The translations under genes were made by a program, and so were the position numbers. The notes under the pieces are model-generated. The model did no database searches. It saw only the letters and a program-made list of their open reading frames with translations, and was not told the origin of the DNA. This document shows, in pieces, positions 1 through 64,000 of a stretch of DNA of 64,000 nucleotides; position 1 is the stretch's first letter; each line of letters starts with the position of its first letter. Source of the stretch: Athalassotoga saccharophila (lineage in GTDB: Bacteria > Thermotogota > Thermotogae > Mesoaciditogales > Mesoaciditogaceae); contig NZ_AP019551.1 of assembly GCF_009936215.1 (NCBI RefSeq), forward strand, positions 186,001 through 250,000, in the 5' to 3' direction.

Positions 1-13
1 TATGTAAATAGAA

Positions 14-37
14 AATGAGACCCAACCGGGTCTCATT
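14..37. terminator. Hairpin at left edge, possible terminator
   Basis: A perfect 10-bp stem (AATGAGACCC / GGGTCTCATT) with a 4-nt loop. A T-rich run follows it only when read on the minus strand (TTTTCTATTT), yet no minus-strand gene ends here. It more likely closes a plus-strand gene lying to the left of the window and may work in both directions. Confidence 0.5.
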
Positions 38-170
38 ACAAAAACTGTTGAGGGGGGATAGGGGGTATCCACTGTCAGATACATCATACCACAGTCATTG
101 TTTCTTTTAGGTTATTTAACGAACAAAATGTTGTAAAAAAATATAGTTTCTTGGAAAGGAGAGTTATCCT

Positions 171-2390
171 ATGAAAAAAAGATTTTTAGTTTTTTTAATC
201 CTTTTAAGCGCGCTTTGCATTTCGGTAGCCTTTTCGATGACGGTCGATCAAAATGGCATCAATATGCTTATTGGCGCTCAAAACAGTATTCAACTGTACA
301 AAGAATACGGAGACGTGAGTGGCCTAAATCAAGCCATTGCGCAGATAAATTTGTTCCTTTCGCAGTATACACAGCCGGCCCAATACATAGGTCAGGCGTA
401 CGAAACTCTCGGAGATGCTTATTTTCTTTTGAACAATTATTCTCAAGCCGTGAATGCCTACGGTATGGCGATAAAGTATCTAACGATCGGATCGCCGGAT
501 TATAACTACTCCGTCTATTCTTTAGCCTACTCTTACATGGACAGTGGAGATTACTCAAATGCGCTCAAATATTTTTCGATGCTTTACAATACATCTTATT
601 CAGATGAGGCAAAGGTGCTCACTGGAGGAATATATTTCAATCTCGGTCAGTACGATCAGGCTACATCTGTTCTAAACACAGTCCAGACAAACAAATGGAA
701 GGCATGGGCTTATTATTACATGGGAAGGATATATTTCAACATCGGAAATTATTCAAAGGCGATAACTTTGCTTGGAAGTGTACCGCAATATTCGCAGGAT
801 TTAAATGTCATCGAACCTTCGATATATTACCAATCTTATGCCTACCTGAATAGTGGAGACATTCAAAATGCTATAAAGGTGGCCCAAAATGCCATCAACA
901 CATATCCTCCCACAACATGGACATTTGATCTTTACATGATACTCGGCCAGTCCTATTACGAAAATGGACAGTACAAAGAGGCGATAAAGAGTTTTGAAAG
1001 TGCCCAAAATCTTAACACATCATCGATGTACGAGGCGATAAGTGCAAAAGCGTGGGCCGAATATAAACTCGGTGATTATTCGGACGCGATATCTGACTGG
1101 GAAAATGTACTTAACAACGCTAAAAATATACAACTCGCCTTTAACGCCGGAATAAATGCCGGAAGTACATTAAGAGAGAATAAAGATTTTACCAATGCAA
1201 TAAAACTTTACGATCAAATGGAGTCAAAGTTTCCATCTTACACAGACAATATAAACCTTGAAAAGGGAAAGACTTATTTAGAGAGTGGAGATTACCAAAA
1301 AGCAACATCCATATTCACAACTCTATCGAAATTGTCCGGTGCCATAAGAGACTCTGCAATATATTGGCTTGCTTACACCTACAGCCTTCAGAACAACTAC
1401 ACGCTTGCGATATCCACCCTTTCGAATTTAATTCAGAGTGCCCAGAGTTCTGACACAAGGGCAAAGTCTTACATGCTTGAAGGAGATATCTATGCAAAGG
1501 CTCTTCAGTACGATAATGCCATAACAGCGTACAAAAATGCAATGAACTTCGGAAGTCAAACTACCAAATTGACTGCCGGATACAATCTTGGCCTTATGTA
1601 TTACAACAACGAAGATTACAACAATGCCATAAAGCAATTCACATACGTTATAAACAACAGAACTGTGGATCCAAATCTTGCCCTCAACGCCGCTTATTAC
1701 CTGAGTCAGTGCTATGTGAACACAAAGGATTACAATTCCGCAATAGCAACGTATGATTGGATAACAAAATACGACTTTCAGAATCTCTACAGATCATCTA
1801 TATACGTCCTTAAAGCGATCGCGATGGGAAAACTCGGTCTTTACTCTCAGATACCTTCCTATGTGGACTCAGTCTTAAACAACTATCCAAACATCTCAAC
1901 AAAAGACGATCTGCTTTATTACAAAGCAAACGCTTACATGAAGACGAACAACTTTTCACAGGCCTTTGAAATAGCAAAATCGCTTTCGAGCCAAAACATG
2001 TCAAATGATGCCAAGGGAGGAGTGCTTTACATAGAGGCAAAGTATTACCAGTACATAAATGATCTTACGAATGCAGAAAAGTATCTCAAAAACGTCTACA
2101 TGCTCTACCCGTCGAGTAGCGTTGCCCCTCAGGCCGCTTACGACCTTGGCATGATATATTACTCGGCCCAGGATTATTCGAATGCAAAGGATGCATTCTT
2201 TGCGCTTGTCTCGCTTTTCCCCTCGAATCCACTTGCTCCAGAAGCGCTTTACTACATAGGCCTTTCTTACGAAAATATGGGCCAGGCCAATAACGCCATT
2301 CAGATTTACAATTCTTTGATTTCGAAATATCCAAATTCATCTTACGTTTCGAAGGCTCAAGCCAGATTGTCTGTGCTTGAAAAGCGGTGA
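171..2390 (+). CDS. Secreted tetratricopeptide-repeat protein
   Basis: 739 residues. A signal peptide occupies about residues 1-22 (basic MKKR, then a hydrophobic core). The rest is a long run of TPR-type helical repeats with the typical aromatic/small pattern (for example YYMGRIYFNIGNYSKAI and YYLSQCYVNTKDYNSAIATY). The C-terminal repeats (LAPEALYYIGLSYENMGQ) resemble the TPR blocks of BamD/CpoB-type envelope proteins. The start is ATG behind GAAAGGAGAG. It is the first gene of a plus-strand cluster and its stop overlaps the next gene. TPR arrays are protein-interaction scaffolds; a role outside the cytoplasmic membrane is inferred from the signal peptide and from the secreted protein encoded next. 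No enzymatic domain is visible and the partner cannot be named. Confidence 0.85.
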   Translation: MKKRFLVFLILLSALCISVAFSMTVDQNGINMLIGAQNSIQLYKEYGDVSGLNQAIAQINLFLSQYTQPAQYIGQAYETLGDAYFLLNNYSQAVNAYGMAIKYLTIGSPDYNYSVYSLAYSYMDSGDYSNALKYFSMLYNTSYSDEAKVLTGGIYFNLGQYDQATSVLNTVQTNKWKAWAYYYMGRIYFNIGNYSKAITLLGSVPQYSQDLNVIEPSIYYQSYAYLNSGDIQNAIKVAQNAINTYPPTTWTFDLYMILGQSYYENGQYKEAIKSFESAQNLNTSSMYEAISAKAWAEYKLGDYSDAISDWENVLNNAKNIQLAFNAGINAGSTLRENKDFTNAIKLYDQMESKFPSYTDNINLEKGKTYLESGDYQKATSIFTTLSKLSGAIRDSAIYWLAYTYSLQNNYTLAISTLSNLIQSAQSSDTRAKSYMLEGDIYAKALQYDNAITAYKNAMNFGSQTTKLTAGYNLGLMYYNNEDYNNAIKQFTYVINNRTVDPNLALNAAYYLSQCYVNTKDYNSAIATYDWITKYDFQNLYRSSIYVLKAIAMGKLGLYSQIPSYVDSVLNNYPNISTKDDLLYYKANAYMKTNNFSQAFEIAKSLSSQNMSNDAKGGVLYIEAKYYQYINDLTNAEKYLKNVYMLYPSSSVAPQAAYDLGMIYYSAQDYSNAKDAFFALVSLFPSNPLAPEALYYIGLSYENMGQANNAIQIYNSLISKYPNSSYVSKAQARLSVLEKR

Positions 2391-2395
2391 ATTTA

Positions 2396-3445
2396 ATGAA
2401 ATGGATCTACTTTTTCATTTCGATCTTTTTGCTTTCAACATTTGCGGTGGCGGTGCCTATAAACCTTCAAATAACTGCCAATTACTATTCTCACACTCTC
2501 GAATTTGAAGGGACATTTGCCTCTACAAATATTGGAAATGTCGGGATACCAAAAGGCTTTTCTTTGCCACAAATATCTTTACCATCGACGACGAATGTAC
2601 TCTCATCCTTAGTCGTCAATGTGAAGAATATGCCAGAAATTTCAACGATCAACAAGAACCTCTTCCCTGTCAGAGATCTTCAACTCTACTCTTTTTCCTT
2701 CTTCACAGATAGTCAAAGTAACGTCGGTCTTGACTCAAGGACACCTCTTATCTCGACATTTATAGATTACAATTACACCTCAATGCAATTGAATGGATTT
2801 TCTGCGGGGTTTAACCTTGGCCCTATTTCGATCGAGGGATCTACAAGGCCTCAGTATTCTCAACTTTCACTGACATTCCCGAATGGATTTTACGTAGATG
2901 GGATTCTTAACCAGTCAACTGGAACCTTCAGGATGGGGTTGCCTATTATGATGGGAAATTTTCTTTTCCAGCCAGAGGGACAATATATTTTCCCATCCAA
3001 CTTTAACACAAAAATATCTCTATTTTACATGAATGATGGTATAATTCCTTACGCGGTGTATGATGGAGAATCTACTCCAACCTTTTCGATAGGCGTTACA
3101 ACTTTACCATTTTCGGCATACGCGAAAATGACGATTTTGTCCACGCCCATTTATTCCGTCGGCACGATTTACAGAAGCGCTTTTGGAATTGTTGGGGCTG
3201 ACATTAGCCTTCAGCAACCGACAAATTGGGTAAATGCTTCATTCAATTCCGTACCTTTCGGAATAGGAAATTTGCAATTTGAAATTGCCGGAGATGGACA
3301 AATTGTGAATAACGGTACTTACAAATTTAGAGCCTATTTGACAACGAGTTTGAATCTATTTTCTTCTGTATTCAAAGGATGGGTTGGAATGTCATCAGAT
3401 AGCGGCAATTATAAAACTTTGTGGGGAATGGATGTGAACTTTTGA
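2396..3445 (+). CDS. Secreted beta-rich protein of unknown function
   Basis: About 350 residues with a clear signal peptide (MKWIYFFISIFLLSTFAVAV). The mature part is rich in Ser, Thr, Asn, Phe and Gly with alternating hydrophobic residues, which suggests beta-strands, possibly a beta-barrel or envelope protein. I do not recognise the family. The ATG at 2396 is preferred over a GTG at 2387 because GCGGTGA lies 5 nt before it, whereas the GTG itself forms part of that ribosome binding site. The gene follows the TPR gene directly and overlaps the next gene by TTGA, so the three are probably translationally coupled. The pairing of a secreted TPR scaffold with a beta-rich secreted protein hints at a joint envelope role; this is inference only. 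Confidence 0.6.
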   Translation: MKWIYFFISIFLLSTFAVAVPINLQITANYYSHTLEFEGTFASTNIGNVGIPKGFSLPQISLPSTTNVLSSLVVNVKNMPEISTINKNLFPVRDLQLYSFSFFTDSQSNVGLDSRTPLISTFIDYNYTSMQLNGFSAGFNLGPISIEGSTRPQYSQLSLTFPNGFYVDGILNQSTGTFRMGLPIMMGNFLFQPEGQYIFPSNFNTKISLFYMNDGIIPYAVYDGESTPTFSIGVTTLPFSAYAKMTILSTPIYSVGTIYRSAFGIVGADISLQQPTNWVNASFNSVPFGIGNLQFEIAGDGQIVNNGTYKFRAYLTTSLNLFSSVFKGWVGMSSDSGNYKTLWGMDVNF

Positions 3446-3684
3446 GCGCTTTGGAATACGATCTTTACGTGAAAATCGAAGAAGAGGACATACACATGAT
3501 AAATTACATGCTCGAAGCAGAAGATAACCTTTTAAACGTTAGAAATGTAGATCCCAAAACAGGTCTTTTAAAGATAATTGTTATAGACACGGATCTTGAT
3601 GATATGTTAAGACTTTTGGAGTATCTAAAAGATGATCTTCATCTTGAAGTGGTGAAATATGAACCGAGTCGTGGAGTTCTTTAG
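3442..3684 (+). CDS. Small DUF4911-like protein
   Basis: About 80 residues, acidic, with an alternating beta-alpha-beta pattern (LYVKIEEEDIHMINYMLEAE, then LLKIIVIDTDL and LRLLEYLKDD). Length and pattern fit the DUF4911 family as I recall it; the function of that family is not known. The likely start is the TTG at 3442, which makes a 4-nt TTGA overlap with the stop of the upstream gene. A GTG at 3421 would add seven residues inside the previous gene. The 3' end overlaps the next gene by 26 nt. The small size and fold suggest a regulatory or ligand-binding module, but nothing in the sequence proves it. Confidence 0.55.
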   Translation: MSALEYDLYVKIEEEDIHMINYMLEAEDNLLNVRNVDPKTGLLKIIVIDTDLDDMLRLLEYLKDDLHLEVVKYEPSRGVL

Positions 3685-4717
3685 AAAGCCGATACCGAGG
3701 GAGCATTTTCGAACTCTGCATGATATACCTTACGATAGGTTGAAATTATGGGGATTTGAGGCTATAATATTTGACTATGACAACACTCTCGCCCCATTCC
3801 TGCACCAGATTCAGGATGATGTGATCTCTCTTTTGGAAAACATTCTCAGGATGGGCTTTAAAGTTGTCATAGTTACCAATGCGTCTTATGAAAGAACGAA
3901 GAAATTAAGAGAAAGATTGCCACAGATCAAGGTCTTTGCAAAGGCAAAAAAGCCAGGCCTTAAGATTTTGAAAATCGCCGTTGATTACACAAATGTAAGC
4001 GCGTCAAAAACTATTTTCATTGGTGACCTGTTCTTTACAGACATAATAGCGGGAAATAGAATGGGCATGTACACGATAATGGTTGAGCCCTATCCGGGAG
4101 TTGGATTCCTTTTAAGTACTCTTGTTTTGCTTGAGAAGATATCCTATCTTATCATTTTCTATACCTTTGGATGGATCTTCCGAATAGGAGAACTTATCTC
4201 TCCGAATGAATGGGTAGAAGATATCTTCGACATAGATTACGATCGTTTGATCTCGAAGGGAATAAAGTTGTTCGTCTTTGATATGGACGGTACACTGGCA
4301 AAATGGAAAGACGAAAAGATCGATCAAAAGACTTTGAATTTGATAAAGAAACTTTCGAAAAAAAGCGATGTTGTCATACTGTCAAACGGTGATTCACCTA
4401 CTTTGGAAATCATGAAAAAAAATGGAATAGAGACCTTCAATCATTCGCACAAACCCTTAACTGCTAAATTCCTTAGAATATTGAAAGCAGGTCATGTATC
4501 AAAAAAAGAAGTTGTGGTTGTAGGGGATCAATTGTTCACAGATGTTTTGATGGCAAATCTTGCCGGCGTCTATTCCATAAAGGTCAAACCGCTTTCAAAA
4601 GAGGAGATGTGGTTTACGAAAATTTTGAGAATCGCCGAGCGTATTACAAGTCCACTGGCCAAGAAAAAGCCATCGATTGGGGTGAGTGAAGATGAGTGGG
4701 GAAAAAACAAAGTATGA
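3659..4717 (+). CDS. Tandem HAD-family phosphatase (two YqeG-like domains)
   Basis: 352 residues holding two complete HAD phosphatase cores in one chain. The first has DYDNT at 39-43 (motif I), VTNAS at 72-76 (motif II), KKPG near 97-100 and GDLFFTD at 122-128 (motif IV). The second has DMDGT at 208-212, LSNGD at 241-245, HKPL near 264-267 and GDQLFTD at 289-295. Both nucleophile aspartates are present. The motifs fit the YqeG / HAD-IIIA group, which is normally a single domain of about 170 residues, so this looks like an internal duplication. A hydrophobic stretch (about 147-175) joins the halves. The substrate is unknown. The gene sits between the small DUF4911-like gene and a histidine kinase, overlapping both. 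Confidence 0.75.
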   Translation: MNRVVEFFRKPIPREHFRTLHDIPYDRLKLWGFEAIIFDYDNTLAPFLHQIQDDVISLLENILRMGFKVVIVTNASYERTKKLRERLPQIKVFAKAKKPGLKILKIAVDYTNVSASKTIFIGDLFFTDIIAGNRMGMYTIMVEPYPGVGFLLSTLVLLEKISYLIIFYTFGWIFRIGELISPNEWVEDIFDIDYDRLISKGIKLFVFDMDGTLAKWKDEKIDQKTLNLIKKLSKKSDVVILSNGDSPTLEIMKKNGIETFNHSHKPLTAKFLRILKAGHVSKKEVVVVGDQLFTDVLMANLAGVYSIKVKPLSKEEMWFTKILRIAERITSPLAKKKPSIGVSEDEWGKNKV

Positions 4718-6167
4718 ATTAACGAATCTTCCTTCTTTTTTGTCTAATTTCACCGTCAGGTTGAATTCGGCAGAAACGCCGGAAAAATGTGTTGAGGAGT
4801 TGATAGAGGCCTCAAAGAATTTCTTTTCGATCGAAGATCACGCGTACGTTATGAAAGATCAAAGTCACGGAACTATAAAGCCCAAGGTAATGGCAATGGG
4901 CAGATGGGTCCTCGAGAAGAAAAAAGTGTCCGTTATCCCGGTCGATGACGGCACCTTCTTATTTCTCCCATTATTCAGCAGAAGACATGATATAGGATAC
5001 GTCGTGATGAGGATAACTGACGATATTGGCGATTTGAAGATGAAGTACATGGATATAGAGAGCCTCCTCTCTTTTGAGACTTCGATGGTCATAGACAACA
5101 TGTTGTTAACAGGAGAATTGATAAAGAAAAATGAATACGTCTCCGAGGCAAGGGCATATCTTGAAAACGTGCTCAACTCATTGAAATACGCCGTTGTGGT
5201 GGCAAGTGTTAGAAAGGGAGAAGAATTTTCCAACAAACCTTACAGAGAACTCATCGAGAAAAACAAGGAGATCGTCAATTACATAGAAGATATTTCACAG
5301 GAATCTTTGATATACAGAAAGGAAGTTTCGAGAGAGGTGGAGGTAAACCAAAGTTTTTACTCTCTTTACGCCGTTCCGGTCCAACTCTCTTCTGGATTGA
5401 AGATAGTAATATCGATTCAGGACATAACGAATACAAAGGAACTTGAGAGACTCCAAAAGATAGATAAGATGAAGGACAATTTTGTCGCAACTATCTCTCA
5501 CGAATTGAAAACGCCTCTTGCCGCAATCCTTGCCTATTCCGAAACTTTGCTGGAATCGGCAGAATCGATAGACACGGATACACTCAAGAGTTTTGCAAAG
5601 ACTATTAAAAATGAAAGCGAGCATCTTGCGAATATAATAGAAGAGATGATAAACTTCTCAAAGGTAAGTTCCAACAGCCTTACGATGGCCTTTGGCAGGG
5701 TAGATCTTGTAAAGATTTTAAAAGACACATACGATGGATTAAAAATAAACGCGCTTTCGAACAATGTGAAATTTTCTCTTGAAATTCCAGATGATCTCAT
5801 CAATGCTTATGTTACGGCAGATCCCAAAAGGATAATTCAGGTCATGGACAACCTTGTCTCCAACGCTTTCAAATACAACGATTCAAGGGAACCGGAAGTA
5901 AAGATAACGATAAGATCGGATGACGAAGGGTACATCGTCTCGGTCTGGGACAACGGTAGTCCTATACCAGTAGAGGAGAGAGAAAAGGTCTTTGAAAAAT
6001 TTTACAGAGGCTCGAACTCGGGAAATGTCTCTGGAACGGGATTGGGCCTTGCCATCGTCAAAGAGATAATAGATTTGCACAAGGGCAGGATATGGATAGA
6101 CAATGTTGAAAATTGTTCCTTTTCATTCTTCTTGCCCAAGAGGGACTGGTTGAATATTTTGAAATGA
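4692..6167 (+). CDS. Soluble sensor histidine kinase
   Basis: About 491 residues with no membrane segment. The N-terminal ~150 residues look GAF-like and residues ~155-250 PAS-like (ending in the typical ISIQDITNTKELERLQ). The HisKA domain carries the phospho-accepting His at about 270 in ATISHELKTPLA. The HATPase domain has an N box (VMDNLVSNAFKYND), a G1 box (VWDNGSPIP) and a G2 box (GTGLGLAIVKEI). All catalytic motifs are intact, so it should autophosphorylate in response to a cytoplasmic signal. The ATG at 4692 lies behind GGGGTGAG and is preferred to the GTG at 4686. No response regulator is encoded beside it, so it is an orphan here. An HDOD gene follows after 8 nt. Confidence 0.85.
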   Translation: MSGEKTKYELTNLPSFLSNFTVRLNSAETPEKCVEELIEASKNFFSIEDHAYVMKDQSHGTIKPKVMAMGRWVLEKKKVSVIPVDDGTFLFLPLFSRRHDIGYVVMRITDDIGDLKMKYMDIESLLSFETSMVIDNMLLTGELIKKNEYVSEARAYLENVLNSLKYAVVVASVRKGEEFSNKPYRELIEKNKEIVNYIEDISQESLIYRKEVSREVEVNQSFYSLYAVPVQLSSGLKIVISIQDITNTKELERLQKIDKMKDNFVATISHELKTPLAAILAYSETLLESAESIDTDTLKSFAKTIKNESEHLANIIEEMINFSKVSSNSLTMAFGRVDLVKILKDTYDGLKINALSNNVKFSLEIPDDLINAYVTADPKRIIQVMDNLVSNAFKYNDSREPEVKITIRSDDEGYIVSVWDNGSPIPVEEREKVFEKFYRGSNSGNVSGTGLGLAIVKEIIDLHKGRIWIDNVENCSFSFFLPKRDWLNILK

Positions 6168-6175
6168 GGTAAAAA

Positions 6176-7033
6176 ATGGCAGGTACACTTGCAGACGTTT
6201 TGAAGGAAATAGATTCTATACCCGTACCGAACTTTGTCGTTACAAAGGTCATTGAATTGGCAAGCAAGCCGGACGTTTCTGCCGCAGAACTCACATCTAT
6301 AATTGAGAAGGATCCAAATCTGACCGTTAGAATAATGAAACTTGCCAATTCCGCTTATTATGGTCTACCACAGAAGATAACAAATCTTTCCCATGCCATA
6401 ATGATTCTCGGATTCAAAACTTTGAGGAACCTTGTGATAGGCGTTTACACGCATGACGCTTTTTTCTCCTTTAAACTTGAAACTACAAAGGTTTCTTCCG
6501 AAGATCTGTGGTGGCATTTAGTTTCGACTGCCATCGCAACTGAAAGCGTTTCAAATGCAACCGGCTTTATAAACAAAGAGGAGGCCTTTCTTGCAGGAAT
6601 GCTTCACGACATAGGAAAGATCGTCCTTGCGAAGTTATTCCCGAAGTACGTCGATGCACTAATAACTCTCGCAAGCGCGAGATCTCTTACGTACGAACAG
6701 GCAGAAAAAGAGATGGAATTTCCGGATCATGTCTTTGTCGCCAAGTATCTTCTTGAAAAATGGAAATTTCCAGAGATAATAAGGGTGCCGGTAGAATTCC
6801 ATCACAATCCCGGCGGTGTTCAGGATGAAAGTTTCAAAGATATAACGGCAATTGTCCACGCATCAGACGTGATATCGAGCATTTTGAACCAAAAAGCCGC
6901 GGGAAATTACACATTGCCGATAATGAAAAAGGAGGCATGGACTTACCTTAAACTCAATGGCACCTCATTTTTGGACATGATAAAATCAACAAGAGACTCC
7001 ATGAAAAAGTCAGATTCTTTCTTCAGAATCTAA
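6176..7033 (+). CDS. HDOD-domain signalling protein
   Basis: 285 residues, almost entirely one HDOD domain (helical hallmarks IPVPNFVVTKVIELASKPD and LTVRIMKLANSAYYG near the start). It keeps a short HD-like motif, AGMLHDIGKIVLA, at about residues 141-153. HDOD proteins are HD-superfamily relatives that usually act as signalling adaptors, not as hydrolases, in bacterial regulation and motility. The start ATG is behind GAGGTAAAAA. It lies 8 nt after the histidine kinase and 12 nt before the amidase-like gene. A link between the kinase and this protein is plausible from position only. Confidence 0.8.
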   Translation: MAGTLADVLKEIDSIPVPNFVVTKVIELASKPDVSAAELTSIIEKDPNLTVRIMKLANSAYYGLPQKITNLSHAIMILGFKTLRNLVIGVYTHDAFFSFKLETTKVSSEDLWWHLVSTAIATESVSNATGFINKEEAFLAGMLHDIGKIVLAKLFPKYVDALITLASARSLTYEQAEKEMEFPDHVFVAKYLLEKWKFPEIIRVPVEFHHNPGGVQDESFKDITAIVHASDVISSILNQKAAGNYTLPIMKKEAWTYLKLNGTSFLDMIKSTRDSMKKSDSFFRI

Positions 7034-7045
7034 GAGGTGATTATT

Positions 7046-7672
7046 TTGAAAAAAGCATTTGTGTTGATTTTAATCTTATCAATGGCTATTTTTGCCTTTT
7101 CAGATGCCACAAATCAGGTACTTGCCGGAAAGATAATCGTTCTCGATCCCGAAAATGGAGGGTATGATTCGGGTCCAGTAGGGCCAACGGGTCTCATGGG
7201 AAAGGACATAAATCTCCAGGTCGCCCTCGATCTTGCGCAGATATTGAAACTTCAGGGTGCGACGGTGATCCTTACGCGTTCGACAGATACCTATGTGCCT
7301 TTAAAAAATAGAATAGATATAGCAAACAAAGCGAATGCTGACCTCTTTGTCTCTATAGCGCACAATTCAATTCAAGGAGCACCAAATGTAGACAGGCCGC
7401 AGGTCTTCTACTGGAGCACCTCTGATTCTTCACAACTTGCGGCCGAAATATTCTTAAAAGAATTCGAGAGATTCTTCAACACAAAAGGAAATCTCATAAG
7501 AGAACAGTTCATCGTTTTGCAATACGCTCAGGTTCCAGCGGTCGTAGTCGAGCCTTGCTTCATGTCAAATCCATCGCGAGAAAATTGGCTCAAAAGTGCC
7601 AAAAATCTCTGGCGTGAGGCTAACATATACGATATGGCCATCCTCGAATATTTCGACGAACTGAATTCATGA
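7046..7672 (+). CDS. Amidase_3-type N-acetylmuramoyl-L-alanine amidase homologue, probably inactive
   Basis: About 208 residues with a signal peptide (MKKAFVLILILSMAIFAFSD) and one Amidase_3 domain. The TTG at 7046 is behind GAGGTGAT and gives a compact signal peptide; a GTG at 7037 falls within that site. The family cleaves the MurNAc-L-Ala bond using a zinc held by His, Glu and His. Here those positions are changed: DPENGG (Asn37) stands where DPGHGG is usual, GLMGKD (Gly52) where the Glu ligand sits, and SIAHNS (Ala105-His106) where SIHANS is usual. The catalytic Glu survives (VVVEP, about 169). The fold is therefore kept while the metal site looks lost. A regulatory or peptidoglycan-binding role is inferred. 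The 3' end overlaps pyrE, which converges, by 6 nt. Confidence 0.75.
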   Translation: MKKAFVLILILSMAIFAFSDATNQVLAGKIIVLDPENGGYDSGPVGPTGLMGKDINLQVALDLAQILKLQGATVILTRSTDTYVPLKNRIDIANKANADLFVSIAHNSIQGAPNVDRPQVFYWSTSDSSQLAAEIFLKEFERFFNTKGNLIREQFIVLQYAQVPAVVVEPCFMSNPSRENWLKSAKNLWREANIYDMAILEYFDELNS

Positions 7673-8242
7673 CTCTTTCATCTTCCTTGTGCCCGGCTTT
7701 ACTAAAGGTATCCCATTTTGACAGAGAGGACATTCTTCACGCGTGTAATGCGTAAGGGGCAGATCTACCAAAGAAAGTACGTGTATTTCCCTTATTTGAT
7801 TTACAGATCCTCTGTTGACTATCGATGAAGCACATATCACGCGTGATCCAGCCTTTTCGACCAGATCGATGATTTCGCTCGTTGATTTTCCAGTTGTTAT
7901 AACGTCTTCGACAACGGCTATATTCTTGAAATCCGAAGGATCGAATTCTCTCCTGAATTTCATGACGCCATCATCGTCTCTCTCGGCAAAAAGAAATGGG
8001 ACGTTAAGGTGGCGCGCGACTTCGTATCCTATTATTATTCCTCCTATCGCTGGAGAGATAACACAATCGGGATTGTATTTTGATATTTTGACAGAAAGTT
8101 CATACCCAAGATCTTCCGCATACCATGGATATTTCAGTATTTTTGCGCACTGAACGTAAGAATCGGAGTGAAGGCCGGAAGAGAGTAAAAAATGGCCGTG
8201 AAGAATTGCGCCTGTCTCTTCAAGTAATCTTTTGTATTCCAT
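7667..8242 (-). CDS. pyrE: Orotate phosphoribosyltransferase
   Basis: 191 residues. It joins orotate and PRPP to make OMP, the fifth step of UMP synthesis. The PRPP-binding loop is clear (VVEDVITTGKST, about 109-120), as are the orotate-side motifs GHFLLSSGLHSDSY and PAIGGIIIGYEVA. The C-terminus carries a CPLCQNG motif, also seen in thermophile and archaeal-like PyrE proteins. It is the last gene of the pyr operon, starting 4 nt after pyrF with GAGGTGAAAAA before its ATG. Confidence 0.93.
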   Translation of the reverse strand: MEYKRLLEETGAILHGHFLLSSGLHSDSYVQCAKILKYPWYAEDLGYELSVKISKYNPDCVISPAIGGIIIGYEVARHLNVPFLFAERDDDGVMKFRREFDPSDFKNIAVVEDVITTGKSTSEIIDLVEKAGSRVICASSIVNRGSVNQIREIHVLSLVDLPLTHYTREECPLCQNGIPLVKPGTRKMKES

Positions 8243-8246
8243 TTTT

Positions 8247-9014
8247 TCACCTCAAAGATAGAAGTTTTGAGTAATCGTAAGAAGACTTTTCGGGATCGGC
8301 CGAAAAGATTATGGATCGAGACACGTTAACGAGTAAGTTTCTACCGTCAATTGAATTCATGACCTTTTGAACATCTCCTCCCTGCGCTCCGACACCGGGA
8401 ACGAGTATAAGGCTCTCATTTGCAATCTCATGGATTTCTCTTATCTTTTCTGCGAAAGTTGCCCCCACAACAAGGCCACAGTTTCCGTACCTTTTGTTTT
8501 TTTCGCTGACAAATTTTGCAACCTTTAAGTAAAGCGGAGGCGTGCCGTGGTACTCAAAATCAAACGCCCCTTGATTCGAGGAGAGAGACAGCACGAATGT
8601 GTATTTGTCCGTGTAAGAGAAGAATACTTCCATCGAGTCACTTCCCATGTAAGGCAAAACGGTTATGGCATCAAAGCCAAAGAATTCAAAAGCGGCCCTT
8701 GCGTACGCTTTCGCTGTTGAATCTATGTCCGAACGTTTGGCATCATATATGACGGGCAGATCTCCTATCAAATCACGTGTTTTCATCATGGTTTTCATTC
8801 CATCAGGCCCAAGTTGTTCGTAAAAGGCTGAATTTATTTTGTAAGCGCAGGCGAAATTTTTTGTTCTCTCGATTATTTCACGGTTAAATTCGTAAACTCC
8901 TTCCGCATTTTTAGAAAATCGAGACGGCAACCTCTCGTAATCGGTATCGAGACCTATGGTAAGCACGTTGGAGACGATCTCCATTCTTTTTTTTACCTTT
9001 TCCAAGAAATTCAT
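8247..9014 (-). CDS. pyrF: Orotidine 5'-phosphate decarboxylase
   Basis: 255 residues. It decarboxylates OMP to UMP, the last step of the pathway. The catalytic Asp-Lys-Asp cluster is in IYDAKRSDIDSTA (about 88-100), the phosphate-binding end in LVPGVGAQGGD, and the N-terminal GLDTD motif is present. Length and the AKRSDI form fit the longer group of bacterial PyrF proteins. The ATG lies behind AGGAGGATTCAT and overlaps the pyrD stop as ATGA, so the two are probably coupled. Confidence 0.93.
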   Translation of the reverse strand: MNFLEKVKKRMEIVSNVLTIGLDTDYERLPSRFSKNAEGVYEFNREIIERTKNFACAYKINSAFYEQLGPDGMKTMMKTRDLIGDLPVIYDAKRSDIDSTAKAYARAAFEFFGFDAITVLPYMGSDSMEVFFSYTDKYTFVLSLSSNQGAFDFEYHGTPPLYLKVAKFVSEKNKRYGNCGLVVGATFAEKIREIHEIANESLILVPGVGAQGGDVQKVMNSIDGRNLLVNVSRSIIFSADPEKSSYDYSKLLSLR

Positions 9015-9910
9015 ATGAATCCTCCTCTGTGGGATATGCCTATCAGATCTGCAAAGTTCATCTTCAAACTGTCAATTTTATTCTGAAGATCGTCCACAAT
9101 TCTGACCGCAGAAGACGGATTTATCATGAACTGGGTTCCAATCCCGACAAGAGATGATCCCGCCATGGCGTATTCGATAATGTCAGATGCATTTCTTACC
9201 CCTCCAAGACCTATTATCGAAAGATCGGGAAAGGCATCCTTTACCTGGTAAACCTTCCAAAGTATTACAGGCATAAAAGCGGGACCGCTAAGGCCCCCTT
9301 TGACTCCCTTTAAAAATGGTCTGCCGGTTTTCAAATTTATCCTCATTCCCTGAATCGAATTTCCTATGTTAACGATCTTTACGCCTGCATCGATGGCAAT
9401 CCGTGACTGGATAAGAGGATCGACGTCGGGAGAGATCTTGGCAATTAAAGGCTTTTTGGTCACTTCCCTGCATGATGCAAGCACCGATTTTGTCAGTTCA
9501 AAATCAGAAGATATCGTTTTGCCGCCAATGTTTGGACATGAAAGATTTATCTCTATCATGTCGGCGAATTCCTCAATTTTGCTTGTAACTTCGGCAAAAT
9601 CCTCCGGTCTTTCCCCTCCCACCGAAATTATCTTCACGCACTCTTTCGGCAAAGAGGCCGCTATTTCTTTGAACTTTTCAACTCCCGGGTTTTGAAGACC
9701 TATGGAATTCAAAAGTCCATTTTCAAGATAAAGGATTCTCGGTGGAATATTTCCCTGAATGGGTTTGGGAGTGACGGTCTTCGTGGTGAAGCCACCTATC
9801 TTTTCGGCCGAGACGTATTTAAAGAATTCGTCACCAAATCCCAACGGACCCGAGGCAGTTACTATAGGGTTTTTAAACTTTACTCCATCCACGATCACAG
9901 ATAAGTCCAT
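9011..9910 (-). CDS. pyrD: Dihydroorotate dehydrogenase (class 1B, PyrD subunit)
   Basis: 299 residues. It oxidises dihydroorotate to orotate with FMN. Motifs include TASGPLGFG at the N-terminus, INLSCPNIGG (about 123-132), AKISPDVD and GLGGVRNASD near the FMN phosphate site. Class 1B is shown by the adjoining pyrK, which supplies FAD and an iron-sulfur cluster so that NAD+ can be the acceptor; this pairing is established for the family. The ATG at 9910 is behind GGAGGTGG. A longer frame begins at 9991 but would lie far inside pyrK and add unrelated residues. It overlaps pyrK by 16 nt. Confidence 0.93.
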   Translation of the reverse strand: MDLSVIVDGVKFKNPIVTASGPLGFGDEFFKYVSAEKIGGFTTKTVTPKPIQGNIPPRILYLENGLLNSIGLQNPGVEKFKEIAASLPKECVKIISVGGERPEDFAEVTSKIEEFADMIEINLSCPNIGGKTISSDFELTKSVLASCREVTKKPLIAKISPDVDPLIQSRIAIDAGVKIVNIGNSIQGMRINLKTGRPFLKGVKGGLSGPAFMPVILWKVYQVKDAFPDLSIIGLGGVRNASDIIEYAMAGSSLVGIGTQFMINPSSAVRIVDDLQNKIDSLKMNFADLIGISHRGGFI

Positions 9911-10554
9911 TCTAAATCCACCTCCGATGCCTTGAAGGTCGGGCCGTCTTTGCAAACGAATTTCACACCATCTGAGGTCATGACCGCGCACCCTTCACAC
10001 ATACCCCTTGCGCAGGCCATTTTTTCTTCCATTATAAGGTAAAGGGATCTTTGACCCAAAGCCTTTTTTACACTTTTTAACATCTCTATTGGGCCGCACG
10101 CTATGATATTTTCAAGTGTTGAAAATTTGACGATCTCTATCGGGGTGGTTGGATCAAAGACAGATACAGAACTGCCGGGTATATCGACAAAATCGAAAAG
10201 TTCCTCGTCTGCAAATCCAGCAACAAGTTCTCCGAATCCATACTTGGAGATGTAGAAATGAATCGGTGCATATCCTACACCGCCGGATATCAAAAGTGGG
10301 TCTTTAAGTTCTGGCAGAGGATTACCAAAAGGACCATTCATTATAACGGGGGCTCTGTCAAGGAATTTTTCGATCTCCCCTCCGCTTTTTATAAGAAAAG
10401 AGATCTTTCCATCTTTTAAGTCATAGACACTGAATGGCCTTGGAATGTAAGGCCCCAAAGAGGTAGTTATTGTAAAAAACTGGCCAGGAAGTGCTTTGCC
10501 TTCGTAAGGGAGATCAAGCAAGATGTAAGATCCCTTTGCCGATCTTTTCAACAT
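9895..10554 (-). CDS. pyrK: Dihydroorotate dehydrogenase electron-transfer subunit
   Basis: About 219 residues. It carries electrons from PyrD to NAD+. The FAD motif RPFSVYD is near residue 42, and a [2Fe-2S] cluster site lies near the C-terminus with four cysteines (CARGMCEGC, then FVCKDG). The ATG at 10554 is preceded by AAGGAAGGCAGGTG at good spacing; a TTG at 10578 lacks a convincing site. The gene overlaps the end of pyrC by 41 nt and the start of pyrD by 16 nt, consistent with tight operon packing. The short N-terminus before the flavin domain is a little reduced compared with usual PyrK proteins. Confidence 0.88.
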   Translation of the reverse strand: MLKRSAKGSYILLDLPYEGKALPGQFFTITTSLGPYIPRPFSVYDLKDGKISFLIKSGGEIEKFLDRAPVIMNGPFGNPLPELKDPLLISGGVGYAPIHFYISKYGFGELVAGFADEELFDFVDIPGSSVSVFDPTTPIEIVKFSTLENIIACGPIEMLKSVKKALGQRSLYLIMEEKMACARGMCEGCAVMTSDGVKFVCKDGPTFKASEVDLEWTYL

Positions 10555-11776
10555 CTCCAAACACCTGCCTTCCTTCAACGAATGTCGATATTACCCTTCC
10601 TTTCAATCTCTTACCGAGAAAAGGTGTATTAGATGACCTTGACATGAGAGTCTCTTTTGAGACGTGCCATTCGCCTTCCGGATCGAAGATGACGAAATTG
10701 GCAGGAAGACCTTCCTTTATCCTTCCAACCTCAAGGCCATATATCTTTGCGGGATCGGAACTTACCTTTTTCAGAAGTTTTTCAATCTTGAGGCCATTTT
10801 TCGAAACGATGATGATCTCATTTAGAAGAGTTTCAAATCCAATTATTCCAAATGGTGCGGATTGGAATTCCACCTCTTTTTCTTCATTTAAATAGGGAGC
10901 ATGATCGGTGATTATCGCATCTATCGTGTCATCTTCTATTCCTTCATATAGGGCTCTTTGATCGTGAGATGTGGGAAATGGTGGATTTATCTTTTTGTAT
11001 GTATCGTAATCGTAAAGGTCTTCGTCTTTGAAGACAAGATGATGTATGCAAACATCACAAGTTACATTTATTCCATCCTTCTTTGCCTGTCTTATCAAAT
11101 TGACAGACCTCGCCGTTGAAACGTGGGCGATATGGATGTGGGCCTTTGTCAGGTATGAAAGTTCTATCTCACGCGCAACACTTATAGATTCGGCAACATC
11201 GGGAATCCCGCTTATACCGTAAAGGGTAGAAAACCACCCTTCTCTCATGTGTCCCTTACCAAGGTATTTGTCCTGACAGTGAGAGATTATCGGAAGTCCA
11301 AGTTCATGGGCGTATTCCATCGCATGCCTCGCAAGGCCTGCATCATCCAAAAAGTTTCCATCATCTGAAAACCCAACAACACCTGCCCGTGCCATCCTTA
11401 GCATTTCAGAAAGTTCTTTTCCATCTCTATTTTTAGTTATTGCACCGACGATCTTCAAGTCCAAGTTGGTCTTTTTCGCCTTTTCCTTAAGATAAATCAC
11501 CATAGTCTCACTGTCTATAGCGGGAGTTGTATTTGGCATTGCAAAGGCCGTCGTTATTCCACCGTGAAATGCTGCCATGGCACCTGAGAACAGGTCTTCT
11601 CTCTTTGTCTGACCGGGATCTCTGAAATGTGCATGGGTATCAACAAGTCCCGGAAGAATCCACACGTCACCGAGGTCTAAACGATCTCCTTCTCTTTGAA
11701 CAAAAGTCTTTTCAAAGGAGATCTCCCCGCTGTAAAACCTTTCTCCATCGAAAATTTTAGCGCTTTCGAAGATCAA
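10514..11776 (-). CDS. pyrC: Dihydroorotase
   Basis: 420 residues. It closes carbamoyl-aspartate to dihydroorotate. The amidohydrolase metal site is visible: DTHAHFRDPGQ (about 45-55), later metal His residues in SHCQDK and IHIAHVST, and the catalytic Asp in ITDHAPY (about 299-305). Length and motif spacing fit class I dihydroorotases. The start is a TTG at 11776 behind GGGAGGTG and forms a TTGA overlap with the stop of pyrB, so translation is probably coupled. Confidence 0.92.
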   Translation of the reverse strand: MIFESAKIFDGERFYSGEISFEKTFVQREGDRLDLGDVWILPGLVDTHAHFRDPGQTKREDLFSGAMAAFHGGITTAFAMPNTTPAIDSETMVIYLKEKAKKTNLDLKIVGAITKNRDGKELSEMLRMARAGVVGFSDDGNFLDDAGLARHAMEYAHELGLPIISHCQDKYLGKGHMREGWFSTLYGISGIPDVAESISVAREIELSYLTKAHIHIAHVSTARSVNLIRQAKKDGINVTCDVCIHHLVFKDEDLYDYDTYKKINPPFPTSHDQRALYEGIEDDTIDAIITDHAPYLNEEKEVEFQSAPFGIIGFETLLNEIIIVSKNGLKIEKLLKKVSSDPAKIYGLEVGRIKEGLPANFVIFDPEGEWHVSKETLMSRSSNTPFLGKRLKGRVISTFVEGRQVFGDVEKIGKGILHLA

Positions 11777-12681
11777 TTTTCCACACCTCCCAAAATAAGA
11801 TCGAGCAAGGCCATTCTTACAAAGACACCGTTTGTAACCTGTTCTTCAACGACAGATGAATCTGAATCTGAAACCTCTTCCATAACCTCTACTCCTCTGT
11901 TCATCGGACCCGGATGCATGAAAATGGGATTGGCAATTTCCATTCTTTTGGAATTTATTCCGTAAAATTCGTTATACTCATCAAGGGTTGAAAAGAATCC
12001 ACCGCTTTGGCGCTCAAGTTGGACTCTCAATCCCATTACAGCGTCAGACTCCGAGATACTTTTTTCAACATCATGTGAAATCCTCACGCCGTAATTTTCA
12101 AAATACTCAGGAATAAAACTTTCAGGACCGACCAAGGTTACATCGGCACCGAGCATTTTTAGCAGTTTTGCATTTGACCTTGCAACCCTGCTGTGAAGGA
12201 TATCTCCTATTATGGCTATCTTGATTTTGAAATCTCCGAATTTTTCCCAGATCGTGTAAGCATCGAGCAGGGCCTGAGTAGGATGGGCATGGATTCCGTC
12301 ACCTGCGTTGATAACGGGTGAATTCGTGTATTTTTTCATCATCATCGGACTGCCAGGTTCCGAATGTCTTATGACGTAGAGATCTATGCCCATGGCATCG
12401 AGAGTTTTAACCGTATCTTTGAAAGATTCTCCCTTGTTCAAAGAACTCGTAGAGGCGGTAAAGTTGACGACATCTGCACCAAGCCTTTTTGCAGCCAATT
12501 CAAAAGAAATCCTCGTTCTTGTCGAGGATTCAAAAAAGAGAGTGCAAATGCTTTTTCCTTTTAAAGATGTCAATTTTTGAAAACCATGCTTTTTAAAAAA
12601 TTGGGCCCTCTCGAATATCTCTTTGACATCACTGATTTCAAGATCATCAACGTCAAAAAGGTCCTTTCCTCGAATACTCAT
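11773..12681 (-). CDS. pyrB: Aspartate carbamoyltransferase catalytic subunit
   Basis: About 302 residues. It makes carbamoyl-aspartate, the committed step of pyrimidine synthesis. The carbamoyl-phosphate motif is FESSTRTRISFE (about 51-62), a second site is LNKGESF, and the aspartate-site motif is HPTQALLDA. No pyrI regulatory subunit is encoded beside it, so control must act mainly on expression. Two ATG codons are adjacent at 12684 and 12681; AGGAGG is better spaced for the second. The stop codon of a 49-residue leader peptide overlaps this start, which would couple translation of pyrB to the leader. Confidence 0.93.
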   Translation of the reverse strand: MSIRGKDLFDVDDLEISDVKEIFERAQFFKKHGFQKLTSLKGKSICTLFFESSTRTRISFELAAKRLGADVVNFTASTSSLNKGESFKDTVKTLDAMGIDLYVIRHSEPGSPMMMKKYTNSPVINAGDGIHAHPTQALLDAYTIWEKFGDFKIKIAIIGDILHSRVARSNAKLLKMLGADVTLVGPESFIPEYFENYGVRISHDVEKSISESDAVMGLRVQLERQSGGFFSTLDEYNEFYGINSKRMEIANPIFMHPGPMNRGVEVMEEVSDSDSSVVEEQVTNGVFVRMALLDLILGGVEN

Positions 12682-12830
12682 CATTTACCTCCTTTGTGAT
12701 ATATAAAAAAAGGACGCCTTTTAAAGGCGTCCTTGAAAATAAATTCGATAAATTCGAGAAGGTAACTTTCACTTTCCACATCAGGAAAGACAAAATACTC
12801 CGAATTTTTTAACTTAAGCGATAAAATCAT
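12681..12830 (-). CDS. pyr operon leader peptide (49 residues)
   Basis: A short frame starting with ATG at 12830 behind AAGGAGGAAAAG, ending in TGA at 12681-12683 and overlapping the pyrB start. It encodes a peptide beginning MILSLKLKNSEYFVFPDVE and ending FFIYHKGGK. The whole terminator hairpin (12710-12734) lies inside this frame, after a U-rich stretch (GAATTTATCGAATTTATTTTC). This matches in layout the 44-residue pyrBI leader of E. coli, where the distance between ribosome and polymerase reads the UTP pool (established for that system). Function here is inferred; no coding homology to the E. coli peptide is claimed. It is too short for routine ORF calling. Confidence 0.75.
   Translation of the reverse strand: MILSLKLKNSEYFVFPDVESESYLLEFIEFIFKDAFKRRPFFIYHKGGK
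12705..12734 (-). terminator. Intrinsic terminator / attenuator before pyrB
   Basis: An 11-bp perfect stem (AAGGACGCCTT / AAGGCGTCCTT) with a 3-nt loop, followed by seven T residues. It lies about 110 nt after the likely transcription start and inside the leader reading frame, so a trailing ribosome would prevent the stem from forming. It can only act on the pyr transcript. Confidence 0.85.
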
Positions 12831-12854
12831 CTTTTCCTCCTTAAGCCAAAAGGG

Positions 12855-12883
12855 ATTATACTATTAATTTTTCAAAAAGTCAA
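12855..12883 (-). promoter_or_regulatory. Sigma-70-type promoter of the pyr operon
   Basis: The -35 TTGACT (12878-12883) and -10 TATAAT (12855-12860) are separated by exactly 17 nt. This near-perfect promoter would start transcription around 12848, a few bases before the ribosome binding site of the leader peptide. A strong promoter followed by an attenuator is the expected logic for nucleotide-pool control. Confidence 0.85.
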
Positions 12884-12915
12884 CACGTGATATTGATAAT
12901 TTTCAATTCTCAATT

Positions 12916-12941
12916 TTATTCCACGTGCCACCCGCCACACG
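12916..12941. repeat. Short degenerate intergenic repeat (GCCACGTGCCAC-like)
   Basis: The text CCACGTGCCACCCGCC recurs, with one difference, on the other strand at 32644-32659 (CCACGTGCCACCAGCC). Related GCCACATGCCACAAGCCA text occurs at 60936-60970. It lies between the divergent pyr leader and the flavoprotein gene. Origin and role are unknown. Confidence 0.4.
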
Positions 12942-13033
12942 CTACGAGTTCGGTAAAACTGGCTCAGTATATATTTTTGACTTCAAAAATGTTAAAATCA
13001 TTTTGAATAAATTTCATCCTCGGGAGGCTTAAA

Positions 13034-14263
13034 ATGAAAAAAAGGATTTTGATAATAGGCGGAGGATTTGGAGGCTTAAGCGCATTTTACAGCCTCCAAA
13101 AGAATGGGTCGGAATATGTCGAGATTACCCTTGTAGATTCAAGAGAGACAAGCCTTGAGAAACCTTCTTTGCCTGAGGTTGCTTTTATTGGAAAGCCACT
13201 TAACAAAGTACAGATTCCACTGAAATCAGTTATAGAAAAAAATGGCGGTAAATACCTTAACTCTGAAGTTAAAGATGTCGATCCGAATTCTGGCTATGTT
13301 GATCTAAAGAGTGGAGAAAGAATTCCTTACGATTACCTTGTAATCGCAACTGGAGCCATAAAAGACTATGATGCTGTAGAAGGATTTAAAGAGTACGGAT
13401 ATTCAGTCTGCGATGACGATCATGCACCAAAACTTTATGAGAGGATGATGAATTTTAACGGTGGAAAGATAGTAATCGGTGCCGCCAAAACAGAATGGGC
13501 AGATCATCCCGGAGTCAAAAAACTCTCCGCTCCGTGCGAAGGACCGATCGGAGAGATCATGTTCATGATCGATTACGCGCTAAGGCAGAGAGCGATAAGG
13601 TCAAAGTGCACGATAAATGTTTTCTCGCCCGGCGAGATATTCTTTGAAGATGTGGGACCAAAGGTCCATAAATCGCTTGAGCCTGTCATAAAGGCGCAGG
13701 GCATAAATGTTTTAACGTCAAAGGTGATAAAGAAGATAGAAAAAGACCATGTAGAATTCGAAGATGGCACCTCTCTCGAGAGTGATCTTACGATTATAAT
13801 TCCTCCTTACGCAGGCACTCCATTTGTCAAAAATTCAGGCATCGGCGACGAAAAAGGTTTCATAATGACGGATTCGCAGATGAAACATGAAAATCATAAA
13901 AATATCTTCGCGGTTGGAGACATAAACGCGATGGCAATGCCAAAACTCGGTCATATAGCGGTCATGCAGGGTCAGGTTGCCTCGAGCGCCATTCTAAAGG
14001 ATATAAAAGGTCAGGGCGAGGTGTTGCCATTTAGGCCTGAGATCTTTTGCATCATGAACAGAGGTGGAATAGACGCAACGATGATCCTCTCAGATTACCT
14101 CTACGGTGGAAAGACCGATATAACTTTGAATGGCCCTATCGCACACATGATGAAATGGGGATTCGATGATTTCTACTTCTACACCAAAGGCCATATGCCT
14201 CCGGAATTGATGCAAAATGGACTTAAAAAAGTTCTCGAGACTCTTAAAAGAGGCAAGGTTTGA
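13034..14263 (+). CDS. FAD-dependent oxidoreductase, sulfide:quinone reductase-like
   Basis: 409 residues. The N-terminal dinucleotide motif IIGGGFGGLSA (about 6-16) and the C-terminal flavin motif IFAVGDINA (about 295-303) mark a two-dinucleotide-binding-domain flavoprotein. The SQR/FCSD group is suggested by the overall layout and by two cysteines near the expected redox positions (SAPCEGP about 161 and EIFCIMN about 340). SQR oxidises sulfide and passes electrons to quinone; whether that is the reaction here is uncertain, since an anaerobic fermenter may lack quinones, and a polysulfide or NADH role is possible. The start ATG lies behind GGGAGGC. The next gene, mobA, overlaps by 4 nt. Confidence 0.7.
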   Translation: MKKRILIIGGGFGGLSAFYSLQKNGSEYVEITLVDSRETSLEKPSLPEVAFIGKPLNKVQIPLKSVIEKNGGKYLNSEVKDVDPNSGYVDLKSGERIPYDYLVIATGAIKDYDAVEGFKEYGYSVCDDDHAPKLYERMMNFNGGKIVIGAAKTEWADHPGVKKLSAPCEGPIGEIMFMIDYALRQRAIRSKCTINVFSPGEIFFEDVGPKVHKSLEPVIKAQGINVLTSKVIKKIEKDHVEFEDGTSLESDLTIIIPPYAGTPFVKNSGIGDEKGFIMTDSQMKHENHKNIFAVGDINAMAMPKLGHIAVMQGQVASSAILKDIKGQGEVLPFRPEIFCIMNRGGIDATMILSDYLYGGKTDITLNGPIAHMMKWGFDDFYFYTKGHMPPELMQNGLKKVLETLKRGKV

Positions 14264-14814
14264 ATAGTAATTCTTCAATTCTTGTGATTCTTACGGGCGG
14301 CAGATCGACAAGATTCGGGACGGACAAATGCACTTACAAAATCGATGGACTCCGATCTGTCGACTTGATAATTAAAAATATCGGATCTTTGTTTAAAGGT
14401 ATCATCTTTGCAGGTAAAAATGAAAATCTTGATGGATCGATTCCCGATCCAAAACCCGGTCTTGGTCCTATTTCAGGTCTTTACACGGGACTTTTAGCCG
14501 GGGAAGATGTGTTTTTAGTTTCTTGCGATATGCCATTTGTAAAAAAAGAAATAGTGGAATTCATTCTAAGCAAGAAAGATCACGATATAGTATGTCCTGT
14601 CGTTGATAACGCCTATCAGGTTACGCATGCCTTTTATTCAAAAAAGATCATCTCCTGCCTTGAGGAGGAGATGATTTGTTATAATCCTTCTTTGAAATCT
14701 TTAATCTCAAAATGCAAAGACGTGCTTTTGATAAGAGAAGAAGAATTGAAAAGATTCGAAAATTACAAAATGAGTTTTTTCAATTTCAATTTTAAACGCG
14801 ATCTTCGACCTTAA
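14260..14814 (+). CDS. mobA: Molybdenum cofactor guanylyltransferase
   Basis: 184 residues. MobA transfers GMP from GTP to molybdopterin to give the guanine dinucleotide form used by DMSO-reductase-family enzymes. The nucleotide-binding N-terminus LTGGRSTRFGTDK, the GLGPISGL loop and the metal-site VSCDMPF are all present; the protein is slightly short of the usual ~195. The start is a TTG overlapping the preceding stop (TTGA). Its 3' end overlaps by 23 nt with the convergent formate dehydrogenase gene, whose cofactor it would make; this neighbourhood strongly supports the assignment. Confidence 0.85.
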   Translation: MNSNSSILVILTGGRSTRFGTDKCTYKIDGLRSVDLIIKNIGSLFKGIIFAGKNENLDGSIPDPKPGLGPISGLYTGLLAGEDVFLVSCDMPFVKKEIVEFILSKKDHDIVCPVVDNAYQVTHAFYSKKIISCLEEEMICYNPSLKSLISKCKDVLLIREEELKRFENYKMSFFNFNFKRDLRP

Positions 14815-17530
14815 CCTTTTCTATCTTTACGGCAGAAACCTTAAAGGTTGGTATCTTTGCTATGGGATCTATGGCCGCAAGTGTCAGCATGTTTGCAGGA
14901 GATTCAGCGTAATGGAATGGTATAAACACAAGGCCTTTTTGCGATCTTTCAGTTATTTTAGCCGGGCCTTCTATCGATCCACGTCGAGAACTTACCCTGA
15001 CTATGTCTCCATCTTTTATCCCGAGATCTTTTGCATCTTCTGGATTTATCTCTATCTCGACCTTTGGTCTAAGATCGTTTATTTCTTTTACCCTTCTTGT
15101 CATCGTTCCGGTATGGTACTGGTAAAGTATGCGACCCGTTGAAAGATAGAACGGGTACTCTTCATCTGGGATCTCCGGAGGTTCTGTGTATTCGACCGGT
15201 ATGAACTTTCCAAGTCCATTCTCCGTTGAGAATGAATTCTGGTGAAGTATTGCGGTCCCTTCATCATCGATCGATCTGCACGGCCACTGAATTCCTTTGT
15301 GTTCTATTCTATCGTAAGATATGCCTGCGTATATTGGAGAGACTTTAGATATCTCTTCCATTATCTCTTTCGGAGATTCGTAATGCGCGTTGTAGCCAAG
15401 TCTGTTCATGAGATCCTTTAATATCATCCAGTCAGGTTTGGAATTCCCAACCGGATTCAAAACTTTCCTTACCCTTTGAACCCTTCTTTCGGTATTTGTA
15501 AATGTCCCATCCTTCTCGAATCCGCTCGATGCCGCTAAAATCACATGGGCGTATTTTGTCGTGTCATTTGGAAATATGTCCATGTCTACCATAAACTCCA
15601 GTTTTTCAAGAGCCTTTCGCACATGAGATTCGTCCGGATGGCTCATGACCGGGTTTTCTCCCATCACAAAAAGGGCCTTTATCTTCCCATTCATAATCGC
15701 GTCGAACATTTCAACGCTTGTCAATCCATTTTTATCTGAGAGATATTCCACATTCCATGCCATTTTGAACTTTTCTATGACACTTTCTTTCGAAACTGGC
15801 TGATTTCCGGGAAATAGGTTCGGAAGACATCCAACATCTCCAGCCCCCTGAACATTGGACTGACCTCTTAAAGGATTGACTCCAGATCCTGGCCTTCCTA
15901 TCTTTCCGGTTGCCATTGCAAGATTGGCTATCGCGATGACATTCTTTGTTCCACTCACGTGTTGAGTTATTCCCATGGCGTAAAGTATGGAGGCAGTCTT
16001 TGCCTTTGCGTACATCTCGGCGGCCTTTACCAATTTTTTCTCATCAACGCCCGATATTTTTGAAACATACGATGGAGTGTATTTTTCAACGGCTTTCTTT
16101 ACCTCTTCAAATCCTTCTGTCCTTTTGGATATGAACTCCTCGTCTATTAGGTTCTCGTGGATTATCACGTTCAAAAGGCCGTTGAGAATCGCAAGGTCTG
16201 TCCCTGGCAGATTTCTAAGCCACAATTCGGCATAATCGACAAGTTCTATTTTTCTTGGATCTATAACTATTAAATGCGATCCGTTCCTTACAGCCCTCTT
16301 TACTCTCGATCCGTAAACGGGGTGGTTTTCCGTAGTGTTGGTGCCGGTTGCAATTATTACCTCGGCAAATTCTATGTCTCCAATCGGGTTAGTCATGGCG
16401 CCCGCTCCAAAGGTCATCGAAAGACCCGCAACTGTAGACGCATGACACAGTCTTGCGCAATGATCGATGTTATTTGTTCCTATTATGGCTCTTGCGATCT
16501 TTTGTAAAAGGTAATTTTCTTCGTTCGTACATCTTGCAGAAGATAAAAATCCTATTGAATCCGGACCATACTTTTCCTTTATCTCGATCAATTTTTTGGC
16601 CGTGTAATCGAGAGCCTCATCCCAAGTAACCGGTACAAATTCTCCATTTTTCTTCAAAAGTGGAGATTTTAACCTGTCGGGATGATTCACAAAACTGTAT
16701 CCAAACTTTCCCTTTACACAGGTTGCTATAGCATCATTTACTTCTCTGTTTTCAGAAGAACCCTGAATTCTTACTATGTCGTTTTTCTTTGGATCGAAGT
16801 AGACGTCTATCTGACATCCAACGCCACAATACAGACATGTCGTCTTTACCTTTTCGACCTTGTTCCATCTTGCCTTCCCTATCGAAGGCTTTTCGACTAT
16901 CGCCCCTGTCGGACATATACTCGCACACTCTCCGCAACTTACGCAATTAGTTTGTGCAAGAGGAAGGTTCATAAAAGTTGAAGGGTAAGATTCATGGCCC
17001 CTCTGGACCATCGAATAGATTGACATGCCCTCTACCTCGTCACAGACACGAACGCATAACTGACACTTTATACACTTGTTCAAATCCCTTACAATGAATT
17101 CGCTCGAATCGTCTATTTCGTATCTTTTTTCCTTCATGTAACCAAACAACGGTTTGCCAGACGGGAAGTATTCGTATGCAAGGTCCTGAAGCGCACAATT
17201 ACCGTTTTGATCGCACGTCATGCAATCATCGGGATGATCCTTTAACAACAAAGACAAATTCACTTCTCTCGATTCTTTGACAAGCGGTGAATTTGTCTTT
17301 ATCTTCATCCCTTCTCTTATTTCGGCCGTACACGAGGTAACGAGATTTTTCGATCCTTCAACTTCCACAACGCACATGCGACATGCGCCTATGCTTTTTA
17401 AAGCGGGATGATAACAAAGATGGGGAATATCGAATCCATTTTCAAGCAAGAATTCAAGGAGATTTTTTCCTTCGGGAATATTGTAATTTTTACCGTCTAT
17501 TTCTATCGATAAAGTCTTTTCGTTAATCAA
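14792..17530 (-). CDS. fdhA: Formate dehydrogenase catalytic subunit with NuoG-like N-terminus
   Basis: 912 residues. The N-terminal ~75 residues hold a [2Fe-2S] ferredoxin domain ([15 protein letters not shown]), then a His-Cys cluster region ([14 protein letters not shown]), two [4Fe-4S] sites ([11 protein letters not shown] and [11 protein letters not shown]), the catalytic-domain cluster (CLYCGVGC ... CVKGK) and the molybdopterin domains. The ligand to Mo/W is a cysteine ([10 protein letters not shown]), encoded by TGT, not selenocysteine. This layout matches cytoplasmic NAD(P)- or ferredoxin-linked formate dehydrogenases that join HydBC/NuoEF-like partners; none is encoded here. The TTG start at 17530 lies behind GGGAGGTGAT and overlaps xpt by 8 nt. 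Other members of the molybdopterin family cannot be fully excluded. Confidence 0.85.
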
Positions 17531-18095
17531 AGATCACCTCCCCGTTTTTCATCGATTTTATTATCGCAAGAGATTCTACCCTTACATTTTCTTTCTCAAG
17601 CACCTTTCTTCCATTCTGAAATGCTTTTTCTATGACGATTCCAACGCCGGCAACGCGACCTCCCGCATCCTTTACTATCTTTACAAGACCCAACGATGCG
17701 CTACCGTTGGCCAGAAAATCATCGATTATGAGAACAGAATCTTCGCAAGACAAAAACCTCTTCGATACTCTTATTCTGTATGGTCTATTTTTTGTGAATG
17801 AAAAAACATCGGCCTCGTAAGTTTCGAGATCGAGATTGAAGGCTTCGTGTTTTTTGGCAAAGATAACTGGCACATAGTCAAAATACTGGGAAGTTATACA
17901 TGCGACGCTTATTCCAGAAGATTCAACTGTTAATATCTTCGTTACCTTTTCATCTTTGAACCTTTTCCTGAACTCTTTACCTATCTCGTTCATCAACTTT
18001 ATGTCTATTTGGTGATTCAAAAAACTGTCTACCTTGAGTATATCTTCTCCTACAACCCGTCCATCTTTCAAGATCTTTTCTTTAAGCAGATCCAT
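17523..18095 (-). CDS. xpt: Xanthine phosphoribosyltransferase
   Basis: 190 residues. It converts xanthine and PRPP to XMP, salvaging purine bases. It has the family N-terminus ([20 protein letters not shown]), a FAKKHEA segment, and the PRPP loop [13 protein letters not shown] (about 122-134). Length fits Xpt exactly. The gene overlaps the upstream fchA gene by 14 nt and the downstream fdhA by 8 nt. It fits the nucleoside uptake operon in which it lies: purine bases released inside the cell would be recaptured here. No xanthine riboswitch is seen, since the gene is internal to an operon. Confidence 0.9.
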
Positions 18096-18702
18096 CTAAT
18101 CCCGATTCCTTGAGGCATTTTAAGACCATTCCTTCGATCACATCAATGGCCTCTCTCATTTTGGACACAAATGTTTCATCTTTTATGAGTTTGAGGTTTA
18201 TTTCGACATTTGACTTTGCTATTTCAAATGCGGCCTTCAAAAGCCAAGCGGCACTTTTGGCATCGCTTAAAGCATTTTTATTTCCATATTTATTCACGAA
18301 CTGGGCCATCGGACATACTTTGGATATCTCTCTTGCCAATTCGTATGGCATCTCACTTGCCTTTTTGAGTGCTTCTTGAAGTTCTTCAGTTCTTCTTTGT
18401 TTTTCTTCTTCGGTATTTTTCGGTAATTTCATCGCATCCATTACACCATCGAAGGCCATCGCATCCAAATCGGCAAGGTCCAAGAATCTTTTCCTTCTGT
18501 AAGAGGCTTCACTTATGATTCTTTCCATCTCGGCTTCATAATCTTCATATCCCTTTTTACCGATCGTAAGAGAAGCAACCATTTCGATGAGGGCCGTCGC
18601 CATCGAGGCCGTTATCGCACCGACTGCTCCTCCGCCGGGAGTGGGAGAATTGGATGCCACAGAATTCACAAATTCACTTATTTTTTGATCTCGAAAACTC
18701 AT
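18082..18702 (-). CDS. fchA: Cyclodeaminase/cyclohydrolase-family folate enzyme
   Basis: 206 residues, all helical, of the formiminotransferase-cyclodeaminase fold. The hallmark N-terminal stretch [17 protein letters not shown] is at about 19-35, and the helix with [13 protein letters not shown] follows. The family either deaminates formimino-tetrahydrofolate or hydrolyses methenyl-tetrahydrofolate, so it links one-carbon units to formyl-folate. Position next to xpt and fdhA suggests handling of one-carbon units from purine or amino acid breakdown that end as formate (inference). ATG behind GGAGGTGCGAA, overlapping the deoC stop as ATGA. Confidence 0.82.
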
Positions 18703-19430
18703 TTCGCACCTCCTATTATCTCAACGGATCGAGAAGCGCCTATTCTGTTAGCACCGGCGGCGATCATTTTGACTGCGTCTTCGTAAGAATGAATTCCTCC
18801 AGATGCCTTTACTCCCATCTTTTCGCCGACCACAAATCTCATCAGGGCAACGTCCTTATCAACGGCACCACCTTTAGAATATCCAGTTGACGTCTTCACA
18901 AAATGCGCGCCGGCCTCTTTGGATATGACACAGGCCGCAACTTTCTCTTCAAAACTCAAAAGTGCTGTCTCAATTATCACTTTGACTACCCTACCCTTTG
19001 CAGACTCAACAACAGATTTTATATCATCGTAAACTTCCGTGTATTCTGAATCCCTCAAGGCACCTATGTTTATTACCATGTCTATCTCATCTGCACCGTG
19101 ATCCACGGCCCACGACGTCTCGGCAGATTTTATCTTGCTTGGAACGGCACCGAAGGGAAATGCGACAACACTTGCGATCTTCGATTTCCCATTTACCCTT
19201 TCAAAAACATGGGGTACCCAAAAAGAATTGACGCAAACGGAATAAAAGTTGAATCTGATCGCTTCGTCACAGACCTTGTCTATCTGCGAAGATGTCGCGT
19301 CTGGAGAAAGCAAAGTGTGATCTATCATTCCGGCAAGTTCTGATTTCGAGATGGATACTTTTTTGGGATTAAATTGAAAGTCTTTTGCCTTTATTATTTC
19401 CTTCTCTATCTTTGATATAAGGCCATCCAT
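18699..19430 (-). CDS. deoC: Deoxyribose-phosphate aldolase
   Basis: About 243 residues. It splits 2-deoxyribose 5-phosphate into glyceraldehyde 3-phosphate and acetaldehyde, the last step in deoxynucleoside breakdown. Motifs: MIDHTLLSPDAT, CVNSFWVP, KVIIETALL with the IIE motif, the Schiff-base lysine in FVKTSTGYSKGGA, and the phosphate end GVKASGGIHSYEDA. The ATG at 19430 is 9 nt after AAGGAG; the ATG at 19439 directly abuts that site and is less likely. An ~30-residue N-terminal extension precedes the barrel, as in Thermotoga-type DeoC. Its place in the nucleoside transporter operon fits its job. Confidence 0.92.
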   Translation of the reverse strand: MDGLISKIEKEIIKAKDFQFNPKKVSISKSELAGMIDHTLLSPDATSSQIDKVCDEAIRFNFYSVCVNSFWVPHVFERVNGKSKIASVVAFPFGAVPSKIKSAETSWAVDHGADEIDMVINIGALRDSEYTEVYDDIKSVVESAKGRVVKVIIETALLSFEEKVAACVISKEAGAHFVKTSTGYSKGGAVDKDVALMRFVVGEKMGVKASGGIHSYEDAVKMIAAGANRIGASRSVEIIGGAK

Positions 19431-19443
19431 TCGTATCATCTCC

Positions 19444-19989
19444 TTAAAGGTTGATCTCGTTATGAATAGATTTCATAGCCTCAAGCGCTATTCCAAAATA
19501 TTCTTCAAGAGTAAGACCAAGTTCTGAACACATCGCCATTTGATCACGGCTTGCGCCCTTTGCAAAAGATTTTTCTTTAAATCTTTTGAGAAGGAATTTG
19601 GTGTCCACCGGATCGAGTTTTTTCTCTGGCCTTATGAGAGCCGCCGCCGTTATAAAGCCCGTCGTTGGATCGGCGACGTAGAGCGCCTTTTCTATTTTTG
19701 TTTCGAGTGGCTTTTTTTCAGCATGTGCAAGTATGGAATCGTAAATTTCTTTTGGAAGGTTATAACTTTTCAGCATTTCAACGCTTACAAATCCATGTCT
19801 GTCAGGATCATTCTCCGTCTCTGGATAATCGTAATCGTGAAGGATTCCGGCTATTTCCCACTCATTTTCATCTTCATTCATCTTTTTTGCCAAAGCCTTC
19901 ATTACCGCCCCTGTCGCTATCATGTGATTGACAAGATTTTCCGATTTAACATGCGACCTCACAAGCGATATAGCCTCTTCTCTCGTCAT
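19444..19989 (-). CDS. HD-domain phosphohydrolase
   Basis: 181 residues from an ATG at 19989, which lies behind AAGGAGTGATTTT; an upstream in-frame ATG at 20025 would lie inside the permease gene. It has an HD domain with LVNHMIATGAVM (first His) and AGILHDYDYPE (His-Asp pair, about 58-68) followed by DRHGFVS. It resembles the HDIG group of small predicted metal-dependent phosphohydrolases. The substrate is not evident; with nucleoside transport and salvage genes on both sides, a nucleotide or nucleoside phosphate is a reasonable guess, not a demonstration. Confidence 0.75.
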   Translation of the reverse strand: MTREEAISLVRSHVKSENLVNHMIATGAVMKALAKKMNEDENEWEIAGILHDYDYPETENDPDRHGFVSVEMLKSYNLPKEIYDSILAHAEKKPLETKIEKALYVADPTTGFITAAALIRPEKKLDPVDTKFLLKRFKEKSFAKGASRDQMAMCSELGLTLEEYFGIALEAMKSIHNEINL

Positions 19990-19993
19990 AAAA

Positions 19994-20953
19994 TCACTCC
20001 TTGATGTACGGAATTCCATCTGCACTTGGCGCTCTGCTCTTTCCTATAAATCCAGCAACTACTATGAGGGTTATTATGTAAGGAATCATTCCAAAGATGT
20101 ATTGGGTATTTGTTGAAAGGTTTAAAATACTCTGGCTTTGCAATTGATTGTTGAAAGCCGTTGCGGCACCAAAGAGCAAAGATGCCGACATGGCACCGAC
20201 AGGATTCCAGTTTCCTATTATCATCGCGGCAAGCGCTATGAATCCACGCCCGTTTGTCATGTTTGTGGTAAACTGACCGAGTTCTCCTATACTCAAATAA
20301 GCACCACCGAGTGCCGCAAATAATCCACTCATTATAACACCGAAATACCTCACGTTGTAAACATTTATTCCCAATGTGTCGGCCGCTTCCGGGTTATTTC
20401 CAACGGATCTCATTCTAAGGCCAAGTTTTGTCTTGTATATCAAGATCCATCCAAAGATCACAGAAGCGAATGCCATATAAACAAATGGCGAGAGATTCCC
20501 GAAGATCGGACCAAAGAAAGGCACATCCTTAAAACTTCCAAGATCGACAAGAGGTATTGAACGGACAAGATCTGTGGATCCGGGTTGTCCGAAAAGTTCT
20601 ACAAGTGCAAAACCGGTTATACCTTGGGCAAGTAAGATAAGGGCGGTACCGCTTATTATCTGATCGGCTCCATACTTTATGGAAGCCCACGCATGGAGTG
20701 CGGCCATGGCAAGACCAAAGAAGGTTCCGAGTGCCAACCCGTACCAAGGATTTCCGGTGAAATAACTTCCCATCACCCCTCCAAAGGCTCCCATCAACAT
20801 TATACCCTCAAGCGCTATATTAGTAACGCCCGTAGTCTCACTGAAGACACCACCCATCGCGGCAAGAATGAGAGGAGTGGATTGGGTGAGGGTTGATTTG
20901 TAAAATGTTGGATTTGTAAAAACATTCAAGATGGCCTGAATCCATTCGTTCAT
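19994..20953 (-). CDS. Nucleoside ABC transporter permease (second permease)
   Basis: 319 residues with about eight to ten hydrophobic helices, of the BPD_transp_2 (LivH/RbsC-like) fold. The sequence GGVFSETTGVTNIALEGIMLMGAF near the N-terminus is typical of the YufQ/NupQ-type permease of BMP nucleoside transporters. The start ATG overlaps the stop of the first permease gene (ATGA). With the partner permease, an ATPase and a BMP-type binding protein in the same operon, the complex should import nucleosides. Confidence 0.88.
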   Translation of the reverse strand: MNEWIQAILNVFTNPTFYKSTLTQSTPLILAAMGGVFSETTGVTNIALEGIMLMGAFGGVMGSYFTGNPWYGLALGTFFGLAMAALHAWASIKYGADQIISGTALILLAQGITGFALVELFGQPGSTDLVRSIPLVDLGSFKDVPFFGPIFGNLSPFVYMAFASVIFGWILIYKTKLGLRMRSVGNNPEAADTLGINVYNVRYFGVIMSGLFAALGGAYLSIGELGQFTTNMTNGRGFIALAAMIIGNWNPVGAMSASLLFGAATAFNNQLQSQSILNLSTNTQYIFGMIPYIITLIVVAGFIGKSRAPSADGIPYIKE

Positions 20954-22002
20954 GCTTCAGCCTCTTTTCTTCTTCTTATTCTAATCGTTTTTATTATTCT
21001 ATTCGCTGCGACGAGGAAGATTATTATTCCCTGAATTATAACGACGAGATCTTTTGGAACGCCTGCAATCTGCATCTGGTTTGATCCCGTTCTTATCGAT
21101 GAGATCAAAAAGGCCGCAAGTGCAATTCCAATCGGGTCATTTTGTCCTATAAGCGCTATAGTTATTCCATCAAATCCCATACTTCCACCGAGAGCACCGA
21201 AATACCTTCCGTAAACACCTACCACCTGAGTTGTTCCGGCAAGACCTGCGAGTGCCCCGCTTATAGCCATCGCAAGCACAACGTTTTTACCTATGCTTAT
21301 TCCTCCGTATTCGGCAGCGTAAGGATTAAATCCAACTGCCTTAACCTCGTACCCTATAGTCGTTCTCTGAATTATCACGTATATGACGACTATCGCGGCA
21401 AGAGAAACAAAGATTATAGTGCTAAGAGATGTCGCACCTACACTCATTATATTTGGAAATTGTGCCGAGTACGCGATGGATGGAGATTTTGGTACACCTC
21501 CGGGTGCCTGAAAAGGACCGTTTACAACGTAGTTCGCTATGAATGTGGCCACGTAGTTAAGCATTATAGTTGTTATGACCTCGTGCGCTCCTCTGTAGGC
21601 CTTAAGCCATCCGGCAATAGCCGCCCACGCGGCTCCGCCTAACATTCCCGCGATCATTACAAGCGGAATTGATAGAAAGAATGGATAAGAGCCAACAAGT
21701 GTCCCAACGTATGCGGAAAGAAGGGCACCTATTATAACCTGTCCATTTGCTCCTATGTTAAAGAGCCCTGCGCGAAATCCAAAACCGACCGCAAGACCTG
21801 TTAATATCAATGGTGAAGCCTTCATAAGATTGTCTATTATGGCTTCTTTTGTTCCAAAAGCCCCATAAAAGAGTGCGGCGTAAGCGACAAGAGGATTCTT
21901 ACCGATTACGATCATGACAATGGCCGCTATCACAAGGGATATCAAAACTGAAAGAAGGGAGATTATAACTTTTTCGTTGAGCAAATACTTCTTTACGTTC
22001 AT
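20950..22002 (-). CDS. Nucleoside ABC transporter permease (first permease)
   Basis: 350 residues, multi-spanning, BPD_transp_2 fold, with the conserved GLAVGFGFRAGLFNIGANGQ block (about 70-89) characteristic of YufP/NupP permeases of nucleoside importers. A basic tail (TIRIRRRKEAEA) points to a cytoplasmic C-terminus. The ATG is behind AGGAGGCATGAG and lies just after the ATPase gene. It pairs with the second permease encoded downstream. Confidence 0.88.
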   Translation of the reverse strand: MNVKKYLLNEKVIISLLSVLISLVIAAIVMIVIGKNPLVAYAALFYGAFGTKEAIIDNLMKASPLILTGLAVGFGFRAGLFNIGANGQVIIGALLSAYVGTLVGSYPFFLSIPLVMIAGMLGGAAWAAIAGWLKAYRGAHEVITTIMLNYVATFIANYVVNGPFQAPGGVPKSPSIAYSAQFPNIMSVGATSLSTIIFVSLAAIVVIYVIIQRTTIGYEVKAVGFNPYAAEYGGISIGKNVVLAMAISGALAGLAGTTQVVGVYGRYFGALGGSMGFDGITIALIGQNDPIGIALAAFLISSIRTGSNQMQIAGVPKDLVVIIQGIIIFLVAANRIIKTIRIRRRKEAEA

Positions 22003-22003
22003 C

Positions 22004-23551
22004 TCATGCCTCCTGCCTGATATCTTCGAGTTTGTGGCCTGCCATCATCAATCCAACCTCTTCTGGTGTAGTTTTGTCTGGAGTTGTCTCGCCCATTATT
22101 TGTCCCTCGTAAATGGTCAGTATCCTGTCGCTAAGAGAAAATATCTCTTCTAATTCCATAGAAACAAGCAGTATGCCTATTCCTTTGTCTCTCATCGAGA
22201 TAAGGGTTTTGTGAATGAATTCTATGGCTCCAACATCTAACCCTCTCGTAGGCTGGGAAACTATCATAAGCACCGGATTAAAGGCTATCTCTCTTGCCAC
22301 TATGACCTTTTGCTGGTTTCCACCACTTAAATTCATGCCGAGAAGATCTATCTTGGGAGGTCTTACATCGAAGCGTTTTACGAGTTCTTCTGAAAATTTT
22401 TTTATTTCTTCTATCTTTAAAAACACACCGTCGCTGAATTTCGAATCGTCATGTTCTCCAAGAATAAAATTGTAATACACAGGGAATAATTTTATAAGAC
22501 CATGTTTTAGCCTGTCCTCTGGAATGTGTCCCATTCCCATCTCGCGTCTTTTTTTTGGAGAATAGTTCGTTATGTCTTCGCCTTTAAAAATTATCTTTCC
22601 ACTTTCAACCTTTCGAAGGCCAGTTATCGCTTCGGTCAGTTCGGTCTGGCCATTACCGGCAACACCTGCGATTCCGACGATTTCGCCCTTTCTTACACTT
22701 AAACTCAACCCTCTTACGGCCTCTATCCCACGGTTTTCCTTTACAACCAAGTTTTTAACCTGCAATATCTCCTCTCCAGGATGGGCCTTATCTTTTTCAA
22801 CTGTGAGGAGAACCTCTCTTCCGACCATCATGTTTGCGAGTTGATTCGGATTGGTTTGAGAAGTTCTTACAACTCCTGTTACCTTTCCAAGCCTCATGAC
22901 CGTTACAGATTCCGTGATGGCCATAACTTCATTCAATTTGTGAGTTATAAGTATTATCGTTCTGCCTTGCTTCTGAAGATTTTTGAGTATTTCAAAGAGT
23001 TCATTTGTTTCTTGAGGAGTTAAAACTGCAGTCGGCTCATCAAGGATTAGGATCTCGGCACCTCTGTAAAGTACCTTTATTATTTCAACCCTTTGCTGCA
23101 TACCAACTGGTAAATCTTCGATTATGGCGTCCGGATCCACAAGGAGTCCGAATTTCTTAGAAAGTTCCCTTATCTCTTTTCTTGATCTGTTAAGATCAAA
23201 AAAAGGACCTCTTACCGGTTCCTTACCCAGCACTATGTTTTCCACGACACTTAACCTGTCGACAAGCATGAAATGCTGGTGAACCATTCCTATCTTGGCC
23301 TCTATCGCATCATTTGGGTTTCTTATCTGTTTCTCAAAGCCATTTATGTATATCTTCCCCTCGTCCGGCCTTATGAGACCGTACAACTGACTCATAAGAG
23401 TTGTCTTACCGGCGCCATTTTCACCGACTATTGCGTGGATCTCTCCCTTTTTCACAAAGAGATCGACATGATCATTTGCAAGGACACCCGGAAATCTTTT
23501 TGTTATTCCCTTCATGACAACGGCATATTGTGAGTAATCTGCCTTTTCCAT
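22004..23551 (-). CDS. Nucleoside ABC transporter ATPase (two nucleotide-binding domains)
   Basis: About 515 residues made of two fused ABC domains. The first has Walker A GENGAGKTT, signature LPVGMQQRVEI and Walker B ILILDEPTAVL. The second has a degenerate Walker A (GVAGNGQTEL) and signature LSGGNQQKV, with MIVSQPTRGL in place of the usual Walker B acidic end. This asymmetry is normal for RbsA/YufO-type sugar and nucleoside ATPases. The ATG at 23551 is placed behind GGGAGGCAAA; an earlier in-frame ATG at 23566 has no site. It drives the importer formed with the two permeases downstream. Confidence 0.9.
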   Translation of the reverse strand: MEKADYSQYAVVMKGITKRFPGVLANDHVDLFVKKGEIHAIVGENGAGKTTLMSQLYGLIRPDEGKIYINGFEKQIRNPNDAIEAKIGMVHQHFMLVDRLSVVENIVLGKEPVRGPFFDLNRSRKEIRELSKKFGLLVDPDAIIEDLPVGMQQRVEIIKVLYRGAEILILDEPTAVLTPQETNELFEILKNLQKQGRTIILITHKLNEVMAITESVTVMRLGKVTGVVRTSQTNPNQLANMMVGREVLLTVEKDKAHPGEEILQVKNLVVKENRGIEAVRGLSLSVRKGEIVGIAGVAGNGQTELTEAITGLRKVESGKIIFKGEDITNYSPKKRREMGMGHIPEDRLKHGLIKLFPVYYNFILGEHDDSKFSDGVFLKIEEIKKFSEELVKRFDVRPPKIDLLGMNLSGGNQQKVIVAREIAFNPVLMIVSQPTRGLDVGAIEFIHKTLISMRDKGIGILLVSMELEEIFSLSDRILTIYEGQIMGETTPDKTTPEEVGLMMAGHKLEDIRQEA

Positions 23552-23570
23552 TTTGCCTCCCATCATTAAT

Positions 23571-23595
23571 CTGGCGGGAGGGAAACTCCCGCCAG
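23571..23595 (-). other. Intercistronic hairpin after the BMP binding-protein gene
   Basis: A perfect 10-bp GC-rich stem (CTGGCGGGAG / CTCCCGCCAG) with a 5-nt loop between the binding-protein stop and the ATPase start. No U-run follows, so it is not a full terminator. Such hairpins commonly protect the mRNA 3' end of abundant binding proteins and lower expression of the distal transporter genes. Confidence 0.65.
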
Positions 23596-23601
23596 ATCAA
23601 T

Positions 23602-24612
23602 TCAGAACTGTATAGGTGGAACCTGGAAAGATTGCAATTCCTTTTCTGTTGCAGGAACTACTATTTGTCCGCTTATAACTGCCTGTTTGAGGACATCAAG
23701 TTGATGCATAACGCTTGCCGGCACCAGTTGCTTTGTGTAGGTCATAGGACTGATTCCAACACCGTTGTCCTTTAACGTCAACGTTACCGTTCCGGCCTTG
23801 AATGTGCCATCTATTACGGACTTAATTCCATCAAAGACTGCAACATCAACGCGTTTCATGGCACTCGTAAGAACGTATCCCGGAGCAAGATAATCCTGGT
23901 CCTGATCCACTCCTATTGCAAAGTGTCCCGGTCCTGCATCCTTTGCAGCCTCGATCGTTCCGAGGCCCGAAAGTCCGGCGGCGGCAAATACAATATCTGC
24001 GCCTTCGGAGAACTGGCTATTTGTCATTGCCTTTCCAGCAGCCGGATCGTCAAAACTCCCAACATATCCGGAAAGCACCTGAACATTTGCACCATTCAAA
24101 ACGTTGTAGGTCTGTATGCCAGCCTCGTATCCGTACTGGTACCTCTCAACTGGCGGTATCGGTATTCCACCGACAAATCCAACCTTGCCAGTTTTTGACA
24201 TTGCGGCGGCAAGATATCCCGCAAGATATGCTCCTTGGTTTTCAGAAAAGAGGAAACTTTCAACGTTTGGTGCATCGACAGAGAAATCTATCGTGATGAA
24301 TTTGACGTTCGGGAACTGAGGTGCAACCTTTGCAACGGCATCCTGCATCATGAATCCAACTGCAACGACCACATCGGCAACCTGTGCCGCCGCCGTAAGG
24401 TTTGGAACGTAATCGGCCTGCTCGTAAGATTGAATGACATTTGCCGTTATTCCGTATTTCTGGACGGCCATCTGAACGCCAGCCCATGCGCTATCGTTAA
24501 ACGACTTATCACCAAGACCTCCGGTATCGGTGACAAAGAAAACTGTAAGCGGTAAACCAACCGTCGCGAGTGCGAGGATAGAGACTAAAAACGCGATAAG
24601 AAACTTCCTCAT
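23602..24612 (-). CDS. bmpA: BMP-family nucleoside-binding protein
   Basis: 336 residues with a signal peptide (about 1-20) and no lipobox cysteine, so it is probably a free or membrane-tethered periplasmic protein. The BMP (PnrA/Med-like) family is shown by VTDTGGLGDKSFNDSAW near the start, GFMMQDAVAKVAPQFP, and VGFVGGIPIPPVERYQYGYEAG in mid-protein. The family binds purine and other nucleosides; the operon with DeoC and Xpt supports this. The ATG lies behind AAAGGAGGGAAAGAC and overlaps the stop of the upstream membrane-protein gene (ATGA). Confidence 0.9.
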   Translation of the reverse strand: MRKFLIAFLVSILALATVGLPLTVFFVTDTGGLGDKSFNDSAWAGVQMAVQKYGITANVIQSYEQADYVPNLTAAAQVADVVVAVGFMMQDAVAKVAPQFPNVKFITIDFSVDAPNVESFLFSENQGAYLAGYLAAAMSKTGKVGFVGGIPIPPVERYQYGYEAGIQTYNVLNGANVQVLSGYVGSFDDPAAGKAMTNSQFSEGADIVFAAAGLSGLGTIEAAKDAGPGHFAIGVDQDQDYLAPGYVLTSAMKRVDVAVFDGIKSVIDGTFKAGTVTLTLKDNGVGISPMTYTKQLVPASVMHQLDVLKQAVISGQIVVPATEKELQSFQVPPIQF

Positions 24613-26801
24613 GTCTTTCCCTCCTTTATCAATTTAAAGCGCGTATAAAGCGCCTCAAAAGCGACAAAAATGGAAACTGCCATTATAAGGATCAAGATGA
24701 AAAGATTCGGTCCTTCTCCTTTCAAAAGTGTATAGGAGTAAGTTGGGAAGCCGTATTCTACAAAGATTTCTAAGACTTTCTGGTAAAAGATCATAACCGA
24801 TCCAAAAATGGTCAAAAGTGATATCACAAACCTGTACATCCAATTTTTTCTAAAGAAGGTTACACTTATGAACAACATCGAAATAAGGATGAACAATTTT
24901 GAACCATCAGAAGTCTGGAAAAATTGTATATTCGGGGCACGCTCATCGATCTCATTCGCTTTATTTGCAAGATTTATCAATTGCGTCGAAATCTCGGTGA
25001 GATTGCTCGAAGATATCTGCGATTCCAAGTTTTTCTTGATATCATTTCTAAGTTGCGGCGCGGCAAAAGTATAAATTCCATTCAAAGTTGAGGAAAGGGC
25101 ATTTTCATTTCTGTAAACTGAGTTAAGTCTATTTTGTATATCGTCGATTGCCGCCTGGGCTCTATCTCTTACAACTCTTATCGAGTCTTGAGAATTATTG
25201 AGGTTCGAAAAACTAAAGTAATTCGAGTTTCTGTCTACATTTACCATCAAAGAACTGGGATATTCGACTATTCCTTTAAGAGCGCCGGACTTTTTTAAGG
25301 TTGTCAGATAAAAAGAGATCGTTTGATTTGCGAAGTTGTAAGTGTCAGATCTTAAAGCCGAAAGATCCGAACTTATGTTCTGAAGATCGTATGTTATTAT
25401 CCCATTTTGTCCGTAAATTTCATTTTCGTATATTCCAAGGTAAGGACTTTTAAGGAAATTTTGATTGTTGGACATTCTTGTGTATTCAAGGTTAGAATAG
25501 AGAGGAACAAAAATGACGATCAAAAATAGCGCGCCAACTGAAATCATCGATATTATCTGGAATATGTTTTTTATCTTTCCTATATTCAAAAATGAAAGGA
25601 AACTCAAAAACGCAACTGTCACTATCAAAAATCCGTAAAGTGTTGAATCAAGCCTGCTAAGCATCGGATCTATTCCGAAGATCAAAACAAATGACTCAAA
25701 AACGAGAATGGCAAGCATAACGTATCCAACGATTTTTCTTTTGTAGATGAAGAAAAAGATAAGAGCGATCGCGTAGACGAGCCATCTCCATTCTATCGGA
25801 GAGATGGGCGCTGCACTTGCCGAGGCAAGGGTATTTTCAAGGTTGAAAATTCTCGCGTTGAAATTTTTAGAAACTGAATTTTTCACGGTATTGGCCGAAA
25901 GCATCTCTTGAACAGTTATCGATGAGGAAAAGCCTTTTAACATGTTTTCAACGGCAGTCTTTGTAGATTGTCCAGAAGAGAGTAAAATCTTAAAGGTTTT
26001 AACGGAACTGTCTGCTGACTGGGAAAGTTTGTTTTTTAAATCATCGAAGGCCGAATCAATTGCTTTCTGATTCAAAGATTGAAATACGAGATCTGAAATG
26101 TAAGAGTTCATAGTCGGATTTTGAACAGGTTGAAATTTAAAATCGTAGGAATTCACCGCATTCAGAATATCTTCTGGCACATTCTTGTAAGATTTTTGAA
26201 GTGCCGAAATTATGAAAGATTTTGGATCAATTTGCTGGTACATGTAATTTCCGAGAGGCGTCCCCGACGATCCGAGAGATTTTTGAAAATAAGCCTTTGT
26301 AAGTTCGGCCGCCGAATTTTGAACCTTTGTCCCCAGATCAAAGACAGCCTGATTAAATGTAGCAAAGTAAGGAAAGTCAGTCTGACCTACACTTTTACCG
26401 TAAAGGTTGTCTATCGCGTAAACGAGGAAACCCGCAAGGGCTACATTTTCGACCTCATCATTCGTTTTGTATCTTTGGTATATATTCTGAGCGATGTACC
26501 ACATGTCTATGGTCTGGAAATTTCCCATCGCCCCGGGCGGGATCTGGTAACTTCTCATTCTTATCCATCTGTAATATGCCGCCGGCTCGAATTCACTCAC
26601 AATAGTGTAAACAGCCTGTTCAACCTGATTCGAGGGAACAGCCTCAATAGATCCCGTCTTCTCGATCTGGGAGAGATAAAGGTTAAAAGTCTGGATGTAA
26701 TCCCTGTAATCTCCCACAACCTTTGTTTCAAAAGTCGAAGAAAAAGAAAAAGAATAAAGTACCGAAATTAATACGATAAATGCCACGAAGTATTTTTTCA
26801 T
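24609..26801 (-). CDS. Large membrane protein of unknown function heading the nucleoside operon
   Basis: 730 residues; no family recognised. A signal peptide (MKKYFVAFIVLISVLYSFSF) is followed by about 310 helical, presumably external residues. A cluster of roughly four membrane helices (about 345-440) follows, then a second external block (about 440-620) with coiled-coil-like text, and three to four further helices at the C-terminus ending in a basic tail. It has its own strong promoter, is the first gene of the operon and overlaps bmpA by 4 nt. A part in nucleoside uptake or in sensing is possible but rests on position only. Confidence 0.75.
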   Translation of the reverse strand: MKKYFVAFIVLISVLYSFSFSSTFETKVVGDYRDYIQTFNLYLSQIEKTGSIEAVPSNQVEQAVYTIVSEFEPAAYYRWIRMRSYQIPPGAMGNFQTIDMWYIAQNIYQRYKTNDEVENVALAGFLVYAIDNLYGKSVGQTDFPYFATFNQAVFDLGTKVQNSAAELTKAYFQKSLGSSGTPLGNYMYQQIDPKSFIISALQKSYKNVPEDILNAVNSYDFKFQPVQNPTMNSYISDLVFQSLNQKAIDSAFDDLKNKLSQSADSSVKTFKILLSSGQSTKTAVENMLKGFSSSITVQEMLSANTVKNSVSKNFNARIFNLENTLASASAAPISPIEWRWLVYAIALIFFFIYKRKIVGYVMLAILVFESFVLIFGIDPMLSRLDSTLYGFLIVTVAFLSFLSFLNIGKIKNIFQIISMISVGALFLIVIFVPLYSNLEYTRMSNNQNFLKSPYLGIYENEIYGQNGIITYDLQNISSDLSALRSDTYNFANQTISFYLTTLKKSGALKGIVEYPSSLMVNVDRNSNYFSFSNLNNSQDSIRVVRDRAQAAIDDIQNRLNSVYRNENALSSTLNGIYTFAAPQLRNDIKKNLESQISSSNLTEISTQLINLANKANEIDERAPNIQFFQTSDGSKLFILISMLFISVTFFRKNWMYRFVISLLTIFGSVMIFYQKVLEIFVEYGFPTYSYTLLKGEGPNLFILILIMAVSIFVAFEALYTRFKLIKEGKT

Positions 26802-26827
26802 CTAAACACCCCGACTATCTTTTTAAA

Positions 26828-26856
26828 ATTCTATCACAAAAATCTTTTAAGATCAA
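26828..26856 (-). promoter_or_regulatory. Promoter of the nucleoside operon
   Basis: The -35 TTGATC (26851-26856) and -10 TAGAAT (26828-26833) are 17 nt apart, about 30 nt before the start of the first gene of the operon. The -35 box abuts the stop codon of the upstream glutamine amidotransferase gene. Confidence 0.7.
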
Positions 26857-27549
26857 TCAGACCTTTATTGTCCCCTTTACGAATTCCACCCTCGAATTGA
26901 CCGTTGCCATAACAAACTCGCCAGACTTTAAAGAAACCCACCTCGAGTCTAAAGGTTCCGTTGAGATCGATATCCGATCATCTTCTTCAAAATAAAATAA
27001 CGTATGATAACCGTCTTCATCTTCTTTCACATATCTTACGCCCAGTAAAATCTCACCACTCGAGATAATTGCATTCATTGAGGTGAACTTGTTTTCAGAA
27101 ATCTCTACCAATTCTCTTATCGTATTTTCTACCGATCTGACGGGATCCTGCTTTAGATTTTCAATAAATCTTTTGGCGTAAAATTGGGTATCTATCTCAT
27201 TTTTTTCTTTCTTTCCCGAAAGATTGTATATCGTCCCGTTGTGGGCAAAAGACCAGATCTTCCCTTTTTTCTCAAAAATGAATGGATGGGAGAACAGCAG
27301 ATTCGCCTTTCCGAAACTTGCCTTTCTCGCGTGAATGATGGCTGCCGAAGCATCCACGGATATAGTACCAGTTTTCCAGATCGGATCGGAAGACTTTTTG
27401 ATCAAAAGGTCATTTCGATCGTAACATGACATGCCCCATCCATCTGGATGTGGAGCACCTTTTCCATGTATAGCCTGATTCTTTAAAAAATCGATGTAAG
27501 GCGATATGTTGCAAGATTTTGTCGAAATGAATCCTATCATTCTGCACAT
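26857..27549 (-). CDS. Class II glutamine amidotransferase (YafJ/GAT type II)
   Basis: 230 residues. The N-terminal nucleophile is expected to be Cys2 (MCRMIGF), exposed after Met removal as in all Ntn-type class II amidotransferases. PHPDGWGM and SFAHNGTI are the conserved glutaminase motifs. No synthase domain follows, so it is a stand-alone glutaminase-fold protein like YafJ or the EgtC group; the ammonia acceptor is unknown. It lies just after the DUF2007 gene and shares its direction. A nucleoside-operon promoter begins at its stop codon. Confidence 0.82.
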   Translation of the reverse strand: MCRMIGFISTKSCNISPYIDFLKNQAIHGKGAPHPDGWGMSCYDRNDLLIKKSSDPIWKTGTISVDASAAIIHARKASFGKANLLFSHPFIFEKKGKIWSFAHNGTIYNLSGKKEKNEIDTQFYAKRFIENLKQDPVRSVENTIRELVEISENKFTSMNAIISSGEILLGVRYVKEDEDGYHTLFYFEEDDRISISTEPLDSRWVSLKSGEFVMATVNSRVEFVKGTIKV

Positions 27550-27555
27550 AATCCA

Positions 27556-27780
27556 TCATTCCCTGTTTATTTCATTTATAAGAGACCTCGCCTCTTCCAG
27601 GTCCTCCGATTTAACGAGCAATTCTTTTGGACCGGTTGATCCAAAAATGGCACTTCCACCGTAAGGGACAGTTGAATCTCTTATCTTCGCTTCAATCCCG
27701 TTTTCATTTAAGAATCCCTTCACTATCTGGGCCTTTGTCTCATTTTCAAAGATATTGAGAACTTCCCATTCTTCTTTCAC
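27556..27780 (-). CDS. DUF2007-type small signalling protein
   Basis: About 74 residues. The pattern EVLNIFENETKAQIVKGFLN ... GIEAKIRD ... ELLVKSEDLEEARSLI is that of DUF2007, a small ferredoxin-like-fold domain called a putative signal-transducing domain; its biochemical role is not settled. The GTG at 27780 has AAGGTGAT just upstream. Longer starts at 27807 (ATG) would place the strong AGGAGG inside the gene. It is probably co-transcribed with the amidotransferase gene 6 nt downstream. Confidence 0.7.
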   Translation of the reverse strand: MKEEWEVLNIFENETKAQIVKGFLNENGIEAKIRDSTVPYGGSAIFGSTGPKELLVKSEDLEEARSLINEINRE

Positions 27781-27810
27781 ACCTATCACCTTCCTCCTTT
27801 CAATCATAAC

Positions 27811-27841
27811 ATAAAAAATGAAGAGGTCATCTAAGACCTCT
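27811..27841 (-). terminator. Terminator of the Liv transporter operon
   Basis: A 7-bp stem (AGAGGTC / GACCTCT) with a 6-nt loop followed by TCATTTTTTA on the minus strand. It lies 20 nt after the livF stop codon and before the DUF2007 gene. Confidence 0.75.
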
Positions 27842-27861
27842 AAAAAGTAGACGGTGATGGA

Positions 27862-28578
27862 TCATTTGACGCCAAGATAAGATTTTCTTACCTCTTCATG
27901 CGCAAGTAAACTTTTTCCACTTCCCTCTAACGCTATCTTACCAGTCTCCAAAACGTAGGCGTAATCGGCATTCGCCAATGCCATAGTCGCATTTTGTTCG
28001 ACTAAAAGGATCGTTTTACCTTCATCTTTTATCTTTTTTATGACCTCAAAGACCATTTTGACAAGTAGAGGCGCGAGGCCAAGAGATGGTTCATCCATGA
28101 GAAGTATTTTTGGACTGCCCATAAGGGCCCTTCCTATAGCGAGCATTTGTTGCTCACCGCCCGAGAGTGTGCCTCCGGGCTGTTTTAATCTCTCCTTTAT
28201 TCTTGGAAAGAGCGAAAGTACAAAATCAAAATCACGCTTTATTCCATCTTTATCGTTTCTACCGTATGAGCCTATCATCAAATTTTCCTGAACCGTTAAA
28301 TTGGGAAAGATCCTTCTTCCCTCGGGAACCAAAACGATACCACTTTTGACTATGTCGGCCGTGCTGCTTTTAGTTATGTCATGACCTTCATACAAAATCT
28401 TTCCCTTTTTAGATGTAACTAAATTCATTATAGCATTCAATGTGGAACTCTTACCGGCACCATTCGCACCTATAAGGGTTACTATCTCTCCAGCGTTAAC
28501 TCTAATGTTAATGCCCTTTATGGCATTTATAACCCCATAATGAACTTTTAGATCCTCTATTTTAAGTATTTCAGGCAT
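27862..28578 (-). CDS. livF: Branched-chain amino acid ABC transporter ATPase LivF
   Basis: About 238 residues. It has Walker A GANGAGKSS, signature LSGGEQQMLAIGRA, Walker B ILLMDEPSLGLAP and the LivF-typical VPEGRRIFPNLTV block. It is one of the two ATPases of a Liv-type importer. The ATG at 28578, 9 nt after GGAG, is preferred over one at 28593 that touches it; it overlaps livG by 8 nt. Last gene before the terminator. Confidence 0.92.
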   Translation of the reverse strand: MPEILKIEDLKVHYGVINAIKGINIRVNAGEIVTLIGANGAGKSSTLNAIMNLVTSKKGKILYEGHDITKSSTADIVKSGIVLVPEGRRIFPNLTVQENLMIGSYGRNDKDGIKRDFDFVLSLFPRIKERLKQPGGTLSGGEQQMLAIGRALMGSPKILLMDEPSLGLAPLLVKMVFEVIKKIKDEGKTILLVEQNATMALANADYAYVLETGKIALEGSGKSLLAHEEVRKSYLGVK

Positions 28579-29410
28579 AAACTTCATCTCCAAGGTATGC
28601 CTCTATAACCTTTTTATCATTTTGTACCTCGTAAGGACTTCCATGGGAGATCAATTTCCCGTAATCAAGCACGTATATTCTTTCGCACAAATTCATCACG
28701 AACTTCATATCATGCTCTATTAAAAGAATCGTAAGAGAAAATTCCTTCATTATTTTCTTTACAGTCTCAAGTAATTCTTCGCTTTCATGAGGATTCATCC
28801 CCGCCGCCGGCTCGTCGAGTATCAAAAGGGAAGGGTTCGTCGCAAGTGCCCTTGCTATCTCAACTTTTCTTTGCTGGCCGTAAGGCAGTGCCGATGCTTT
28901 GAAATCGGCGTATTTTTGCAATCCCATCTTTTTTAGAAGTTCAAATGCCTTCTCTTTCATCGTTTTCTCAGCCTTCAGATAAGATGGCGTTTTAAGAATG
29001 GCACCGACAAGCCATGGCCTCCACGATGGTTTTGGAAAACTCGGATCATGTTTGTGAAGAAATTTAAGGGCTTTTCCATTTGTAAAATAAGAATGCTGTC
29101 CCACCATGACATTCTCCATCACGCTCATATCCGAAAAGAGCCTTATATTTTGAAATGTTCTTGCTATCCCGATCTGATTTATCAACTGCGGACTTTGACC
29201 GGTTATGTCTATTCCTTTAAAAAAGATCTTTCCACTCTGTGGCTTGTATATGCCAGTTATGGCATTGAAGACCGTCGTCTTACCAGCACCGTTCGGCCCT
29301 ATAAGACCTATGAGTTCACCTTTATTTATATACATAGAAAAAGAGTCTACAGCAATTAAGCCACCGAATTTTACAGTTATATTGTCTATTTTCAATATAT
29401 TTTCATTCAT
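28571..29410 (-). CDS. livG: Branched-chain amino acid ABC transporter ATPase LivG
   Basis: 279 residues. Walker A is GPNGAGKTT, the LivG-specific IARTFQNIRLF follows, then signature-region LPYGQQRKVEIARA and Walker B LLILDEPAAGMNP. The insert around residues 110-155 (GKALKFLHKHDPSFPKPSW) is normal for LivG. It overlaps livM upstream by 8 nt and livF downstream by 8 nt, so the four membrane and ATPase genes are translated as a unit. Confidence 0.92.
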   Translation of the reverse strand: MNENILKIDNITVKFGGLIAVDSFSMYINKGELIGLIGPNGAGKTTVFNAITGIYKPQSGKIFFKGIDITGQSPQLINQIGIARTFQNIRLFSDMSVMENVMVGQHSYFTNGKALKFLHKHDPSFPKPSWRPWLVGAILKTPSYLKAEKTMKEKAFELLKKMGLQKYADFKASALPYGQQRKVEIARALATNPSLLILDEPAAGMNPHESEELLETVKKIMKEFSLTILLIEHDMKFVMNLCERIYVLDYGKLISHGSPYEVQNDKKVIEAYLGDEVYA

Positions 29411-30461
29411 TTTGTACTTCCACCTTCTTGAAAAAATTGTAAATCTTTTGCCAGTTTAACTCTTCCTTGCCCATAAGGCCTCTTCTCCAGAAGATCATCA
29501 CGACTATGAACAGGACCGATAAGATGAGCATGCTCATACCGGGAACACCCGGAATTGTGAAACCAAAGATCGTGATGTTAGATTCGAAAATTCTAAGCCA
29601 TTGAGAAACAAAGGCAAAAAAGATGGCACCTAAAATCGCTCCCGTTATACTTCCGAGACCTCCTATCACTATCATTATGAGCACATAAAATGTGAGCATA
29701 ACTCCCAAACTCGTCGGTCTCGGATCCAAAGTCGTTATCCAGTGAGCGTAAAGGGCACCGGAAATGCCGGCAAAAAATCCGCTTATGACGAATGCCATCA
29801 TTTGATGACGGAAAACATCTATTCCCATTACCTTTGCCGCAACCGGATCCTCGGATATAGCCCTGAGGGCTCTTCCATAACTGCTGTATTTAAGACTTCC
29901 TATGATAAGTACCGTTACGAGTAACCATCCCCATGCCCACCATACATTTGTATAAGGATTGATTCCCTTCAGGCCAAGAGTTCCGTTAGTCACTCCGTAA
30001 AGATTTTGTATAAGTATCCTTATTATCTCAGCAAAGGCAAGCGTGGCGATCGCGAAATAGTCCCCGGTTAACCTCAAAGAAGGATAACCGATCAAAAAGG
30101 CGAAGAATGCCGCAACAAGACCTCCTATTATCGTGGCCGGTAAAAATCCAATCTGAATGCTGTTCAAAGGCCATATAAGTGGCTGGATGAAAAAAGACAT
30201 CTCTTTTTGCTGGAGGGACAAAGTCAAAAGCGCCGACGTGTAAGCGCCTATCGCTATAAATCCTGCCTGTCCGAGGGAAAAGATCCCTGTTATGCCGTTA
30301 ACAAGCGTGTAACTCACGGCCATTATCGAGTATATCGCCACCAAAGTCACGATCCTTGACCAGTAATCTCCGAGAACGCTCACGTTGGAGAGAAAAAAAT
30401 ATATTCCAATCAAAAATGCGATTGTAAGAATCAAATTGATCTTTAAAGGTATTCTTTTCAC
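29403..30461 (-). CDS. livM: Branched-chain amino acid ABC transporter permease LivM
   Basis: About 352 residues with eight to ten hydrophobic segments. The GITGIFSLGQAGFIAIGAYT block (about 55-75) and the EAA-like region LRAISEDPVAAKVMGIDV identify LivM. The GTG at 30461 is placed 5 nt after AGAAGGTG; an earlier GTG at 30467 forms part of that site. It follows livH by 2 nt. The C-terminus (NWQKIYNFFKKVEVQNE) is charged and probably cytoplasmic. Confidence 0.9.
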   Translation of the reverse strand: MKRIPLKINLILTIAFLIGIYFFLSNVSVLGDYWSRIVTLVAIYSIMAVSYTLVNGITGIFSLGQAGFIAIGAYTSALLTLSLQQKEMSFFIQPLIWPLNSIQIGFLPATIIGGLVAAFFAFLIGYPSLRLTGDYFAIATLAFAEIIRILIQNLYGVTNGTLGLKGINPYTNVWWAWGWLLVTVLIIGSLKYSSYGRALRAISEDPVAAKVMGIDVFRHQMMAFVISGFFAGISGALYAHWITTLDPRPTSLGVMLTFYVLIMIVIGGLGSITGAILGAIFFAFVSQWLRIFESNITIFGFTIPGVPGMSMLILSVLFIVVMIFWRRGLMGKEELNWQKIYNFFKKVEVQNE

Positions 30462-30463
30462 GA

Positions 30464-31366
30464 TCACACCTTCTGTTCAGAGTAGATCTTGAATATACCA
30501 GTAGGCCTAAACATCAAGATGATAACGAGCACAACGTATGCGAAAACGTCCCTGTAACCTGCAAGAGATGGAAAGAATCCTACTATCATTATTTCGAGAA
30601 AACCAAGCAGAAATCCTCCAACAATTGCTCCCTGAATAGAACCGATTCCACCTATTACAGCCGCTATGAAAGCCTTAAGGCCCGGCGTGAAACCCATGTA
30701 AGGCTGGACCTGCGGATACTTCATAGCCCAAAGTATGCCTGCAACGGCAGCGAAAGTAGATCCAAGAACAAATGTCATACTTATGACGTTATTCACATTT
30801 GCCCCCATGAGGCTCGTTGTTGGTATATCCACAGAAATGGCACGCATTGCAAGACCTATTTTAGTTTTATAAAGTATCCACCAAAGGATAAGAAAAAGGA
30901 AAAAGGTAACTCCTATCGTTATAAATGTCAGAAGAGGTATTCTCGATTGTCCGATCAAAATAATATCGGAGAAAAACTTTGGGTAAACGTTGAAAGACTT
31001 TGGTATTCCGCCGAAGACGACAACCGCAAAACTTTCAAGGAAAAAAGACATTCCTATGGCAGTTATCAAAGAAGAAATGCGTGGCGCATTTCGAAGAGGC
31101 CGGTATGCTATCTTTTCGATTGAAAATCCGAGAAGTCCGGTGATTAAAATCGCCACAAGAAAGCCAAGATACCACGGCAGAAAGAAGATCGTTATTGCGT
31201 AAAACGCAAAATACGTACCCATCATGAAGATGTCTCCGTGGGCGAAATTTATCAGTCTCAGTATCCCGTAAACCATCGTGTACCCAACGGCTATAAGAGC
31301 ATAGAGACTCCCAAGAGAAAGGCTGTTGAAGATGTTCTGTATCAGTGCGTTCAATCCTATGTCCAT
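30464..31366 (-). CDS. livH: Branched-chain amino acid ABC transporter permease LivH
   Basis: 300 residues, multi-spanning. The N-terminal block GSLYALIAVGYTMVYGILRL and INFAHGDIFMMG are diagnostic of LivH. The loop MRAISVDIPTTSLMG couples to the ATPase. The ATG lies behind GAGGTGATGGA. A hairpin separates it from the binding-protein gene upstream. Confidence 0.92.
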   Translation of the reverse strand: MDIGLNALIQNIFNSLSLGSLYALIAVGYTMVYGILRLINFAHGDIFMMGTYFAFYAITIFFLPWYLGFLVAILITGLLGFSIEKIAYRPLRNAPRISSLITAIGMSFFLESFAVVVFGGIPKSFNVYPKFFSDIILIGQSRIPLLTFITIGVTFFLFLILWWILYKTKIGLAMRAISVDIPTTSLMGANVNNVISMTFVLGSTFAAVAGILWAMKYPQVQPYMGFTPGLKAFIAAVIGGIGSIQGAIVGGFLLGFLEIMIVGFFPSLAGYRDVFAYVVLVIILMFRPTGIFKIYSEQKV

Positions 31367-31382
31367 TCCATCACCTCAAAAA

Positions 31383-31405
31383 CATGAGGGGAAAATCCCC
31401 TCATG
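31383..31405 (-). other. Hairpin overlapping the end of the Liv binding-protein gene
   Basis: A perfect 9-bp stem (CATGAGGGG / CCCCTCATG) with a 5-nt loop; it includes the binding-protein stop codon. No U-run follows. It occupies the same place as the hairpin after bmpA, suggesting a shared way to raise the level of binding protein relative to membrane components. Confidence 0.65.
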
Positions 31406-32513
31406 GATTTATAGTTGTCACGTAAGTGAACTGACCGTTGACTACTTCGTTTATAACGGCAGATTTAACGGCATTTCCGTCCGAGCCTATCGTTATGTAA
31501 CCAGTTGCTCCTTCAAAATTCTTCGTACTTCTTATCGCTTCGTTGATCTTGACTGGATCAGTTGAATTTGCCCTCTCTATTGCGTTTAGCATAACGAGGT
31601 AATCATCAAATCCGAGCGCTGCAAGTGCAGAAGGAGAAGTATGGTACTTTTCTTCGAATTTTGCGACGAATTCCTGACCTATCTTTGTCACAGGATGATC
31701 GGCGTTGAAGTGAGAGGTATAATACAGACCGTTAACGGCGCTACCGGCTATCTTTATAAGTTCCGGAGCCTCCGCTCCATCTCCAGCCAAGAATGGTCCT
31801 TTGTATCCCAATTGCCTCGCCTGTTTTGCCATTAAAGCGATCTCGGGATAATATCCGGAGATGTATATGACATCGGGATTATGGCTTAGCGCATCCGTGA
31901 GCTGGGCGCTGAAGTCCTGATCTCCCGACTGGTAATATTCTTTGTAAACGACACCACCTGCGGCCGTAAAGTCCTTTATGAAGAAGTTGGAAAGACCGAC
32001 GCTATAATCCTGTGCGACGTCCGTAAAGACCGCGGCAGTTTTAGCCTTTAGATTGTTTATCGCGAAGACGGCCGCAACATGGCCCTGAAACGGGTCGATA
32101 AAGCACACTCTCGATGTATATGTCTTTCCCTGTGTTACAAGCGGGTTCGTCGAGGCCGGTGAAAGCAGCGGAATATGATACTTTTCGGCGATCGGTGCGC
32201 CGGCCATAGTGTTGGAACTTGCAACCTCTCCAAGAATTCCAACAACATTGCTTAAATTTATCAATCTGCTAATGACATTCGCAGCCTCCGTCTTGTCCGA
32301 TCTGTTATCGGCAAGTACCAATTCGACCTTTTTACCGAGAACTGTCGGGAACATTTCATTTGCAAGTTCTACCCCCTGCCAGACCATCTGGCCAAATGAA
32401 GAAATATTTCCGGTCATCGGTAAAGCCACGCCAATTTTGATGACGTCATCCGCCACGGCAAAAGTAGCAAAGATCATCACAATAATGCTTGTTAATATCA
32501 ATACCTTTTTCAT
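31401..32513 (-). CDS. livK: Liv-type amino acid-binding protein
   Basis: 370 residues. Signal peptide about 1-21 with no lipobox. The Peripla_BP_6 pattern is plain: IKIGVALPMTGNISSFGQ at the start of the mature protein, ELVLADNRSDKTEAANV, and GEVASSNTMAGAPIAEKY, then PLLSPASTNP. It would bind leucine-type or other amino acids for the LivHMGF complex encoded downstream. Ligand identity cannot be read from the sequence. The ATG is behind AGGGAGGTAGGTAA and a strong promoter. Confidence 0.9.
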   Translation of the reverse strand: MKKVLILTSIIVMIFATFAVADDVIKIGVALPMTGNISSFGQMVWQGVELANEMFPTVLGKKVELVLADNRSDKTEAANVISRLINLSNVVGILGEVASSNTMAGAPIAEKYHIPLLSPASTNPLVTQGKTYTSRVCFIDPFQGHVAAVFAINNLKAKTAAVFTDVAQDYSVGLSNFFIKDFTAAGGVVYKEYYQSGDQDFSAQLTDALSHNPDVIYISGYYPEIALMAKQARQLGYKGPFLAGDGAEAPELIKIAGSAVNGLYYTSHFNADHPVTKIGQEFVAKFEEKYHTSPSALAALGFDDYLVMLNAIERANSTDPVKINEAIRSTKNFEGATGYITIGSDGNAVKSAVINEVVNGQFTYVTTINP

Positions 32514-32556
32514 TTACCTACCTCCCTTTTTGAACTTGTGGACTTATTTTGTATCA

Positions 32557-32585
32557 ATTGTATACCGTTAAAGTTTACAAGTCAA
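32557..32585 (-). promoter_or_regulatory. Promoter of the liv operon
   Basis: The -35 TTGACT (32580-32585) and -10 TACAAT (32557-32562) have 17 nt between them, about 45 nt before the binding-protein start. An overlapping TATACA sits two bases upstream of the -10. Confidence 0.75.
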
Positions 32586-32643
32586 TCCCTTTGCATTAAT
32601 TCTTATTTTAAATTTAATTTTAATGTAAAATATAAGAGTGTTT

Positions 32644-32659
32644 GGCTGGTGGCACGTGG
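32644..32659. repeat. Second copy of the GCCACGTG-type intergenic repeat
   Basis: GGCTGGTGGCACGTGG; its reverse complement differs at one base from the text near 12920. It is placed between the liv promoter and the end of the PLD gene. Confidence 0.35.
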
Positions 32660-32682
32660 GCCTCGACACTGAAAAATAAAAT

Positions 32683-33651
32683 TCAATTGAAGATCGAATT
32701 GAAATTTTTGAGATACTCTAAGGCTATCTCTTTCGAGTAGATGAACAAGACTACCTCACTGTTTTTTCTTTCTGCAGAGAGAGTTAGATTATATGATCCG
32801 GTTATGACGACTGGATCGGAACCATTGGGATCAATTATAACGTACTTGTCGTGCAGAAGACCATCGATTACTTTGTACTTCTTCACAAAATCGAATTCTT
32901 TCATTTTGGGAATGAAACTGTACGATGAGGAATTCCATTCTTCGTCCGCTATTACTCTGACTTTAACTCCCTTTTGATCGAGATACGCGAGAAAAAGTCC
33001 GATTCGGGGATCGGAAAAAGAATAGATCGCTACATCAATTTCTGATTTAGCACGTTTTAACTTATCGAGAATTAAATCGAATGAGTCCTTCGAAGGAGAA
33101 AACCTAACTTCCACTTTTATTCCTTCAACAAGAAAGTTTGTCTGTTCATTTTCCTTTGAAGAAAAAAATCCATTTCTCATTCTTTGAAAGTCATTTTCGA
33201 ATACATTTGCGAGTTCATAAGAATCAAAAATGACGGCATTGTTAAAATCTTTGTAAAAGGAAGATTTGGTGAAATTCGAGGATCCACACCAGACATATCT
33301 ACCATCTACGATGACGTATTTTGAATGCATAAGACCATTTGTCGGAGGATCTGCAACTACATCTAAAGGATAAAGGTGCTTAAGGCTCTTTAAATAATTC
33401 TCTCCCTCCATTACAATCCGAACATCTACGTTTTCATCTATCTTCTTTTTTAAGATCGCGATAATATCCTCATCGTCTACACTGTAAATGGCGATATGTA
33501 TCGACATATGGGCAGAATCAATGAGATCTACTAAAGATTTTTTTAGATTACCAGCATCGGGTGGGGAATTAAATAATACCTGCCATGAAAAAGAAAGTGT
33601 TGAGACGGATATCAAAAAACAGATCGCAAAGAATTTAAACGCGAAATGCAT
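32683..33651 (-). CDS. Secreted phospholipase D-family protein
   Basis: 322 residues with a signal peptide (about 1-22). Two HKD motifs are intact: HSKYVIVDG followed by GSSNFT, and HDKYVIIDP followed by TGSYNLT. These two halves form one active site in the PLD superfamily, which includes phospholipases, cardiolipin synthases and nucleases such as Nuc. Size and the bare two-domain layout resemble the secreted Nuc/PLD-like nucleases and lipases; the substrate cannot be decided. The ATG directly follows the stop of the NUDIX gene, so the two are probably co-transcribed. Confidence 0.85.
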   Translation of the reverse strand: MHFAFKFFAICFLISVSTLSFSWQVLFNSPPDAGNLKKSLVDLIDSAHMSIHIAIYSVDDEDIIAILKKKIDENVDVRIVMEGENYLKSLKHLYPLDVVADPPTNGLMHSKYVIVDGRYVWCGSSNFTKSSFYKDFNNAVIFDSYELANVFENDFQRMRNGFFSSKENEQTNFLVEGIKVEVRFSPSKDSFDLILDKLKRAKSEIDVAIYSFSDPRIGLFLAYLDQKGVKVRVIADEEWNSSSYSFIPKMKEFDFVKKYKVIDGLLHDKYVIIDPNGSDPVVITGSYNLTLSAERKNSEVVLFIYSKEIALEYLKNFNSIFN

Positions 33652-34242
33652 TTAAGTGTTAAGCATATCTATTACGTATTTAGACCAACTTTCCATTAAA
33701 TCATATTTCGAAAGCAGATCGGCAAGATTTGCAAATTCCCACACGAATTTATCCTTTTCTCTAATGCCTTCTATTTCTGCCTTGATCTGAAAGACTACAC
33801 CGAGATGGACTCTGTTTACGGGCGTGGTTGATTCTTTTATAACTCCGAGATATTTTGGCCATCCAACAGAATTCTTTATTATAACCTCTTCGTTCATTTC
33901 TCTTTCCATTCCAGAAAGGAATTTCATCCACGGGGTCTCTCCCTCATCCTGATCGTTTACATGACCACCTATTCCTATACTGTACATACCGTGAAGTCTC
34001 TTTTCCGTTTGAGAAGAAAGCCTTCTGACAAGCAAATAAAGATCGTCAAGATTTCTCATCACAACGTAGGGAATGATCTGCCTTATCGATTCATCCGATT
34101 CGGCCCTTTCACGTTTTACAAAAAAACCATTTCGCTCTGTAAGTTCTTTTATTTTCTCGATTGGAATATTTATAAATCCGGTATTCGGTATTAATTCATC
34201 AACATCCTTTGAAGGTATGACGAGTACCATTTCTCCGGTCAA
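33652..34242 (-). CDS. NUDIX-family hydrolase
   Basis: 196 residues. The NUDIX box is GIGGHVNDQDEGET followed by REMNEEV (about 101-130), with the Glu residues for metal binding present but a spacing longer than the classical 23-residue box. An N-terminal segment of ~50 residues precedes the domain. It resembles a group of predicted phosphoesterases with a GGHVN start; the substrate is unknown. Start taken as TTG at 34242 behind AAGGGGG; ATG at 34230 is an alternative with a closer GGAG. Confidence 0.75.
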   Translation of the reverse strand: MTGEMVLVIPSKDVDELIPNTGFINIPIEKIKELTERNGFFVKRERAESDESIRQIIPYVVMRNLDDLYLLVRRLSSQTEKRLHGMYSIGIGGHVNDQDEGETPWMKFLSGMEREMNEEVIIKNSVGWPKYLGVIKESTTPVNRVHLGVVFQIKAEIEGIREKDKFVWEFANLADLLSKYDLMESWSKYVIDMLNT

Positions 34243-34316
34243 TTAAATGACCCCCTTTTTTGATTTATCATAGAAATTCTATCATAAATCTTCACGCTTA
34301 TAAAATGAAAATGCTT

Positions 34317-34346
34317 TTGGTTTTTGTCTTAAGAAAATGGTAAAAT
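34317..34346 (+). promoter_or_regulatory. Likely promoter of the sigma-54-type activator gene
   Basis: TTGGTT (34317-34322) and TAAAAT (34341-34346) are 18 nt apart, about 45 nt before the ATG at 34392. Confidence 0.5.
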
Positions 34347-34391
34347 AATAAAAATAGAGAAGATAAATAGGAAGGATAAGGGGGCGATCTG

Positions 34392-35744
34392 ATGAAAGTG
34401 CTTTTCATCTATGATTTCAATGCGAAATTAGAGAACTACACAGGGGATCTTTTCGATGACTTTTTCGTCTTCGATGATATAGAAAATGCTCTCGAAATGT
34501 TGAAAACAAAAAAAGATGGAAAATTTCTAATATTCGTAGATCGCAAATACTCAAAGTTCGTTCAAAGTCTAAAAGACTTTACAATTACCAATGGGATACC
34601 ATCGAGGATATTTGTGAATTCACCCGAATCAGATTTTTCCATGGTTTCTGAAAGGATCATCTCATTCGATTTCAACCGCTACGGAGGGGTCGAACAATTC
34701 CTTTTAGATTTAGAAAAACAAACACGAAGGCTTGCTGGAATAAGTAATTTTATAAGAAATCTCAAAGAAGATATCATTTTTGTGTCATTCAGCAACCTAA
34801 ACATGTTTATTTCCGGGGAAACGGGAACGGGGAAATCTTTAGTTACTCAAATCGCGCATCTGATCTCCCCAAGACGCGGAAATAGATTCCTCGAGATAAA
34901 TTGCGTGAATGTCCCCGAAGATTTGCTTGAGAGCGAACTTTTCGGTCATGCAAAAGGTGCATTTACAGGCGCTTACAACGAAAAGAAAGGACTTTTGGAA
35001 GAGTCAAATGGGGGAACCTTGTTCCTCGACGAAATAGGAGAAATGCCGTCTCATGTCCAGTCAAAACTTTTAAAAGTGATAGAGACAAAAAAATTCATGC
35101 CAATAGGATCCAGCAAAGAGAGAAGCGTCGACGTACGATTTTGTTCGGCTACAAATCAAAATCCACAATTACGACTCAGAGAGGATCTGTTTCAAAGGAT
35201 ATCTGAAATAAAATTGGAAATGATCCCTTTAAGGGAAAGAAAGGAAGATATACCATCGATAGTAAACATGTTTTTGACCGGGTCAAATTACAATATGAGA
35301 TTTGAAGATTTCCCGCACGAGGTGAAGAATGCATTTATGTCGCACAACTATCCGGGAAACATAAGGGAGTTGAGAAATATAATCTCAAGGTTCATTGAAT
35401 TCTCTCAACTTCCAGTCCATCAAGACGTTATCAAACGATACAATCCGAATGCTTTTGCCAAGCAGGAACTAATAGAAAGGTTCGTGATATCGATGGCCGA
35501 TCTTTACATGGGCGAGATAGAGCCTTTAGAAACGGTTATAAAACGAATACGCTCAAGACTTGAGAGCGAGATCGCAAGACGTGTGCTTAATTCTTGCGGC
35601 TGGGATAAAGAAATGTCTGCCAAAAAACTCTCCGTGAGCCGTAAAACAATAGACAACATGATAAAAAAGTACGGCCTTGACAAAAGAAAAAGAAAAGTAA
35701 AAAAAAATAGGCGATGTAAGTACAGCCTAAATTCATCTTCATGA
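34392..35744 (+). CDS. Sigma-54-dependent transcriptional activator (AAA+)
   Basis: 450 residues. The N-terminal ~120 residues look like a reduced receiver domain: beta-strands VLFIYD and FLIFVD are present, but the usual acidic pair is incomplete. The AAA+ domain has Walker A GETGTGKS, the sigma-54 contact loop GAFTGA, Walker B TLFLDEIGE and an arginine-finger region (REDLFQRI). The C-terminal ~45 residues form a Fis-type helix-turn-helix (LNSCGWDKEMSAKKLSVSRK) ending in a basic tail. An intact GAFTGA implies that the cell has RpoN. It stands alone with its own terminator, just upstream of the peptide island, which it may regulate; no clear -24/-12 site was found there. Confidence 0.88.
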   Translation: MKVLFIYDFNAKLENYTGDLFDDFFVFDDIENALEMLKTKKDGKFLIFVDRKYSKFVQSLKDFTITNGIPSRIFVNSPESDFSMVSERIISFDFNRYGGVEQFLLDLEKQTRRLAGISNFIRNLKEDIIFVSFSNLNMFISGETGTGKSLVTQIAHLISPRRGNRFLEINCVNVPEDLLESELFGHAKGAFTGAYNEKKGLLEESNGGTLFLDEIGEMPSHVQSKLLKVIETKKFMPIGSSKERSVDVRFCSATNQNPQLRLREDLFQRISEIKLEMIPLRERKEDIPSIVNMFLTGSNYNMRFEDFPHEVKNAFMSHNYPGNIRELRNIISRFIEFSQLPVHQDVIKRYNPNAFAKQELIERFVISMADLYMGEIEPLETVIKRIRSRLESEIARRVLNSCGWDKEMSAKKLSVSRKTIDNMIKKYGLDKRKRKVKKNRRCKYSLNSSS

Positions 35745-35749
35745 TTTAA

Positions 35750-35782
35750 CCCTCATTTTTTGAGGGATTTTATTTTTATTTT
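35750..35782 (+). terminator. Terminator of the activator gene
   Basis: CCCTCA / TGAGGG stem with a 5-T loop, then ATTTTATTTTTATTTT. It lies 5 nt after the stop codon. Confidence 0.8.
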
Positions 35783-35910
35783 GGCAATTTTGCCCAATTA
35801 AAAACTATTAGGAATCTTTATCTCATTTTTAATTCTTGGATCTCACGTTATCTCACATTTTTGTAGTATAAAAGAAATCCTAAAATAAGCAAGACTTAAT
35901 TTGTTGTTAA

Positions 35911-35939
35911 TTGACTTCTAAATTGTTAAGTGTTAAGAT
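35911..35939 (+). promoter_or_regulatory. Promoter of the peptide transporter operon
   Basis: The -35 TTGACT (35911-35916) and -10 TAAGAT (35934-35939) are separated by 17 nt. Transcription would start near 35946, giving a leader of about 180 nt before the first permease gene. Confidence 0.65.
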
Positions 35940-35975
35940 AAACATCAATAAAAATTAATAAGGTGATTTTATATT

Positions 35976-36023
35976 ATGACGTTAACGATGTATTTTAAAC
36001 AATTTGTAATACTAAAGACATAG
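35976..36023 (+). CDS. Putative leader peptide before dppB (15 residues)
   Basis: ATG at 35976 behind AAGGTGAT at good spacing, reading MTLTMYFKQFVILKT and stopping at TAG (36021-36023). The stop lies one base before the first arm of a 13-bp hairpin, so a ribosome finishing here would cover that arm. Thr, Phe, Val, Ile and Leu codons dominate. Function as a leader peptide is inferred from placement and from a parallel layout at 48553. Confidence 0.45.
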   Translation: MTLTMYFKQFVILKT

Positions 36024-36024
36024 A

Positions 36025-36085
36025 CCTAATGGATCGCTTCGGTGTATCTGTTAGGCCATGTTGAATTATAAGACATGGCTTTTTT
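36025..36085 (+). promoter_or_regulatory. Tandem leader hairpins with intrinsic terminator before dppB
   Basis: First hairpin: CCTAATGGAT (36025-36034) pairs with ATCTGTTAGG (36046-36055), extended by a cUUCGg-capped inner stem. Immediately after comes GCCATGT (36055-36061) / ACATGGC (36073-36079) and then six Ts. The two structures meet at one shared G. The terminator lies about 45 nt before the probable start of dppB, so it would act as an attenuator of the operon. Confidence 0.65.
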
Positions 36086-36128
36086 ATTTAAGGTGAGGTG
36101 GAAGCAACAAATTAAGGAGGTGCTGGCA

Positions 36129-37160
36129 TTGCTTGGCTTTGCGGCGAGAAGAATGTTGCTTTTGCCTGTTACCATTCTTGGCCTCACACTGTTGATCTTT
36201 CTCTTCATGTCCTTTTTGTCTCCCTACGAACTTCTTTCAACCTATGTAAGCGATCCGAGACAACTTCAGGGAGATGCGGCCCAAACACTTATAAAACAAT
36301 ATGGACTCGATCAACCATTTTACGTCAAATACGTCAAATGGATCGACGAGGTTATCCACGGAAAGTTTGGGTGGTCTGTAACCCTCAATGAACCCGTTTC
36401 AAAGGCGATCATGCAGAGATTCCCGGCGACTTTAGAACTTGCAATTTACTCGATCATCCCAATAATATTAGGCGGAATATGGCTTGGTGTTACCTCTGCC
36501 GTTCATCATAACAAATTCATAGATCAAATGCTAAGGGTCTTTGCCCTGCTTGGATATTCAATACCTTCATTTGTGCTTGGCCTTGTAATACTTTTCATAT
36601 TTTACGGTGTACTTGGATGGCTTCCACCCGGCAGACTCGGAGTGAATTTTTCCATGATATACGATTCGTCTTCTTTTTATCACTATACCGGTCTGGTTAC
36701 GATAGATGCGCTTTTGAATGGAAGGTTTTGGATGTTTTTGGACGCTCTCAAACATCTCGTCGCCCCTGTAATGACGCTTTCTTTCCTTTCATGGGCTGGT
36801 CTTTTGAGGATAACTCGATCTTCAATGCTTGAGGCTTTGGGACAGGATTACGTAAGGACTGCCCGAGCGAAAGGATTAAGCGAGAGGGTAGTAATAAACA
36901 AGCATGCGAGAAAAAATGCGCTAATTCCTGCAACGACAGTTGCTGGTTTGATGTTCATAGGGATATTGGGCGGTGTGGTCATAACCGAGACCATCTTCAA
37001 CTATCCCGGAATCGGCAGCCTTATGGCTCAGGCATCCGAACAACTCGATTATGCTACCGTTCTTGGAATAACTTTGATATACGGACTTGTGACAGTCATC
37101 GGCAATCTTGCCGTCGACATTTCTTACGCGTTGATAGATCCGAGAGTCAGATTGAGATAG
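36129..37160 (+). CDS. dppB: Dipeptide/oligopeptide ABC transporter permease DppB
   Basis: About 343 residues with six predicted membrane helices. The coupling motif TARAKGLSERVVINKHARKNALIP (cytoplasmic EAA loop) is typical of DppB/OppB. The start is taken as TTG at 36129, six nt after AAGGAGGTG, giving the usual N-terminus LGFAARRMLLLPVTILGL. An in-frame ATG at 36075 lies within the terminator stem and is unlikely. The gene opens an operon of transporter and hydrolase genes; a solute-binding protein, ATPase and second permease follow. Confidence 0.9.
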   Translation: MLGFAARRMLLLPVTILGLTLLIFLFMSFLSPYELLSTYVSDPRQLQGDAAQTLIKQYGLDQPFYVKYVKWIDEVIHGKFGWSVTLNEPVSKAIMQRFPATLELAIYSIIPIILGGIWLGVTSAVHHNKFIDQMLRVFALLGYSIPSFVLGLVILFIFYGVLGWLPPGRLGVNFSMIYDSSSFYHYTGLVTIDALLNGRFWMFLDALKHLVAPVMTLSFLSWAGLLRITRSSMLEALGQDYVRTARAKGLSERVVINKHARKNALIPATTVAGLMFIGILGGVVITETIFNYPGIGSLMAQASEQLDYATVLGITLIYGLVTVIGNLAVDISYALIDPRVRLR

Positions 37161-37175
37161 AAAAGCGGTGAGATC

Positions 37176-38228
37176 ATGAAAGAAATCGAAGGGAATGTCC
37201 TTACAGAAAAATCAAAAGATCAGAAAAAATTTCAAAAAGCAGAGATTCTGTTGGAAGTCAAAAATCTTAAAAAATACTTTCCCATAAAGGCAGGAGTGTT
37301 CAGAAGCACTGTCGGATGGGTAAAGGCTGTCGATGACGTTTCGTTCTACATAAAAAAAGGAGAAACTTTAGGCCTTGTCGGAGAGTCGGGATGTGGAAAG
37401 ACCACCGTGGGACAAACCATTCTCAGACTCATAGAACCAACTGGTGGTCATGTCTTCTACAACAACGTCGACCTTTTCAAACTCTCGAAGGGACAGATGA
37501 AAAAGTACAGATCGAAATTACAGATGATCTTTCAAGACCCTTACGGTTCGCTGGATCCGAGGATGAGGGTAAAGGACATAATCGCAGAAGGACTTAAATA
37601 TGCTGGAATGAAAAACAGAAAAGAGAGATACGAAAAGGTCAGAGATTACATGCAAAGGGTTGGGGTATCTCCCACGTACATGAATAGATTTCCACACGAA
37701 TTCAGTGGAGGGCAAAGACAAAGGATAGGGATTGCGAGGGCACTCGTTTTGAATCCGGAACTTATAGTGGCAGATGAGGCTGTCTCCGCGTTAGACGCAT
37801 CGGTACAGGCACAGGTGTTAAATCTTTTGGACGATTTGCAGCAGGAATTTCATCTTACGTATCTGTTTATAGCGCACAATCTAAGCGTTGTAAGGCATGT
37901 AAGTGACAGGGTGGTAGTCATGTATTTGGGGAAGGTAGTTGAGATAGCGAACAAGCACGAGATATTCTCAGACCCTCTGCATCCCTACACGAAGGCGTTG
38001 TTATCTGCCAACCCCATTCCAGATCCGACGGTAAAGAGGAAAGACAGGATAATACTCCAGGGAGATGTGCCAAGTCCTGCGAATCCGCCGTCTGGGTGCA
38101 GGTTCCACACAAGGTGCTGGCTTGCGCAGCCGATATGTGCGCAGGAAGAGCCAAAACTTGAAGAGGTCCATCCCGGTCACTTTGTCGCATGTCACTTTTG
38201 GAAAAACTTAGAAGATCAAAATGATTAA
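37176..38228 (+). CDS. dppF: Peptide ABC transporter ATPase (DppF/OppF type)
   Basis: 350 residues. Walker [10 protein letters not shown], signature [14 protein letters not shown], Walker [12 protein letters not shown], and the oligo_HPY C-terminal domain with cysteines (CRFHTRC, then IC and AC) of the kind that bind an iron-sulfur cluster in Dpp/Opp ATPases. Usually two different ATPases (D and F) are encoded; only this one is present here. The N-terminal ~20 charged residues precede the domain. It follows dppB by 15 nt with GCGGTGAGATC before its ATG. Confidence 0.9.
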
Positions 38229-38241
38229 GGAGGGATGAGAA

Positions 38242-40101
38242 GTGAGAAAGATCTTTGCTTTAATTGCCGTAGTCCTAATAGGTATTTTCTCGATCGGCCT
38301 TGCCGAAAACGTTGTAAATCCCGATACAGTCGTAGAGGATACCTATTACAACATTCAAAGCCTCGATCCCGCATGGGTCTCAGATGTAGGATCTGAAGAG
38401 GCGATAAGCCAATTCTACGATAATCTCATTCAATACGACGGTACTTCGGTGACAAGGTTTTTGCCGATGATCTCCACAAATGTGCCTTCCGTTGAAGATG
38501 GCACGCTTCTCGACAATGGAACAACTTACGTCTTTCACATCAGACAGGGTGTTTACTTCCACAACGGAGATCTTCTAACTCCACAGGACGTTGTGTATTC
38601 TCTCGAAAGGGCTGTCTTATTCGACAGAGCAGGGGGACCTTCATGGATGCTTTCAGAGCCCTTACTTCCAAAGATAGATGGAAGGTACGTTGATTCGATA
38701 ACCCAGTGGGCAGTTAAACTTGCGGGCGTAAAATCGTGGAATGATCTTTTTGCGACCGGAACAAATAATCCGTTAAATGACAAATATAAACAGGCTTTGA
38801 TAGATGCGTTCAATCTTCTCGCGAAGGACTTTGAGATAAAAGGTAATGATGTCATAATTCACCTTCCACACCCTTACGCTCCATTTTTGGCGACACTGGC
38901 GCATTACAACACTTTAACATCAATACTCGATCAACAATGGTGCGCAGCGCACAACGCATGGGATGGCAAGGCTGACGATTGGTGGTACTATCACAATCCA
39001 ACGGTTAACGATGATCCTCTATACAACATTGAAAACGGAACGGGGCCTTTCAAACTCGTCAAATGGAGTGGAGGGCTTCAGATTACATTCGAAAGGTTTG
39101 ACAAATACTGGGCAGGTCCTGCAAAGATAAAATATGGAGTCATAAATGATGTTTCTGAATTCACCACAAGAAAACTTAATCTTACAAGGGGACAGGCAGA
39201 TGTTATAAACGTTTTGGTGCCATATCTAAGTCAGGTCGAAGGGATAGATGGCGTCAAAGTTTACACGCATCTTCCAACTTTTGCAATTGATTCGATATTC
39301 TTCACGTGGAATGTGAACGATCAGGGAGGAAACCCATATCTTGGATCCGGAAAATTAGACGGACATGGCATACCGCCAGACTTTTTCTCGAATAAAGATG
39401 TGAGAATGGCCTTCGAATATCTTTTCCCTTACTCTACATACATAAAGGAAGTATGGCTTGATCAGGCTTTAATTCCAAACGGAGCCGTTCCGAAGGGATT
39501 GCTTGGCTACAATCCGGCCACTCCCACGGCATTTCATCAGGATCTTGCAAAGGCCGCAGAATATTTCAAAAAAGCCTACAATGGAGAATTATGGAAGAAA
39601 GGATTTGAATTCACCGCAGTTTACAACACGGGAAACACTCAAAGACAAACTGCCCTTCAGATGCTTCAATACTACGCGGCGCAGGTTAACCCTAAGTTCA
39701 AAATAAACATAGCAAGTGAATTGTGGGCAACTTATCTGAATGATCTGATGATGAACAAAATCCCGATGTTCATGATCGGATGGACAGGAGGTCCCGATCC
39801 ATACAATTCGGCACAGCCTTTCTACGGATCCGGCGGAGCATTTGGGGCATTCCTCGGCGCATCTTACAGAGAATGGGCAAGGGAACACATGGATCCACTG
39901 CTTTCGGAATCGATGAGCACGACCGATCCGCAGAAACGTGCCGAACTCTTTACCGAAATGAATACAATAGCGCACGATAACGCACTCTTTCTCTTCACAG
40001 ACCAGCAAGAGGGGATAGCGGTTATGCGTTCATGGCTTAAAGGGTGGGAGTACAATCCAATGAACTTTTTGAGGTTGAATTTCTACTCTCTGTCGAAATA
40101 G
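38242..40101 (+). CDS. Family 5 peptide-binding protein (first of three paralogues)
   Basis: 619 residues with a signal peptide ending near LAENVVNP and no lipobox. SBP_bac_5 hallmarks include the N-terminal SLDPAWVSD, the YVFHIRQGVYFHNGDLLTPQ block and GTGPFKLVKW. The start is GTG behind AAGGAGGGATGAGAA. It lies between dppF and dppC, an unusual order. Two further paralogues lie in the same island at 43498 and 48713. The family binds di- or oligopeptides, nickel or sugars; neighbouring prolidase-like enzymes favour peptides. Confidence 0.9.
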   Translation: MRKIFALIAVVLIGIFSIGLAENVVNPDTVVEDTYYNIQSLDPAWVSDVGSEEAISQFYDNLIQYDGTSVTRFLPMISTNVPSVEDGTLLDNGTTYVFHIRQGVYFHNGDLLTPQDVVYSLERAVLFDRAGGPSWMLSEPLLPKIDGRYVDSITQWAVKLAGVKSWNDLFATGTNNPLNDKYKQALIDAFNLLAKDFEIKGNDVIIHLPHPYAPFLATLAHYNTLTSILDQQWCAAHNAWDGKADDWWYYHNPTVNDDPLYNIENGTGPFKLVKWSGGLQITFERFDKYWAGPAKIKYGVINDVSEFTTRKLNLTRGQADVINVLVPYLSQVEGIDGVKVYTHLPTFAIDSIFFTWNVNDQGGNPYLGSGKLDGHGIPPDFFSNKDVRMAFEYLFPYSTYIKEVWLDQALIPNGAVPKGLLGYNPATPTAFHQDLAKAAEYFKKAYNGELWKKGFEFTAVYNTGNTQRQTALQMLQYYAAQVNPKFKINIASELWATYLNDLMMNKIPMFMIGWTGGPDPYNSAQPFYGSGGAFGAFLGASYREWAREHMDPLLSESMSTTDPQKRAELFTEMNTIAHDNALFLFTDQQEGIAVMRSWLKGWEYNPMNFLRLNFYSLSK

Positions 40102-40114
40102 CGGGGTGATTTAG

Positions 40115-40996
40115 ATGGAAGGGATCCTCAGGACAATCAAAAAGATAATGAGAAATGCGACATCCATGTTAGGTGTCCTACTTGTTGCGTTTTTCATAGT
40201 TGTAGCGATTTGTGCTCCATTTCTTGCCCCTCCATCTTACGGGGATCCTTACCAGATACCACGAAGTGGCTGGAGCGTTACGCCCCAGCCACCTTCCGCT
40301 CAAAACCCGTTTGGTACGACCGAAGGTCAGTACGACATATACTACGGAGTTGTATGGGGCACAAGGACGGCCTTCAGAGTAGGACTAATAGTGATAGGTT
40401 TCGCGCTCACGATAGGCATGACAATCGGCACACTTGCGGCTTACTTTGGAGGCTGGATTGATGAATTGCTTATGAGGATAACAGACATCTTTCTTGCATT
40501 TCCATTTCTTGTGGGTGTCATAGTGCTTGTCACAATTCTCGGACCTGGCTTAAATCACGTCATGCTTGCGATGATAATTTTCTACTGGATGACCTTTGCA
40601 AGACTTATAAGAGGGAGTATTCTTCAGGTCAAGGAAAATCAGTATGTAATGGCGGCAGTTGCGCTGGGAGCACCGGGATACGGAATTATTAGCCGTCATC
40701 TTATTCCAAATTCCATATATCCCATAATAATACAGGTTTCGATGGATATGGCAACCGTTCCATTGCTTGCGGCAGCCCTTTCTTTTCTTGGTTTGGGGGC
40801 CCCCGTTGGATACGCAGATTGGGGACAACTTGTGGCCTTTTCAAGAAACTGGATAATTTCCTCAAATGGAGGAAATCCCTTTCAGTTCTGGTACACGATC
40901 TTTTTTCCGGGAATAACCATAGTGCTTTACGCACTTGGTTGGAATTTGCTCGGAGACACTCTAAGGGATATTCTCGATCCAAAAATGCTGATATGA
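40115..40996 (+). CDS. dppC: Dipeptide/oligopeptide ABC transporter permease DppC
   Basis: 293 residues with six predicted helices. NPFGTTEGQYDI matches the conserved HPFGTD-like N-terminal region of DppC. ALGAPGYGIISRHLIPN is the ATPase-contacting EAA loop, and AALSFLGLGAP is the family C-terminal block. The ATG lies behind GGGGTGATTTAG. It pairs with DppB to form the channel. Confidence 0.9.
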   Translation: MEGILRTIKKIMRNATSMLGVLLVAFFIVVAICAPFLAPPSYGDPYQIPRSGWSVTPQPPSAQNPFGTTEGQYDIYYGVVWGTRTAFRVGLIVIGFALTIGMTIGTLAAYFGGWIDELLMRITDIFLAFPFLVGVIVLVTILGPGLNHVMLAMIIFYWMTFARLIRGSILQVKENQYVMAAVALGAPGYGIISRHLIPNSIYPIIIQVSMDMATVPLLAAALSFLGLGAPVGYADWGQLVAFSRNWIISSNGGNPFQFWYTIFFPGITIVLYALGWNLLGDTLRDILDPKMLI

Positions 40997-41008
40997 AGGA
41001 GAAAAAAC

Positions 41009-42220
41009 ATGTACATTTTAAATCACATGAATCTGATCGATGGTAACGGAAATGTGTTGGAAGATGCCGTCATCATAGTCGAAGGAAAGAAAATTCAGGA
41101 CGTTAAAAAAAATGGCGGCCATTTACCGGAAGGCGAGATCATAGACATGGGAGGATACACAATGCTTCCGGGCATGATAGATGCGCATTTGCATTTAGGC
41201 GGAAATGGAGAGCCGAATAGAGAATTCCAGATGCTCAAAGAATTGCTTCCAACGACAACTCTAAAGGCATATGTTAATGCCAGATCCGATCTTATGGCAG
41301 GATTCACGACTGTAAGATCGATGGGAGATAGAGGTTTTCTCGATATAGCCTTAAAGCAGGCCATAGAAAGCGGTTTAGTGGAAGGACCAAGGATGAAAGT
41401 CTCGGGACAGGCCATTTCTATGACCGGAGGCCACGGTGATAGATGGCTTGCGCCTGAGGTAAGTACAAATGGGTACAGCGCCATAGCCGATGGTCCCGAT
41501 GAGGTTAGAAAGGCCGCAAGATATCAACTGAAAATGGGAGCAGATGTTGTCAAGATGATGGCCACGGGCGGTGTCATGTCTGAAGGAGACGAGCCCGGAT
41601 CTCCCCAACTTACCGAAGAAGAGATGAGAGCGGCAGTTGAAGAGGCACACAAAGTCGGAAAAAAAGCGGCCGCCCATGCACAGGGTACGGAAGGCATAAA
41701 AAATGCCATAAGGGCAGGGATCGATTCGATAGAACACGGGATATTCTTGGACGATGAGGCCATTGAGATGATGAAAGAGAAAGGCGTGTTTTTGGTCGCC
41801 ACCCTTGTCGCACCTTACAACATAAAAAAGTATGGACGTGAGGCCGGAATCCCAGAACATGCTGTAAGAAAGACCGAAGAGATAATAGGTTATCACATGG
41901 ATAGTTTTTCGAGGGCATATAAAGCAGGAGTAAAGATAGCAATGGGCACAGATGCAGCAACTCCTTTCAACAGACATGGTGAAAATGCCCAAGAATTGGT
42001 CTTGATGGTGGAAAATGGGGTAAAGCCAATGGATGCGATAATGGCCGCAACGAAGTGGGGATCACAATTGCTCGGCGTGGAAAAGATCGTGGGCACCGTT
42101 GAGGCAGGAAAAGAGGCCGACCTGATAGCCGTAAATGGGGATCCTCTAAAAGATATATCACTTTTGAAAGACGTCAAATTCGTCATGAAAGCCGGGAAAA
42201 TATACAAAGGATTAAGGTGA
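41009..42220 (+). CDS. Prolidase-like metal-dependent amidohydrolase
   Basis: 403 residues. The binuclear metal site is visible: DAHLHLGG (HxH, about 55-62), VVKMMATGG with the bridging Lys, AAAHAQG and SIEHGIF with two His, and MGTDAATP with the catalytic Asp. This is the COG1228 group, which includes Xaa-Pro and Xaa-Arg dipeptidases (prolidase-like). It has no signal peptide and would act on peptides after import. The ATG is behind GAAGGAGAAAAAAC. The next gene is a diverged paralogue. The exact dipeptide preference cannot be read from sequence. Confidence 0.85.
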   Translation: MYILNHMNLIDGNGNVLEDAVIIVEGKKIQDVKKNGGHLPEGEIIDMGGYTMLPGMIDAHLHLGGNGEPNREFQMLKELLPTTTLKAYVNARSDLMAGFTTVRSMGDRGFLDIALKQAIESGLVEGPRMKVSGQAISMTGGHGDRWLAPEVSTNGYSAIADGPDEVRKAARYQLKMGADVVKMMATGGVMSEGDEPGSPQLTEEEMRAAVEEAHKVGKKAAAHAQGTEGIKNAIRAGIDSIEHGIFLDDEAIEMMKEKGVFLVATLVAPYNIKKYGREAGIPEHAVRKTEEIIGYHMDSFSRAYKAGVKIAMGTDAATPFNRHGENAQELVLMVENGVKPMDAIMAATKWGSQLLGVEKIVGTVEAGKEADLIAVNGDPLKDISLLKDVKFVMKAGKIYKGLR

Positions 42221-42225
42221 GCAAT

Positions 42226-43470
42226 ATGAAAATGGCATTTGTCGGAAGGATCATAGATGGTACAGGTAAAGCACCGTTTGATGGCGTGGTCCTTATAGAC
42301 GGCGAGAAGATAGAAAGGGTAGGTCTGATTGGAGAGGTTGAAATTCCTCCAAAAACAAAGACCATAAAGGTCAACAGCGGTACAATTCTTCCGGGTCTTA
42401 TAGATTGCCATGTGCATTTGATGGGAGAACGCACTTTAGACTTCATGAAATCGGCCTTCGAACCTTCAGAATTAAAATCCGTAAGAGCAGCGATGGATTG
42501 CTCAAAATTGTTGGATGCCGGCTACACCTCGGTAAGAGATGTCGGCGGACTTGGCATATATCTTAAACGTGCGATAGAAGAAGGCGAAATAAAAGGGCCA
42601 CGGATTTTATCAGCCTTTAAAATACTTTCACAAACCGGAGGTCATGGAGATATGCATTCCCTTCCTTTAGATGTCGCCGCAAGAGTTGGATTTTCGAGGC
42701 TTTGCGACGGTGCGGATGATTGCAGAAAGGCTGCTCGAGAGCAATTTCGGGAAGGGGCTGATTTCATAAAGATATGTACAACGGGAGGCGTGCTGTCTGA
42801 AAGGGACTTGCCTACCTCCGCTCAATTCACACTCGATGAAATTAGGGCAATAGTCGAGGAAGCACAAAGAGTGGGCTCATTTGTCGCGGCCCATGCCGAA
42901 GGTGCGGAAGGCATAAAAAATGCTATAAGGGCAGGAGTAAAAACAATAGAACACGGAGATTTTATCGATGATGAAGGAATAAAGTTGATGTTAGAAAATG
43001 GCAACATACTAATTCCAACATTTTCAATAGGAGAGCGAATAATCTCTGAAGGAGAAAAATACAAAGTGCCGGAATGGGGCATAAAGAAAATGCACCAATT
43101 ATGGAAGGTCCAAAGCGAAAATTTTAAAAAGGCAAAACGTGCAGGCGTAAAAATAGCTGCCGGAACGGATTTTGGTGGAGGACCTCTTACGCCATTGGGA
43201 GAAAACGCACAAGAATTGGAGTTACTCGTCAGGGAAGGACTTACACCGATGGAAGCGATAGTTGCCGCGACAAAGACGGCATCGGAGGCTTTAAACATGA
43301 AAGATAAAGTCGGAACTTTGGAGGCGGGGAAATTCGCGGATTTGATAGTCGTAGAGGGAGATCCTCTGTCAGATATTTCAACATTGAGAAAGACAGAGAA
43401 TATCAAGGTTGTCGTAAAGGAAGGAAAAATTGAAAAGCATCTGCGATCTAACAAGATAACTATTTCTTAG
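42226..43470 (+). CDS. Prolidase-like metal-dependent amidohydrolase (second)
   Basis: About 414 residues, a paralogue of the preceding enzyme. Metal motifs: DCHVHLMG, FIKICTTGG (Lys), AAHAEGAEG and TIEHGDFID (His), AGTDFGGG (Asp). All ligands are present. Start taken as ATG at 42226 behind AAGGTGAG; a GTG at 42217 is possible and would overlap the previous stop. Two such enzymes in tandem suggest different peptide specificities in one import operon. Confidence 0.85.
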   Translation: MKMAFVGRIIDGTGKAPFDGVVLIDGEKIERVGLIGEVEIPPKTKTIKVNSGTILPGLIDCHVHLMGERTLDFMKSAFEPSELKSVRAAMDCSKLLDAGYTSVRDVGGLGIYLKRAIEEGEIKGPRILSAFKILSQTGGHGDMHSLPLDVAARVGFSRLCDGADDCRKAAREQFREGADFIKICTTGGVLSERDLPTSAQFTLDEIRAIVEEAQRVGSFVAAHAEGAEGIKNAIRAGVKTIEHGDFIDDEGIKLMLENGNILIPTFSIGERIISEGEKYKVPEWGIKKMHQLWKVQSENFKKAKRAGVKIAAGTDFGGGPLTPLGENAQELELLVREGLTPMEAIVAATKTASEALNMKDKVGTLEAGKFADLIVVEGDPLSDISTLRKTENIKVVVKEGKIEKHLRSNKITIS

Positions 43471-43497
43471 AATGCAAATTCTCATGGAGGTGGTTGA

Positions 43498-45354
43498 ATG
43501 AAGTGTAAGTGGTTTTGGGTAACGGGTGTATTGATTTTATTTTCAATTATGGTTTTTGCCGATCTTCCAAATCCCGACACAGTTGTATACGAGCAGGAAA
43601 GAGCGGCGGAAACTCTCGATCCGGCTATGGTTATTGACACAGCATCTGGCGAGGTGCTCGACAACATATACCAAACCCTTATTACCTTTGATGGTACATT
43701 TTTGACACGTTACGTCCCCGTGCTTGCGACAAATGTGCCTTCTGTTAAAGACGGTACAATACTCGATAACGGCATGACCTACGTCTTTCACGTAAGAAAG
43801 GGAGTCCATTTTCAAAATGGAGATCTTCTGACACCTTACGATGTCGTTTATTCATTTGAAAGATTCGTTGTCACTGGAATGGCTGGAGGTAACTCATATG
43901 AACTAACAGAGCCTTTACTTCCTAAAATAGATGGAAATTATGTCGACAATATTTCAAAATGGGCGGTCAAACTCGCAGGCGTCAGATCATGGAATGATTT
44001 ATTTGCCACCGGTACGGCTACGCCAAAAAACGAGGCATACAAAGAAGCCCTTGTAGAGACTTTTGATCTTTTATCCAAAGCGTTTGAAATAAAAGGTGAT
44101 GATGTCATAATACATCTTGCCCATCCTTTTTCATCCGATCTTTTCTTCAATTATATTTCGGGAATAGATATTCTCGACGCGAAATGGGCATCGAACAATG
44201 GTGCCTGGCCTGGAACGGCAGACACATGGTGGAAATATTACAATCCACAGCGTCAGGCAGATCCTCTTTATTCCATAACAAATGGAACAGGACCATTTGA
44301 ATTACAATCATGGACTCAGGGAAGAGAGGTAATTTTGAAGCGTTTTGATAACTACTGGGGAGAACCGGCAAAGATAAAATACGCCGTGATAAAAACAGTT
44401 TCTGAATTTACAACGAGAAAGTTAGATTTGATGCGAGGAGATGCCGACATAATCTCTGTTCCTCCAGCCTACATTCCACAGGTTGAAAATATTCAGGGAG
44501 TGAAAGTTTCTGAAAATATACCAGAACTTGCACAATATCAACTTTCTTTTGCATTCAGTGTAGATCCACACAGTAAATACATTTACTCAGGAAAATTGGA
44601 CGGAAATGGCATTCCACCAGATTTCTTTTCAAATTTGGACGTGAGAAAGGGTTTTGAATATCTTTTCCCGCATCAAATGTATGTAAAAGATGTCTGGAAT
44701 GGACTTGGAATAGTGCCTAACAGCCCGATATGTACAGGTCTTATAGGATATGATCCCGATATCCCTGCGTACCATCAGGATCTTGCGAAGGCCGCCGAAT
44801 ATTTCAAGAAAGCCTACAACGGAGAGGTGTGGAAGAAGGGATTCAAATTCGCCATAATTTACAATTCCACAGATCCAACAATGCAGGAAGCGTGCCAAAT
44901 GTTAAGCGCCTATGCCCAGCAAGTAAATCCAAAATTCAATGTTGTACCTGTGCCGGTGTTATGGCAAACACTTGTTGGAGAATTTCTTGGCAATGATCTC
45001 CCGATGGTAGCCCTTGACTGGTTTGCAAATACTTCCTACGATCGCGTGTATGGTTATCTTGATTCTTCTGGAGTTTACGGCGAGGCACTTGGTCAGAATT
45101 TCCGTGATTTTGCAAAGGAGGAATTCGATCCTCTTATAAATGCGACAATCTCTGCGACTTCAAATAACGTTGCAGAAAAACTTTACAAAGAGATAAGTTT
45201 AAAAACTTACGAAGATGCCATTATGATATGGCTGATTCAACCATCACGTCAGTTAGTTTACAGAGAGTGGCTTCATGGTCTTTATCCAACGAATTACAAT
45301 CCGAGTTATGCCAAAGATCTTCATTTTTATGGTTTATACAAATCATCTAACTGA
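43498..45354 (+). CDS. Family 5 peptide-binding protein (second paralogue)
   Basis: 618 residues, signal peptide about 1-20 without lipobox. It shares LPNPDTVVYEQERAAETLDPA, YVFHVRKGVHFQNGDLLTPYD and GTGPFELQSW with the other two copies. The segment coding KLDGNGIPPDFFSNLDVRKG is nearly identical at the DNA level with the 48713 paralogue. ATG behind ATGGAGGTGGTTGA. It follows the amidohydrolase genes, with no permease or ATPase of its own, so it probably feeds the DppBCF complex. Confidence 0.9.
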   Translation: MKCKWFWVTGVLILFSIMVFADLPNPDTVVYEQERAAETLDPAMVIDTASGEVLDNIYQTLITFDGTFLTRYVPVLATNVPSVKDGTILDNGMTYVFHVRKGVHFQNGDLLTPYDVVYSFERFVVTGMAGGNSYELTEPLLPKIDGNYVDNISKWAVKLAGVRSWNDLFATGTATPKNEAYKEALVETFDLLSKAFEIKGDDVIIHLAHPFSSDLFFNYISGIDILDAKWASNNGAWPGTADTWWKYYNPQRQADPLYSITNGTGPFELQSWTQGREVILKRFDNYWGEPAKIKYAVIKTVSEFTTRKLDLMRGDADIISVPPAYIPQVENIQGVKVSENIPELAQYQLSFAFSVDPHSKYIYSGKLDGNGIPPDFFSNLDVRKGFEYLFPHQMYVKDVWNGLGIVPNSPICTGLIGYDPDIPAYHQDLAKAAEYFKKAYNGEVWKKGFKFAIIYNSTDPTMQEACQMLSAYAQQVNPKFNVVPVPVLWQTLVGEFLGNDLPMVALDWFANTSYDRVYGYLDSSGVYGEALGQNFRDFAKEEFDPLINATISATSNNVAEKLYKEISLKTYEDAIMIWLIQPSRQLVYREWLHGLYPTNYNPSYAKDLHFYGLYKSSN

Positions 45355-45376
45355 TCGATATTAAGGAGGTGATTTT

Positions 45377-47227
45377 ATGGCAGATCAAAAAGATAGCGAG
45401 ATAAGACCGGCAGAGGCTATAGCAAAAGAATCGGATAAAAAACTCAAAAAAGCTCTAAGTCTTCAGGATTTATTTTTTCTTTCAATGGGAGGGATAATAG
45501 GTTCTGGATGGCTGTTAGGAGTTGCAGGCGCTGCCAGTACGGCAGGACCTGCATCGATACTATCATGGATAATAGGAGGAGTCATAGTCTTATTCATAGC
45601 CCTGACCTTTGCAGAAATTTCGGGCGCGATTCCGAAAAGCGGCGCAATTGTGAGGTATCCCCATCTGGCTTATGGTGGTTACACAGGATACATAATAGGG
45701 TGGGCTTACATGTTGAGTGCAGTAACGGTACCAACTGTTGAAGCCGAAGCGGTACTAACCTATGCTTCAACCTATGTTCCGGGTCTTTTCCACACGGTAT
45801 CCGGTGTATCGGTTTTGACCCCTGTCGGTATACTGGCCGGGGTAGTCCTGCTGATCGCATTCTTCTTTTTAAACTGGTTCGGTATAAGATTTCTTGGCAA
45901 ATTCAATTCGGTCGCTACATGGTGGAAATTCATCATTCCAGCACTTACATTTATCTTTCTGCTGTTCATGTTCAACAAATCAAATTTGGTCTCTCACGGA
46001 GGATTTTTCCCGTTGGGAGTCGGAAGCATGTTTTACGCGATCCCATCGGCGGGCATAGTTTTTTCTTACCTTGGATTCAGGCAAGCGCTTGAATTCGGTG
46101 GAGAAGCAAAAAATCCTCAAAGAGATGTTCCAAGAGCAACTGTGTATTCTGTGCTTGCCGCGATAGCACTTTACACACTTTTGCAGGTTGCTTTTTTGGG
46201 AGCGATAAAATGGCCTAACGGCACAACATGGTCTACATTGACATCCTCCTCTTTAGGTTCGGCGCCATTTTTCACAGAACTACAATACAGCGGGATAGCC
46301 TTATTCATAGCGTTTTCTTACTTTTTGCTCATTGACGCATGGATTTCTCCCAGCGGAACTGGCTGGATATACCTCGGTAACTCCGCAAGAGTACTGTATG
46401 GTATAGCTGCAGATGGATATTTTCCATCTTCATTACTAAAAATTCACAGCAAAACGAGGATACCATACATTGCTCTAATAGCGAGTCTTGTAATCGGAGT
46501 CATCTTCTTTTTACCATTTCCATCATGGTATCTTTTCGTTGGCTTCATCTCCAGTGCCACGGTTTTAACTTATATAATGGGGCCGCTGGCATTGATAACG
46601 TTTAGAAAACATGCTCCTCAACTTCACAGACCATTTCGTTTGCCTTACGCCTCAATAATATCTCCTGTTGCCTTTGTTGGAGCCGCTCTTATCGTTTACT
46701 GGTCCGGAATAACAACACTTACAATGATCTTCTACACAACATTTATAGGAATTCCGATATTTTATTTCCTTTACGCCTCCAAAAAATTAAATCTTTCGAA
46801 AACTTTCGCTTACACGGTAGGGTTGATAGAGTTGGCCATAGCGATAGTTGCTTTGGTGGTCAATTACATGTACGTACTTTATCCGCCTACCAAAGAAAGT
46901 ATGGAGACAAAGACAGAAATATTCCTTTCAACTCTGGCAGTCATGTCGGGTATTGTACTTTTATTCACGGCGATAACATCGTTAAAAGTTTCTGAAAAAG
47001 ATAAACAGATGTTTTCAAGTTCCTATTGGTTGCTTTCTTTGATGATAGTGACTGAACTATTTTCGTATTTTGGGGCATTTGGAAATGACGTTTTAATTCC
47101 ATTTCCATGGGATACGATCGTTATGATAGTTGTCTATTCTGTGATATACGTTTTTGCGCTTAGAGGTGGACACAACACAGAAGATCTAAGTGTTATAGTA
47201 GAAGAACAGAAAGACTCAAACCTTTAA
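45377..47227 (+). CDS. APC-family amino acid permease
   Basis: 616 residues with about 14 hydrophobic segments and a charged ~40-residue N-terminus. The first helix block SLQDLFFLSMGGIIGSGWLLG carries the GxG motif of the APC superfamily, and EISGAIPKSGAIVRYPHLAYG is the conserved loop after helix 2. The extra C-terminal helices (about 500-600) make it longer than the usual ~450-500. It likely takes up or exchanges amino acids; coupling with peptide hydrolysis (export of a surplus amino acid) is a possible role. ATG behind AAGGAGGTGATTTT. Confidence 0.85.
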   Translation: MADQKDSEIRPAEAIAKESDKKLKKALSLQDLFFLSMGGIIGSGWLLGVAGAASTAGPASILSWIIGGVIVLFIALTFAEISGAIPKSGAIVRYPHLAYGGYTGYIIGWAYMLSAVTVPTVEAEAVLTYASTYVPGLFHTVSGVSVLTPVGILAGVVLLIAFFFLNWFGIRFLGKFNSVATWWKFIIPALTFIFLLFMFNKSNLVSHGGFFPLGVGSMFYAIPSAGIVFSYLGFRQALEFGGEAKNPQRDVPRATVYSVLAAIALYTLLQVAFLGAIKWPNGTTWSTLTSSSLGSAPFFTELQYSGIALFIAFSYFLLIDAWISPSGTGWIYLGNSARVLYGIAADGYFPSSLLKIHSKTRIPYIALIASLVIGVIFFLPFPSWYLFVGFISSATVLTYIMGPLALITFRKHAPQLHRPFRLPYASIISPVAFVGAALIVYWSGITTLTMIFYTTFIGIPIFYFLYASKKLNLSKTFAYTVGLIELAIAIVALVVNYMYVLYPPTKESMETKTEIFLSTLAVMSGIVLLFTAITSLKVSEKDKQMFSSSYWLLSLMIVTELFSYFGAFGNDVLIPFPWDTIVMIVVYSVIYVFALRGGHNTEDLSVIVEEQKDSNL

Positions 47228-47308
47228 TTCTGATGGCCGGGGTAATTTTAGGAGAAAGGTTTTCGAGGGAAGAAATTGATAATCTAAAATCTACACAAGG
47301 AGGCTAAA

Positions 47309-48463
47309 ATGAAATTACTTTTCAAAAACGCGAATGTTTTTCCAATTACGTCCAAACCATTCAAAGGAGACGTGCTTGTCAAAGATTCCAAAATATACAA
47401 AATTGGTGAATCGATAAAAAAGGACAAAGATACAGAGGTAATAGACCTCGAGGGAAAATATTTGATTCCCGGCTTCATAGATGCCCATTCCCACATAGGG
47501 CTCAAAGAAGAAAGTGTCAACGACCCGGTTGGGTCAGATGTAAATGAAGTCACAGATCCTATCACGGCCGATGTTAAAGCCATTGATGGATTCAACCCTG
47601 AGGATGATGCCATAGACAGGGCACTCAGTGGCGGAGTCACAACGGTAATGATAGTGCCCGGAAGTGCGAATCCAATCGGAGGGCAAGGAGCGATAATAAA
47701 GTTCAAATCAAAGATAGTAAATGAGATGATAATCAAAGAGCCCGCGGGATTGAAGATGGCCTTCGGTGAAAACCCAAAAAGGGTTTACGGTGATCAAAAA
47801 AAGACTCCATCGACACGTTTGGGAGTGGCATCTGTCATAAGATCTTATTTTACGAGAGTACAGGATTACATGAAAAAGAAGGAGATCGCACAGAAGGATG
47901 GCAGGCCATTCACAGAAAGGGATCTCAAACTCGAAGCGGGAGAAAAAGTCCTTAAAGGAGAGATTCCGGCCAGAATTCATGCCCATCGTTACGATGACAT
48001 ATTGACTGCAACAAGGATAGCGGAGGAATTTGGATTTAGATTCGTCATAGAGCACGGGACAGAAGGGTACAAGATAGCCGATTATTTAAAAGAGAAAGGG
48101 ATACCCGTAGTTGTAGGGCCTTTGATGACCTTCAGGACGAAAAGAGAGTTAAAAGATATGACTATGGATTCGATAAAGATATTGAATGAGAAGGGAGTTT
48201 TGACGGCTCTCATGTGCGATCATCCGGTAATTCCTCTCGAGTATGCGTCTATTCAGGCCGCGAGTGCTCTAAGGTATGGTGCGAAGGAAGAGGATTTGCT
48301 AAAGATGCTTACGATAAATCCCGCCAGAATACTTGGCATTTCAGACAGGGTAGGGTCCATTGAAGAGGGAAAGGATGCAGACCTTGTGATATGGAGCGGT
48401 CATCCATTCGATGCCAGATCAAAAGTCGAAAGTATATACATAGAGGGAATAAAGATTATGTGA
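47309..48463 (+). CDS. Amidohydrolase of the imidazolonepropionase-like group
   Basis: 384 residues. Metal-site motifs: DAHSHIGL (about 60-67), RIHAHRYDD, VIEHGTEGYK and MCDHPVIPL with the final Asp. A large insertion (about 125-195, with GENPKRVYGD and an Arg/Lys-rich helix) is typical of a COG1228 subgroup different from the two prolidase-like enzymes upstream. It is cytoplasmic. The substrate is unknown; peptide, hydantoin-like or cyclic amide hydrolysis would each fit the setting. ATG behind AAGGAGGCTAAA. Confidence 0.8.
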   Translation: MKLLFKNANVFPITSKPFKGDVLVKDSKIYKIGESIKKDKDTEVIDLEGKYLIPGFIDAHSHIGLKEESVNDPVGSDVNEVTDPITADVKAIDGFNPEDDAIDRALSGGVTTVMIVPGSANPIGGQGAIIKFKSKIVNEMIIKEPAGLKMAFGENPKRVYGDQKKTPSTRLGVASVIRSYFTRVQDYMKKKEIAQKDGRPFTERDLKLEAGEKVLKGEIPARIHAHRYDDILTATRIAEEFGFRFVIEHGTEGYKIADYLKEKGIPVVVGPLMTFRTKRELKDMTMDSIKILNEKGVLTALMCDHPVIPLEYASIQAASALRYGAKEEDLLKMLTINPARILGISDRVGSIEEGKDADLVIWSGHPFDARSKVESIYIEGIKIM

Positions 48464-48552
48464 TTAAAGTATAATTAAAATTTAATTTTGTAAAAATCAT
48501 ATATTAATGTTTATAGGTTAATATACTTTCAAAGTTGCAAAAGAGGTAAAAA

Positions 48553-48639
48553 ATGCGAATAATTTCGATTTTGGTAATGACAAAAATGACAAATGAGAGA
48601 AGAGATCATAGAGTACTGCCCGGTGGAGCAGTGCCTTGA
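48553..48639 (+). CDS. Putative attenuator leader peptide (28 residues)
   Basis: ATG at 48553 behind AGAGGTAAAAA; the peptide begins MRIISILVMTKMTNERRD and ends HRVLPGGAVP, stopping at TGA 48637-48639. Ile, Leu and Val codons are dense in the first eight residues. The last codons contain the first two pairing segments of the following attenuator, as in classic amino-acid operon leaders. The peptide itself has no recognised homologue; the coding call rests on the ribosome binding site and on the RNA layout. Confidence 0.55.
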   Translation: MRIISILVMTKMTNERRDHRVLPGGAVP

Positions 48640-48694
48640 TCTTTGGGGTATAGATTCCACCGGGCCACATTGAAAAATGTGGCCCTTTTTATTT
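48613..48694 (+). promoter_or_regulatory. Classic-topology transcription attenuator before the third binding-protein gene
   Basis: Three competing hairpins can be drawn. 1:2 is GTACTGC (48613-48619) with GCAGTGC (48628-48634). 2:3 is GCCCGGTGGA (48618-48627) with TCCACCGGGC (48656-48665), a perfect 10-bp antiterminator. 3:4 is GGGCCACATT (48662-48671) with AATGTGGCCC (48676-48685) around a GAAA loop, followed by TTTTTATTTT, a textbook terminator. Segments 1 and 2 lie in the leader reading frame, so ribosome position would choose the outcome. Confidence 0.75.
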
Positions 48695-48712
48695 TAGATT
48701 GGAGGTAAGAAG

Positions 48713-50587
48713 ATGAAAAGATTTTTTGTGTTTTCAACGATCCTTTTCTTCATCGTATCCATGGGAATGTCCCAAAATGTCGTAAACCCAGACACAATAG
48801 TCTACGAAGAGCCAGGACCTTTTCAATCTTTAGATCCGGCCTGGGAGTATGACACCACATCTGCCGAGGTTATATGGCAACTTTACGATTCCCTGCTTCA
48901 ATATGATGGGACATCGACAACAAAACTGCTTCCAATGCTGTCGACAAATGTTCCATCTGTTGCAGATGGAACGATTCTTGACAACGGTAAAACTTATGTA
49001 TTTCACATCAGACAGGGTGTCTATTTTCACAATGGAGACCTTTTAACTCCTCAGGATGTGGTCTATTCTCTTGAAAGATTGGTTCTTCTCGATTACAGCG
49101 GAGGGCCGTCATGGATGCTTGCCCAACCATTGCTTCCCATGATAGACGGTCATTACGTTTCGACGATCGTCCAGGAAGTTGCAAAGGAACTCGATCTTAG
49201 CGATCCTCTAAATTACACGAGTCTAAGTTCTCTCGGCATTTTCGCAACTGGCACAAAAGTCCCGATCAACGACAAATACAAGCAGGCCCTGATAAATGCC
49301 TTTAACCTGCTTGCAAGTGATTTCGAAATTAAAGGAAATGACGTAATAATTCATCTTCCACAACCATTCGAACCTTTCCTTTACACACTTGCAAAAGGTG
49401 GAATATGCGAATCTGTCATCCTCGATGAAAAATGGTGCGCGGAAAATAAGGCATGGGACGGAAAGGCTGATGACTGGTGGTATTACCATAATCCCACACT
49501 TAGCCAAGATACCCTCACGAATATAGAAAACGGAACCGGACCGTATTTCATGAAATATTACATACCCAACAGAGAAATAGCCTTTCAAAGATTTGATAAA
49601 TACTGGGCAGGACCAGCCCCAACAAAGTATGCGGTCATAAAGTATGTAAATGAATTCACGACAAGATTGCTCGATCTGGAATCTGGCCAGGCTGACGCGA
49701 TTTACGTACCCGTCGAAAACTTATCCGAGGTGCAAAATGACAAGAACATAAAAGTCTCGGTCTATCCCCAACTTTCCGTTTATGAACTGAATTTCACGTG
49801 GAATTTAGTCAGTGATGGCAATCCCTACATTGGATCGGGAAAATTGGACGGAAACGGCATTCCACCGGATTTCTTCTCAAATTTGGACGTGAGAAAGGGT
49901 TTTGAATATCTCTTTCCTTACAGCAAGTACATAAAAGAGGCTTATAATAATCTCGCATTTCAACCAAACGGCGCGATAATGAAAGGAATGTTTGGATACA
50001 GCCAGAATTTGCCGGAATATGATCAAGATCTTTCAAAAGCCGTTGAGTATTTCAAAAAGGCATACAACGGAGAGTTATGGAAAAAGGGATTTAAGTTCTC
50101 TGCAATATACGAAAGTGGAGACACAACCGGGCAGTTAGCACTTACAGCGCTAAGCAATGCCGCAAGGGAGATCAATCCCAAATTCCAAATAAATGTTGTC
50201 GGAGAGTTGTGGCCAAACCTTCTCAGCGATAGTCTTTCTTTCAAATTACCGATCTTCACGATGGGATATCTTGCCGATTATCCAGATCCTTATGATCTTG
50301 CGTATGCATATTATTCTTCAACGGGCATATTTGGAGCATTCATAGGTCAAAATTTTGTCAGTTTTGCCCAAAAGGATCTCGATCCGCTTGTAAATGATCT
50401 CCTTACCACCTCTAACCTTTCAAAGCGTGCTGAAATAGTCAAACAACTTGAAGAGTTAGATTACGATAACGCACTCTATATCTGGACAGATCAACCATTC
50501 GGAATATTCGTAAGCCGTACTTGGCTAAAAGGATGGTATCCGAATGGAATAAGACCGGGAATAGACTTCTACTCTCTCTCAAAATAA
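48713..50587 (+). CDS. Family 5 peptide-binding protein (third paralogue)
   Basis: 624 residues with a signal peptide (about 1-20) and no lipobox. It carries the same blocks as its paralogues (YVFHIRQGVYFHNGDLLTPQ, FDKYWAGPA, KLDGNGIPPDFFSNLDVRKG). A short insertion (VAKELDLSDPLNYTSLSSL) near residue 160 separates it from the first copy. ATG behind TTGGAGGTAAGAAG. It is transcribed with its own attenuated leader, so its level can be set apart from the rest of the island. A bidirectional terminator follows. Confidence 0.9.
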   Translation: MKRFFVFSTILFFIVSMGMSQNVVNPDTIVYEEPGPFQSLDPAWEYDTTSAEVIWQLYDSLLQYDGTSTTKLLPMLSTNVPSVADGTILDNGKTYVFHIRQGVYFHNGDLLTPQDVVYSLERLVLLDYSGGPSWMLAQPLLPMIDGHYVSTIVQEVAKELDLSDPLNYTSLSSLGIFATGTKVPINDKYKQALINAFNLLASDFEIKGNDVIIHLPQPFEPFLYTLAKGGICESVILDEKWCAENKAWDGKADDWWYYHNPTLSQDTLTNIENGTGPYFMKYYIPNREIAFQRFDKYWAGPAPTKYAVIKYVNEFTTRLLDLESGQADAIYVPVENLSEVQNDKNIKVSVYPQLSVYELNFTWNLVSDGNPYIGSGKLDGNGIPPDFFSNLDVRKGFEYLFPYSKYIKEAYNNLAFQPNGAIMKGMFGYSQNLPEYDQDLSKAVEYFKKAYNGELWKKGFKFSAIYESGDTTGQLALTALSNAAREINPKFQINVVGELWPNLLSDSLSFKLPIFTMGYLADYPDPYDLAYAYYSSTGIFGAFIGQNFVSFAQKDLDPLVNDLLTTSNLSKRAEIVKQLEELDYDNALYIWTDQPFGIFVSRTWLKGWYPNGIRPGIDFYSLSK

Positions 50588-50611
50588 AGAAGCGGGTTGT
50601 CCCGCTTCTTT
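50586..50611. terminator. Bidirectional terminator between convergent genes
   Basis: AAAGAAGCGGG / CCCGCTTCTTT, an 11-bp stem with a 4-nt loop. It starts at the stop codon of the binding-protein gene and reaches the stop of the convergent chemoreceptor gene, with T-rich sequence on both sides. Confidence 0.85.
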
Positions 50612-52187
50612 ATCTTAATCTCGCCTGTAAATCGCCAAGGAGTTTTATAAGTTCATTCGCACTCGATTCGGCGTAGGAAAGATTCTGCCTTGCCTCTGTT
50701 AAATTCTTTGACTCAAGCGCCGCAAGTGTCCTGCCTCCGTATTCGTGGACTGAAGCATGAAGAGATTCGACCCTTTGCCACTCGCTTTTTATCTCGTCAG
50801 GAGGCGTTACAGAGTACATGAGTATTCCAAAATTGCATCTGTGGGGATCGGTCTCCAAATCGACAACCTTTTCATTCTGAACAGCGCTTTCAAGTCTGTT
50901 AAGCCAGTTTTTGTGCGCATTTATTGCCTCTTGCAATTGATCTGCAAACTCGGCCTTTGAATAAATTGTGTATGCCGTTAGTTCTCCAACTATCTTTTGT
51001 GTCTCTGCTATTGATTTTTCGGCATTTGAAACGAGTTCTCCCAATCGTGATGATATATCGTTTATCTTCTCTTCTATAAGCCCCATCGCACCGCTAACTT
51101 CTGTCGACATATCGGTTATATTCTTGGATGCCGCGGTCATTTCCTCGGCCGACGCGCTGAACTCTTCGGCGCTCGCGGCTATACCGGATATCGGTGAATT
51201 CATGGTCTTTACAGAGTCGAGTATCGAGACAATCGTTGAGGTTGTCTCCTCATTGTTTTTTAGAATTTGAGTAAGTTGATCATTGACACTCGAGATATTT
51301 TGAGAGATCTCTCCTATTCCAGAGATTACATCTTTTAGATTGTTTCCTATCTTCAATGCCGCGTTCTTGCTCTCCTCGGCAAGTTTTCTTATCTCATCCG
51401 CGACGACTGCAAAGCCTTTTCCGGCATCTCCGGCACGCGCGGCCTCTATCGCGGCGTTAAGCGCAAGGAGATTTGTCTGATCGGATATACTTGATATCAC
51501 AGAAACTGCCTCATTTATGAGGTTGACGTAGTTTGTAAGTGCCTTTGCCTGATCGCTTATTTGACTTACCTTTGATTTGAAATCTTCCATTTTCTCGCCG
51601 GTCTCTTTTAGCGCTTTTTCTCCTTTAGATGCGTTGTCTGAAACACCGTTTGAAGTCTCTGAAAGTTCCTGGGCAGACTTTGCGAGTGTCTGGCTCGAAG
51701 ATGCAACCTGTTCAATCGAGGCGTTTAACTCCTCTATTGCGGCCGAGATGTTCTGAACCGATGCGTTAACTTTTTTAAGGGAATTTTCCATCTCATTGAA
51801 TTCTTTAGAAAAACTCTTGAGATTTCTTGCAACGGTACTGTTGTCTACGGCAGTCAACCTTATGCCTTTAAACAGATCTTTGAGTTTTAATCTTATCTTT
51901 TCGAAAAGCGCCCCGATTTTTAGTCCAAGTCCTCTAAGACCCGCATCTTTGTCAAGTTTTGACAACTCGACTATGTCTAATCTTTCGGATTCAGCGGTCT
52001 TGGAATTGAGACGTCCCATCGGCTTTATGACCACAATGTAGGACAGAATTGCCAAAAGCACTGCGACACCGAGTGTCACAAGTGATGTAATAAGCACATA
52101 TCTCATGTCTTTGAAAAGGATCGCAAAAGCCGAATCGATTACAAGTAACGCTAACAACACATACAGTACCGTTTGAACCTTTCTCAT
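50610..52187 (-). CDS. Methyl-accepting chemotaxis protein with C-terminal CZB domain
   Basis: About 525 residues. Two membrane helices near the N-terminus ([19 protein letters not shown] and [20 protein letters not shown]) are joined by only a few residues, so there is no external sensor domain. A long coiled-coil signalling domain follows with the highly conserved hairpin tip ([19 protein letters not shown]). The C-terminal ~110 residues are a CZB (chemoreceptor zinc-binding) domain, with ligands in AHKNWLNRL (His), HRCNFGI (Cys) and LHASVHEYG (two His). CZB domains bind zinc and have been linked to sensing of zinc or hypochlorous acid. ATG at 52187 behind GGGAGGGATACAA; a longer frame extends upstream without a site. 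Confidence 0.88.
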
Positions 52188-52226
52188 TTGTATCCCTCCC
52201 AAGAAGGTGAGATTTCGACAATTATA

Positions 52227-52255
52227 ATTATACATTATCTTTGTATATGCCCCAA
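52227..52255 (-). promoter_or_regulatory. Promoter of the chemoreceptor gene
   Basis: TTGGGG (52250-52255) and TATAAT (52227-52232) are separated by 17 nt, about 40 nt before the ATG at 52187. A second TATAAT lies six bases downstream. Confidence 0.65.
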
Positions 52256-52344
52256 AACTTTTCTCTTTTTTTGTATTTGGTAAGATAAAGAGGCAAGGAG
52301 CAAAGAAATAACTGAGGTGGATCACTTTTAATGGGCGCAGTGGA

Positions 52345-52473
52345 TCATTTTTTGCTTGACTTTATACATTTTGCATTCTCCTCAATCGAGTAATATGCGA
52401 TGTAAGCAATTCCAGATATTATCGCGGATATAATTACAAGTTCTAATATGAACCTTTTCGGTTGATTAATCAT
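52345..52473 (-). CDS. Possible 42-residue membrane protein
   Basis: A short frame from ATG at 52473 that overlaps the last 8 nt of the HD-GYP gene and ends at TGA 52345-52347. The peptide has a positively charged start (MINQPKR), one clear membrane helix ([20 protein letters not shown]) and a Lys-rich tail (CIKSSKK). This inside-helix-tail pattern is typical of real small membrane proteins. No strong ribosome binding site is visible, so translation would depend on coupling to the gene upstream. Confidence 0.45.
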
Positions 52474-54358
52474 TTTCAGGAGTATCGAAAGTCCATCCGC
52501 TATCAAAGACTCTATTGCACGCTTTAACTACATCCTCATCGTAGAGAATTCCAATATTGTCATTTATCTCTTCCAATGCCGCCTCAATTCCGAGCGCTGC
52601 CCTGTAAGGCCTGTGGGATGACATCGCCTCGACAACGTCTGCAACGGCAAGTATCTTTCCACCTATTGCCATTTTATCTCCCTTGATCTCAAGAGGATAT
52701 CCGCTTCCATTTATCCTTTCGTGGTGCTGGCGCACCATTGTGGCGACGGTTTCAAAATCTTTTATGCGTCTTAATATCTTGTACCCTTCTTCGACATGGT
52801 CCTTTATGAGTTCGAATTCCGTCTTTTTCAGTTTGGATGGTTTTGTAAGGATATCGAGAGGAATGCTTATCTTTCCTATGTCATGAAGAAGGCCCGCGAT
52901 CTCTATCTCTTTTATCTCCTCATCTTTTAGTCCCATCTCTTTTCCAATTCTAACTGCTAACATGCTCACCCGTCTTTGATGGCCTGCCGTGTAGGGATCT
53001 TTTACCTCGACCATGTCTGACAGGGCAATGACAAGTGAATCGACAAGGGAGTTTATCTTTAACTCCATACCCTTTATTCCAGACAGATCCGTCGCGATGG
53101 CAACGTAAGATGGATTGACGGGATCATCGTTGTAGAAGACCGAGATCATCACCGGGTAAGTTGTGCCATCCTTTCTTTTGTGAATCGTCTCAAACTGGAC
53201 GTATTCTTTCTCGTGGCGTCTTAAAGGCTCAAGCATTTCTTTGATCTCATCGAAAGTAAGATCAGTCTTTACATCTGAGGCCTTGATTTCTTTTATCTCG
53301 TTGAATGTATAACCGAGTCTTCTTAAAGTGATTGGATTTACGAGTTTGTATTTCAGAGTGTCTGGATCTACAATGTGAATTTCTTCAGAAAGATTTTGGA
53401 CTATTCTTCCAAATGTCAAAGCGTCCGATCGATTCAGTATTCTCTCTATTCCAACTCCAAGATCTCCTGCAAGTTCTTTCAAAAGAGAGACTTGTTCGGG
53501 ATCGTCAAAGATTTCTTCCCTCGCACAGACAAATAATTTACCATAGGCCTTTTTTATGCATGCAGGCTTTGAATCGGGATGAACGGAACATTTGTAATCA
53601 ATGACTTGAAATTCATCTGTGCACTTTTCTAATTCTCCCGATTTTATACATTCTTTTATAACGGGACAGCAATCTCCTGCACAGTAAATCTTACCCTCGG
53701 AATAGATTGCGACTCCATGGTAGAATCTCGCACTCTCTAAATCCTTGCAAAAGCCTTCGAGGAGGTTATCCAAATTGTCCTCTTTTGCAATTCTTTGATT
53801 TGCCATTCTTATGCTTTTAAGAATCTCATTAAGTTTTTCTATCCTCTTTTTTGATCTCATCGCGGTTATGCCGTAGGCCAAATCTCCGGCAAGTTCTTCA
53901 AAAAGTCTTTTTTCGATATCTGTGAATATGCCGGGAATCTTTGAATAGACTCCAATTGTTCCTATTATCTTTTCATCCACTTTAATCGCTACGGCCATAT
54001 TTGCCTTGAGACCCGTTTCATTTATTATATCTCTGTACACATCGTAATCCTTCTCATAGGTGACATCGTTGTAAATGTGTGTCTGGCCATCTTTGAGTGC
54101 CCTGCCGGATGCACCGGCTGAATATTGTGGATTATCTGGCTCAATTTTTATTTTGTCTGCGTATTGCTTGAGGACCCCGCTTGAAATTTCTAAGTTAAGT
54201 CTGTCACCTTTGAGAAGTCCTACGAAGGCAGAATCGAATCCCCCTATGTTTACTATCGCGTCGCATATCTGTCGGGCAAGTGTATTTTCATCCTCCGCTC
54301 TAAGCAATATTTGATTGCACTCGCTAAGCATTCTGAAATATCTTTCAAGATTGGCCAT
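52466..54358 (-). CDS. GAF/PAS/HD-GYP cyclic-di-GMP phosphodiesterase with Cys-rich sensor
   Basis: 630 residues. Residues ~20-165 form a GAF domain. Residues ~195-305 look like a second GAF-like domain with eight cysteines (226, 230, 231, 237, 246, 257, 267, 278). Residues ~312-430 are PAS (IVDPDTLKYKLVNPITLRRLGY). Residues ~440-620 are HD-GYP, with AGLLHDIGK, the HHERINGSGYP signature and DVVEAMSSHRPYR. All HD-GYP residues needed for phosphodiesterase activity on cyclic di-GMP are present. The cysteines suggest a metal, Fe-S or redox-sensing site. There are no membrane segments. Single gene, possibly coupled to the small membrane ORF downstream. Confidence 0.88.
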   Translation of the reverse strand: MANLERYFRMLSECNQILLRAEDENTLARQICDAIVNIGGFDSAFVGLLKGDRLNLEISSGVLKQYADKIKIEPDNPQYSAGASGRALKDGQTHIYNDVTYEKDYDVYRDIINETGLKANMAVAIKVDEKIIGTIGVYSKIPGIFTDIEKRLFEELAGDLAYGITAMRSKKRIEKLNEILKSIRMANQRIAKEDNLDNLLEGFCKDLESARFYHGVAIYSEGKIYCAGDCCPVIKECIKSGELEKCTDEFQVIDYKCSVHPDSKPACIKKAYGKLFVCAREEIFDDPEQVSLLKELAGDLGVGIERILNRSDALTFGRIVQNLSEEIHIVDPDTLKYKLVNPITLRRLGYTFNEIKEIKASDVKTDLTFDEIKEMLEPLRRHEKEYVQFETIHKRKDGTTYPVMISVFYNDDPVNPSYVAIATDLSGIKGMELKINSLVDSLVIALSDMVEVKDPYTAGHQRRVSMLAVRIGKEMGLKDEEIKEIEIAGLLHDIGKISIPLDILTKPSKLKKTEFELIKDHVEEGYKILRRIKDFETVATMVRQHHERINGSGYPLEIKGDKMAIGGKILAVADVVEAMSSHRPYRAALGIEAALEEINDNIGILYDEDVVKACNRVFDSGWTFDTPEND

Positions 54359-54607
54359 TTGACTCTTCCCTCCTCGGATTGTATTTGGGATTAATGATAA
54401 ACCTTGTCTTGAACCAAACTCGACATTATTTTACATCTTTTTTATTTTAACAAAGAAATTTTTGGTAAAATGTTGCAAATGCAACCACATTATCTGGGAT
54501 AGAGGAAAGAGTGGCTAAATACTTGTTAATACTGACAAAAATGGAGTTTACGAAAAACTATTGGCAGGCCCAGCGTTAAGGATAAATATCAAATGAATTT
54601 AAAAGTT

Positions 54608-56023
54608 TTAATATAATTTTCCCGGATTCATTATTCCTGTGGGATCGAAGATATCTTTTACCTTCTTCATGAATACATACTGATCTGGCTTCGTCTTTTT
54701 CAAAAGGTCTTTTTTTATGAATCCTACACCGTGTTCCCCACTTATCGCGCCTCCAAGGCTGGCAGCCTTCAGGGCAATTTTATCGAGAATTTCTTCGGAT
54801 ATGTCTTTCCATTCCAAAGGATTTATCTTCTTTGGCTTCATCGGTGCGGGATGAACATTTCCGTCTGCCGCATGGCCCGCAACGGGGATTTGGACTTTGT
54901 ACTCCACAGAAATCTCCGAGATATATTGCATTATCTGCGGAATTTTGTCGGTGGGAACAACTACGTCTCCGGTTGGAGCGTAAGGATCAAAAGCCTTTAT
55001 GCCTTCAAGCCAGTTTCTTCTTATTCTCCATAGTTTTTCGGAATTTGTCCTGTTGTCGGCCACAAAGACATCCATTGCACCTCCAGACATAAGCGCCTTT
55101 CCGCCTATCTCGTAAAGATCTTCTATTTCCTCTTTTTTTCTGCCCTCGTACTGGATCAAAAGATATGCGCCGGCTTCGTCCTGAAACGGAAGTTTTATGT
55201 TGTTGTAAATGGATCCCAGTTTCACTGAAATTCCATCTATAAACTCTATCGCACTTGGAAGGGTTTTGCTCTCTATCATAAGTCTTCCGACATTTGAAAT
55301 GGCTGTCTCTATGTCTTTGAAAGGAGCAAGTAGATCAACGGTCTTTCCGGGTAAAGGAATAAGGTTAAGATAGATCTTTGAAAATACTCCCAGCGTCCCT
55401 TCGGAACCGACAAAGAGGTGAATGAAATCGTATCCGGAAGAGTCTTTTCTTCTCTTTCCTCCGAATTCCACTATTTGTCCGTCTGACATGACAACTTCGA
55501 GACCTATGACGTGATGGCCCGTATTGCCGTACTTTATAACTTTGCTTCCACCCGCATTCGTCGCGACATTGCCCCCTATGAAACTTGTCTCCACGCTCAT
55601 CGGATACCCGGCGTAATACAATCCTGCATCTGCGACCTTTTTGCACAGATCGTTTGTGACGACACCGGGCTCAACGACGGCGACAAGGTTGTTTTTGTCT
55701 ATTTCGATTATCCTGTTCATCTTTTCAACGGATAAAACTATTCCGCCGTAAAGGGGGACATTTGCTCCCGCAAGGCCGCTTCCGGCACCTCTCGGCGTTA
55801 CGGGAATATGTTGTGCATTTGCGAATTTGAGAATTTTGGAGATCTGATCTGCATTTTCAACCTTTACAACCACATCAGGCATATGCGCGTAATAATCTCC
55901 TCCCGCCTCATCGTGAGAATAATTCTTTAGCGTTTCTTTATCTTCGTATATGACAGATGCGTCAGATGTTATTTGTCTTAACTCTTTTACAACCTTTTCG
56001 TCTACCTTTTTGAATTCATTCAT
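54608..56023 (-). CDS. lctD: FAD-linked lactate dehydrogenase (GlcD/LctD family)
   Basis: About 471 residues. FAD_binding_4 domain with VTPRGAGSGLAGANVP (about 73-88) and the VGSEGTLGVF block, then the FAD-oxidase C-terminal domain ending GAISGEHGVGF. The family oxidises D-lactate or glycolate. The gene order etfB-etfA-lctD equals that of the electron-confurcating lactate dehydrogenase LctBCD of Acetobacterium woodii, so lactate oxidation with NAD+ driven by reduced ferredoxin is a good inference. ATG at 56023 behind GGTGAT, overlapping etfA by 8 nt. Confidence 0.85.
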   Translation of the reverse strand: MNEFKKVDEKVVKELRQITSDASVIYEDKETLKNYSHDEAGGDYYAHMPDVVVKVENADQISKILKFANAQHIPVTPRGAGSGLAGANVPLYGGIVLSVEKMNRIIEIDKNNLVAVVEPGVVTNDLCKKVADAGLYYAGYPMSVETSFIGGNVATNAGGSKVIKYGNTGHHVIGLEVVMSDGQIVEFGGKRRKDSSGYDFIHLFVGSEGTLGVFSKIYLNLIPLPGKTVDLLAPFKDIETAISNVGRLMIESKTLPSAIEFIDGISVKLGSIYNNIKLPFQDEAGAYLLIQYEGRKKEEIEDLYEIGGKALMSGGAMDVFVADNRTNSEKLWRIRRNWLEGIKAFDPYAPTGDVVVPTDKIPQIMQYISEISVEYKVQIPVAGHAADGNVHPAPMKPKKINPLEWKDISEEILDKIALKAASLGGAISGEHGVGFIKKDLLKKTKPDQYVFMKKVKDIFDPTGIMNPGKLY

Positions 56024-56993
56024 TCTCATCACCAAGCGCTTTCAAAAGTTCTCGAATTATCTCTGTGGCGTCTCCTATTATTCCAAAGTCGGCAACGTTG
56101 AAGATAGGAGCGTCTGGGTCGGTGTTTACGGCGATCACGATATCCGATGAAGACATACCCGCTATGTGTTGAATCGCACCCGAGATGCCGAAGGCCATGT
56201 AAAGATGAGGGCTGACGGTCTTGCCTGACAGGCCCACCTGGTGAGAATATGGGATCCATCCCATATCGACGGCCGTACGCGAGGCACCGACAACTCCATT
56301 CAATTTTTTGGCGAGTTCGTAAAGCATCTCGAAATTCTTTTCGTCCTTCATTCCACGCCCACCTGCAATGACGACGTCCGCCTCCTGAATTGGCAGATCT
56401 GTGCTTTCGTCTCTTTCAAATTTTATCCATCTGTAAGCGCTTTTGAAAAGTTCATCCTCTATTTCCGGCACGATTACTTTCCTTTGACTTTTATCGTACG
56501 AGATTGGCTTTTTTGATCGAGGCCTGACTGTTGCCATTTGAGGTCTTGTCTGCGTTCGTATCGTCGCCATAACATTTCCGCCTATCGCCGGCCTTGTTTG
56601 AAGCAGAGTACCATCCTCTCCTATTTCAAGTTTTGTGCAGTCGGCCGTAAGACCAGTGTTGAGTTTTGTCGAAAGAATAGGCATTATGGTTCTTCCATAA
56701 GTTGTTGCCGATGCTATTATTATCTGCGGATCGTACTTTTTGACAAGGGAAAAAAGTATATTCGAATAACTGTCTGGCAGGAAATGTTCGATCCTTTTGT
56801 CATCGACTTTGTAGACGGTATCCGCTCCGTGATCGAAAAGGGTCTCCACATCTTTAATTTCATATCCCAAAACCACGCTTGAAAGTTCTACATTTAAAGT
56901 GTCTGCAAGCGATCTGCCCCATGCCAACAATTCGTAAGAGACTGAATTTATAACACCTTCACGAAATTCTGCAAGTGTCCATACGCCTGGCAT
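56016..56993 (-). CDS. etfA: Electron transfer flavoprotein alpha subunit
   Basis: 325 residues. The C-terminal FAD domain carries VVGASRTAVDMGWIPYSHQ, VGLSGKTVSPHLYMAFGISG and IVAVNTDPDAPIF-like text (IVIAVNTDPDAPIF), all standard for EtfA. Unlike the A. woodii LctC protein there is no N-terminal ferredoxin domain. ATG behind AAAGGAGATAATTTAG. It follows etfB directly and overlaps the dehydrogenase gene. Confidence 0.92.
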   Translation of the reverse strand: MPGVWTLAEFREGVINSVSYELLAWGRSLADTLNVELSSVVLGYEIKDVETLFDHGADTVYKVDDKRIEHFLPDSYSNILFSLVKKYDPQIIIASATTYGRTIMPILSTKLNTGLTADCTKLEIGEDGTLLQTRPAIGGNVMATIRTQTRPQMATVRPRSKKPISYDKSQRKVIVPEIEDELFKSAYRWIKFERDESTDLPIQEADVVIAGGRGMKDEKNFEMLYELAKKLNGVVGASRTAVDMGWIPYSHQVGLSGKTVSPHLYMAFGISGAIQHIAGMSSSDIVIAVNTDPDAPIFNVADFGIIGDATEIIRELLKALGDENE

Positions 56994-57785
56994 CTAAATT
57001 ATCTCCTTTGATTTTAGAAAATTCAAAAGCGCTTTTGCCGCACTTTGAGGATCTTTTGATCTTAAGATCTGCCCGCTTCTTGTCAACTTCGGATAAAATA
57101 CCTTCACAACTCTTGTAGGAGATCCTCCAAGGCCTATTTTTGATTGATCTGCTTCTATTGAAATTGCGTCAAAATTTTTGACCTGGGCAGATTTGGCCTT
57201 CAATTTTCCGGAAAGATTTGGTATCCTCGGATCATTTATCTCTTTGACAACGCTGATAAGTGCCGGCAGATCAACCTCGACGATCTCATGGCCGCCTTCT
57301 ATGGCCCTTTTGACCCTCACGTATTTATCTGTAAGTTCGACTATCTCACTTACATACGTAAGAACTGGAATTCCCATCTGCGATCCGACTGACGGTCCGA
57401 CCTGGCCCGTTTCTCCGTCTGTGGCGCGTTCTCCGCAAAGTACAAGATCAAATCCACCTATCTTTTTTATCGCCGCAGACAAAGTGTAGGCCGTAGCCCA
57501 TGTATCTGCTCCGGCAAAGCGCCTGTCAGTCAAAAGGTATCCATCATCACATCCAATCGAGATCGCATCCTTTATCGCATCGGAGGCAGATGGAGGGCCC
57601 ATTGTTATGACCGTGATATGGGCATCTTTTAATCTTTCTTTTATCCTGACGGCCTCTTCCACTGCGTACATATCGAGAGGATTGAGTTCGGCCTCCATCT
57701 CGGATCTTACCATCGTGCCAGTTTTTTCATCTATCTTGACTTTGTCCGTTGCCGGAACCTGCTTTATCAAAACGCATATTTTCAA
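56994..57785 (-). CDS. etfB: Electron transfer flavoprotein beta subunit
   Basis: 263 residues. The start ICVLIKQVPATDKVKIDEKT and the AELNPLDMYAVEEAVRIKE block resemble the bifurcating (anaerobe) type of EtfB; GGFDLVLCGERATDGETGQVGP is the conserved nucleotide-binding region. The TTG at 57785 lies behind TTGGAGGTTTCGAA; a longer frame upstream runs through intergenic repeats. First gene of the lactate dehydrogenase operon. Confidence 0.92.
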   Translation of the reverse strand: MKICVLIKQVPATDKVKIDEKTGTMVRSEMEAELNPLDMYAVEEAVRIKERLKDAHITVITMGPPSASDAIKDAISIGCDDGYLLTDRRFAGADTWATAYTLSAAIKKIGGFDLVLCGERATDGETGQVGPSVGSQMGIPVLTYVSEIVELTDKYVRVKRAIEGGHEIVEVDLPALISVVKEINDPRIPNLSGKLKAKSAQVKNFDAISIEADQSKIGLGGSPTRVVKVFYPKLTRSGQILRSKDPQSAAKALLNFLKSKEII

Positions 57786-57797
57786 TTCGAAACCTCC

Positions 57798-57842
57798 AAT
57801 CCGAAATAGCATATGGAATAGCATATAGCCAATAGCGTATGG
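57798..57842. repeat. Degenerate short tandem text upstream of etfB
   Basis: AGCATATGGAATAGCATAT then AGCCAATAGCGTATGG: loosely repeated GCATAT/GCCAAT units of about 12 nt. Similar units occur at 58023-58041 and 60936-60990. The stretch also forms the 5' leader of etfB. Confidence 0.35.
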
Positions 57843-57884
57843 TATACTAAATCTCTTTTAAAAGTAAAACACAATTTTTGAGTT

Positions 57885-57965
57885 TGGCGGAGGGCATGAT
57901 GCCTCGAGGTGGCCTTCGCAGCGGAGCGAGGACAGACACCGAAAGGCGAATGCCGGAGCCAACGA
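57885..57965 (+). repeat. GC-rich intergenic repeat, copy 1
   Basis: About 80 bp, strikingly GC-rich against its surroundings, with internal palindromes GGCATGATGCC and CCTCGAGG and a core GCAGCGGAGCGAGGAC. It matches, at roughly 80 percent over its full length, the reverse complement of 59537-59621. It lies between the etfB leader and the end of the aldehyde dehydrogenase gene. Confidence 0.7.
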
Positions 57966-58042
57966 CATTTCATATTTAAAGTTAATCGAGCATACTTGAA
58001 AAAGCAAAACACTCTCGCCCATTTGCCATGTGCGATATGCTT

Positions 58043-59488
58043 TTATTTCTTATTTTGATTATACTGCAAATATACGACATGTGTGTTTGTAAATTCCTCA
58101 ACTCCATGTTTTCCGTCATCTCCACCTATTCCGGACTTCCTCCACCCCGCATGAAAACCCTGCATTGCTTCGAAATTCTCACGGTTTATGTAGGTTTCTC
58201 CAAATTTTATCTCATTTGCCGCTCTCATGGCAACGTCTATGTTTTGGGTGTATATAGATGAGGTCAGACCGTATTCAGAATCATTTGCCATCTCTATCGC
58301 CTCATCGAGATTTTTGAATTTGACTATTGGAAGCACAGGACCAAAGATTTCTTTGTGAATTATCTCCATGTCCTGTTTGCAGTCTGTTAAAACTGTCGGT
58401 TTGTAGAAAAATCCCTTCTTTCTGTCTTCTGCTCGTCCTCCCGTTACCATCTTTGCGCCCTGTTCTATAGCGCGTTTTACCATGCCGTCCACCGATTTTA
58501 AGGCATTTGCATTTATCAAAGGACCCATCTCGACCTCTTCGCGCAATGGATCACCATAAGTTGTCTCTTTCATGGCTTTTGTCATTTTTTCTATGAATTC
58601 GTCAGCAATTTTTTCGTGAACGTAAACGCGTTCGGCACAATTGCACACCTGACCTGTGTTTATAACCCTTGAATCCTTTATCGCTTTGACAGCGAGATCT
58701 ATGTCGGCATCGTCCATGACAATCGCAGGTGCCTTTCCTCCGAGTTCAAGAGATACTTTTGTTATGTTTTTCGATGCCAGTTCCATTATCTTCGATCCGG
58801 TCTCGACCGATCCTGTGAAACTCACCATTCCAATCTTTGGATTCGATGCAAGTTCATTTCCCACAACTGATCCTTTCCCGCTTACAAGGTTGAAGATACC
58901 TGCCGGCAGATCCGTATGGGCCACGATCTTGGCAAATTCAAAGGCGTTATTTGGTGTGTCCGAACTCGGCTTTATCACAACGGCGTTTCCCGTGATAAGC
59001 GCCGGGGCCATCTTTCTTGCTATCAAGAAGAATGGGAAATTCCAGGGTAAAATCCCTGCCACAACTCCTATGGGCATCCTGTATAAAAGAATATTTTCGT
59101 TGGGTCTGTCACTGGGTATGATCTCGCCTTCTAACCTTCTTGCCCATTCTGCCATGTAATCGATATAATCGGCCGTGAAGTCTACCTCAACGCGCGCAAG
59201 AGACCGAATTTTGCCCTGTTCTTCGACAATTGTTGTTGCAAGCATTTCTGCATTTTTGCGAATTCCGTCTGCAATTTTTCTTAAATATTTTGCGCGCTCT
59301 ATCGCGGGCAATTTCGCCCATTTTTTCTGCGATTCGTAAGCAGCATCGATGGCCTTTCGTGTGTCCTCAACGGTACCTTCGGGACACTCGGATATCGTTT
59401 CCTCTGTTGATGGATTTATAACGTTGAAAAACTTCCCCGATGATGAATCAACGAACTTTCCGTTGATAAACAACTGGTAACGCATCAT
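58043..59488 (-). CDS. aldA: Lactaldehyde dehydrogenase (AldA-type aldehyde dehydrogenase)
   Basis: 481 residues. It has the ALDH nucleotide region (GILPWNFPFFLI), the FTGSVETG loop, the general-base Glu in SLELGGKAPAIV and the catalytic Cys in NTGQVCNCAERV. The C-terminus EAMQGFHAGWRKSGIGGDDG is the signature of E. coli AldA, which oxidises L-lactaldehyde to L-lactate in rhamnose and fucose breakdown. Rhamnose genes nearby support this. ATG behind AGGAGGTGCTGAT. Copies of a GC-rich repeat flank the gene on both sides in opposite orientation. Confidence 0.9.
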   Translation of the reverse strand: MMRYQLFINGKFVDSSSGKFFNVINPSTEETISECPEGTVEDTRKAIDAAYESQKKWAKLPAIERAKYLRKIADGIRKNAEMLATTIVEEQGKIRSLARVEVDFTADYIDYMAEWARRLEGEIIPSDRPNENILLYRMPIGVVAGILPWNFPFFLIARKMAPALITGNAVVIKPSSDTPNNAFEFAKIVAHTDLPAGIFNLVSGKGSVVGNELASNPKIGMVSFTGSVETGSKIMELASKNITKVSLELGGKAPAIVMDDADIDLAVKAIKDSRVINTGQVCNCAERVYVHEKIADEFIEKMTKAMKETTYGDPLREEVEMGPLINANALKSVDGMVKRAIEQGAKMVTGGRAEDRKKGFFYKPTVLTDCKQDMEIIHKEIFGPVLPIVKFKNLDEAIEMANDSEYGLTSSIYTQNIDVAMRAANEIKFGETYINRENFEAMQGFHAGWRKSGIGGDDGKHGVEEFTNTHVVYLQYNQNKK

Positions 59489-59536
59489 ATCAGCACCTCC
59501 TAAGAATTATGCTAAACAAAATTCAAATTCCGAATC

Positions 59537-59621
59537 ATCGCTCCGGCAGGTGCCCCACTCGATGTCTGGTCCTCGCTGCGCTGCGGAGGCCATCTCGAGG
59601 GCATCCTGCCCTGCGCTCACA
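59537..59621 (-). repeat. GC-rich intergenic repeat, copy 2 (inverted)
   Basis: Reverse complement aligns with copy 1 across ~82 nt; shared core GCAGCG(C/G)AGCGAGGAC, then CAGACA(C/T)CGA and TGCCGGAGC at the far end. It begins about 50 nt upstream of the aldA start and ends just after the larA stop codon. Confidence 0.7.
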
Positions 59622-59630
59622 GTAAATAAG

Positions 59631-60905
59631 TCAATTCTTTATCCTTCCGACCACATATGGTCCTTCTGGAATTGCGACGATGAAAGGATCTTTTATCGAC
59701 TTTGTGACAATTCTGACCCCTTCATTCAAAGATTTTATAGGCCTTGCAAATGTTAATTCTTGATCTGATTTATTTAGCGAAGAAAGTAAAAGGATATTTT
59801 TCGTTTTCTCAAAAACTTTCGTGAATTCCTGAACTTCCCATTGATCACTTTCAAAGGTCTGTGAAGTTCTGTGTGAGTCCAAAAAGACCTTTGTGCCTTT
59901 TTCCTTTAGTTCGATCATGAGATTTCTGAAAGATGATTTTCCGAATCCGAATTTGCACTCGGAGGCCATTATTATAAAGCCGTCTTTTTTAACGATCTCG
60001 GAGGCCTCCACAAGCCCTTTTGCAGTCTGGTAATAATTTTGATCGAGCGGGTACCCTCCATTTGATGTTACGACCACATCGGCCTCTTTTTCTATCTCCA
60101 CAATTGAGTGATCTGAAACGAATTCACATCCGGTCTCATGTGCTTTAAAAAGATCTCCCGAAAAAATTCCCGTTATCCGTCTTTGATCGTCCAAAGAAAC
60201 ATTTACCATGAAATCGCATCCGGCAATTTTAGCGACACTTTTTGCCATCTTATCGACGGGATTACCATTCAAAGAACAACTTTTGGACAAAGGATGGCCC
60301 ATCGCATCAACGCTGTGAAAGATTTTTAAAGTCTCTATTCCAGTTATCCCGGGACATATAGATTTTCGTCCACCAGAAAAGCCTGCCATAAAATGCGGCT
60401 CTATAAGGCCCGTGCATATTTTTAGATCGGATTCGGCATAAATTCTGTTTATCAAAGCGGGACAGTCATAGGCACCTTTACCAAGATCGACGATCATCGA
60501 ATCGTCATAAGCGTTATGGTTGACTATCTTTATTGAGTGCCTTAGCGTATCTCTTCCAAGCAATTCTTCGAACATCTCATCCGGTACGGGATCGTGGGTG
60601 CCCGTTGCTATGAGAATCGTTATATCTTCGTCCCGGATGCCGGCCTGCTCCAATAATTCAATTAAAGGAGGGAGGATAATCGAATTTGGAACGGGCCTTG
60701 TTGTGTCCGAGACGACTATACAGGCATTTCTTCTTCCTTTAGCAATATCGATCAAAGGCTTTGATGATATCGGATTTTGAAGGGACTTTTTAATTCCATC
60801 GATAGGATCTCCAATTGGCCGCGTTTCGGGCTTTTTTAATATTATTGTGTTCTCAGGTAGATCAACACTTTTGAAGCCCTTGCCGTACCTTATATCTACT
60901 CGCAT
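59631..60905 (-). CDS. larA: Nickel-pincer lactate racemase family protein (LarA)
   Basis: About 424 residues. DTTRPVP, ATGTHDPVP and PHFMAGFSGGRKSICPG are LarA-family (DUF2088) motifs; the Lys of GGRKS holds the nickel pincer cofactor in the known enzyme. LarA interconverts L- and D-lactate; some homologues racemise or epimerise other 2-hydroxyacids. Set between lactaldehyde dehydrogenase (making L-lactate) and a D-lactate-type dehydrogenase, lactate is the most likely substrate. The cofactor genes larB, larC and larE are not in the window. ATG at 60905 is 5 nt after AAGGTG; an ATG at 60908 abuts the site. Confidence 0.88.
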   Translation of the reverse strand: MRVDIRYGKGFKSVDLPENTIILKKPETRPIGDPIDGIKKSLQNPISSKPLIDIAKGRRNACIVVSDTTRPVPNSIILPPLIELLEQAGIRDEDITILIATGTHDPVPDEMFEELLGRDTLRHSIKIVNHNAYDDSMIVDLGKGAYDCPALINRIYAESDLKICTGLIEPHFMAGFSGGRKSICPGITGIETLKIFHSVDAMGHPLSKSCSLNGNPVDKMAKSVAKIAGCDFMVNVSLDDQRRITGIFSGDLFKAHETGCEFVSDHSIVEIEKEADVVVTSNGGYPLDQNYYQTAKGLVEASEIVKKDGFIIMASECKFGFGKSSFRNLMIELKEKGTKVFLDSHRTSQTFESDQWEVQEFTKVFEKTKNILLLSSLNKSDQELTFARPIKSLNEGVRIVTKSIKDPFIVAIPEGPYVVGRIKN

Positions 60906-60935
60906 CATTTCACCTTCCACATCTCTCAGTTAATT

Positions 60936-60990
60936 TTCTACGTGCTACAAGCCACATGCCACAAGCCATTCACTATTTGCCGTAGGCCAT
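60936..60990. repeat. Degenerate GCCACATGCCAC-type intergenic repeat
   Basis: Text such as CTACGTGCTACAAGCCACAT followed by GCCACAAGCCATT and GCCGTAGGCCATTTCCCATT shows imperfect ~9-11-nt units. It bridges the larA-rhaB gap and runs into the 3' end of rhaB. Related short text lies at 12916 and 32644. Confidence 0.4.
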
Positions 60991-62391
60991 TTCCCATTTT
61001 TCATACGCTTTCTGCCATTCCTCGGCATTTTGAGGATCGTACCGTGATATCTCAAATGATCTGCCGACGAGATCCGGAATGTCACTTAGGGTAATCTGTC
61101 CATTTGCGATCATCTGAGACAGACCATTTCCGATCGCCGTTGCCTCAATAGGGCCTGCTTCAACCGTAAGTCCTGTCGCATTTGAGATGAACTGACAGAT
61201 CAATTTATTTCTCGTCGCGCCGCCTATAATCCTTATCTCTTTTATCTTTTTTCCGGAAAGCTTTTCAAGCCTTTCCAGACTCCATCTCGTCTTGAGAGTG
61301 ATCCCTTCAAAGGCCGTTCTTACTACCTCTTCTTTAGATGCGATCTTCTTACCTGAGAATCTCATTGATTCTTTGATAATTTCAAATTCCATATCTTCCG
61401 GCTTTTGCAAATCAGAAGAGTCCACGTCTATCATGCCCGAAAAAGGCTGTGCACTTTTTGCCATTTCAATGAGTCTTTCATACTCAATTCCATTCCATTT
61501 ACGCCTTAATTCCTCTATAAGCCACATGCCTGTAACATTAGATAACAATCTGTATCCTCCGTCTATACATCCTTCGTTTGCAAGATTGTATTTCATCACA
61601 TCTTCATTTTTGACAGGCATTTTCGAAAGAATTCCCTCCAAAAACCATGTACCTGCGCTTATTATCATGGCATTCTCATCGTTAACACATGCAAAGGCCG
61701 ATCCTGTATCGTGTGTTGCCGGAAAGACAATCTTGAATTTTTTTCCTGACAATTTGGTATCGCCCACGATCGTGGAAGGGCTCACAATCTCAGGAAAGAT
61801 ATCGGGCAGATCAAAGGTCCTTATTATCTCTTTGTCCCAGTCTTTCAAATAAGGATTGTAAATTTGGGTTGTCGTCGCGAAGGTGAATTCAATGGCCTTC
61901 CGTCCTGTTAGGAAATAAACAAACAGAGATGGCATGCCGAGCAGGGTATTGGCACACTCGATCGATTTCATTTTCAAATCCTTCATTCCGATGATCTGGT
62001 AGAGTGTGTTGAATGGCTGAAACTGCGTAGGAGATCTATCGAAGATCCATCTTTTCCCGACCTTATCAAGAGCCTTTGACATGGAATTGAATTTATACGC
62101 ATTTCTGTAATGCATCGGCATTCCGATCATGTATCCACTCTTGTCTAAAAGTCCGAAATCAACTCCCCATGTGTCTATTCCAACGGATCCAAGATCGCCC
62201 TTTTGAAGTGCAATGTCTATTGCTTTTAGAATGTTCGAGTAAATTTCTAAAATATTCCAATAGTCGACGCCATTTAGATTGACGGAAATATTTGGAAATC
62301 TGTAAATCTCTTCAATATGGATTTTATCTTTCAAAGACAGTAAAAAGGCTTTTCCTCCAGATGCACCGATGTCTATTGCCAGAAAATTCAA
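60973..62391 (-). CDS. rhaB: Rhamnulokinase
   Basis: 472 residues of the FGGY sugar kinase family. N-terminal AIDIGASGGKAFLL (phosphate 1), GIDTWGVDFGLLDKSG with the substrate Asp, PATHDTGSAFACV, AGTWFLEG, and the C-terminal ATP region IRIIGGATRNKLICQF. These match RhaB, which makes rhamnulose 1-phosphate. The TTG start lies 6 nt after GAGG. It follows the isomerase gene by 2 nt. The matching aldolase (RhaD) is not seen and may lie outside the window. Confidence 0.9.
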   Translation of the reverse strand: MNFLAIDIGASGGKAFLLSLKDKIHIEEIYRFPNISVNLNGVDYWNILEIYSNILKAIDIALQKGDLGSVGIDTWGVDFGLLDKSGYMIGMPMHYRNAYKFNSMSKALDKVGKRWIFDRSPTQFQPFNTLYQIIGMKDLKMKSIECANTLLGMPSLFVYFLTGRKAIEFTFATTTQIYNPYLKDWDKEIIRTFDLPDIFPEIVSPSTIVGDTKLSGKKFKIVFPATHDTGSAFACVNDENAMIISAGTWFLEGILSKMPVKNEDVMKYNLANEGCIDGGYRLLSNVTGMWLIEELRRKWNGIEYERLIEMAKSAQPFSGMIDVDSSDLQKPEDMEFEIIKESMRFSGKKIASKEEVVRTAFEGITLKTRWSLERLEKLSGKKIKEIRIIGGATRNKLICQFISNATGLTVEAGPIEATAIGNGLSQMIANGQITLSDIPDLVGRSFEISRYDPQNAEEWQKAYEKWEMAYGK

Positions 62392-62393
62392 GA

Positions 62394-63527
62394 TTATCCT
62401 CTTTTCTTTGCAACAGTACTTTCATAACCGCTCTTTCTGAAGGCATTTAGCGCGTCGGGGTCGAGACCCATCTCTTCTCTCGATTCTTTCAAAATATCTC
62501 TTACATCTGTCAAAAAGGCGTCTTTTATGATCTCTTCTGCCATGACAATATCATTTTTCAATTGCGCCTCTTTCAAAGATTTCACGTCAACAAGTAAAGA
62601 CTTCAAATAAGCGATCTGCAATGCCTCCACCGACTGGATCATGGCCTGAACTTTAGGCTTCATGGCCGCGCTTTGATCTATCACAAGCGCTAATTTCTTG
62701 GATGAAAGATCAAAGAATTTGTTCAATTCAACGAAGATCAAGAACAACTCGTAAAGATTCACCGATCCGACGGTGAGATCGTCATCTGCGTACTTTCGGG
62801 AGTTGAAATGAAATCCTCCAAGTTTTCCTCTCGACGAAAGGATCGAGACTATGTACTCTATATTCGTGCCTTGTGCGTGATGACCCAGATCGATTATGAC
62901 CTTCGCTTTGTCTCCAAGATCCTTTGAAAGTGCGTAGGCAATGCCCCAGTCTGCCGTGTCAGTATGGTAGAAGGCAGGCTCGAAGAATTTGTACTCAATA
63001 AGCAAAGTCATGTTTTTTTCCAATGCAGAATATATCTTTTTTAAAGAATCGATAAGCAATTCCTGCCTTTTTGCAAAGTCTCCCTGGCCTGGATAATCGG
63101 TGCCGTCGGGAAGCCACAAAGAAAGAATCTTTGAATTGACTGACTTCATTATCTCTATGCACTCAAGTACATGATCAATTGCTTTTGATCTTTTCTTATC
63201 GTCTAAATTCGTCAGACTTCCGAACTTGTAATCTTCATCCTGAAATAAATTAGGATTGACGGCCCCGATTTTCAATTCTTTGTCTTCGGCAAATTTTTTG
63301 AGCGCCTTCCAGTCGTCAACCTTGTCCCATGGGATATGGATCGCAACGGCTGATACAGCCTTTGTGTATTTTTGAACCTGCTCGGCATCTTCAATCCTTT
63401 CGAAGATATTTCTTGCAGCACCCGGGATATGGAAGACCTTAAACCTTGTACCTGAATCTGAAAAACCCCATGAAGGAATTTCAACCTTGAAACTTTTAAC
63501 CTTTTCTTTCAACTCATCATTTATCAA
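62394..63527 (-). CDS. rhaI: L-rhamnose isomerase (RhaI type)
   Basis: About 377 residues, xylose-isomerase-like TIM barrel. Metal and substrate residues are likely in LLIEYKFFEPAFYHTD, VIIDLGHHAQGTNIEY and GGFHFNSRKYADDDLTVGS. It resembles the short RhaI group, also found in Thermotoga, in contrast to the E. coli RhaA. It converts L-rhamnose to L-rhamnulose for RhaB. Start taken as TTG at 63527 behind AAGAGGTGAT; a GTG at 63536 overlaps that site and the preceding stop. Confidence 0.87.
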   Translation of the reverse strand: MINDELKEKVKSFKVEIPSWGFSDSGTRFKVFHIPGAARNIFERIEDAEQVQKYTKAVSAVAIHIPWDKVDDWKALKKFAEDKELKIGAVNPNLFQDEDYKFGSLTNLDDKKRSKAIDHVLECIEIMKSVNSKILSLWLPDGTDYPGQGDFAKRQELLIDSLKKIYSALEKNMTLLIEYKFFEPAFYHTDTADWGIAYALSKDLGDKAKVIIDLGHHAQGTNIEYIVSILSSRGKLGGFHFNSRKYADDDLTVGSVNLYELFLIFVELNKFFDLSSKKLALVIDQSAAMKPKVQAMIQSVEALQIAYLKSLLVDVKSLKEAQLKNDIVMAEEIIKDAFLTDVRDILKESREEMGLDPDALNAFRKSGYESTVAKKRG

Positions 63528-63532
63528 CTTTA

Positions 63533-64000
63533 TCACCTCTTAATTTCCATAATGTCACCTATTCCAAAAGGAATAAAGGTGTAATCTTTGGTGAATCTTT
63601 TGAAATCTCTGAATGTCCCGGGTCCTACGAATTCGTCTTTGAGAATATTTGCAATCCAGTTTGGCCCCATAAGGTTGAAAAGCGTCGTCGATGCGATGAC
63701 TTTTATCTCGTTTTCTCCTTCTTTGATAAGTTCTGTGACATCAAACACGTATGACTTCCAGTACTTCACGCCCGAAGACTTTTCGTTCACGTACAATTCA
63801 ACATAGGCAGCGTTAACGTCTGTCAATTCCAAATAAACTTTGTCCTTTGATTTTGATTGGATTTTCAACTTTCCACTGAATTCGGTCTTACCCGCATAAA
63901 AAGGATATCCTGATTTTGTCAGATTCAATCCTATCTTTTTCGATTTTCCATCTATTGCGAATTCACCAAATCTTTCTCCTAAAACCTCAAAATCTCCAAT
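63533..64000 (-). CDS. C-terminal part of a glycoside hydrolase-like protein (cut by window edge)
   Basis: 155 codons of a frame that stays open to the end of the window, so the N-terminal part is missing. The visible part is a beta-sandwich, sugar-binding-type domain: VYLELTDVNAAYVELYVNEK, then SYVFDVTELIKEGENEIKV and STTLFNLMGPNW. This pattern closes GH2-like and alpha-L-rhamnosidase (GH106-like) enzymes. With RhaI and RhaB downstream, an alpha-L-rhamnosidase that frees rhamnose is the best guess. Its stop overlaps the upstream alternative start of rhaI. Confidence 0.65.
   Translation of the reverse strand: MGDFEVLGERFGEFAIDGKSKKIGLNLTKSGYPFYAGKTEFSGKLKIQSKSKDKVYLELTDVNAAYVELYVNEKSSGVKYWKSYVFDVTELIKEGENEIKVIASTTLFNLMGPNWIANILKDEFVGPGTFRDFKRFTKDYTFIPFGIGDIMEIKR

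Follow-up and report, generated by a model that had tools for sequence, protein, structure and literature searches.

The pyrimidine operon of the window, which is the whole 64,000-nucleotide stretch analyzed here, is probably controlled by a translation-coupled transcription attenuator of the pyrBI design lying upstream of pyrBCKDFE (Table 1). NCBIfam matches confirm the gene order pyrB-C-K-D-F-E, and the pyrimidine operon is complete. Judged by its sequence, the leader has the anatomy of the pyrBI kind: a leader frame encoding MILSLKLKNSEYFVFPDVESESYLLEFIEFIFKDAFKRRPFFIYHKGGK (49 aa, then the stop) covers the terminator before pyrB, and its translation is indicated by the Shine-Dalgarno motif and by conservation of the frame. 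The T run behind the terminator extends to about 12704. The first-pass annotation had already described the promoter, the AGGAGG-ATG, the 49-codon frame through an 11-bp terminator, and the stop on the pyrB start codon, and its coordinates proved accurate. Its label of a Thermotogota-type operon is compatible with the observations.

Table 1. Features of the pyrimidine operon and its leader (positions within the window)
Feature	Position	Strand	Basis
Promoter TTGACT-17-TATAAT	12855..12883	minus	consensus scan, 11/12 matches
Shine-Dalgarno AAGGAGG of leader frame	12836..12842	minus	sequence; identical in G001 and G002
Leader frame, 49 codons	12681..12830 (ATG at 12830)	minus	ORF list
Predicted hairpin within leader frame, possible pause hairpin	12750..12807	minus	RNA fold
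U-rich stretch adjoining terminator stem, candidate UTP-sensitive pausing region	12735..12765	minus	composition
Intrinsic terminator (attenuator), 11 bp, 6 G-C, loop 3	12710..12734	minus	scan
Shine-Dalgarno AAAGGAGG of pyrB, within leader frame	12688..12695	minus	sequence
Leader stop TGA overlapping pyrB ATG (ATGA)	12683..12681 (TGA); 12684..12682 (ATG)	minus	
pyrB, aspartate carbamoyltransferase catalytic subunit, non-fused type	11773..12684	minus	NF002032, 370 bits, cut-off 263
Remaining operon genes together	7667..11776	minus	NCBIfam matches
pyrC	11776-10514	minus	NCBIfam
pyrK-like	10578-9895	minus	NCBIfam
pyrD	about 9916-9011	minus	NCBIfam
pyrF	9014-8247	minus	NCBIfam
pyrE	8242-7667	minus	NCBIfam

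In the pyrBI/pyrL mechanism, low UTP slows RNA polymerase on a U-rich leader and the ribosome catches up (PMC10135430). In the window, RNA polymerase would start from the promoter and transcribe the leader, and a ribosome would load at the AAGGAGG-AUG. At low UTP, polymerase would move slowly through the U-rich leader and the ribosome would catch up, covering the 5' arm of the stem at 12734, so that no terminator would form and transcription would continue into pyrB. At high UTP, polymerase would be fast, the terminator would form ahead of the ribosome, and transcription would stop. A ribosome that reads through would finish on the pyrB start codon and probably couple translation of pyrB to that of the leader; we infer both this coupling and the blocking of the terminator by the ribosome in vivo.

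Is UTP really the signal? It is the likeliest one, as far as the leader and its operon allow us to judge. From the ATG to the stem the leader has 41 U in 96 nt (43%), compared to 34% in E. coli pyrL, which puts its U content at the 95th to 99th percentile of the genome: equally U-rich windows account for 1.1% of those in coding sequence, 4.4% of those at gene starts, and 5.3% of those in non-coding sequence. These weaker genome-wide figures replace the one from the 64-kb window alone, in which 1 of 1,065 coding windows is as U-rich. The U-richness of the leader is only moderately unusual, and its U residues cluster no more tightly than the composition of the leader would predict. The argument for UTP is limited accordingly, because U-richness of this degree is not special enough to serve as proof. 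Moreover, leaders of the same layout in genus g25 and in G020 contain only 21 to 27% U, implying that a frame through the terminator does not need U sensing.

An attenuator of the same layout could respond to translation capacity, GTP, aminoacyl-tRNA, or growth rate instead of UTP, which we regard as unlikely. Retention of the layout without U-richness in g25 and G020 is in its favor, as are the many Phe, Leu, and Ile codons of the leaders, a richness that follows from their U content. However, no run of a single control codon recurs in G000, G001, and G002, amino-acid attenuators place the terminator >20 bp beyond the leader (PMC4824070) whereas the frame here covers it, and the operon makes pyrimidines, whose natural end-product signal is UTP. 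An amino-acid attenuator was rejected as a class assignment: the control-codon run, the antiterminator, and a terminator beyond the leader stop are all absent, and the terminator lies inside the frame. Rfam gave no match on the window; on the leader, Phe_leader was sub-threshold (29.9 bits against a cut-off of 55), and SQ2397, L20_leader, and PyrR also stayed below their cut-offs.

Directly after the -10 box lies CCCTTTTGG (12854-12842, minus strand), with CTTTGG in G002 and CTTTGA in G001. UTP-dependent stuttering operates at E. coli pyr promoters, and, speculatively, the U-run near the expected start site might permit it here as well.

The transcript offers little to an alternative-hairpin switch. 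Leader and terminator together fold with a z-score of -4.8, and the leader without its terminator with -2.25; the inner stem of the predicted leader hairpin is CUUUCC/GGAAAG (12789-12784 / 12777-12772). Its sequence is not conserved, and no loop sequence is common to the hairpins of G000, G001, and G002. The best antiterminator duplex in the leader reaches -6.1 kcal/mol, compared to -17.2 for the terminator, and is weaker than in shuffled sequences (p = 0.99); the E. coli pyrBI leader gives a like result. Since no pairing beats the shuffles, a switch between alternative hairpins is unlikely by these fold predictions, and masking of the stem by the ribosome is the remaining simple route, one that pyrBI also takes (PMC5021804, PMC10135430).

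PyrR has been lost from the window's genus and kept by its sisters. A single-sequence search and the curated model NF003549 detected the protein in none of the four genomes of the genus, and each of the six remaining genomes of the family has pyrR beside pyrB. Nor did Rfam detect a PyrR RNA in the window or in the genus; the window leader scores 20.5 bits with that model against a cut-off of 54, a test that is weak alone because the model also misses the pyr leaders of the PyrR-carrying sisters. The search for pyrR and PyrR-binding loops that the first-pass annotation had proposed therefore found neither in the four genomes, and as regards PyrR and pairing the leader shows neither a regulatory protein nor an antiterminator. 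A PyrR-controlled attenuator was rejected as a class assignment, as PyrR protein and PyrR-binding RNA were both missing.

In the sister genera (family f1, L005-L010, upstream of pyrR), the leader frame ends near the foot of the terminator and, in G005, runs through it. Because a ribosome halted at a stop codon shields as many as 12 nt beyond it (PMC4833913), the stem would be masked in most of the sister leaders as well. Their leader frame also contains a hairpin that resembles the PyrR-binding loop and goes undetected by the Rfam PyrR model. It is this hairpin, together with the pyrR gene beside pyrB in the same genera and the stable hairpin of the window leader, that speaks for control by an unrecognised PyrR or another RNA-binding protein. 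We consider such control quite improbable in the window, given that neither the single sequence nor the curated HMM finds PyrR in the four genomes of its genus, that no PyrR RNA is detected there, and that the leaders have no antiterminator and no common loop.

Full leaders within the window's genus come from three genomes (G000, G001, and G002), a comparison in which pyrB identity to the window's gene is 75 to 78%. The three have promoter, ribosome-binding site, and terminator in common, and their leader peptides are unrelated. The -35 and -10 regions of G001 and G002 match the leader promoter, and the terminator stem is common to both and also to G003 as far as its contig reaches (it ends 49 nt upstream of pyrB). 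The distance from the start codon to GGACGCC is 98 nt in G000, 106 nt in G001 (115 nt with an alternative start), and 112 nt in G002; the terminator is read as AAG GAC GCC in G000 and as AGG ACG CCT in G001 and G002. The frame on the terminator is thus displaced between G000 and the other two and open in each, and the three leaders combined give p = 3e-4. A frame that is displaced yet open, with unrelated peptides, fits selection for translation in which the peptide sequence is unimportant. The comparison, which covers three sequences only, suggests that translation across the stem is selected rather than the peptide, as expected of the pyrBI type; the leader peptides had no match in Pfam. A point against the attenuator reading is a second, TTG-led frame of the window (12793-12653, minus strand), which also passes through the terminator into pyrB; G001 and G002 use the counterpart of this frame.

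The alignment proposed in the first-pass annotation upheld the stem and the open frame within the genus; the stop overlap is not conserved there, because in G001 the stop comes 41 nt ahead of pyrB and in G002 the frame extends 29 nt into the gene. These positions bear on the idea that the leader frame serves only to raise pyrB translation, through reinitiation or coupling, and that the terminator is a fixed, non-sensing brake. A leader gene can increase translation of the gene behind it (PMC4833913), and the ATGA overlap of stop and start recurs in G046, G048, and G080-G082, with GTGA in G058. Even so, this reading is very improbable, as it leaves unexplained why the frame begins about 100 nt before the terminator with its own promoter in the 5' region, and the overlap is not kept in G001 and G002.

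Could such a frame arise by chance? For the window leader alone, 4% of dinucleotide shuffles of the 170 nt before the stem, with terminator and T tract kept fixed, yield a frame with an SD and 25 or more codons that reaches the terminator stem (p = 0.04). By itself the leader is suggestive only, as weak evidence against chance. Across the phylum, sampled at one genome per species, SD-led frames reach the stem in 18 of 22 leaders compared to 2.2 expected (P = 1.8e-16). With at most one leader per genus, and genera with both outcomes represented by the unfavourable leader, the count is 9 of 12 against 1.1 expected (P = 1.5e-8). The identical test recovers E. coli pyrL. Among the failing leaders, G008 and G009 stop 11 and 5 nt before the stem, G019 stops inside it, and G020 has a through-frame with a weaker Shine-Dalgarno motif. 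In G024, missed by the terminator filter, the frame also ends inside its stem, and the leaders L022 and L025 of fused pyrBI genes show the same layout, judged by eye.

Within the genome, the attenuator scan covered the 1.96-Mb main contig, all but about 87 kb of the assembly. It found 27 terminators that precede a gene without directly following another, 3 of them with a frame through, and the pyr leader is the only through-terminator frame on that contig with an ATG and with more than 26 nt before the stem. Among the matches listed for pyrB genes of other phyla, a terminator occupies that place in 4 of 78 and such a frame occurs in 1 of 78. As far as sequence comparison goes, the comparative tests are decisive where the single-leader test is weak. 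Stop codons are scarce in every frame of terminators and T tracts, and the window leader alone reaches only p = 0.04, but an open frame by chance is scarcely credible against a phylum-wide excess of P about 1e-16, a genus-level one of 1e-8, and the rarity of such frames among those other phyla.

Other leaders of the phylum add variations of their own. In genus g25, a single leader frame upstream of pyrB (L014 in G058, L015 in G048, L032 in G082, L033 in G080, and L034 in G081) traverses a tandem pair of intrinsic terminators before stopping at the pyrB start; these leaders are not U-rich and encode a short conserved peptide, LN(R/K)C...SP. In G023 and G078, a purine-sensing RNA precedes the pyrimidine gene: purine riboswitch aptamers (RF00167) lie directly upstream of pyrB at L020:1128-1230 (G023, 75.6 bits) and L038:126-228 (G078, 71.7 bits).

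Of the proposal in the first-pass annotation of a UTP-sensitive, pyrBI-like attenuator, the design, the absence of PyrR, the lack of an antiterminator, and the conservation all held up, and the UTP step stays presumptive, U-richness being moderate. It had also suggested that such attenuation had arisen, or been kept, in a distant lineage; within the phylum, keeping is favored, as PyrR-carrying sister genera also have the leader frame. The frame of these sisters reaches a terminator of like kind, so that, most simply, the leader design probably came first and PyrR was lost from the window's genus only later. More tentatively, and with some doubt on our part, a leader frame over a terminator might be the ancestral platform of pyr control in the phylum, into which different sensors were plugged: UTP-dependent pausing, PyrR, or tandem terminators. 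The window's genus would then depend on UTP-dependent polymerase pausing alone after PyrR loss, PyrR of the sister genera would bind the hairpin within the leader frame and block the leader ribosome, and g25 would carry its two tandem terminators beneath one leader frame.

The textbook example of UTP-sensitive attenuation without a repressor comes from the enterobacteria. In the open-access literature, with most subscription papers outside this scope, no description of such a pyr attenuator in the phylum was found. If our reading is true, the ribosome acts as antiterminator of pyr operons far more commonly than textbooks suggest, with and without PyrR, and close coupling of transcription and translation is implied in these bacteria. 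A family in which PyrR is kept by some genera and lost by another would offer a natural before-and-after case of the change from an RNA-protein switch to direct substrate sensing.

How does the window compare with known systems? Amino-acid attenuators (trp, his, and phe leaders) likewise combine a leader peptide with a terminator; in contrast, the window frame overlaps the terminator, and there is neither an antiterminator nor a control-codon run. The PyrR-dependent pyr attenuators of Bacillus subtilis (RF00515) also place an intrinsic terminator before pyr genes, but the window lacks PyrR, the binding loop, and the antiterminator, and its leader frame covers the terminator. The Thermus pyr operon has a leader frame and an attenuator, and PyrR exerts its control on translation of the leader peptide. 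The sister genera with PyrR resemble this layout, whereas in the window's genus neither PyrR nor its RNA was detected. E. coli pyrBI with its PyrL leader differs in that its stop lies 3 nt before pyrB, whereas the window stop overlaps the pyrB start; it also belongs to another phylum, the U-rich stretch of the window touches the stem, and in the window's relatives the layout occurs together with PyrR or with a tandem pair of terminators. In other respects the two are alike: the frames are of similar length (49 codons in the window, 44 in E. coli), begin about 90 to 100 nt before the terminator, and run through it just before pyrB, and both leaders are U-rich, though only moderately unusually so in the window, with a hairpin upstream of the terminator, no antiterminator, and no regulatory protein. 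This likeness is likely the result of convergence with the E. coli system rather than of descent.

Follow-up and report, generated by a model that had tools for sequence, protein, structure and literature searches.

Control of transcription through a translated leader peptide is a textbook mechanism in enteric bacteria and has also been described in Actinobacteria and in some Firmicutes. The trp, his, ilv, leu and thr attenuators of the Proteobacteria combine control codons clustered in a leader ORF, an antiterminator that competes with an intrinsic terminator, and a stop codon whose position lets a ribosome that completes the leader promote termination. As of 2013, Rfam covered amino-acid attenuators for His, Leu, Thr and Trp only (PMC3766115), and leader peptides coding for His are known from bacilli (hisZ/hisS*), from Clostridium difficile and from the lysQ permease gene of Lactococcus lactis (PMC2965389, PMC4833913). 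The orf34-speF system of Salmonella senses arginine through consecutive Arg codons of its leader ORF (PMC6386406), and a lysine riboswitch precedes the lysine operon in other Thermotogae (PMC5584792). Here, we report a locus in the genome of Athalassotoga saccharophila NAS-01, a thermoacidophile of the order Mesoaciditogales in the phylum Thermotogota (PMC7163026). The window that was analysed, 64,000 nucleotides in length, is G000:C1:186001-250000, and all positions below refer to it. The general reading of the locus as a ribosome-mediated transcription attenuator, put forward already in the first-pass annotation, is well supported by a leader ORF, competing helices and compensatory changes in relatives. 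Judging from sequence and modelled folding, the attenuator probably reads the charging of arginine (possibly histidine) tRNA and controls one SBP_bac_5 gene.

The leader ORF occupies 48553-48639 on the plus strand, as do all features of the element, and runs over 28 codons from ATG to TGA to encode MRIISILVMTKMTNERRDHRVLPGGAVP; its Shine-Dalgarno sequence is GAGG at 48543-48546. Both frame and ribosome binding site were correctly located in the first-pass annotation. A copy in a sister species (genome G002) encodes MRIISILAITNERRHHRVLPGGAVP, which differs from the window leader by an in-frame gap of 9 nt, with the start codon, ribosome binding site and frame all retained. Codons 3-8 specify Ile-Ile-Ser-Ile-Leu-Val (48559-48576) and lie upstream of the first RNA segment. 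The putative control codons, AGA AGA GAT CAT AGA at 48598-48612, encode Arg-Arg-Asp-His-Arg, are followed in segment 1 by Val-Leu, and were assigned by their position in paralogous leaders and by folding with a stalled ribosome. In the sister species Arg-Arg-His-His-Arg is found at the equivalent position in the 5′ arm of the hairpin, and arginine as the signal is read from the codons of just two species, A. saccharophila and G002. Another frame holds an alternative ORF of 26 amino acids (48593-48673), for which the role of a small peptide gene was weighed and then discarded, as it is not retained in the paralogs.

The control-codon cluster overlaps segment 1 (48601-48619, AGAGATCA.T.AG.A.GTACTGC), the 5′ arm of a long hairpin whose 3′ arm, segment 1′ (48628-48644), holds the leader stop codon (48637-48639). 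The assignment of these arms draws on the fold and on the comparison of native with swapped arms. Of this 1:1′ hairpin the first-pass annotation had seen the 7-bp part GTACTGC/GCAGTGC (48613-48619 with 48628-48634), which is present, and had missed about ten further pairs below it (48601-48608 with 48637-48644 and 48610-48611 with 48635-48636), so that the total comes to about 17 pairs over 48601-48644 with bulges between. Segment 2 (GCCCGGTGGA, 48618-48627) is apical in this hairpin and provides the 5′ arm of an antiterminator, a perfect 10-bp helix with segment 3 (TCCACCGGGC, 48656-48665). The intrinsic terminator GGGCCACATT-GAAA-AATGTGGCCC-TTTTT follows at 48662-48690, with a perfect stem of 10 bp (48662-48671 with 48676-48685), a GAAA loop and then TTTTTATTTT. 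The GGGC at 48662-48665 is common to segment 3 and to the terminator 5′ arm, so that antiterminator and terminator compete. The short hairpin, the two 10-bp helices and the common GGGC were each verified base by base. The topology of the trp, his and ilv attenuators, which had been assigned to the locus, does not hold in the strict sense, as segment 2, rather than forming the 3′ arm in a 1:2 hairpin, lies mostly in the apical loop of the hairpin at 48601-48644, flanked by both of its arms. The 160-nt region folds with -53.4 kcal/mol (z = -5.67; none of 200 shuffles equal), and this score together with the repeated copies in the genome rules out a chance structure.

A DNA search of the whole genome revealed three further copies, and thus four in total. 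They are located upstream of dapF, the diaminopimelate epimerase gene (L002), of a SBP_bac_3 gene for a lysine/arginine/ornithine-type binding protein (L003) and of an amino-acid permease gene (L004). The dapF gene heads the operon dapF-dapA-dapB-dapD-aspartokinase-aminotransferase-amidohydrolase. All four copies retain the terminator together with GCCCGGTG[AG]A and T[TC]CACCGGGC, and in every one of them an ORF equipped with a ribosome binding site stops at the same TGA. The leader ORFs of the three extra copies (MIGLNYVKLLENKKYVKQPPGGAEV, MKRFSIIENRKHVKQPPGEAAS and MNLRFELNLNRKHDKYLPGEGADI) carry Lys, Arg and His codons in the same leader position as the control codons of the window leader. 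A covariance model (R1) built from the four copies found the element in 10 of 10 family genomes, before dapF, aspartokinase, SBP_bac_3 and amino-acid permease genes, the SBP_bac_5 orthologue of G002, and a gene for a 400-aa protein that is closest to Xaa-Pro dipeptidase with a score under the model cut-off. Lys-coded leaders are found before the dapF operon of the own genome and before aspartokinase in two relatives. In 19 family leaders with Lys/Arg/His codons, these three amino acids account for 50% of the eight codons that precede Pro-Gly-Gly; their share is 18% and 16% when the other frames are read, and 11% in the proteins encoded downstream. Ile, Leu and Val make up 85% of the equivalent stretch in five leaders before the dipeptidase-like gene (L065, L066, L073, L078 and L079; KIIYVVLIL, EVVYIVLIL). 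These counts indicate that the codons of the cassette are swapped with the downstream gene on a constant RNA scaffold. By sequence, the window locus belongs to a family in which a single scaffold would be fitted with Lys, Arg/His or Ile/Leu/Val codons according to the gene that follows.

The long 1:1′ hairpin is missing from the five dipeptidase-type leaders, for which this part of the scheme fails, and the default state without translation may therefore differ. In L060 and L079 the stop is shifted 12 nt upstream, with TGA directly after Pro-Gly-Gly or Pro-Ala-Gly-Gly. The SBP_bac_3 leader L052 (G003) is intact, and most of segment 3 and of the terminator 5′ arm is gone (TTTCACATCAAAGATGTGG), by either deletion or assembly error.

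Pro-Pro-Gly or Pro-Gly-Gly is nearly constant among the family leaders, and Pro-Pro motifs are known ribosome stallers (PMC8129111). Such constancy would suit a nascent peptide arrested at Pro-(Pro)-Gly-Gly that responds to free Arg/Lys or to EF-P status and not to tRNA charging. However, a stall at Pro-Gly-Gly would cover segment 2 and so favour termination, and the part of the peptide that depends on the gene is the control codons. The constant Pro-Gly-Gly codons are segment 2 itself, and its pairing with segment 3 explains their constancy; we consider arrest of this kind unlikely.

For the preferred reading, attenuation through tRNA charging, the position of the ribosome was modelled by refolding the RNA downstream of a ribosome that was set codon by codon. 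The ribosome was taken to cover 15 nt, counted from the first base in the P site, footprints of 12 and 18 nt were also tried, and folding was done at 37 and 55°C; a published footprint is one codon plus about 12 nt (PMC4833913). With the A site at any codon up to Thr at 48589, which includes the early Ile, Leu and Val codons, the 1:1′ hairpin is closed and no 2:3 helix forms. The hairpin is open and 2:3 forms when the A site lies at about 48595-48613, from Glu at 48595 through Arg/Arg/Asp/His/Arg to the Arg at 48610, and once past Val at 48613 the ribosome masks segment 2. With the smaller or the larger footprint this interval moves by one codon only, and the outcome is the same at both temperatures. 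A scan of eight Lys/Arg/His leaders showed that in each of them segment 2 ceases to be accessible one codon past the last conserved Arg or Lys, and in the Ile/Leu/Val leader L078 one codon past the last Ile before Pro. As segment 2 is freed just near AGA-AGA-GAT-CAT-AGA, the amino acid sensed would be Arg, perhaps His.

A different signal had been proposed in the first-pass annotation, by which shortage of Ile, Leu or Val stalls the ribosome on codons 3-8 and raises peptide uptake. The proposal draws on the composition of these codons, on the conservation of MRIISIL in the sister species and on a related family scaffold that is truly Ile/Leu/Val-coded before the Xaa-Pro-dipeptidase-like gene. 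Yet a stall at 48559-48576 leaves 1:1′ intact and the terminator formed, and P(2:3) is 0.00 whichever of the three footprints and the two temperatures is chosen. The true Ile/Leu/Val leaders place their codons directly before Pro-Ala-Gly-Gly, where the window leader has Arg/His and its paralogs Lys/Arg/His, and the codons of segment 1 at which a stall frees segment 2 are not Ile, Leu or Val codons as in an ilv-type attenuator. We thus abandon branched-chain amino acids as the signal, which is a distinctly unlikely one at this locus.

With arginine as the signal, the attenuator would operate as follows. When Arg-tRNA is ample, the ribosome would reach the UGA and cover segment 2, the terminator would form and transcription would stop. 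A ribosome stalled on AGA-AGA-GAT-CAT-AGA would open 1:1′ and leave segment 2 free, which could then pair with segment 3 before segment 4 is made and take the four lowest pairs of the terminator, giving readthrough. If there is no translation, 1:1′ would form and termination would be the default. At equilibrium in the full RNA, with the ribosome on the control codons, the terminator foot is present in about 77-100% of molecules, because a shortened 2:3 helix and the terminator can coexist. Antitermination must consequently be kinetic, with 2:3 forming first, and we infer that such an order in the nascent RNA is plausible.

Both the coding frame and the stems of the leaders show signs of conservation. 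Between close pairs of leaders start and stop are kept and pN/pS in the leader frame is 0.48-0.50, compared to 1.24 and 0.92 in the shifted frames, all from small numbers. The native 1:1′ arms pair with -20.3 kcal/mol and swapped partners with -15.3 kcal/mol, and the corresponding values for 2:3 are -20.9 and -18.6; in neither case was any of 5000 permutations as good, and the terminator arms differ in the same direction as 1:1′. In an alignment of 14 leaders, 95.1% of the cells in paired columns are paired as opposed to just 26-45% when the structure is slid, four pairs are altered on both sides, and none of 500 shuffles reaches the observed covariation score. The family leaders are homologous and not independent, and the permutation tests ignore relatedness, for which reason we take the shuffle tests as supporting and not conclusive. 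The covariation analysis of homologous leaders that was suggested along with the first description of the locus has thus come out in its favour, compensatory stem changes being found in relatives.

A conserved scaffold sequence and structure could also belong to a small-molecule riboswitch, such as a new aptamer for basic amino acids, consisting of 1:1′ and a pseudoknot from its loop to the downstream segment, with the ORF being incidental. A pseudoknot of segment 2 with segment 3 can be drawn since segment 2 is located in the hairpin loop, and the family is devoid of the lysine riboswitch: covariance-model matches to RF00168 were found in 0 of 10 family genomes (own genome and nine others) and in 31 of 61 class genomes. 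Against such an aptamer, the ribosome binding site, start, frame and stop of the ORF are kept, with the same stop shared among copies and with pN/pS near 0.5 in frame only, and the codons follow the downstream gene while segments 2, 3 and 4 stay. The window locus and 12 related loci also had no match at gathering score to Rfam attenuator, T-box or riboswitch families. A riboswitch of this kind was dropped as very unlikely. BjrC68 was rejected as an Rfam identity, at 22.5 bits with a cut-off of 39.

The gene behind the attenuator (48713-50587, Shine-Dalgarno GGAGG at 48701-48705) encodes a 624-aa SBP_bac_5 solute-binding protein, of peptide/oligopeptide type by family (Pfam PF00496, 186 bits, E 1.4e-54), which agrees with the earlier description of an attenuator before a gene of the peptide-binding type. 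Its best NCBIfam matches are Opp5A/Opp4A, all under cut-off, and members of SBP_bac_5 bind sugars or nickel too. Further upstream, 37176-48463 harbours an Opp-type ATPase, two more SBP_bac_5 genes, an ABC permease, three amidohydrolases and an amino-acid permease, a cluster consistent with uptake and breakdown of peptides and amino acids. A leader of this kind is absent from the more distant SBP_bac_5 homologue in Mesoaciditoga sp. ARK-11 (L088). That the hairpins are a plain terminator between two transcription units and without regulatory use is hardly credible, since the terminator, though intergenic and 3′ of the amidohydrolase gene 47309-48463 on the same strand, ends about 23 nt before the SBP start codon with its own leader ORF ahead, and the same layout recurs, with four loci in this genome and copies in 10 of 10 family genomes.

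Beyond the family, the weak matches proved to be leaders that share the general layout and carry other codons, and these may be analogues of the Mesoaciditogaceae leaders. Arg codons (IRRRxxxRWV and similar) are found before argG in families f2, f4 and f9, an Arg-coded leader before argJ in f7, runs of His before hisZ in f2, f4, f10 and f11, and Arg/His or His codons before SBP_bac_3 genes in f7. In genome G012 a Lys-rich leader precedes asd, and an Arg-coded leader (KVNRRIKEPVG) precedes an operon of OppB/OppC-type permease genes, which is a second case of the peptide-transporter type parallel to the window locus. Codons match gene function for the lysine operon and aspartokinase among the paralogous leaders and for argG, argJ and hisZ among the analogues. 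An Arg-leader model matched 28 and a His-leader model 36 of 103 class genomes (E <= 0.01), in part through cross-hits to Mesoaciditogaceae leaders. The name hisZ is based on one family-model match under cut-off (L063, 91.5 bits) and a Pfam histidyl-tRNA-synthetase-like domain, and the remaining hisZ loci were recognised from their resemblance in sequence to L063. The weak model matches L076, L077, L082, L117, L120, L156, L163, L165 and L166 were plain terminators or unconvincing.

Some loci deserve separate mention. Citrate synthase genes in one genus of f7 (G043, G053, G073, G074 and G075) are preceded by a short frame that reads NNQPEPK or NNEPEQK and a GGCCACAC terminator hairpin (L155, L157, L161 and L167, also L147 and L152), by sequence a possible Gln/Glu-coded attenuator. 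At L067 (G048:C10:53301-53494), upstream of hisZ, two tandem copies of the His leader hairpin flank a run of N, which is probably an assembly artefact. L125 (G096) has a His-run leader and terminator followed by an ORF unlike hisZ; the leader may be an orphan, or hisZ may be broken.

Compared to the trp, his, ilv, leu and thr attenuators, with which it shares the control-codon cluster, the competing helices and the placing of the stop, the window locus belongs to another phylum, uses Arg/His codons (Lys in paralogs), controls a binding-protein gene and has segment 2 within the 1:1′ hairpin rather than as its 3′ arm. The His leaders of bacilli and Lactococcus are likewise leader-peptide attenuators outside the Proteobacteria, one of them before a transporter gene, but they are His-specific and from Firmicutes, whereas the window leader is Arg/His-coded before a solute-binding protein; the Thermotogota hisZ leaders look like their nearest analogues. 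The Salmonella orf34-speF leader resembles the window leader in sensing arginine by consecutive Arg codons, but it works through Rho-dependent termination, RNase G and mRNA folding without an intrinsic 3:4 terminator and controls ornithine decarboxylase (PMC6386406). The nested topology with Lys/Arg specificities had no description in the open papers searched, and neither a Thermotogota attenuator nor a Lys-coded one was found in the open-access literature, outside of which most subscription papers lie and an earlier mention in Thermotogae is possible. In its mechanism the window locus itself is of a known kind, set apart by the nested topology and the Lys/Arg specificities, and the codon-exchanged set across the phylum is of more interest than this single locus. 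We are inclined to see there a phylum-wide set of nested-hairpin attenuators for amino-acid synthesis and uptake with exchangeable codons (Lys, Arg, His, Ile/Leu/Val and perhaps Gln/Glu), which would include the first Lys- and Arg-coded ones with intrinsic terminators and in which the Lys copy would replace the lysine riboswitch on the same operon in Mesoaciditogaceae. Copies with matching codons allow the cargo of transporters to be predicted, here peptides yielding arginine or histidine. The lysine riboswitch (L-box, RF00168) is an aptamer without an ORF that governs an operon of the dapF-dapA-dapB-dapD-lysC type in other Thermotogota (PMC5584792), whereas the dapF operon of A. saccharophila is found behind a Lys-coded leader ORF. 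With a riboswitch in many Thermotogota and a leader peptide in Mesoaciditogaceae, the lysine operon would provide a natural case of the replacement of one RNA sensor by another.
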